From the IMG/VR virus record IMGVR_UViG_3300020141_000582, positions 1 to 21,283 of that record: a DNA stretch of 21,283 nt. The stretch is one strand, 5' to 3'. A program made the position numbers and the translations under genes. The notes beneath the pieces are model-generated. The model made no database searches, was not told the DNA's origin, and worked only from the letters and a program-made list of their open reading frames with translations. Shown here piece after piece: positions 1 to 21,283 of the stretch. How positions within the stretch are numbered: position 1 is the first letter of the stretch; each line of letters begins with the position of its first letter. The stretch comes from a virus.

Positions 1-174
1 ACCGCTTTGATCGATAAAGATGCGGTTAGTTGTGGCAATGGCCAATGCGGCTGTTGCGTTAGGGCTAACTGTGACCATATTTGGAATCACAGGCGCACTA
101 GGTGCTGATACCGCAGTCTGTGCCATGACTGGGAACACTGATAGTATTGCTATTGCTAATAATATTTGTTTCAT
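1..174 (-). CDS. Exported protein, possible curlin-like subunit (3' part outside window)
   Basis: An ATG at 174-172, preceded by the ribosome-binding sequence GAGGA, opens a frame of 58 codons that runs off the left edge. The first ~19 residues (MKQILLAIAILSVFPVMA) are a typical Sec signal peptide with cleavage near VMA/Q. A Ser/Ala/Pro/Thr-rich spacer follows, and the last visible residues are NRIFIDQSG. That stretch resembles the start of a curlin repeat (N-x-V/I-x-I-x-Q-x-G), the unit of CsgA/CsgB amyloid subunits. The gene lies just downstream of csgF and csgG on the same strand, as expected for a substrate of that channel. Signal peptide and reading frame are seen directly; curlin identity is inference from a single partial repeat. 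It could be any other small exported protein. Confidence 0.6.
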   Translation of the reverse strand, partial: MKQILLAIAILSVFPVMAQTAVSAPSAPVIPNMVTVSPNATAALAIATTNRIFIDQSG

Positions 175-246
175 GTTGTTTTTCCTCGGACTTATGTAAT
201 GTCCTTCACATGTATTTAAAACTATGCTCCTAAAAGTAAACTACTG

Positions 247-295
247 CTGTTAATTTTTTTACGTGTAAATTTTTTTACTGTAAAAAAATCAACAG
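247..295 (-). promoter_or_regulatory. Long hairpin between csgG and the exported-protein gene
   Basis: The arms 280-295 and 247-262 pair over 16 positions around a 17-base loop. Read as minus-strand RNA the stem has 15 Watson-Crick pairs plus one G-U wobble; read as plus-strand RNA the same position is an A-C mismatch, so the minus strand is favoured. The stem contains a run of seven A-U pairs. It could attenuate or stabilise the transcript between csgG and the next gene. It is not a standard terminator because no U-tract follows the stem. Confidence 0.5.
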
Positions 296-310
296 TTATT
301 CTTTTTATTA

Positions 311-1249
311 TTACTTCCAGAACTGGAGTTTTCCCCAGATACTCGTTGCTTTGCTTCCTTCAACACTTTTTCCGCTATCGGACTGCTGTGGTGCGGGTGT
401 AGCTTTGGCTGCGTCTTTGGTCTTGGTTTGTGCTTGAACCAACTCATTGGACTTCTCCTTGAATTGCCATAAGCCACTACGTTCGCCTTTCTTAATTAAC
501 TCAATAACTGCTGTTTCGATTGCTGAACGTAGGGCGTAGTTACCTGGCTCGTTAAATGTTTGGCTTGAATCAAATTCAAATGCCTGGGTTGCCTGGTTGA
601 AAAACTTCAACGCAGTTGCGCCATCGGCGGTGCTGAGCAAGTTCTTTTCTACTGTAACAGTAGTTAATACTTCCCCAGTTTGTACACTGACTAGTCGTAA
701 GCTGATAACAACCACGTCTTGTGTGTATGCGGTAGATGTTCCAATACCCAACCACCGAGCACCTGTGCCGCCTGTTAAGGTATTGCTGTTATAATCAATA
801 ATGCCGCCTTCTAGAATAACACCTGCCATCTGTAGTGGAGGTAACATTTTGGCATTAGCACCGTCGTAGATCTCACGTGTCTGTTTGATCATCTGACGCT
901 CTTTTAACAAGTTGTCAAGGCCAACACGTTCAACAACTGTGAACCACTGACGATTGCCAACTTCTTGTAAACTCTTCATTAGGTATGCTTCAGCACCCTG
1001 TGTAACTGCTGTGCTAAACAAGCTCAATGTTGAACTTGGCTTACGCTGTCCTGTTAAGTCCTTAAAACCATATACTGCCACTGTGACTGCTGGGCCTGCT
1101 GGACTTGGTACATTGGCAAAACTCTTGTTGATTGTTTCACTAACTGTAGCTTCTTCTTTGATCTTAGTACTGCCCCATGGACGTACCGTAGAGCAGCCAG
1201 CTAGGGCTACTATGGCTAGTGTGATTAAGGATAATTTAATTGCTTTCAT
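311..1249 (-). CDS. csgG: CsgG-type curli secretion channel lipoprotein
   Basis: A 312-residue CsgG homologue. The N-terminus is a lipoprotein signal with lipobox LAGC (lipidated Cys19). The body carries CsgG family features: the VAVYGFKDLTGQ segment near residue 57, the WFTVVERVGLDNLLKERQ segment near 102-119, an ILEGGIIDYNSNT segment near 145-157 and a second strand pair (VVISLRLVSVQTGEV) near 179-193. In bacteria CsgG forms a nonameric outer-membrane pore that exports curlin subunits. It is 9 bases downstream of csgF and has a clear Shine-Dalgarno (AAGGAG). The C-terminal ~50 residues are a polar Lys/Ser/Gln-rich tail. In a phage genome the role is uncertain: export of an adhesin, envelope permeabilisation, or surface modification. 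Homology is secure; the phage role is not. Confidence 0.92.
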   Translation of the reverse strand: MKAIKLSLITLAIVALAGCSTVRPWGSTKIKEEATVSETINKSFANVPSPAGPAVTVAVYGFKDLTGQRKPSSTLSLFSTAVTQGAEAYLMKSLQEVGNRQWFTVVERVGLDNLLKERQMIKQTREIYDGANAKMLPPLQMAGVILEGGIIDYNSNTLTGGTGARWLGIGTSTAYTQDVVVISLRLVSVQTGEVLTTVTVEKNLLSTADGATALKFFNQATQAFEFDSSQTFNEPGNYALRSAIETAVIELIKKGERSGLWQFKEKSNELVQAQTKTKDAAKATPAPQQSDSGKSVEGSKATSIWGKLQFWK

Positions 1250-1258
1250 GTGTTCTCC

Positions 1259-1744
1259 TTAAAAACTAAAACTGGCAATTGGAACTACAACAGTGGTCTT
1301 GCTACCTTTGACATCTACCACTGTCAGTGTGACCTTGTCGTTGGCCTTGGCCCACGTAACTGTATTGCCATCCAAGGCAAAAGTACCTGTAGTTGGATTG
1401 ACACAACCTGGGATTGCTGAGCCATCAGCAGCCGCACATTTGTTTGTGAATAGGTTGTTGCTTAACTGTGTGGCTAGTTGAGCATATATTTGACTTTGGA
1501 ACAGACTCATAAATCTATTCAACGGTGTGTTTAATAATTCAGCTTCGGCTTTGGCAATAGCAGATTTTTTATCTGCTTCAATAGCATCACGACGCGACTT
1601 TTCGATACTGTCGATTGTTAGCACGTGGCTACTGAAGCCAATGCCGCTAAAGGCCGGATTTTTAAATTGTTGAACTAATTCTGCATTTGCTGTAGCGCAC
1701 ACGAAAACAACCGTAGCGGCAAGCATTTGTATCGATAATCTCAT
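1259..1744 (-). CDS. csgF: CsgF-type curli assembly factor
   Basis: A 161-residue protein with a Sec signal peptide (cleavage near ANA/E, residues 21/22). The mature N-terminus ELVQQFKNPAFSG matches the CsgF start (in E. coli, a QFRNPNFGG element), which inserts into the CsgG pore to form its second constriction. The middle has the F-x-SQI-x-x-QL helix and the C-terminus is beta-rich (KVTLTVVDVKGSKTTVVV), as in CsgF. The 45-residue insertion containing two cysteines (Cys103 and Cys115) is unlike E. coli CsgF. It lies directly upstream of csgG. The leader holds an 8-bp hairpin abutting the ribosome binding site. CsgF normally couples secretion to curlin nucleation at the cell surface. Confidence 0.85.
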   Translation of the reverse strand: MRLSIQMLAATVVFVCATANAELVQQFKNPAFSGIGFSSHVLTIDSIEKSRRDAIEADKKSAIAKAEAELLNTPLNRFMSLFQSQIYAQLATQLSNNLFTNKCAAADGSAIPGCVNPTTGTFALDGNTVTWAKANDKVTLTVVDVKGSKTTVVVPIASFSF

Positions 1745-1754
1745 TGGTTCGCTC

Positions 1755-1773
1755 CTTGAGTACTTTACTCAAG
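1755..1773 (-). promoter_or_regulatory. csgF leader hairpin overlapping the ribosome binding site
   Basis: A perfect 8-bp inverted repeat (CTTGAGTA / TACTCAAG, 3-base loop) ends inside the AAGGAG Shine-Dalgarno of csgF, so half of that site is paired in the hairpin. Immediately upstream is GGTAAATA (1781-1774), a weak match to the T4 late box. The arrangement would suit a transcript starting just before the hairpin and translation control of csgF. Structure is seen; function is inferred. Confidence 0.5.
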
Positions 1774-1808
1774 TATTTACCAAAGTTTGTGTTAGATTAA
1801 ATGGGTGC

Positions 1809-2183
1809 TTAACTATAAATGCAAATAAACCAAACTACCGCCATGTATGATAGTTGGTGGGCCAATTGATCAAGGCCAAATTGATTCCAGTACAATGGAG
1901 TGGTGTTGTCTTTACTACCATATTTTACTTTAGTGTAGTCTATCAAGTAATGATATATGCCTTCTAAAGATACTACAAGTAACATAGTTAACGGTGCTAT
2001 AGGATGTATAAATGAAAATAGTAATAATATAACAAAGGAAGCAAGCATGTGGTCCCTAGTATGGGTCATGCCGATTGGATCCAACCATACGCCCTTTTTA
2101 ACGGTTTGCATGTAGGTCTGTATTTTGAAATCAGCATACCAGTGCTTGATTTGAAAAAGTGTTAAAAGTAAGAGAATTTCCAT
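1809..2183 (-). CDS. DUF3307-like small membrane protein
   Basis: A 124-residue hydrophobic protein. It shows the DUF3307 pattern: an N-terminal HWYADFKIQ element (residues 14-22), a central HTRDHMLASF segment (near 41-50), a membrane helix followed by H-Y-L-I-D-Y-T-K (near 78-85), and a C-terminal FGLDQLAHQLSYM element (near 102-114). Three to four membrane segments are likely. DUF3307 proteins occur in bacteria and in phage genomes and have no established function. A perfect TATAAATA late box lies 6 bases upstream of the ATG and no Shine-Dalgarno is visible, so the start may be leaderless. The HWYADF motif near the N-terminus argues against a much later start. Confidence 0.75.
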   Translation of the reverse strand: MEILLLLTLFQIKHWYADFKIQTYMQTVKKGVWLDPIGMTHTRDHMLASFVILLLFSFIHPIAPLTMLLVVSLEGIYHYLIDYTKVKYGSKDNTTPLYWNQFGLDQLAHQLSYMAVVWFICIYS

Positions 2184-2189
2184 GTGATA

Positions 2190-2197
2190 TATTTATA
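2190..2197 (-). promoter_or_regulatory. T4-type late promoter box (TATAAATA)
   Basis: An exact TATAAATA on the minus strand, the late promoter octamer recognised by the T4 gp55 late sigma factor. It lies 6 bases upstream of the ATG at 2183. At normal late spacing, transcription would start at or next to the start codon. Confidence 0.5.
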
Positions 2198-2245
2198 ATA
2201 CACAAGGTTATCTCAAAGGTCAAATAGAATGGTTAAATACATTAA

Positions 2246-2330
2246 CACCTTAGGACCGGTACTTGTTACCAAACGGTGTAGGCGGCTCCTGCCTTGGACG
2301 GCCCAATTCGCTACTGGGAATCCTAAAGTG
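2246..2330 (-). ncRNA. Candidate structured RNA between an oxygenase gene and the DUF3307 gene
   Basis: This stretch in a 151-base gap is clearly richer in G+C than its surroundings and folds into a closed multi-arm shape. The ends 2330-2321 and 2255-2246 form a 10-bp closing stem; on the minus strand it is complete with one U-G wobble, while the plus strand has an A-C mismatch. Inside are a 6-bp hairpin (2318-2313 with 2307-2302, loop of 5), a GGTA/TACC hairpin (2270-2267 with 2261-2258) and a possible GGC/GCC hairpin near 2284-2293. No open frame, tRNA T-loop or U-tract terminator was found. I do not recognise a known riboswitch or ribozyme family. It could be a cis-regulatory leader or a phage small RNA. 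Confidence 0.5.
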
Positions 2331-2334
2331 AGCA

Positions 2335-3015
2335 CTATATCAACCTGACTTCTGGAGCATCATGTTGCTCCCTGAAATAGCCGTAGAAGTTCTTTTTACG
2401 GAATTCTTCGTCCGCAATAAACAAATCAAATGCTATTGTGATACGTTCGTTATTACCTTTGGATTTATCTGTCCAATGCCTAAGATAAGACGGGAAAAAA
2501 GTAAGAGTACCCGGTATATTTTCTTCCCTGTGAGATGATAAATCGGCTGGATTTTCGTAGTATGTACACGTATTTTCTGCGGCCAGTACAAAATGCCCAC
2601 TAAGGTAACTGTAGCTATCGCAACCATGATTATGTTTGCCTATACTTTCACCATCGCGTAATACGTTTGCCCAGCAACGTCCCCACGTGATGGGTAAGGC
2701 TAATCCAAACTCATTAAGGAACTCTTTGTATTGTCCAATAATAAACTCTTTGAAAGCTACTGCTATAGGTTCTTCCCAAGCAAATATATTATAGAATCTG
2801 TATTTGGCTGTTAAAGAATCGACAGGAAGATCAGTGCCGGCAGCATTGCCCAATCCTTTAAATTCTTCTATTATTTGTTTTTCTTTTTCTAAAATGAAAT
2901 CACGGAAGTCGGCTACAAAAGCAGGATTATCTGCTGTGGCCATTCCAATATAATACTCCCAACTTGGAGCAAAGAAATTGTGTTTTGGTTTACTGTAAAA
3001 TTTACCTATTCGCAT
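2335..3015 (-). CDS. 2OG-Fe(II) oxygenase-like protein (phage type)
   Basis: A 226-residue protein that fits the small phage 2-oxoglutarate/Fe(II) oxygenase-like families common in marine myoviruses. The central GKHNHGCDSYSYLSGHFVL segment (residues 127-145) has the H-x-H of the core strand followed by the typical SG strand. The distal GTLTFFPSYLRHW segment (169-181) supplies His180, and Arg191 in NNERITIAFDLF is the expected 2-oxoglutarate anchor. The substrate is unknown; relatives are thought to hydroxylate proteins or sugars. The first metal motif is H-x-H rather than H-x-D, so whether it binds iron is open. The gene is preceded by a 5-bp leader hairpin and followed by the candidate structured RNA. 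Confidence 0.7.
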   Translation of the reverse strand: MRIGKFYSKPKHNFFAPSWEYYIGMATADNPAFVADFRDFILEKEKQIIEEFKGLGNAAGTDLPVDSLTAKYRFYNIFAWEEPIAVAFKEFIIGQYKEFLNEFGLALPITWGRCWANVLRDGESIGKHNHGCDSYSYLSGHFVLAAENTCTYYENPADLSSHREENIPGTLTFFPSYLRHWTDKSKGNNERITIAFDLFIADEEFRKKNFYGYFREQHDAPEVRLI

Positions 3016-3026
3016 AAATTACTTAT

Positions 3027-3040
3027 GCTGAGTTATCAGC
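3027..3040 (-). promoter_or_regulatory. Small leader hairpin before the oxygenase gene
   Basis: Perfect GCTGA / TCAGC 5-bp stem with a four-base loop in the 33-base gap before the ATG at 3015, upstream of a weak AAGTAA ribosome binding site. It is one of several compact leader hairpins in this window. Confidence 0.35.
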
Positions 3041-3048
3041 TAGGCGAA

Positions 3049-4803
3049 TTAAACGTGATTAGACATGTGTCCAACAATGCCCGATAAGTGACGTAATCTT
3101 ACTAGATCTTTATCTTCCAGGTCTTCCATTTCAACCTTTTCTTCATCCGGAGCACGAGCCATTGTGTTATTGGACATTGTTGGAGCCGCTTTAGCAACTG
3201 GAGTAGTAGGCATTGGGCCTGATGTTGCTTGTTGTACATCGTCTGACGCGGCCGCTTTGGCAACTGGAGCAACGGTTGCTACCTTTGGACCAGAAATTTG
3301 TTTTGCCTCTGAATCTCTGTCTATTGGGTCAACTTGTTTACGTATATTTCCGTTCACTAAATCCAACAAATGATCTAGTTCAAATGTATGTGTGATACGT
3401 CCTGTTTTTAAAATAGCAGGTCGAACGTGAAAGATCGACTTGCCACTTATCATATCTTTAATGTAAATGTGAGGTTCGCTTTTGCTTTCGTCAAAATGAA
3501 CACCCAAGTTTACGCTCTTAGCAAGTTGTATGATTTGTGCTGGATTCAACTTATGGTAGCGACCTTTAGTGTCAAAGTTAACATAAACTAAACGTCCTTT
3601 GCCTTGTATGCTCGATGTCAGTTTAGTAAGCATCTTATGAATATAACTACCTTCTTCAGTGTCAGTCATACCACCAATTTCATTTTGTAATTCAACTGCG
3701 GCCTCAGCATAGATTTGTCTGACTGCTAAAATACGTTGTTTGATAATTGCTTTATCTTCAGTTTGGCCTTTTTTCATACGAGGCTTAGGAGCATACTTAA
3801 CAGCCTTCATAGCGTTATCTGCTTGCTCTCTGGCTAAACCTAACGTTTCAAAGAATTTATACATGCCTTCGATAGTACTTCCACTTGCTTGATCATACAT
3901 ATCGCTACCAGCTTTAATACTCATGCTTAGATGGCTAAGTTCACGTTCAATTGGATTACCTTGGTCATCAACACCTCGATCAATGCCATCTTGATAAACT
4001 GTTTTAATATCGGTTTTTGCGCCACTAAGTCCGACCACTGCAATATGTATTGGATCTCGTTTGATGTTTTGTGAAAAGAAACGTCCGTACTTGGCAATAT
4101 CAGTTTCTGTATTAACGTATGTAAGAATTCCTTGTAAAATGCCCCATGCTTCCGCATCCGATGGACTTACTGTTACTGCTCTATCAAAGCTAGGAGTACT
4201 TACATTAATTTGAATTGATATTTTATCTTTGATTACTTTACCGTCTTTACCTGGGCGAATCTCTTTAGGGTTAACAACAATTTCAGAAGAGCTTGTAGTT
4301 ACTTTTCCGCTGGCGCTTTGTACTAGTTGTTCTTCAGCTTTTAGACGTTTGCCTATTTTTACAACATCATTGGCATCGATACTCGGTTTAGTGCGTGTAA
4401 TTAACTTGGCAAAAATAGCCATAGATTTTAATGCTTCTGTAGTTGGGCCAATGTTGGCTTTACCTGCAGCTTCACCGCCTGTGCCTACGTTTTTACCGCC
4501 AAAATCATTTGTCTTGACTAGTTGGCTAAGCGGGATTCCACCGATAGTATTTGGCATGAATCCGTCATTGATACTGTTACCTTGCCCGTCATAATTGGTT
4601 CTAGCTAGACGTTTTAAGTAGGCAATTTCTTTTTCTGTTGCTTTAATAGCAGTAAATGACCCGTCAACTTTAAGAAACTTCTCGGTTGGTGTTAATAGTC
4701 GTGTGATTAATGCGTCTAATCTATTCTTTTTGTAAAAAGTTTTAGGCGATAAAGCAGATGCTTCGTTAAGTATCGATTCAAAAGCAAAATTGTGAAATCT
4801 CAT
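3049..4803 (-). CDS. Large protein of unknown function, 584 aa
   Basis: I do not recognise this protein. It is soluble with no signal peptide or membrane segment. The N-terminal third is Lys-rich and holds an IPLSQLVKTNDFGGKN segment (residues ~89-104) followed by a Gly-rich stretch. A beta-rich middle (DKISIQINVSTPSF; IHIAVVGLSGAKTD near 250-265) leads into a helical part with LSMSIKAGSDMYDQ (~294-307). The last ~95 residues, starting near 490, are a low-complexity Ala/Pro/Val tail ending in an acidic segment and a HLSGIVGHMSNHV tip. The KT-x-x-FGG plus SIKAGSD layout makes an enzymatic domain (for example a nuclease) plausible, but no catalytic motif can be assigned. A perfect TATAAATA box lies 7 bases before the ATG, without a Shine-Dalgarno, suggesting late and possibly leaderless expression. 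Confidence 0.8.
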   Translation of the reverse strand: MRFHNFAFESILNEASALSPKTFYKKNRLDALITRLLTPTEKFLKVDGSFTAIKATEKEIAYLKRLARTNYDGQGNSINDGFMPNTIGGIPLSQLVKTNDFGGKNVGTGGEAAGKANIGPTTEALKSMAIFAKLITRTKPSIDANDVVKIGKRLKAEEQLVQSASGKVTTSSSEIVVNPKEIRPGKDGKVIKDKISIQINVSTPSFDRAVTVSPSDAEAWGILQGILTYVNTETDIAKYGRFFSQNIKRDPIHIAVVGLSGAKTDIKTVYQDGIDRGVDDQGNPIERELSHLSMSIKAGSDMYDQASGSTIEGMYKFFETLGLAREQADNAMKAVKYAPKPRMKKGQTEDKAIIKQRILAVRQIYAEAAVELQNEIGGMTDTEEGSYIHKMLTKLTSSIQGKGRLVYVNFDTKGRYHKLNPAQIIQLAKSVNLGVHFDESKSEPHIYIKDMISGKSIFHVRPAILKTGRITHTFELDHLLDLVNGNIRKQVDPIDRDSEAKQISGPKVATVAPVAKAAASDDVQQATSGPMPTTPVAKAAPTMSNNTMARAPDEEKVEMEDLEDKDLVRLRHLSGIVGHMSNHV

Positions 4804-4810
4804 AGTATAA

Positions 4811-4818
4811 TATTTATA
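4811..4818 (-). promoter_or_regulatory. T4-type late promoter box (TATAAATA)
   Basis: Exact TATAAATA, overlapping the stop region of the bilin reductase gene and ending 7 bases before the ATG of the 584-residue protein. The extended sequence TATAAATATTA matches the boxes near 16553 and 15544 beyond the octamer core. Confidence 0.55.
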
Positions 4819-5500
4819 CTATCTCCGGGAACAGACATTCTTGAATGAAATGCCGTACATCTTCCTCACTAAGCCCTAAACTAACCATAACTTTGGGTGT
4901 ATGTGGGTTTTGCTTCTGATTTTGAGCATAGTAGTTCTGCGCTTCTGTAGTGTTTTCTGCGGTATTATTAGTTTCTGCCACAGTTTCTAAGTAATGTGCT
5001 AATGTAGTTTTAGCCATACTAAAGATTTGCTCTAGTTCTGCTTCATCGCTAACATTGCCTGCGGCTACCATGCTAGGGCTGAATATGTTAGTTGCCCATT
5101 CTGGCAATGCTCGTGGCTTACGCCATTCTAACTTGCTAATTTCCTCAGCAAACCAGTCCATCATAGGATGGTTAGGGTCTCCAGCACGGCTGTAATCGTG
5201 GAAACAACCAGTCATTTTGTTCTTACCGGCTACTACATCGAAGCCGTATATTGGAGCAGGATTATGTGTATGTGGAAAGATGCAACAGTGCATCATCCAG
5301 AGTCCTTTTGTCGATCTAGCATCCACCACATCAACGTGAGCACGACGATATCTATCACTACTCCACACACGATTAACCCATCCCGGCTGATTAAAACGGT
5401 CCATACCAGGTTCATGAATTTCTCTTCCAGTAGCATCGAAAGACTCCTCGAGGAGATGCTGAATTTCTATTAGTGTATCCCAGACTTTACTTTGGCTCAT
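4814..5500 (-). CDS. pcyX: Ferredoxin-dependent bilin reductase, PcyX type
   Basis: A 228-residue member of the ferredoxin-dependent bilin reductase family, which reduces biliverdin IX-alpha to phycobilins using reduced ferredoxin. Against cyanobacterial PcyA, the KGLWMMHCCIFPH block (residues 65-77) carries His71 (PcyA His88) and IYGFDVVAGKNKMTGCFHDYS (84-104) carries Asp102 (PcyA Asp105), the two proton-relay residues. The C-terminus (YYAQNQKQN, then LFPEIV) also matches. At the PcyA Glu76 position there is Asp57 (HVD for HLE), so full PcyA chemistry is unlikely. PcyX, described from phages, makes phycoerythrobilin and pairs with heme oxygenase, as here. I chose ATG 5500 over a TTG 6 bases upstream; it overlaps the heme oxygenase end by 14 bases, indicating coupling. 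The exact product is inferred. Confidence 0.82.
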   Translation of the reverse strand: MSQSKVWDTLIEIQHLLEESFDATGREIHEPGMDRFNQPGWVNRVWSSDRYRRAHVDVVDARSTKGLWMMHCCIFPHTHNPAPIYGFDVVAGKNKMTGCFHDYSRAGDPNHPMMDWFAEEISKLEWRKPRALPEWATNIFSPSMVAAGNVSDEAELEQIFSMAKTTLAHYLETVAETNNTAENTTEAQNYYAQNQKQNPHTPKVMVSLGLSEEDVRHFIQECLFPEIV

Positions 5501-6047
5501 CGACAAACTCTACAAATTCCATCATCTCTTCAAACATCTTACCAGCATACTCGAAACATACAATAGCTTCATCGGCTAGGCTGTCATCTAGTTTAGCACG
5601 TAGAATATTTTTAATGGTCTCAGGATCGTCTCCGAACTGATACATTTTACCAGCACCTGGCACACGTTTAGCAATCATCTGTCCGCCGCTCAAGTCGCCA
5701 AAGTGTCTAACATACAAGTGTGCTAATAGTTTCTTAGGATCGTCTTTGATACTAAGAATATATTTGATGTACTCGTTTACAGTTGGACACATTTGTGGTT
5801 GTGCTTGGTCGTCTGCCCATAGTTCCATAAAGTCTTCTAGAATAGCAGGGGCACGACGGATAGCAGGATAGTCGTTTAGTAAACCATGCGGCATGGCACA
5901 CACTTCTAAAATCTCATAGCAAGGGTGCTGATTTTTAAGAAACGTTGCGTAAAGTTTAGGATTGATTTTTCCTGAAAATAACACTTTAACAAACGGTTTA
6001 GTCTCCGCTGATTTATGTGCGGCGTGTGTAAGGTCTTTTAAACTCAT
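5487..6047 (-). CDS. ho: Heme oxygenase (HO-1 family)
   Basis: A 186-residue heme oxygenase, which opens heme to biliverdin, CO and ferrous iron using reduced ferredoxin. The proximal heme ligand is His11 in LTHAAHKSAETKPFVK. The distal-helix signature LYVRHFGDLSGGQMIAKR (residues 111-128) with its flexible glycines is intact. It is shorter than cyanobacterial HO1 (about 240 residues), missing mostly the C-terminal tail, as usual for phage versions. The start codon overlaps the clpS stop as ATGA, and the bilin reductase follows with a 14-base overlap, so the three are probably translationally coupled. Together with PcyX it makes a two-step heme-to-bilin pathway; the released iron may matter as much as the pigment. 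Confidence 0.93.
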   Translation of the reverse strand: MSLKDLTHAAHKSAETKPFVKVLFSGKINPKLYATFLKNQHPCYEILEVCAMPHGLLNDYPAIRRAPAILEDFMELWADDQAQPQMCPTVNEYIKYILSIKDDPKKLLAHLYVRHFGDLSGGQMIAKRVPGAGKMYQFGDDPETIKNILRAKLDDSLADEAIVCFEYAGKMFEEMMEFVEFVDEPK

Positions 6048-6346
6048 TCTTCTTCCAATTTAATCTGTAATGGGAATCCGTTTTGTCTAGCCAAGTTAGT
6101 TGCTTCTACTGCCTTAGCTTCGGCAATTTCAAAACTGTATACGCCGGCGATGCCACTACCTGTTTCATGTACTTGCATTGTAACATCTTCTGCCGACTCA
6201 TCTGTATGCCTAAAAATTTCAATTAGAACTTGTATGACAAAGTTCATCGGAGTCGATTCGTCATTCAGGAAAATGACCTTCCAGTTTTTAGGCTCTCGAG
6301 TAGTAACCTTGACTTTTTCGTCTAATTGGATGTCTGTTATTGGCAT
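6044..6346 (-). CDS. clpS: ClpS adaptor for N-end rule proteolysis
   Basis: A 100-residue ClpS. This adaptor hands proteins with bulky N-terminal residues to the ClpAP protease. The N-degron pocket is preserved: NDE at 28-30 (E. coli NDD), Met34 in STPMNFVIQVL, and His60 in VHETGSG. The length matches bacterial ClpS, and a flexible ~20-residue N-terminal extension, needed for ClpA engagement, is present. It follows hsp20, separated by a GAAA-tetraloop hairpin, and its stop overlaps the heme oxygenase start (ATGA). ClpS is known from marine T4-like phages. It probably redirects the host protease to selected substrates; the partner ClpA/ClpP is not in the window. Confidence 0.93.
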   Translation of the reverse strand: MPITDIQLDEKVKVTTREPKNWKVIFLNDESTPMNFVIQVLIEIFRHTDESAEDVTMQVHETGSGIAGVYSFEIAEAKAVEATNLARQNGFPLQIKLEEE

Positions 6347-6367
6347 AGTTTTTTCTTTCTTATAAGA

Positions 6368-6385
6368 GGGGGAGTTTCCTCCCCC
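6368..6385 (-). promoter_or_regulatory. hsp20-clpS intergenic hairpin with GAAA tetraloop
   Basis: A perfect 7-bp stem GGGGGAG / CTCCCCC capped by GAAA, a GNRA tetraloop in minus-strand RNA. It begins about 5 bases downstream of the late-like box AATAAATA (6397-6390). No U-tract follows, so it is more likely an mRNA-stabilising or processing element than a terminator. Confidence 0.55.
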
Positions 6386-6389
6386 GTGA

Positions 6390-6397
6390 TATTTATT
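6390..6397 (-). promoter_or_regulatory. Late promoter-like box (AATAAATA) upstream of clpS
   Basis: One mismatch to TATAAATA, overlapping the hsp20 stop codon. A start about 6 bases downstream would give an mRNA whose 5' end is almost exactly the GAAA hairpin. Confidence 0.35.
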
Positions 6398-6815
6398 TAA
6401 CTTCGATTTGACGAGGCTTCAACGCTTCAGGAACAACACGCATGATTTCAATCACCAGCATACCGTCCTTAACTTCTGCCGCATACACTTCCATATATTC
6501 AGCAAGAGTAAATTGTTGTTCAAAGTCTCTAGCGGCCAAACCACGATGTAGGTATTCGAAACGGCTATCAGACTGATTTAGTTTGCGTCCCTTTACAGTA
6601 AGCTGATCTTGATCAACTTCTACTGTAATTTCTTCCCTACTAAAACCAGCCACAGCAATTTCGATTCCGTAATGGGTTTCGTCATATTTTACAATGTTGT
6701 GTGGCGGGTAATTACCATTTGTGTGACTTGGTACGTTAAAATAACGATCAAATCCTACTAGTGCTCTACTTATTTGGGCAAGAGCTGCCGCGTCGATTGT
6801 TCTTAGTTGTGTCAT
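6393..6815 (-). CDS. Small heat-shock protein (Hsp20/IbpA type)
   Basis: A 140-residue alpha-crystallin domain protein that holds unfolding proteins for refolding by DnaK. The N-terminus (LVGFDRYFN, residues 19-27) and YPPHNIVKYDE (37-47) are IbpA-like. The crystallin core spans about 40-125, with IEIAVAGFSREEITVEV and the closing AAEVKDGMLVIEI (A-x-x-x-x-G-x-L) motif. I chose ATG 6815 because AAGGAGA lies 5-6 bases upstream; a TTG further upstream at 6836 lacks this. It sits directly downstream of dnaK and shares a duplicated leader with it. Hsp20 genes are widespread in T4-like cyanophages and related viruses. Confidence 0.93.
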   Translation of the reverse strand: MTQLRTIDAAALAQISRALVGFDRYFNVPSHTNGNYPPHNIVKYDETHYGIEIAVAGFSREEITVEVDQDQLTVKGRKLNQSDSRFEYLHRGLAARDFEQQFTLAEYMEVYAAEVKDGMLVIEIMRVVPEALKPRQIEVK

Positions 6816-6878
6816 AATTATCTCCTTATTAAGCAAGAACTATGTAGGGCCCCGAAGGCGCCCTACGTTTATATTATA
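6816..6878 (-). promoter_or_regulatory. hsp20 leader with cUUCGg hairpin, duplicate of the dnaK leader
   Basis: A hairpin at 66-44 of the 6800s (6866-6844) has a 9-bp stem with one bulged G (6859) and a UUCG loop closed by C-G, one of the most stable RNA tetraloops. It is followed by the single-stranded string TTCTTGCTTAA and then TAAGGAGA. The same hairpin shape, the same bulged G and nearly the same downstream string occur before dnaK. Upstream of the hairpin, ATATAAAC may be a degenerate late box. No U-tract follows the stem. Confidence 0.6.
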
Positions 6879-8792
6879 TTACTTCTTATCAGCAGGGTCA
6901 ACTTCTTTGAACTCTGCGTCTACTGTTTGTTCACCAGTCTGCTGTGCTTTGGCTTCGGCTTGCGCTTTAGCTGATTCTGCTTCTTGCTTCTTGGTAAACA
7001 CCGGTGCGGCACTTTCAAACAAACTCTGGACTGCTTTACCAATTGCTTCTGTGTCTTCTCCAGCTGTTGCTGTTTCAACACTAGTAAATGCTTCTTCAAT
7101 CTTTGTTTTGTCTTCTTCAGTGAGTTGATCTTTGTAAGCGTCAAACTCTTTCTTAACAGAATGAACTTGTGCTTCAGCACCGTTACGTGCTTCGATCAAT
7201 TCTTTTGCCTTTTTATCTGACTCTGCGTTTTCTTCTGCTTCGCGAACCATACGCTGGATCTCAGCTTCAGTTAATCCAGAATCGGATTTGATAGTAATCT
7301 TATTTTCTTTGCCAGTGTTTTTATCTTTGGCACTTACGTTAAGAATACCGTTTGCGTCGATATCAAGTGTAACTTCAATCTGTGGAGTTCCACGTGGAGC
7401 GGCATTGATACCTTCCAGATTAAATTCACCCAATAACTTGTTGTACTTAAACAACTCACGTTCGCCTTGCGCTACTTTAATAGTAACTGCTGGCTGATTG
7501 TCTTCTGCTGTTGAGAATACTTGTGAGTGCTTAGTTGGAATAGTTGTGTTCTTTTGAATCAACTTGGTAAACACACCGCCCATTGTTTCAATACCTAGTG
7601 TCAATGGAGTCACGTCCAACAACAATACGTCTGTCTTGTCGCCTGCTAGTACAGCACCTTGGATTGCAGCGCCTGCGGCCACAGCTTCGTCTGGGTTAAC
7701 ATCCTTGCGTGGTTGCTTGCCAAACAATTTTTCAACTGCTTCTTGTACCTTAGGCATACGTGTTTGTCCGCCAACAAGGATAACTTCATCAATGTCTGCG
7801 GCTGTTACGTTGGCATCTTTCATAGCAACTTTACATGGATCGATTGAACGTTCAATTAACTTCTCGACCATCTGTTCAAACTTAGCACGAGTCAACTTGA
7901 CGTTCATGTGCTTAGGACCTGTTGCGTCTGCTGTAATGTATGGCAAGTTAATGTCTGTACTAGCTGAACTAGACAATTCAATCTTGGCCTTTTCTGCGGC
8001 TTCTTTCAAACGTTGTAGAGCAAGCATATCTTGTTTCAAGTCCACTGCGTTGTCTTTCTTAAACTCTGCTACTAGGTAATCCATAATAGCTTGGTCAAAG
8101 TCCTCACCGCCTAGGAAGGTATCGCCGTTTGTTGACAATACTTCGATTTGCTTGTCGCCGTCAATGTTGGCAATTTCAATGATAGAGATATCAAATGTAC
8201 CACCACCCAAGTCATATACAGCAATCTTACGATCACGCTTGTCTTGTTTGTCAACACCGTAGGCAAGAGCAGCCGCTGTTGGTTCGTTGATAATACGCAG
8301 GACTTCTAGTCCAGCAATCTTACCTGCGTCTTTAGTTGCTTGGCGTTGGCTATCGTTAAAGTAAGCAGGCACGGTGATAACTGCTTGGGTAACTGTAGTA
8401 CCCAAATAGTCCTCTGCTGTCTTTTTCATTTTGCGTAACACTTCCGCAGACACTTGCTGTGGTGCCAACTTCTCGCCATTTGCTTCGATCCAAGCATCAC
8501 CATTGTCTGCTTTGACAATGTTATATGGCATTAAGCCAATGTCTTTTTGTACTTCTTTTTCGTCAAACTTGCGGCCAATAAGGCGCTTACTTGCGTAGAT
8601 TGTATTCTTTGGATTTGTGACTGCTTGTCGTTTTGCTGTTGCGCCAACTAAGACTTCGTCTTTTGTATACGCAATGATCGATGGTGTTGTTCTAGCACCT
8701 TCGCTGTTTTCGATTACTTTAGCAACTCCGTTTTCTAGAATTGCTACACAGCTATTTGTTGTACCTAAGTCGATACCGATGATTTTGCTCAT
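6879..8792 (-). CDS. dnaK: Molecular chaperone DnaK (Hsp70), full length
   Basis: A complete 637-residue DnaK. The nucleotide-binding domain has phosphate-1 loop [11 protein letters not shown] (residues 6-16), [10 protein letters not shown], the [11 protein letters not shown] connect segment and phosphate-2 loop YDLGGGTFD. The hydrophobic interdomain linker [10 protein letters not shown] near residue 390 is intact, followed by a normal substrate-binding domain, helical lid and a charged tail with the VDAEFKEV element that ends bacterial DnaK. Length and motifs match proteobacterial DnaK (about 640 residues), with no frameshift. The co-chaperones DnaJ and GrpE are not in the window and would have to come from the host. 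It is likely coordinated with hsp20 through a shared leader. A full Hsp70 is uncommon in phages; host origin by transfer is likely. TAAAGGAGA precedes the ATG. Confidence 0.97.
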
Positions 8793-8850
8793 AATTGTTC
8801 TCCTTTATTTAAGCAAGAAATATGTAGGCCCTTACGGCGCACTACAAATT
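8793..8850 (-). promoter_or_regulatory. dnaK leader with GUAA tetraloop hairpin
   Basis: The hairpin at 8845-8824 pairs GTAG...GCGCC with GGGC...CTAC around a GTAA loop (GNRA), with a bulged T and a bulged G; the bulged G matches that in the hsp20 leader. It is followed by TTCTTGCTTAA and AAAGGAGA, then the ATG at 8792. Sequence differences from the hsp20 hairpin keep the fold, arguing that the structure is selected. Confidence 0.6.
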
Positions 8851-8858
8851 TATTTATG
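8851..8858 (-). promoter_or_regulatory. Late promoter-like box (CATAAATA) upstream of dnaK
   Basis: One mismatch from TATAAATA, overlapping the mazG stop codon. A start about 6 bases downstream would place the tetraloop hairpin at the very 5' end of the dnaK mRNA. Confidence 0.45.
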
Positions 8859-9144
8859 CCTGTTCGGCCTCATTTTTGAAAATATTTGACCATTGTTTAA
8901 GTTTTTCACGTTTAGCTTCTGCCGCACGTTCGATATTGGTAAAACTTACAATATCTAACTCTTGTAGTATTTCTACCATAGCCATCATGTCGCCCAGCTC
9001 TTCTTCCAAGTGTTCCCTGTTAGTTTTGGGTTTACCTGGCTTAAGATTATCTAGGCCAAAACGACTAATTTTACTTACCGCTTGAATAACTTCAGCACAT
9101 TCTTCTTGGAGAATGTCCATTACTTCTTTAATTTGTGAATCCAT
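8854..9144 (-). CDS. mazG: MazG-like nucleotide pyrophosphohydrolase
   Basis: A 96-residue single-domain MazG-type all-alpha NTP pyrophosphohydrolase. The metal site motif E-x-x-E...E-x-x-D is seen as Glu15/Glu18 in EECAEVIQA and Glu49/Asp52 in EEELGDMM. Such enzymes cleave (d)NTPs to monophosphates plus pyrophosphate; phage versions may clean nucleotide pools or were proposed to lower ppGpp, though cyanophage MazG was later shown to prefer deoxynucleotides. I chose ATG 9144 because it falls directly after the exonuclease stop; a longer frame upstream is only read-through of that gene. It shares the sigma70-type promoter upstream of the exonuclease gene. Confidence 0.88.
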   Translation of the reverse strand: MDSQIKEVMDILQEECAEVIQAVSKISRFGLDNLKPGKPKTNREHLEEELGDMMAMVEILQELDIVSFTNIERAAEAKREKLKQWSNIFKNEAEQA

Positions 9145-9145
9145 A

Positions 9146-9730
9146 TTACCTCTGATTAGCGAAAGGGGCGATATAGTCGCCGTCTTTTGTTGTGCTAGTA
9201 CGTAGTGTATTGTATACATTTTGAATACCAACTGCTTGATCCCAAGCATCTGATAAAGCGTGGTGGGCTGTAACTGTGGCACGTTGTGGATTGATACCCA
9301 AGTCGAACGCAGTACGCACATCTCGGATTTGCCAGAACTGCCAAGGAACTGCTTTGCCAATTTTACGGAATACGTGTTCGCAAATCATAATATCGAATAC
9401 GCTGCCGTTACTCCATACACGTTTGGCGCCCCAACAAAATTTATAAAGTTGTTCAAAGGCCTGTGTAATTGGAATACGATTGTCTTCGCCAAATGCTTCC
9501 TCTTGTGCTTCTTTACTTTGATTGGACCACCAAGCAATAGTATCGTCGTTAGTTACTAAACCTAGCTCATGACAACTATCAAGGTCCACTCGCGTATAAA
9601 AAGGCACCATAGCAGGGTCTGTTTGTTCCCTACCAAACGGATCAAATTTTACTGCTCCAATGGTAAGAATGGCGGCATCAGTTGATGTCGCCAGTGTCTC
9701 TAAGTCAATCATTATGTCTGTATTTGCCAT
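9146..9730 (-). CDS. dexA: DexA-type 3'-5' exonuclease (DEDDh)
   Basis: A 194-residue DEDDh exonuclease like T4 DexA. The Exo I motif is Asp9/Glu11 in IDLETLAT, Exo II is Asp113 in SNGSVFDIMI, and Exo III is His156 and Asp161 in AHHALSDA. The family removes nucleotides from DNA 3' ends; in T4 DexA is an early, non-essential enzyme. The gene is driven by an exact consensus sigma70 promoter 29 bases upstream of the ATG, which suits early expression by unmodified host polymerase. MazG follows one base after its stop codon. Confidence 0.9.
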   Translation of the reverse strand: MANTDIMIDLETLATSTDAAILTIGAVKFDPFGREQTDPAMVPFYTRVDLDSCHELGLVTNDDTIAWWSNQSKEAQEEAFGEDNRIPITQAFEQLYKFCWGAKRVWSNGSVFDIMICEHVFRKIGKAVPWQFWQIRDVRTAFDLGINPQRATVTAHHALSDAWDQAVGIQNVYNTLRTSTTKDGDYIAPFANQR

Positions 9731-9758
9731 GTAAGCTCTTTCTTTATTTTGAACTTAC

Positions 9759-9787
9759 ATTATAGCAGGAATACAACACAATGTCAA
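9759..9787 (-). promoter_or_regulatory. Consensus sigma70 promoter upstream of dexA-mazG
   Basis: On the minus strand, TTGACA (9787-9782), a 17-base spacer and TATAAT (9764-9759), with TG one base before the -10 as in an extended -10. Both hexamers are perfect. The -35 overlaps the end of the S21 gene. Transcription would start near 9752. Confidence 0.9.
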
Positions 9788-10017
9788 TACAATTTTGGTG
9801 GTAATTGATCTTTTTCGAGTTTCTTGCGCCAACGTGCTTTGGCGGCACCTTTGGCACGTTTACGTGCTGTAGTTGGTTTTTCATAAAACTCTTTCTCACG
9901 TAGTGTATCCAAAGTACCTGCTTCTTCTACCTTACGCTTAAATCGGCGTAGTGCCTGATTAATGTTTTCATTTTCCTTAACAGTAATCCCGGTACCTTTA
10001 CTCTTCTTGTATATCAT
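9784..10017 (-). CDS. rpsU: Ribosomal protein bS21 homologue
   Basis: A 77-residue S21-like protein. [22 protein letters not shown] and [20 protein letters not shown] line up closely with bacterial bS21, including the EFYEKPTT signature and the basic C-terminal tail. bS21 binds the small ribosomal subunit near the anti-Shine-Dalgarno and affects initiation. Phage bS21 genes are known in several aquatic phages and could replace host S21 to favour viral mRNAs. The start overlaps the preceding gene by 20 bases. The N-terminus is a few residues longer than in E. coli. Confidence 0.95.
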
Positions 10018-10405
10018 CGTCGTCTTCTTCCATTAATTGTTCTACAATTTGATCTAAGTCATAAATTCTATTTTTAGATATTAAATTGTATGGTGTGATT
10101 TCATCACTAGTTATATAGTGTGCATTTGGTTGTGCCAGCATAAATGTGACAAACTTTTGTGTAGTCGGGTCGCAATTATCAACATCGATTATTAGCATAT
10201 CAACTTGTTGTGCTACACTTAATAACCAGCTAATATCGCTATCGTCTTGATCGTAGATAAAGATGTTTATGTCATCTATACTTTTACTTAAAATAGCTTG
10301 AAATTGTTGCTTAACGTGTAACGATGGGTGAACTAACAAATAGGATAATGTTAAATTAAACAATTTGTCAGGTGGCGTTATTACTGTTATTTTTCCTAAG
10401 TTCAT
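9998..10405 (-). CDS. Conserved-looking unknown protein, 135 aa
   Basis: I do not recognise this protein. It is soluble, with alternating strands and helices (KITVITPP at the start, [13 protein letters not shown] near 45-57, [12 protein letters not shown] near 68-79), suggesting a small Rossmann-like or receiver-like fold, and a very acidic tail. No catalytic motif is visible. The start overlaps the upstream 83-residue gene by 38 bases and has AGGA close to the ATG; its end overlaps S21 by 20 bases, so the three genes are probably translated as a coupled set. Confidence 0.75.
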
Positions 10406-10619
10406 ATATCCTGCTTGCGAAGTACTCTAGTTGTTCATGTGGGTAATCATCAAACTTCGACTTACCCTGTTGTATATCATTTATAAAAGTTTTTAACTCT
10501 GGTTCTTCTTCTGAGTTAACTTTAATGCCTTCAAATTTATCTCGATCCATTTCGATGTATAATCTATCAATCGGTTTAAAAATGTCGTCACTACGTTTTT
10601 TCAATATACGTTGCCACAA
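10368..10619 (-). CDS. Small unknown protein, 83 aa, probable TTG start
   Basis: I do not recognise this protein. It is highly charged and probably helical, with no membrane segment. The frame is open upstream to 10763 but contains no ATG or GTG there; the best start is TTG at 10619 with a weak GGAT upstream. The next ATG in frame would remove 23 residues, including the basic WQRILKKRSDD segment. It sits between the membrane coiled-coil gene and the 135-residue unknown, overlapping the latter. Confidence 0.55.
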   Translation of the reverse strand: MWQRILKKRSDDIFKPIDRLYIEMDRDKFEGIKVNSEEEPELKTFINDIQQGKSKFDDYPHEQLEYFASRIYELRKNNSNNAT

Positions 10620-10654
10620 AGATCCGGTTGTCTGTTCACTGTTTTGTACATAGC

Positions 10655-11818
10655 CTATCGGCTCTTCAATTGAACTTGTCCCGTTGGATCCTTGGTCATG
10701 TATGTCTTTTTTTTTGATTCCTCTAAAGCTACTTCCGTACCAGTAGTATTGATATAGGAATCACCGCGAGCTACACGATCTTCTACAGTTGTTTTTACTT
10801 CTGTTTCTGCTAGTGCAGCTCGCTCTGCTTCTTCAAGCATTGAGTTCCATTGGGCGAGCTCAGTTTTAACATTTTGCTCTTGCGGCTCCGGTGCTGTTAT
10901 ATCACCCCCTAGTGCAGTCAACGGCGTTTCGCTTGGAACTTCTGTGTGTGTTGGTGTAATTTCTTCGTATGTTGGAAATGGGTCCAACTGCGCTTGTTCT
11001 TCTACTGTAGGAGTAACGTGAACAGGAACAGTATCGTGTACTAAAGGAACTTCTTCCTCATCCTGTTTCCAACCAAATGTCATCTGTGCGGCTAGTAGCA
11101 TAATAACTGCTAGCGGGTCGAACACTATAACAATCATTATAATGATCCATGTTACTGCTCGTTCTAATGAATTCTCGTCGGCGCCTTGATCGCCATAGAT
11201 AAACTTGGCAATATATTTTATTGGCCCAACTTCTGCTTCAACTTTCCTAACCTCAGCGGCAATCGGTGCCCGTTCTTCGTTAAGTGTTGCGATTCTCTTT
11301 TGAGATTCTGTAATGTCCTGAGCGATGCGACCACGTTCTTTCTGCTGGGCTTTTCGAATGGCAACGGCTTTTTCTGCGCCCTTTTCGTCCGAACTGCGAC
11401 CCATAACTTGATCCACTGATTCATCAAGCTGTTTGAGCACTTTGCGATTAGCATCTATGTTCTCTCTTTCTGTTTTGATTTTTTCGTCGTAGATAGCAAT
11501 CTTACTCTGAACATCACCCGATACTAAGTTTTGGTCGTTGTGTGCTTTACTAAGGAATCCAAAGATACCCATGCTGGTAATCAGCATTAATACTATGACC
11601 GCAGAGATCATATAGTACTTTATAAAACGTGGAGCTTTCTCCCAATTAGCTTTTAGCCAAGAGGCGCAGACAAGTTTACCCACTTCCAAGGCAGATCCCA
11701 TAATGATAATAGGAATTACTGCCGCAGAAAATATAGCGGTCAAACCTACTACTGAGTAGTAAATTGCGACCGCTGAAATGACAAGACCAGTAAGGAGTAA
11801 CAGCCAAGCTAGTATCAT
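10655..11818 (-). CDS. Membrane protein with four helices and a coiled coil, 387 aa
   Basis: Membrane segments are visible at about residues 2-20, 24-46, 68-90 and 220-247. Residues ~100-195 between helices 3 and 4 are a long charged coiled coil (Lys/Glu/Arg/Ala-rich). After helix 4 the C-terminal ~135 residues are a Pro/Glu/Thr-rich acidic tail without cysteines. Such proteins are found in marine myovirus genomes, but no function is assigned that I know. Possible roles are inner-membrane takeover, injection or superinfection exclusion; none can be chosen from the sequence. It begins 8 bases after the preceding structural gene, with AAGGAT as ribosome binding site. Confidence 0.85.
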   Translation of the reverse strand: MILAWLLLLTGLVISAVAIYYSVVGLTAIFSAAVIPIIIMGSALEVGKLVCASWLKANWEKAPRFIKYYMISAVIVLMLITSMGIFGFLSKAHNDQNLVSGDVQSKIAIYDEKIKTERENIDANRKVLKQLDESVDQVMGRSSDEKGAEKAVAIRKAQQKERGRIAQDITESQKRIATLNEERAPIAAEVRKVEAEVGPIKYIAKFIYGDQGADENSLERAVTWIIIMIVIVFDPLAVIMLLAAQMTFGWKQDEEEVPLVHDTVPVHVTPTVEEQAQLDPFPTYEEITPTHTEVPSETPLTALGGDITAPEPQEQNVKTELAQWNSMLEEAERAALAETEVKTTVEDRVARGDSYINTTGTEVALEESKKKTYMTKDPTGQVQLKSR

Positions 11819-11825
11819 TGTATCC

Positions 11826-12407
11826 TTAAGAAACTATTTCAACTGTGATGTCTTGAAATACTTTAGCAGGAACATCGGGCTGTTTTAATAAGATTGTACA
11901 GTTTTCTTCGTTCCAACGACGTGGATTGTATTTGCGCCACATTATAGTTGCGCCTGCTGAACCACCGTGACAAATGCCAGCTGTGATCATTTGTTTAATG
12001 GCACGTTCATTAGTATTGATTGCTTGGCCGTCGAACCCGATAAGATTTCCTTGGGTTGTTTCCATATAGTATTGATACACTGGTAGTGGATCAATTACCC
12101 ACATAACTTCAAATGAAATACTGGTAGCTTGGTGATCGGCTATTTCAATGCCTACAGCAGTTTCATTAAAATTGCGGAAGGTACCAGCTTTTGTCAACTG
12201 TTCAGTCATTTTGGTCCAGCGGTACACTGCTTGAGATAAAGCTAGCGCATACTCAACCGATGTCGGCGGGTGGTGTAGATCTGTCCATTCGTATGGACTT
12301 ATTCCGCCCATTGTTGCCGGATCTGCATCTGGAGTTTCATCAACACTGGGCCATGCGGCTACGGAAGTAGTAGGGTCCATATTGACTGTAATTTTAAATC
12401 GTGCCAT
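11826..12407 (-). CDS. Probable virion-associated protein, 193 aa
   Basis: A 193-residue protein with no signal or membrane segment. It begins ARFKITVNMDP and ends DITVEIVS, beta-rich at both ends, with a central helical stretch (VEYALALSQAVYRWTKMTEQL, about 51-71). I cannot name a family. It is 11 bases downstream of the 201-residue probable structural protein and comparable in size and composition, which suggests both are virion components expressed together. The ribosome binding site AAGGAT is present. Confidence 0.7.
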   Translation of the reverse strand: MARFKITVNMDPTTSVAAWPSVDETPDADPATMGGISPYEWTDLHHPPTSVEYALALSQAVYRWTKMTEQLTKAGTFRNFNETAVGIEIADHQATSISFEVMWVIDPLPVYQYYMETTQGNLIGFDGQAINTNERAIKQMITAGICHGGSAGATIMWRKYNPRRWNEENCTILLKQPDVPAKVFQDITVEIVS

Positions 12408-12418
12408 TTTCTTAATCC

Positions 12419-13024
12419 TTAAGCGTTAACTAGAGTAACTGTATCAATTAAAGATACAGTAATAAGGCCGAGCGTCTGCGCGGCAGTCATTGTTCCTGGT
12501 GCGGCTGTTAAACTTAACTGGGTGCCTCCAATAACTGTTGGATCATATACTCTACACGAAGCTGTGGTTGTCAAACGCATTGCCTTGGCAATTTCATTTT
12601 TAATTACTTTGGCAATAGTGTCCATTGCGGCATTGTTAATATCATTACCCACAATAGTTGTGCCTTGATATGCGCCAGTTAATGGAATAAATGAATCACG
12701 GTCAAACTTAACAGTGAATGTACAAGCTGTTGGCTGTGAATCACCGTCTGTTTCGCCTGTCATTGTAATGTCTAAAATTTGACAATCGCCCAATCCACTT
12801 AAGGCATTGACGATATTGCGAAAACGCATAACTCCACGGCTACGTGCTTTTGATTTAATCAACGTGGTCGGTGCTGTTGCGATAGCGTCCCATCCGTTTG
12901 GAGTAATACTGCCGTTGGTGTTACCGTCAGCAGTAGGGAAATATGTACCTGAACTTGTATCGATTGCTACTCTATAGAAGTCTGGTTGTAATTGGTTAGT
13001 ATCTTGTTGAAATCCTGATGGCAT
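12419..13024 (-). CDS. Probable virion structural protein, 201 aa
   Basis: A 201-residue Thr/Ala/Asp-rich protein beginning PSGFQQDTNQLQPDFYRV, a start I associate with marine T4-like phage structural proteins. It has a SRGVMRFRNIVNALSG segment (about 62-77), beta-strand pairs in the middle (DCQILDITMTGE, ACTFTVKFDRDSF) and a hydrophobic C-terminal part. No enzyme motif is visible. It is preceded by a late promoter-like AATAAATA box and a good Shine-Dalgarno (CAGGAGC), consistent with late expression. The structural role is inferred from composition, position and promoter, not from a named domain. Confidence 0.7.
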   Translation of the reverse strand: MPSGFQQDTNQLQPDFYRVAIDTSSGTYFPTADGNTNGSITPNGWDAIATAPTTLIKSKARSRGVMRFRNIVNALSGLGDCQILDITMTGETDGDSQPTACTFTVKFDRDSFIPLTGAYQGTTIVGNDINNAAMDTIAKVIKNEIAKAMRLTTTASCRVYDPTVIGGTQLSLTAAPGTMTAAQTLGLITVSLIDTVTLVNA

Positions 13025-13046
13025 TTTCTGCTCCTGTTTATTAATG

Positions 13047-13054
13047 TATTTATT
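13047..13054 (-). promoter_or_regulatory. Late promoter-like box (AATAAATA) upstream of structural genes
   Basis: One mismatch to TATAAATA, overlapping the stop codon of the preceding membrane protein and about 22 bases upstream of the ATG at 13024. A start ~6 bases downstream leaves a normal short leader with CAGGAG. Confidence 0.5.
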
Positions 13055-13385
13055 TGAATATGATCAAAGCCATCAAGGAAGCTTGCACAAAGAATCCAAA
13101 GCCGATTGTTACAACATTAAGCAAATCCTTCTGGATTGTAGCTTTGATAAAGAACAAGAATAGCCCTGCCCAGCTGAATAACACCATGTCCACAGGGGGC
13201 ATTTTTTCAGTTAGCCCTGTCATAATCGCAATCATAGTAGGAATTGTAGCTAGGTGTAGCAATACAACGGCACACCATCCAGCAGTTTCTGCTGAAATTT
13301 GTGGCATGTGCTCTTTAATGCTCTTGACCCACATATTTGGATCAAACGCATCATGTACAAATTGTTTAGTTTTTTCAATGTTCAT
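13050..13385 (-). CDS. Small three-helix membrane protein, holin candidate
   Basis: A 111-residue protein with hydrophobic segments at about 35-57, 64-83 and 89-110 and a polar N-terminus (FDPNMWVKSIKEHMP). ATG 13385 with GAG upstream was chosen; a TTG 12 bases earlier would overlap the hydrolase stop codon. Three helices, small size and position right after a cell-wall hydrolase fit a class I holin. The charged C-terminus typical of holins is nearly absent (only a terminal Lys), so the assignment is weak and rests on context. Confidence 0.7.
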   Translation of the reverse strand: MNIEKTKQFVHDAFDPNMWVKSIKEHMPQISAETAGWCAVVLLHLATIPTMIAIMTGLTEKMPPVDMVLFSWAGLFLFFIKATIQKDLLNVVTIGFGFFVQASLMALIIFK

Positions 13386-13393
13386 AGTAGTTC

Positions 13394-13924
13394 TCAATTA
13401 TAAAAAATGTGGCGGCCGATTTTAGCCACAGGTTGTTTGCCCCATTTTGGGTTGATGTAATCTCCATGGAAATAAAGAGCATGTTTAACTGAAGGTAATC
13501 TAAATCCTTCTAACAGTACTTTCTTTGCCACTTCCATACTTTCTGTATAGACTGCGCCGTTCATAGGCTTGTGTAAACTTGCTTGATCGCAGTACCAGCT
13601 GAACTGGCAAAGCACCTTTTCGTACACTATGTTCTTTTGATAAACCACCCGGCAGATTTCACTTGGAAATTGGCCACTTTCAACTCTGTTTAAAGTAACT
13701 TGGGCAACTGCTACCTTTCCTTCAAACGGCTCGTAGCCTGCTTCGTGGTAGATATTTCGGGCGAGACAGTCTAGTTGTGTTTGTCTCATTTTGGCTGTAA
13801 CTTGGCTTGCTTCCACTTGAGCCGATCTCAAGTTATCCAATTTGTATGTTACAGCTTTAACTGTTGTTAATCCAATTATCACAATTGATAAAAGAATTGC
13901 TAATGTTTTTATGATGCGTATCAT
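13394..13924 (-). CDS. SleB-type cell-wall hydrolase (probable endolysin)
   Basis: A 176-residue protein with an N-terminal membrane anchor (residues ~4-24) and a catalytic domain of the Hydrolase_2/SleB family. The signature CLARNIYHEAGYEP (53-66) includes the likely catalytic Glu61, followed by FEGKVAVAQVTLNRV (67-81). Downstream motifs (CQFSWYCD near 108-115, ALYFHGD near 149-155) also fit. SleB-like enzymes are lytic transglycosylases or amidase-like muralytic enzymes; the exact bond cut is not settled by sequence. The uncleaved anchor suggests export through the host Sec system, as in SAR-type endolysins. It has AAAGGAG before the ATG, and a small membrane protein follows immediately. 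Confidence 0.9.
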   Translation of the reverse strand: MIRIIKTLAILLSIVIIGLTTVKAVTYKLDNLRSAQVEASQVTAKMRQTQLDCLARNIYHEAGYEPFEGKVAVAQVTLNRVESGQFPSEICRVVYQKNIVYEKVLCQFSWYCDQASLHKPMNGAVYTESMEVAKKVLLEGFRLPSVKHALYFHGDYINPKWGKQPVAKIGRHIFYN

Positions 13925-14083
13925 TGTAGTCTCCTTTACGCTGGATGAGGTATCGCTAGTACCATCGGGTTGTCTATGGGCTGTTTACTTTCTCCTTGTA
14001 GGTCAGCCTTGCTTTTTAGGGCTCGTTATATAGTTAGTCCTTTTCCACCATGGAAAAACAACTACTTTATACTTAGCCCGTAG
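13925..14083 (-). other. 159-base gap before the hydrolase gene
   Basis: No gene is supported: stops are frequent in all minus frames and the only small frames have fewer than 10 codons. It holds a palindrome TTTTCCA-CCA-TGGAAAA (14041-14057) and an imperfect hairpin (GATGGTA / TACCTCATC, about 13943-13965) directly upstream of the hydrolase ribosome binding site. No U-tract terminator and no convincing promoter were seen. Confidence 0.5.
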
Positions 14084-14473
14084 TCATCTCCTCATTCGGG
14101 AAATTTCCACTGCTTCTTCGTCACTAAAAACAGGTACAGCGTTGCTTTTATGCATAGTAGCAATACCTTTTACTTTAGTGCCTGTATAAACTTTAGGCGG
14201 TGCTAGCGTAGCATTACCACCGGTGTTCACACTCTTAATATGGGCAGTTGTATTTCGGCCTTCTGGAATGGTTAGCTTGTAATTGCCACTCAGACTAGGC
14301 GCCGTCAGTGCACGATTACGCTTTTTATCTTCTGCTTCTACCGCCCATTTTTTCTGTAGCTCTTTCCAAGATTCGTCCAATTCTCTAGCCTTCCTTGCGT
14401 GTTCTGCCGAAGCAAATTTCTGTTTGCCTTTTCGTTTACCGGTGGTACTAAGCCACGGACCTTCTAAATGCAT
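14084..14473 (-). CDS. Conserved phage protein of unknown function, 129 aa
   Basis: A basic, hydrophilic 129-residue protein. It begins with a GPWLSTTGKRKGKQKFASAEH stretch, has a charged helix (ARELDESWKELQKKW), then a Gly/Thr-rich part (SLSGNYKLTIPEG; TGGNATLAPPKVYTGTK) and ends NAVPVFSDEEAVEISRMRR. I recall closely similar proteins in marine phages and metagenomes but know of no function. ATG 14473 was chosen over TTG 14491; GGAG lies 12 bases upstream, slightly far. It has its own sigma70-type promoter, which suggests early or host-driven expression and sets it apart from its late-looking neighbours. Confidence 0.8.
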   Translation of the reverse strand: MHLEGPWLSTTGKRKGKQKFASAEHARKARELDESWKELQKKWAVEAEDKKRNRALTAPSLSGNYKLTIPEGRNTTAHIKSVNTGGNATLAPPKVYTGTKVKGIATMHKSNAVPVFSDEEAVEISRMRR

Positions 14474-14508
14474 ACTCAAATTGTTCTCCAATAGTTAACA
14501 ATATAATT

Positions 14509-14537
14509 ATTATACTATAACTAGACACTAGAGTCAA
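14509..14537 (-). promoter_or_regulatory. Sigma70-type promoter upstream of the 129-aa protein
   Basis: TTGACT (14537-14532), 17-base spacer, TATAAT (14514-14509) on the minus strand: one mismatch in the -35 and a perfect -10. The -35 overlaps the stop of the upstream oxygenase gene. Confidence 0.8.
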
Positions 14538-15187
14538 GCTCTTTTTAAAGGATACGAGTCTGTATCGAGTGTCTTGATAAAAAATATTTGGGTAAGGCGT
14601 GAATCTATATTGTTATGGCCGAAGAAGCCATGCCCACCGTGGAATTGTTCTGCTTCATACACTAATAGTCGATTGTAGACATTATTAACTCGTACTGTTT
14701 CGGTAAACATGTTGTTAATAGTATTCTTAGATTCTGTGTACTTGTTCGATTTATACAATTCAAACTTTTCGTGATTCAATTGTTCGTAAATCTTTTTATC
14801 AAACTTTGAGTTTGGTTGGTATATACTAGTGCCAGCAGTTAATGGAGCATTGGGCGTTAAGTAAATAATAGCGGCAAACATACAACCCACATCGGAGTGT
14901 ATCCAATCTGAATCATAGCTAGCATCTATTAGTTGAAACTTATTTGAAATATTCCATTTTACAGTCTGCGTACTGTAATCATGAAATACACCAATGAGCT
15001 TGTCTACCGAATAACGAAAAAAGTCGCTATCTATAGACCCAAGCTCATGAGTACGTTTGCCTGGAAATATACCTTCACTGTTGTCTAGTTCGCTAGCAGG
15101 ATAGTAAGTCTGTGCTAGTGCTAACTTTCTAACTTCGTCTGGATCTTTGTAAAAATTATCAACTATTGTTATTGGATAAAAATTCAT
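14534..15187 (-). CDS. 2OG-Fe(II) oxygenase-like protein, 217 aa
   Basis: A 217-residue protein of the 2-oxoglutarate/Fe(II) oxygenase-like class. The H-x-D metal motif is His97/Asp99 in DWIHSDVG, the distal histidine is His183 or His186 in AEQFHGGHGFFG, and Arg197 in SRLTQIFFI is the likely 2-oxoglutarate ligand. The MFAAIIYLTPNAPLTAGTSIY segment (103-123) is the usual core strand turn. The N-terminal part (DNFYKDPDEVRKLAL) is typical of this phage subfamily. The substrate is unknown. The start overlaps the previous stop as TAATG, so the two are probably coupled. It is distinct in sequence from the oxygenase at 2335-3015. Confidence 0.75.
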   Translation of the reverse strand: MNFYPITIVDNFYKDPDEVRKLALAQTYYPASELDNSEGIFPGKRTHELGSIDSDFFRYSVDKLIGVFHDYSTQTVKWNISNKFQLIDASYDSDWIHSDVGCMFAAIIYLTPNAPLTAGTSIYQPNSKFDKKIYEQLNHEKFELYKSNKYTESKNTINNMFTETVRVNNVYNRLLVYEAEQFHGGHGFFGHNNIDSRLTQIFFIKTLDTDSYPLKRA

Positions 15188-15495
15188 TAAGAGCAGGTAC
15201 GTGTTCTAGTGATAGACCCATCCGGATGTTGAGTTTCAACCCATGCTGTACAATTTTGATATTGTGTAGAATATACAGGTTGTTGAACAATAACTGGTTG
15301 TTGCTGTATAACAACAGGAGGTTGATTACGAGAAATCTCATAACCAATAACTCCTCCTACTATTGCTGGAGCAACCCACACCCAAGGATTATGCCCGCCG
15401 CGATGGTGCCAATTGCCGTAATGTCCGTGCGGACCAGCAACGGCCGGAACAGCAAATCCGGCGCACAATATGAATACAGTAATAAGTTTCTTCAT
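15187..15495 (-). CDS. Small exported glycine-zipper-type protein, 102 aa
   Basis: A Sec signal peptide (residues 1-20, cleavage near AVA/G) is followed by a His/Gly/Trp-rich stretch, a short hydrophobic Gly-zipper helix (VWVAPAIVGGVIGYEI, about 39-54) and a Gln/Pro/Val-rich segment ending in CTAWVETQHPDGSITRTRTCS, whose two cysteines could form a disulfide in the periplasm. Similar small surface proteins occur in proteobacteria. The role is unknown; an envelope function late in infection is possible. The leader has a 7-bp hairpin right next to AGGAG. Confidence 0.75.
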   Translation of the reverse strand: MKKLITVFILCAGFAVPAVAGPHGHYGNWHHRGGHNPWVWVAPAIVGGVIGYEISRNQPPVVIQQQPVIVQQPVYSTQYQNCTAWVETQHPDGSITRTRTCS

Positions 15496-15506
15496 AACAA
15501 TCTCCT

Positions 15507-15526
15507 GCGTTATAATATAATAACGC
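15507..15526 (-). promoter_or_regulatory. Leader hairpin adjacent to the ribosome binding site
   Basis: A perfect 7-bp stem GCGTTAT / ATAACGC with a TATATT loop, immediately followed by AGGAG and the ATG at 15495. Upstream is a late-like box ACTAAATA (15544-15537). It matches the box-hairpin-Shine-Dalgarno layout of other genes here. Confidence 0.45.
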
Positions 15527-15536
15527 CTTAGACTAA

Positions 15537-15544
15537 TATTTAGT
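15537..15544 (-). promoter_or_regulatory. Late promoter-like box (ACTAAATA)
   Basis: Two mismatches to TATAAATA, but the extended string TAAATATTAGTCTAAGG is nearly identical to that at the box near 16553 (TAAATATTAGTTTAAGG), which supports a shared element. Confidence 0.4.
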
Positions 15545-15548
15545 TGAC

Positions 15549-15743
15549 TTATTTTACTTCTTTGCGAGCGTTTTTAACTGCGGTAACATCGTTACGTGTA
15601 TCTTTACACAGCTTTGCCAAATCTTGACAATGCTTGCGAACGCGAGTTCCGGCAGCACCAACTTCTTTATCGTAAAACTTTTCGAAGTCTGCTTCCATTG
15701 CTTCGATGATTGCTGTGAATTCTGCGTATTTGTTTGTAGCCAT
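15549..15743 (-). CDS. Histone H1-like protein (Hc1 family)
   Basis: A 64-residue helical, Lys-rich protein. The core EKFYDKEVGAAGTRVRKHCQ then DLAKLCKDTRNDV (residues ~21-54) matches the Hc1 family pattern (a helix, then K/G-AA-xRxR-K, then a second helix), known from chlamydial Hc1 and bacteroidete H1-like proteins. Unlike Hc1 of Chlamydia it lacks a long basic tail, so it would bind DNA weakly or bridge rather than coat it. In a phage it might help compact the genome or alter host nucleoid structure. It sits among virion genes. A palindrome (AGTAC/GTACT, 15762-15774) lies upstream of the AAAGGAAA ribosome binding site. Confidence 0.78.
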   Translation of the reverse strand: MATNKYAEFTAIIEAMEADFEKFYDKEVGAAGTRVRKHCQDLAKLCKDTRNDVTAVKNARKEVK

Positions 15744-15761
15744 TTTATTTCCTTTAATGTG

Positions 15762-15774
15762 AGTACAGAGTACT
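15762..15774 (-). promoter_or_regulatory. Leader hairpin before the H1-like gene
   Basis: A 5-bp AGTAC / GTACT stem with a 3-base loop, preceded by ATATAAG and followed by AAAGGAAA and the ATG at 15743. Confidence 0.3.
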
Positions 15775-15811
15775 TATATCTACTGTAACAGGCTAGGAAA
15801 TAAATGTCTAG

Positions 15812-16075
15812 TTAATTGGCAAAAACAGTTCCGGAGCCGCTAGCAGGATGTCCGCAAGTGGCTGTGTCGCCTGCTCTGCTAACGGATATGTTATTGGCAA
15901 AAACATTGCCGCTACCCGACGCCATTACTGGGCCGGAGTGTGGGCCGCGGCCATGTCCAGCAATCGCATCACCTATTCTTACTATCGGTTTGCCTTCAAC
16001 AAAGACGTTGCCAGAGCCTTGGATGATGGCGCCGCCAGCAACGTCTGTACCGGCATCTCTTGCTACACCTGGCAT
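15812..16075 (-). CDS. PAAR-motif spike tip protein
   Basis: An 87-residue PAAR protein. Repeated Gly-rich turns (GGAIIQGSGNVFVEG, then GPVMASGSGNVFANN, then CGHPASGSGTVFAN) alternate with RIGDAIAGHG and SRAGDTATCGH, carrying His and Cys residues that usually bind a zinc ion at the tip. PAAR proteins cap the central spike of phage baseplates and type VI secretion systems and help pierce the outer membrane. Length is typical for a single PAAR domain with no toxin extension. Its start overlaps the upstream gene's stop (TAATG), so the two are coupled. Confidence 0.92.
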   Translation of the reverse strand: MPGVARDAGTDVAGGAIIQGSGNVFVEGKPIVRIGDAIAGHGRGPHSGPVMASGSGNVFANNISVSRAGDTATCGHPASGSGTVFAN

Positions 16076-16527
16076 TAAAATTCCTTAGGAATGTTAGCTC
16101 GGATTTGACCTACTACTCTAGTAACTTCGTCCAATGATGCTTGTATTTGAGCAGGAGTCGCTGTCGTCCCAGCATTATCAAGGATCTTGGCCTGTTCAAT
16201 TAGTAGACGATATAGTGAAACCATACCAAATCCATCGTAGGCGCCAACGATATGTATACCATTACCAGTTGCCAAGCCAGTGATAGTCGTACTATTTGAG
16301 GCAAGGGTTGTTGTTTGGCTTGCCACTGTTGTTGTTTGCGTAGCAAGGGTTGTTGTTTGAGTAGCAATAGTTGTTGTCTGAGTAGCAATAGTGGCTAGCG
16401 AATCCTTAATCAACGCTATATTATCTTTGATTGACGTTGAATTTGTGGCAATCGTACTTAGGGCTGTGCCAATAGTAGCATAATAACTGCTATAATCTTG
16501 GTAATAACTAATCGGTTCTGTAGCCAT
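16075..16527 (-). CDS. Heptad-repeat probable virion protein, 150 aa
   Basis: Not a family I can name. Residues ~44-84 are about six 7-residue units of the form (I/L/V)A(T/S)QTTT, encoded by near-identical 21-base repeats at roughly 16280-16400. A hydrophobic residue every seventh position suits a thin coiled coil or fibrous stalk, of the sort found in phage fibres and trimeric adhesins. The N-terminus is Tyr/Ser-rich and the C-terminus (VSLYRLLIEQAKILDN; ASLDEVTRVVGQIRA) is a helical head. It is coupled to the PAAR gene and has a late-like box and AAGGGA upstream. A small tail or baseplate fibre is plausible but inferred. Confidence 0.75.
   Translation of the reverse strand: MATEPISYYQDYSSYYATIGTALSTIATNSTSIKDNIALIKDSLATIATQTTTIATQTTTLATQTTTVASQTTTLASNSTTITGLATGNGIHIVGAYDGFGMVSLYRLLIEQAKILDNAGTTATPAQIQASLDEVTRVVGQIRANIPKEF
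16280..16400 (-). repeat. 21-base tandem repeat inside the 150-aa gene
   Basis: About five to six imperfect in-frame copies of a 21-base unit (core TTGTTGTTTGNGTAGCAA on the plus strand) encode the heptad repeats. In-frame repeat number can change by slippage, which would lengthen or shorten the stalk. Confidence 0.75.
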
Positions 16528-16545
16528 TGTGGTCCCTTAAACTAA

Positions 16546-16553
16546 TATTTATG
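16546..16553 (-). promoter_or_regulatory. Late promoter-like box (CATAAATA)
   Basis: One mismatch to TATAAATA, overlapping the last codons of the Sm-like gene and 19 bases upstream of the ATG at 16527. The extended TAAATATTAGTTTAAGG recurs before 15495. Confidence 0.5.
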
Positions 16554-16839
16554 CTAGCGCAATACCAGTCGTAGACTCGATAAACTGATCAGCAAATTGT
16601 TTGTCAGTCGGCTCGGCTACTGTAACTGTTGATTTTTGTAGTTTGATTTCTTTATCAGGACTTACTGTAAACAAGTATGGCATTAGTCCTGGACCTTTTG
16701 GCCCCATGCCAATAACCTGTGGGTTTTTTAATTTGTAATGTAACGGCCCATCTTCTACTAACTTGGCAACAATTTCCTCGCCGCTTGTTAGTTTGAGTGT
16801 GACTACTTCGCCTTCTGCGAAACCTTTTGAAATAAACAT
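16549..16839 (-). CDS. Small Sm-like protein, 96 aa
   Basis: A 96-residue protein whose first half, EVVTLKLTSGEEIVAKLVED (residues 11-30), has the strand-turn-strand pattern with TSGEE seen in Sm/LSm-like small barrels of marine phages. It continues into HYKLKNPQVIGM and a Gly/Pro-rich loop, then a helical C-terminus. It is 2 bases after the glutaredoxin stop, with AAAAGG upstream. LSm-like proteins often bind RNA, but there is no direct evidence of that here. The fold call is moderate, the function unknown. Confidence 0.7.
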   Translation of the reverse strand: MFISKGFAEGEVVTLKLTSGEEIVAKLVEDGPLHYKLKNPQVIGMGPKGPGLMPYLFTVSPDKEIKLQKSTVTVAEPTDKQFADQFIESTTGIALA

Positions 16840-16840
16840 A

Positions 16841-17068
16841 TTATACCTTTTCGAAATGTTGTTTGAGTTCTGTAAACCCGCCTATTAATTTATCGTCTAA
16901 GAATATTTGTGGAACAGTTCTGGCATTAGGTACTGCTTCTAGTAATTCTTCTCTAGTGTAGCCGTCGCCGATTTTGTGTTCCGTAAACGGAATTCCTTTT
17001 TGTGATAGTAGTGCCTTAGCTTGGTCGCAATAAGGGCAGTGGTACTTAGACCATATTGTTGCTTTCAT
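16841..17068 (-). CDS. Glutaredoxin
   Basis: A 74-residue glutaredoxin. The redox centre CPYC is at residues 11-14 (WSKYHCPYCDQAKALL), the TVPQIFLDDKLIGGF segment carries the cis-proline and Gly-Gly glutathione-binding loop. I chose ATG 17068 with AAGGA upstream; it lies 11 bases after the nrdB stop. In T4-like phages a glutaredoxin or thioredoxin reduces the ribonucleotide reductase. Its place at the end of the nrd operon fits this. A CPYC glutaredoxin could also bind or pass on an Fe-S cluster in this iron-rich operon, though CPYC types are usually redox enzymes. Confidence 0.95.
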   Translation of the reverse strand: MKATIWSKYHCPYCDQAKALLSQKGIPFTEHKIGDGYTREELLEAVPNARTVPQIFLDDKLIGGFTELKQHFEKV

Positions 17069-17078
17069 AATTTCCTTC

Positions 17079-18179
17079 TTATAATGCTGGTAAGTCATCG
17101 TAGTCTAATGATTCACTCATTACTCCGATAACATAGTTAGTTGATTCGCTTTCTTGTAAGGCTGTTTGTTTCTTACTAGTATCGGTATGTTTATTAAACC
17201 ACGGAATTGGTGTTGTCTTTGGCGCAGGGTTATTATACTTGATACCAATTTCTTTCAGTGCACCAACTGCTGTATAGTCTACAAAGTCACGCAAGATATT
17301 AGCATTAAGTCCAATAACTGGACCCATCTTGAACAAGTAAGTAGCCCAATCTTTTTCTTCTCGGATAACATCCATGTATAAATTATACACTTCTTGTTCA
17401 CATTCTGCTTTCACTTCGGCAAACCTTGCGTCTTCTTTAACCACTTGGTTGATCAAGTAGGCAGTCCATCCTTTGTGTAGTAGTTCGTCTTGTAGGATCA
17501 AACTAATAATATTGCCGTTACCGATAAAGATCTTGTTCTCGACCATGGCCAAACTAGTAGCAAAGCTAACCATAAAGCGGAAGGCTTCTAGGGCATAGCT
17601 GGCGTGTAGTGCCATGTAAATTGCTTTGATATGTTCTTTCTCATTAACTGATCCGTCCATTTCTTTCATGCAGTTAATTCGATGTAGCTTTTCATAGTAG
17701 TTGCCAACACTAGATGCCATGTCTACAATTTCTTTAGTGTCATGAATTGTATTGAATACATCCTTGGGCACATTGTAGATGTTACGAATAATGTGACTAT
17801 AACTTTTACTGTGAATGTTTGTCTCAAAGAATGTCCAGTTATAAATCAATGCTTCTAGTTCTGGCAGTGATACAACAGGCATAAAAATTTGACTTGGACC
17901 ACGCCCTTGTAAACTATCCAATGCTGTCTGACGTAATAGGTTACTAGTAAAAATATGTTTAATAGCCTCACTGGCATCCTTAAAGTCATTGGCATCTTTA
18001 GTTAGGCTAATCTCTTCTGGTTGCCAAAAGAAGCCGCGAGCCGTTGCTTCAAAGTCGGCAATCTTTTTATATTTTACTTCTTCAAATCGTTGTATTGTAA
18101 CCGGGCCTGCCGGGTCCAGAAACATCTTACGATTCAAGTAGTCTGTCTTTGTGTTTAAATTATATTGTTGTTTGCTCAT
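17079..18179 (-). CDS. nrdB: Ribonucleotide reductase small subunit (class Ia NrdB)
   Basis: A 366-residue NrdB that supplies the tyrosyl radical to NrdA. Aligned to E. coli NrdB, iron ligands are Asp88 (LDSLQGR), Glu119, His123, Glu198 (ALEAFRF), Glu232 and His235 (DELLH), and the radical tyrosine is Tyr127 (SKSYSH). One oddity: the first Glu-His pair reads E-T-N-I-H, spaced by three residues rather than the usual two (E-x-x-H). The C-terminal tail (LDYDDLPAL) that docks onto NrdA is intact. The start at 18179 overlaps the aldolase stop by one base (TAATG). A longer frame to 18212 would run into that gene and is unlikely. Confidence 0.96.
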   Translation of the reverse strand: MSKQQYNLNTKTDYLNRKMFLDPAGPVTIQRFEEVKYKKIADFEATARGFFWQPEEISLTKDANDFKDASEAIKHIFTSNLLRQTALDSLQGRGPSQIFMPVVSLPELEALIYNWTFFETNIHSKSYSHIIRNIYNVPKDVFNTIHDTKEIVDMASSVGNYYEKLHRINCMKEMDGSVNEKEHIKAIYMALHASYALEAFRFMVSFATSLAMVENKIFIGNGNIISLILQDELLHKGWTAYLINQVVKEDARFAEVKAECEQEVYNLYMDVIREEKDWATYLFKMGPVIGLNANILRDFVDYTAVGALKEIGIKYNNPAPKTTPIPWFNKHTDTSKKQTALQESESTNYVIGVMSESLDYDDLPAL

Positions 18180-18829
18180 TAATATTTTCCTGAAGCAAGT
18201 ACTATCTTGCAAATGTGTTCTAATCTTTCTATGTGCTCATAGGCACGCCACGGTGTTGTATCAATAGCAACTACTCCGTGTCCTTTAATACCCACAATGT
18301 CGTAGGCAATATTGCCATCTCTATCTAACTTGAGATTCTGGTGGCATCCATCAGCAAGCTCTTGACTGATAGGAGCAACATCTCCAACGTTTGGTGCTAC
18401 CTTAGTATAACGATTGAGTTCTGGAAACGCATCACTAATTGTGCTCAAATCAATTCCGGCATGCATGGCGGCAATACAGTAAGTAGGATGAACGTGTACT
18501 ACTACACGGACTTCTCCTGTATGCTGTCCCATTTCTTTTTGTAAGCCAAAGTGTAATGGTAGTTCTCCGCTAGGCTTTAGATTGGCACTGATTTCAGTGT
18601 ACTCTAACTCTTTGGTTGCGTGATATCTAGTCGGCGGTTGCCCCCAGTATCCTGTTTCAATACCAATCTTCTTAAATTGATCCGGTTGTAATGTTTGTTT
18701 ACGCACACCACTCGGTGTAATGTAAAAGTGGTCACGGTCGTGATGGCGAATGCTTACGTTGCCATCACGGCTGGTAATCCAATTACGCTTATAAGCGTCT
18801 ACCATTATGTCACATATTGTTTCTAACAT
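18179..18829 (-). CDS. Class II aldolase/adducin family protein
   Basis: A 216-residue class II aldolase-fold protein. The substrate/phosphate loop is SRDGNVSIR (20-28), the likely catalytic Glu is Glu89 (SGELPLH), and the zinc ligands are His112 and His114 in VVHVHPTY plus His184 in KGHGVVAID. Relatives include fuculose- and ribulose-phosphate aldolase/epimerase and methylthioribulose-phosphate dehydratase; the substrate cannot be told. ATG 18829 directly follows iscA (4 bases); the frame further upstream overlaps iscA by 62 bases and was rejected. Its place between iscA and nrdB, with one-base overlap to nrdB, suggests it supplies or salvages a sugar phosphate for nucleotide synthesis, an inference. 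Confidence 0.88.
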   Translation of the reverse strand: MLETICDIMVDAYKRNWITSRDGNVSIRHHDRDHFYITPSGVRKQTLQPDQFKKIGIETGYWGQPPTRYHATKELEYTEISANLKPSGELPLHFGLQKEMGQHTGEVRVVVHVHPTYCIAAMHAGIDLSTISDAFPELNRYTKVAPNVGDVAPISQELADGCHQNLKLDRDGNIAYDIVGIKGHGVVAIDTTPWRAYEHIERLEHICKIVLASGKY

Positions 18830-18833
18830 TATT

Positions 18834-19160
18834 TTATACTCTAAAACTTTCTCCACAACCACAACGATCTCGTTCGTTAGGGTTGTTAAATTCAAATCCT
18901 TCGTTTAGGCCGTTGCGGACCCAATCCATTGTTAGCCCTTTTAAATAAGGCTCGTCTTTAAAACTTACTAGTACTGCAAAATCAGGTTGGGCATAATTTG
19001 TTACACCTACTTCATACTCTATACTATCTACATATTCTAACACATAAGCTAATCCAGAGCAACCTGTAGTTTTTACGCCAATCCTAATACCAACGCCTTT
19101 TCCACGCTTGTCTAATGTTTGCTTAATTCTTTTAGACGCTGTGTCGGTTACGGTAATCAT
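18834..19160 (-). CDS. iscA: IscA-type iron-sulfur cluster carrier
   Basis: A 108-residue A-type carrier. The three conserved cysteines are Cys34 (TTGCSGLAYV) and Cys100/Cys102 (DRCGCGESF); the GLNEGFEFNNPN segment (84-95) is also typical of IscA. A-type carriers take clusters from IscU to client proteins and can bind iron. It overlaps iscU by 29 bases, so the pair is coupled. The sequence reads like a proteobacterial IscA, suggesting fairly recent host origin. No cysteine desulfurase (IscS), HscA/HscB or ferredoxin gene is in the window. Confidence 0.96.
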   Translation of the reverse strand: MITVTDTASKRIKQTLDKRGKGVGIRIGVKTTGCSGLAYVLEYVDSIEYEVGVTNYAQPDFAVLVSFKDEPYLKGLTMDWVRNGLNEGFEFNNPNERDRCGCGESFRV

Positions 19161-19518
19161 TTACGGCCGCCTTGATAGCATCTTCTGCTAGAATTGAACA
19201 ATGTATCTTGACCGGAGGCAATGCTAATTCTTCGGCGATTTCGGAGTTTTTGATTGCTCCGGCTTGGTCAAGTGTTTTTCCTTTGACCCATTCTGTAATG
19301 AGACTCGAACTCGCGATAGCCGATCCACAGCCATACGTTTTAAATTTTGCATCTGTAATAATACCTGTATCATGGTCAACCCTTATTTGAAGTTTCATTA
19401 CGTCGCCGCAAGCAGGTGCGCCAACCATACCAGTACCAATATCAGTATCACTCTTATCAAAAGATCCGACATTCCTGGGATTTTCATAATGGTCAATTAC
19501 CTTGTCCGAATAGCTCAT
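19132..19518 (-). CDS. iscU: IscU-type iron-sulfur cluster scaffold
   Basis: A 128-residue IscU, very close to proteobacterial IscU along its whole length. Cluster ligands Cys37 (APACGDVM), Cys64 (TYGCGSA) and Cys107 (IHCSIL) with Asp39 and His106 are intact, as is the LPPVK motif (100-104) recognised by the HscA chaperone. The scaffold builds [2Fe-2S] clusters with sulfur from IscS. Its ATG overlaps the nrdA stop as ATGA, and iscA overlaps its 3' end. Sulfur donor and chaperones would come from the host; note that the phage carries an Hsp70 (DnaK) elsewhere in this window, but that is DnaK-type, not HscA. Confidence 0.97.
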   Translation of the reverse strand: MSYSDKVIDHYENPRNVGSFDKSDTDIGTGMVGAPACGDVMKLQIRVDHDTGIITDAKFKTYGCGSAIASSSLITEWVKGKTLDQAGAIKNSEIAEELALPPVKIHCSILAEDAIKAAVNDYRNRHSV

Positions 19519-21283
19519 AGCTTACAGGCCTCGCAATCGTCTTCTAACTCTTCGTAGTGATATCCATTTACTTGTACGCCGTTGATTTGTGTTTGCTCAG
19601 GTGCTATTTCAGCAACTTGCTTACTGCCCTGTTTGTTAATCAAACTGTAGTAGAATGTTTTCAATCCCCAGTAGTGGGCAAGCATTAAGTTCTTAGCAAT
19701 TAGTGTAGTTGGAACTTTACGGTCCGCAAAATGTGCTGGGTTATAAAAAGTATTAGTGCTGATTGATTGGTCAACATAGGCGGCAATAACGGCCGCTGTT
19801 TTCAAGTAACCGTCGCAGTCTTTCTGTTCCCACATCATTTGATATTTGTTCTTTAACTTGTGGTATTCAGGAACAACTTGTACAAACGATCCTGCTTTGC
19901 TTTCTTTCACGCTAATCAAACTCATAGGCATTTCGATACCGTTAGTACTGTCAATGACTACACTACTAGACTCCACTGGAGCAACGGCCATTTGTGTAGC
20001 ATTACGAACTCCATGCTCTTTCATCTGTGTGCGTAGTGTCTCCCAATCTAATTCTGGAGCAAAGTCTGTCAAGTCGTTGACACCTTTAGCACGTAGTTCC
20101 CACGGGAATGTTCCTTGGCCGTATCGGGTGTGTGAGCTATGCTGGCAGGCGCCTCTTTCTTTAGCCAACTCTACACTTGCTTCTGTTAGATAAAATGCTT
20201 GGTGTTCCATCCAGCTCTTAACATCATGTAGCGCATCCTTTTCGCCATATTTGTAGCTACGCTTGGCGTGCCAGTAGGCTAAGTTAGTGATTCCAATACC
20301 TAGTGGGCGAATCTCATCATTGCTTAGTTTACTTTGAATACTCAAGAAGTCTTGATAATCAAGGATATTGTTGAGACTGCGGTGAAGTATACGGCAAGCC
20401 CTACGCATATCTTCTGGATTGCGGAAAGCTCCCCAGTTAATACTACCCAACGTACATAAAGCAATGCGACCATCAGCGTCATCGAGACGCTTAAAAGACT
20501 TAGTAGGTAAAAGAATTTCACAACAAAGATTACTCTGGTAAATTGTATGGTACTCAGGATCAAATGGTCCTTGATTCATAACATTATCGACGAACACTAG
20601 ATAGATACGTCCAGTATCAGTACGCTCTTTAAGTATGCCGCTCTTGAATACTTCTTCAGCACTCATAGTCTTCTTACGTAGACCTGATTGCTTTTCGTAC
20701 TTTACATACAGCTCTTCGAATCGTTCTGTATTTTGATAGAAGGCTTCGTACAAGTCTGGTACTTCATTTGGATCGAAGAACGTAATGTCTCCTTTATTCT
20801 TAAAACGTCTCCAGAAAAAGGCCGAGAGGACAACTCCATAGTCCATGTGTCTAACACGGGTTTCTTCTGTTCCTTGATTGTTCTTAAGAACAATGAGATC
20901 ATCAAACTGATGGTGCCAAATAGGATAAAAGACAGTAGCACTAGCATTACGAATTCCACCTTGACTACAACTCCTTAAGTCGCCGAACCATTTTTTCAGG
21001 AATGGTATCATACCTGTGTGCATAATTTCGCCACCGCGAATTGGGGAGCCCAATGGGCGTAGTCGACCGATTTCCAATCCAATCCCCGCACGTTTACTGG
21101 CATACTTGGCCATCATTTCCCCAGAGGCAAAAATAGAGTCGAGATCGTCATCGCTACGAATAAGAACACAGCTACTAAACTGTTTGGTAGGAGTACCAAG
21201 GCCAGCGAGTACAGGAGTAGCAAGAGTAAAAAGACCATCACTGGCGGCGTTGTAATACTCTTTGATATAACGCATACGTGCTG
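19515..21283 (-). CDS. nrdA: Ribonucleotide reductase large subunit NrdA (5' part outside window)
   Basis: The frame is open to the right edge; the first visible Met (21275) aligns to an internal position of E. coli NrdA (SYVKRYYD region, ~190 residues in), so the N-terminal region is outside. Visible active-site pieces are the FSSCVLI cysteine (E. coli Cys225), SNLCCEI with the N-x-C-x-E trio (Asn437, Cys439, Glu441) and LCTLGSINWGAF (Cys462). The C-terminal redox pair is CEACKL. The enzyme reduces ribonucleoside diphosphates, with NrdB providing the radical, and glutaredoxin recycling it. It heads an operon with iscU, iscA, an aldolase, nrdB and glutaredoxin. Confidence 0.97.
   Translation of the reverse strand, partial: ARMRYIKEYYNAASDGLFTLATPVLAGLGTPTKQFSSCVLIRSDDDLDSIFASGEMMAKYASKRAGIGLEIGRLRPLGSPIRGGEIMHTGMIPFLKKWFGDLRSCSQGGIRNASATVFYPIWHHQFDDLIVLKNNQGTEETRVRHMDYGVVLSAFFWRRFKNKGDITFFDPNEVPDLYEAFYQNTERFEELYVKYEKQSGLRKKTMSAEEVFKSGILKERTDTGRIYLVFVDNVMNQGPFDPEYHTIYQSNLCCEILLPTKSFKRLDDADGRIALCTLGSINWGAFRNPEDMRRACRILHRSLNNILDYQDFLSIQSKLSNDEIRPLGIGITNLAYWHAKRSYKYGEKDALHDVKSWMEHQAFYLTEASVELAKERGACQHSSHTRYGQGTFPWELRAKGVNDLTDFAPELDWETLRTQMKEHGVRNATQMAVAPVESSSVVIDSTNGIEMPMSLISVKESKAGSFVQVVPEYHKLKNKYQMMWEQKDCDGYLKTAAVIAAYVDQSISTNTFYNPAHFADRKVPTTLIAKNLMLAHYWGLKTFYYSLINKQGSKQVAEIAPEQTQINGVQVNGYHYEELEDDCEACKL

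Follow-up and report, generated by a model that had tools for sequence, protein, structure and literature searches.

The stretch of DNA that we analysed, called the window in the following, makes up an entire IMG/VR record (21283 bases), which carries its genes on the minus strand and ends at position 1. At this end lie csgF (1259..1744), which encodes the secreted, fibre-anchoring partner of an export pore (161 aa), csgG (311..1249), which encodes the outer-membrane lipoprotein pore itself (312 aa), and the first 58 codons of a first curlin gene (1..174), cut by the contig end. Directly upstream of csgF is the gene of a DUF3307 membrane protein (1809..2183, minus strand; PF11750, E 2.4e-9); an ORF of about 122 residues occupies this place in most loci and the order is the same in most relatives. 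The window contains the left portion of a type VIII (curli) secretion module encoded by the phage.

The source of the window is a large uncultured phage. Among the related records, the three largest (250, 383 and 327 kb) contain a T4-type Gp23 capsid protein (PF07068, E 1e-78 or better), and by this kinship, read in the relatives, the phage would probably belong to the T4 superfamily. It encodes a full-length DnaK of 637 aa (6879-8792), next to genes for an Hsp20 (6393-6836) and a ClpS-like protein (6044-6346), all on the minus strand; such a chaperone set is unusual for a phage. The best identity of the DnaK in a sample of 369 genomes was 72%, and no host was assigned from it. In one relative, L001, an ORF in the size range of DnaK is found upstream of csgF. 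Between the chaperone genes and the curli region the window has a gene for a heme-oxygenase-like protein, recognised by eye (5487-6047, minus strand), and L063, a contig binned as Pirellulales, has a similar gene order. Genes for IscU-like and HesB/IscA-like iron-sulphur scaffold proteins adjoin ribonucleotide reductase (18834-19518, minus strand).

As the original prediction stated, csgF and csgG are consecutive and both begin with signal sequences. CsgF matches its family profile well above the curated cut-off (PF10614, E 5e-12, 46.6 bits, cut-off 25.8) and also phrog_35372 (E 7e-34), while comparison to PDB sequences gave only chance-level matches. Its signal looks cleavable (...CATANA), and its N-terminal sequence QFKNPAFSG resembles the peptide that CsgF inserts into CsgG. 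CsgG covers positions 8-208 of the 210 in its profile (PF03783, E 9e-51, 172.6 bits, cut-off 20.8) and matches E. coli CsgG structures with an E-value of 7.5e-44; its lipoprotein signal ends in LAGC, with the lipobox Cys19 invariant in 27 homologues. In comparisons with six relatives, dN/dS ranged from 0.06 to 0.33 across csgF, csgG and the curlin fragment, and the low values for csgG (0.08-0.14) and csgF (0.06-0.11) show selection for function rather than chance.

For the third gene, the claim that it opens with a signal peptide holds: in the fragment MKQILLAIAILSVFPVMAQTAVSAPSAPVIPNMVTVSPNATAALAIATTNRIFIDQSG, a short linker joins the signal peptide to the first half of a repeat of curlin type (...NRIFIDQSG). 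The curlin profile PF07012 is not matched in the window itself, because the gene is truncated to 58 residues. We therefore read the missing part from orthologues in the relatives, 58 viral loci collected by a CsgG search, the nearest of which is 95% identical. The fragment is 67-86% identical to full-length curlins of these relatives, which have 262 or 286 residues. The 262-residue orthologue of L001 matches PF07012 with an E-value of 1.3e-7 (31.9 bits, cut-off 20.7), and 23 of 43 full-length orthologues match it at E<=0.01. Each of the 41 sequences in our alignment (A5) contains three or more QxGxxN motifs, against a mean of 0.18 after shuffling, and three copies are invariant in the aligned orthologues (Q67-G69-N72, Q94-G96-N99, Q122-G124-N127). 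An AlphaFold2 model of the first curlin, one of two structure predictions for which isolate sequences were left out of the alignments, is a strand-turn ladder (pLDDT 83), without a match to a solved fold in PDB at E<=0.001. Judged by the sequences of its orthologues, the third gene is a curlin. Since the orthologues of the truncated ORF carry curlin repeats, the guess that an exported substrate lies beside the pore pair was right.

In the near relatives, the module runs in the order csgF, csgG, first curlin, exported FecR, second curlin and CHASE2 adenylate cyclase. This full order is present in L001 and L006, and the window holds csgF, csgG and the start of the curlin. In L001, the 262-residue curlin is followed by FecR (392 aa), a 627-residue protein, a 161-residue protein and the beginning of one of CHASE2 type. 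We take the last to be the cyclase of the module, because of the CHASE2 domain in L006 and the annotations of an adenylate/guanylate cyclase in the pelagiphages HTVC008M and Melnitz. FecR, which is usually assumed to be a cytoplasmic regulator, has a Sec-type signal peptide at its start wherever the N-terminus is complete, and a strand like those of curlins at its end (...GQIVINQNFR, ...NAITINQTN). Due to these two features, it is more likely to be part of the exported fibre machinery.

The pore-lining residues, on which the original prediction partly depended, gave a mixed picture: of Y51, N55 and F56, the constriction residues of E. coli CsgG, the equivalent of F56 is kept, but the positions of Y51 and N55 are changed and the loop is one to two residues longer. 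Such a partly changed constriction would suit a substrate-free, gated pore that times lysis in the manner of a holin, as Buchholz et al. 2022 (PMC9004378) proposed for Melnitz, and so would the late-type promoter motif described below. Against this reading, which we consider very unlikely, stand the two curlin genes, FecR and cyclase conserved beside the pore, the purifying selection on the first curlin, FecR and the second curlin, and the two annotated curlin-repeat proteins of Melnitz itself; moreover, the window has a cell-wall hydrolase gene separate from the curli module (13394-13924). The related guess that the system helps to release progeny found no support in our analysis. A further proposal (PMC7029224, PMC9599517) is that ungated CsgG admits nutrients or cofactors into the infected cell. 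It agrees with a general scan of the module's ORFs, in which no CsgE-like gate was seen and csgE, csgD and csgC were not among the names given, but it leaves the curlins, their heads and the exchange of these heads unexplained and is, in our view, highly improbable.

The hexamer TAAATA, the core of T4-type late promoters, is found on the minus strand 35 nt upstream of csgF (1774..1779), where it is invariant in 10 aligned upstream regions, and again 44 nt upstream of the curlin gene (213..218), where it is invariant in 7 aligned intergenic regions. In relatives whose csgG and curlin genes are directly or almost directly adjacent, the second copy is absent. On the coding strand of the window, all 11 copies of the hexamer, two of which overlap, lie at most 70 nt upstream of an ORF start. 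Such upstream regions make up 10% of the window sequence, and the other hexamers with the same composition, four A and two T, have 7-53% of their copies there. A sigma-70 scan showed no promoter excess. Between the late-type motif and csgF lies a short inverted repeat (TTGAGTAAAGTACTCAA; 1755-1775, minus strand), which is not conserved in the relatives.

The second curlin and its heads are known from the relatives; the window's contig ends inside the first curlin. The protein is a chimera: the signal peptide is followed by an N-terminal head that can be replaced, and this by a conserved curlin stalk of 220-270 residues, which matches PF07012 in 16 of 39 members. The N-terminal region varies from about 20 residues, corresponding to the signal peptide only, to about 540. 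Heads with an F5/8 type C domain occur in 13 of the 39 members and with a PA14 domain in two, and several have no family name. In the model of the L001 protein (whole-model pTM 0.46), the head matches CBM32 structures in Foldseek searches (best F5/8-type match E 3e-6), several of which were solved with galactose or GalNAc. By local comparison we distinguished about ten types of head module, which occur singly or in pairs; the architectures include A-E, B-E, C-E, D-E, A-D, G-A, A-G, H-A and J-F, among others, where E is CBM32. The second curlin of L007 is split by a stop (L007:9122-11031), due to decay or an assembly error.

These heads are exchangeable between phages. In 43 of the 60 phage pairs whose CsgG identity is 90% or more, the two members have different head architectures. 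The clearest pair is L027 and L028. Over 9012 nt, as far as the last base of the sequence for the second curlin's signal peptide, their DNA is 98.3% identical; there, the two have unrelated heads of 563 and 1064 nt, beyond which the DNA is again 97.4% identical. Conversely, closely similar heads are found on divergent stalks: copies of head B with 85-88% identity sit on stalks only 34-41% alike (best match among others), in phages whose CsgG is 42-96% identical to that of the window, and L027 and L015 share head C at 91% identity; compared to the L001 stalk, that of L027 is 28% and that of L015 82% identical. L104 and L105 retain the head at this position of the operon, but in place of the stalk they have a C-terminus that, by eye, resembles an outer-membrane barrel and has no Pfam match; in L104, modules B and E are fused to this C-terminus (L104:3426-5777) in an otherwise intact curli operon. 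Retention of the head without the stalk is expected if head display is what is selected. The head is, however, not essential, since several relatives (L046, L050, L052, Melnitz) are without one.

We also considered whether the heads are shared with tail fibres, and dropped the idea because none of 27 related records has an intact second copy of one head and because searches with heads B and D gave curli loci only. The one head was matched in 18 of the 27 records; the matches in G005 are two pieces of a broken gene and the one in G020 is a fragment of 25 residues at a contig end. Heads B and D together led to 37 loci; 36 of them have csgG inside the 3.5 kb that we retrieved, and the remaining one breaks off within the head. 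A weak match to a PHROG 'tail protein' falls on the F5/8 domain.

Two other functions for head-bearing fibres have to be weighed against these data. The fibres and their heads could bind the surface glycans of the infected cell itself and hide receptors from rival phages, with heads that vary as the host glycans do, a superinfection shield as proposed for pelagiphage curli in PMC9599517. The anatomy would be the same, and cassette exchange fits variable surface polysaccharides; yet a shield should act early, whereas the promoter-like motif is of the late type, and several phages have no head at all. We consider it unlikely, if credible. Alternatively, the amyloid could act in the lysate, where its heads would tie virions and debris into clusters or to surfaces for collective dispersal. 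The late-type motif and the adhesive nature of the heads, predicted from their likeness to CBM32, would suit this, but heads B and D turned up in curli loci only and, as noted, the 27 related records have no intact second copy of the one head sought in them, making this reading quite improbable to us.

The reading we prefer is adhesion by the infected cell. Late in infection, the phage would make the CsgG-CsgF pore together with the curlins, which would leave the cell and polymerise at its surface, the first curlin as main subunit and the second as a subunit or tip that carries the head. These heads, some of which have the galactose- or GalNAc-binding CBM32 fold, would bind glycans on neighbouring cells, on particles or on the host's own envelope. 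This would serve to keep new hosts, or else the infected cell with its burst, near one another or attached to a surface, and phages would exchange heads as cassettes because the glycan target varies by host or habitat. That the module makes a late, exported, adhesive amyloid, whose head-bearing subunit gives the infected cell its binding specificity, is on the present sequences an even call. The fuller reading of a cassette-swap adhesin, in which lectin-like heads on a virus-encoded surface amyloid are shuffled between lineages much like tail-fibre tips and serve the infected cell rather than the virion, is more tentative, and we hold it with a little less than even confidence. If this holds, the virus would give its host, while still alive, a new coat of tailored adhesive. 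What phage-encoded curli do has been an open question since 2020, with sibling capture, uptake, lysis control and rival exclusion as proposals; exchangeable, glycan-binding-like heads point to binding and, together with natural phage pairs whose difference at this locus lies mainly in the head, make the question testable.

Much of this module has been described before. Zaragoza-Solas et al. 2020 (PMC7029224) reported csgF-csgG in pelagimyophages, with no recognised substrate, and Wittmers et al. 2022 (PMC9599517) found CsgA/B, FecR and adenylate cyclase in podoviral and myoviral pelagiphages, so that type VIII secretion with curlin subunits is already on record as a phage module. The deposited annotations of HTVC008M (KC465899) and Melnitz (MZ577097) also name curlin proteins in this slot, two of them in Melnitz, whose cultures did not clump (PMC9004378), which speaks against adhesion. 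The gene order of these pelagiphages (csgF, csgG, curlin, FecR, second curlin, cyclase) is that of the window's relatives. They differ in the second curlin, which has mosaic heads in most of the window's relatives, no head in Melnitz and a PA14 domain in HTVC008M. In podoviral pelagiphages, a histidine kinase precedes csgF (PMC9599517); the gene at this place in the window is that of the DUF3307 protein, and no histidine kinase was noticed in this slot. Literature searches for curlins with PA14 or for curli in jumbo phages returned nothing relevant, and PA14, discoidin and lectin are not mentioned in PMC9599517; the second curlin with its exchangeable heads is the part of this published module type that we did not find described.

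In the CsgG phylogeny, all sampled phage sequences form one clade (support 100/97), which includes one sequence from a bacterial MAG; most of the related matches among genome contigs were phage-like contigs from MAG bins, and these we did not class as bacterial. Within it, the window's relatives form a clade of their own with 45 sequences (100/100), and the CsgG of the window is 40-43% identical to those of the marine isolates. The best CsgG identity among 398 Pseudomonadota genomes was 49%. In bacterial csg loci (L069, L073-L084), which are mostly short, csgF-csgG adjoin curlin-repeat genes in several cases, and no head-bearing second curlin was noticed. Some of the heads resemble CBM32 and F5/8 type C domains, with a Pfam match over the cut-off and Foldseek matches to galactose-binding CBM32, but are fused to a curlin stalk and not to an enzyme. 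Compared to the csgBAC-csgDEFG system of E. coli, the phage module has in common the CsgG pore, its CsgF partner, which in the window is recognised by family profile only, and substrates built of curlin repeats; to these it adds the head on the second curlin, FecR and the CHASE2 cyclase.
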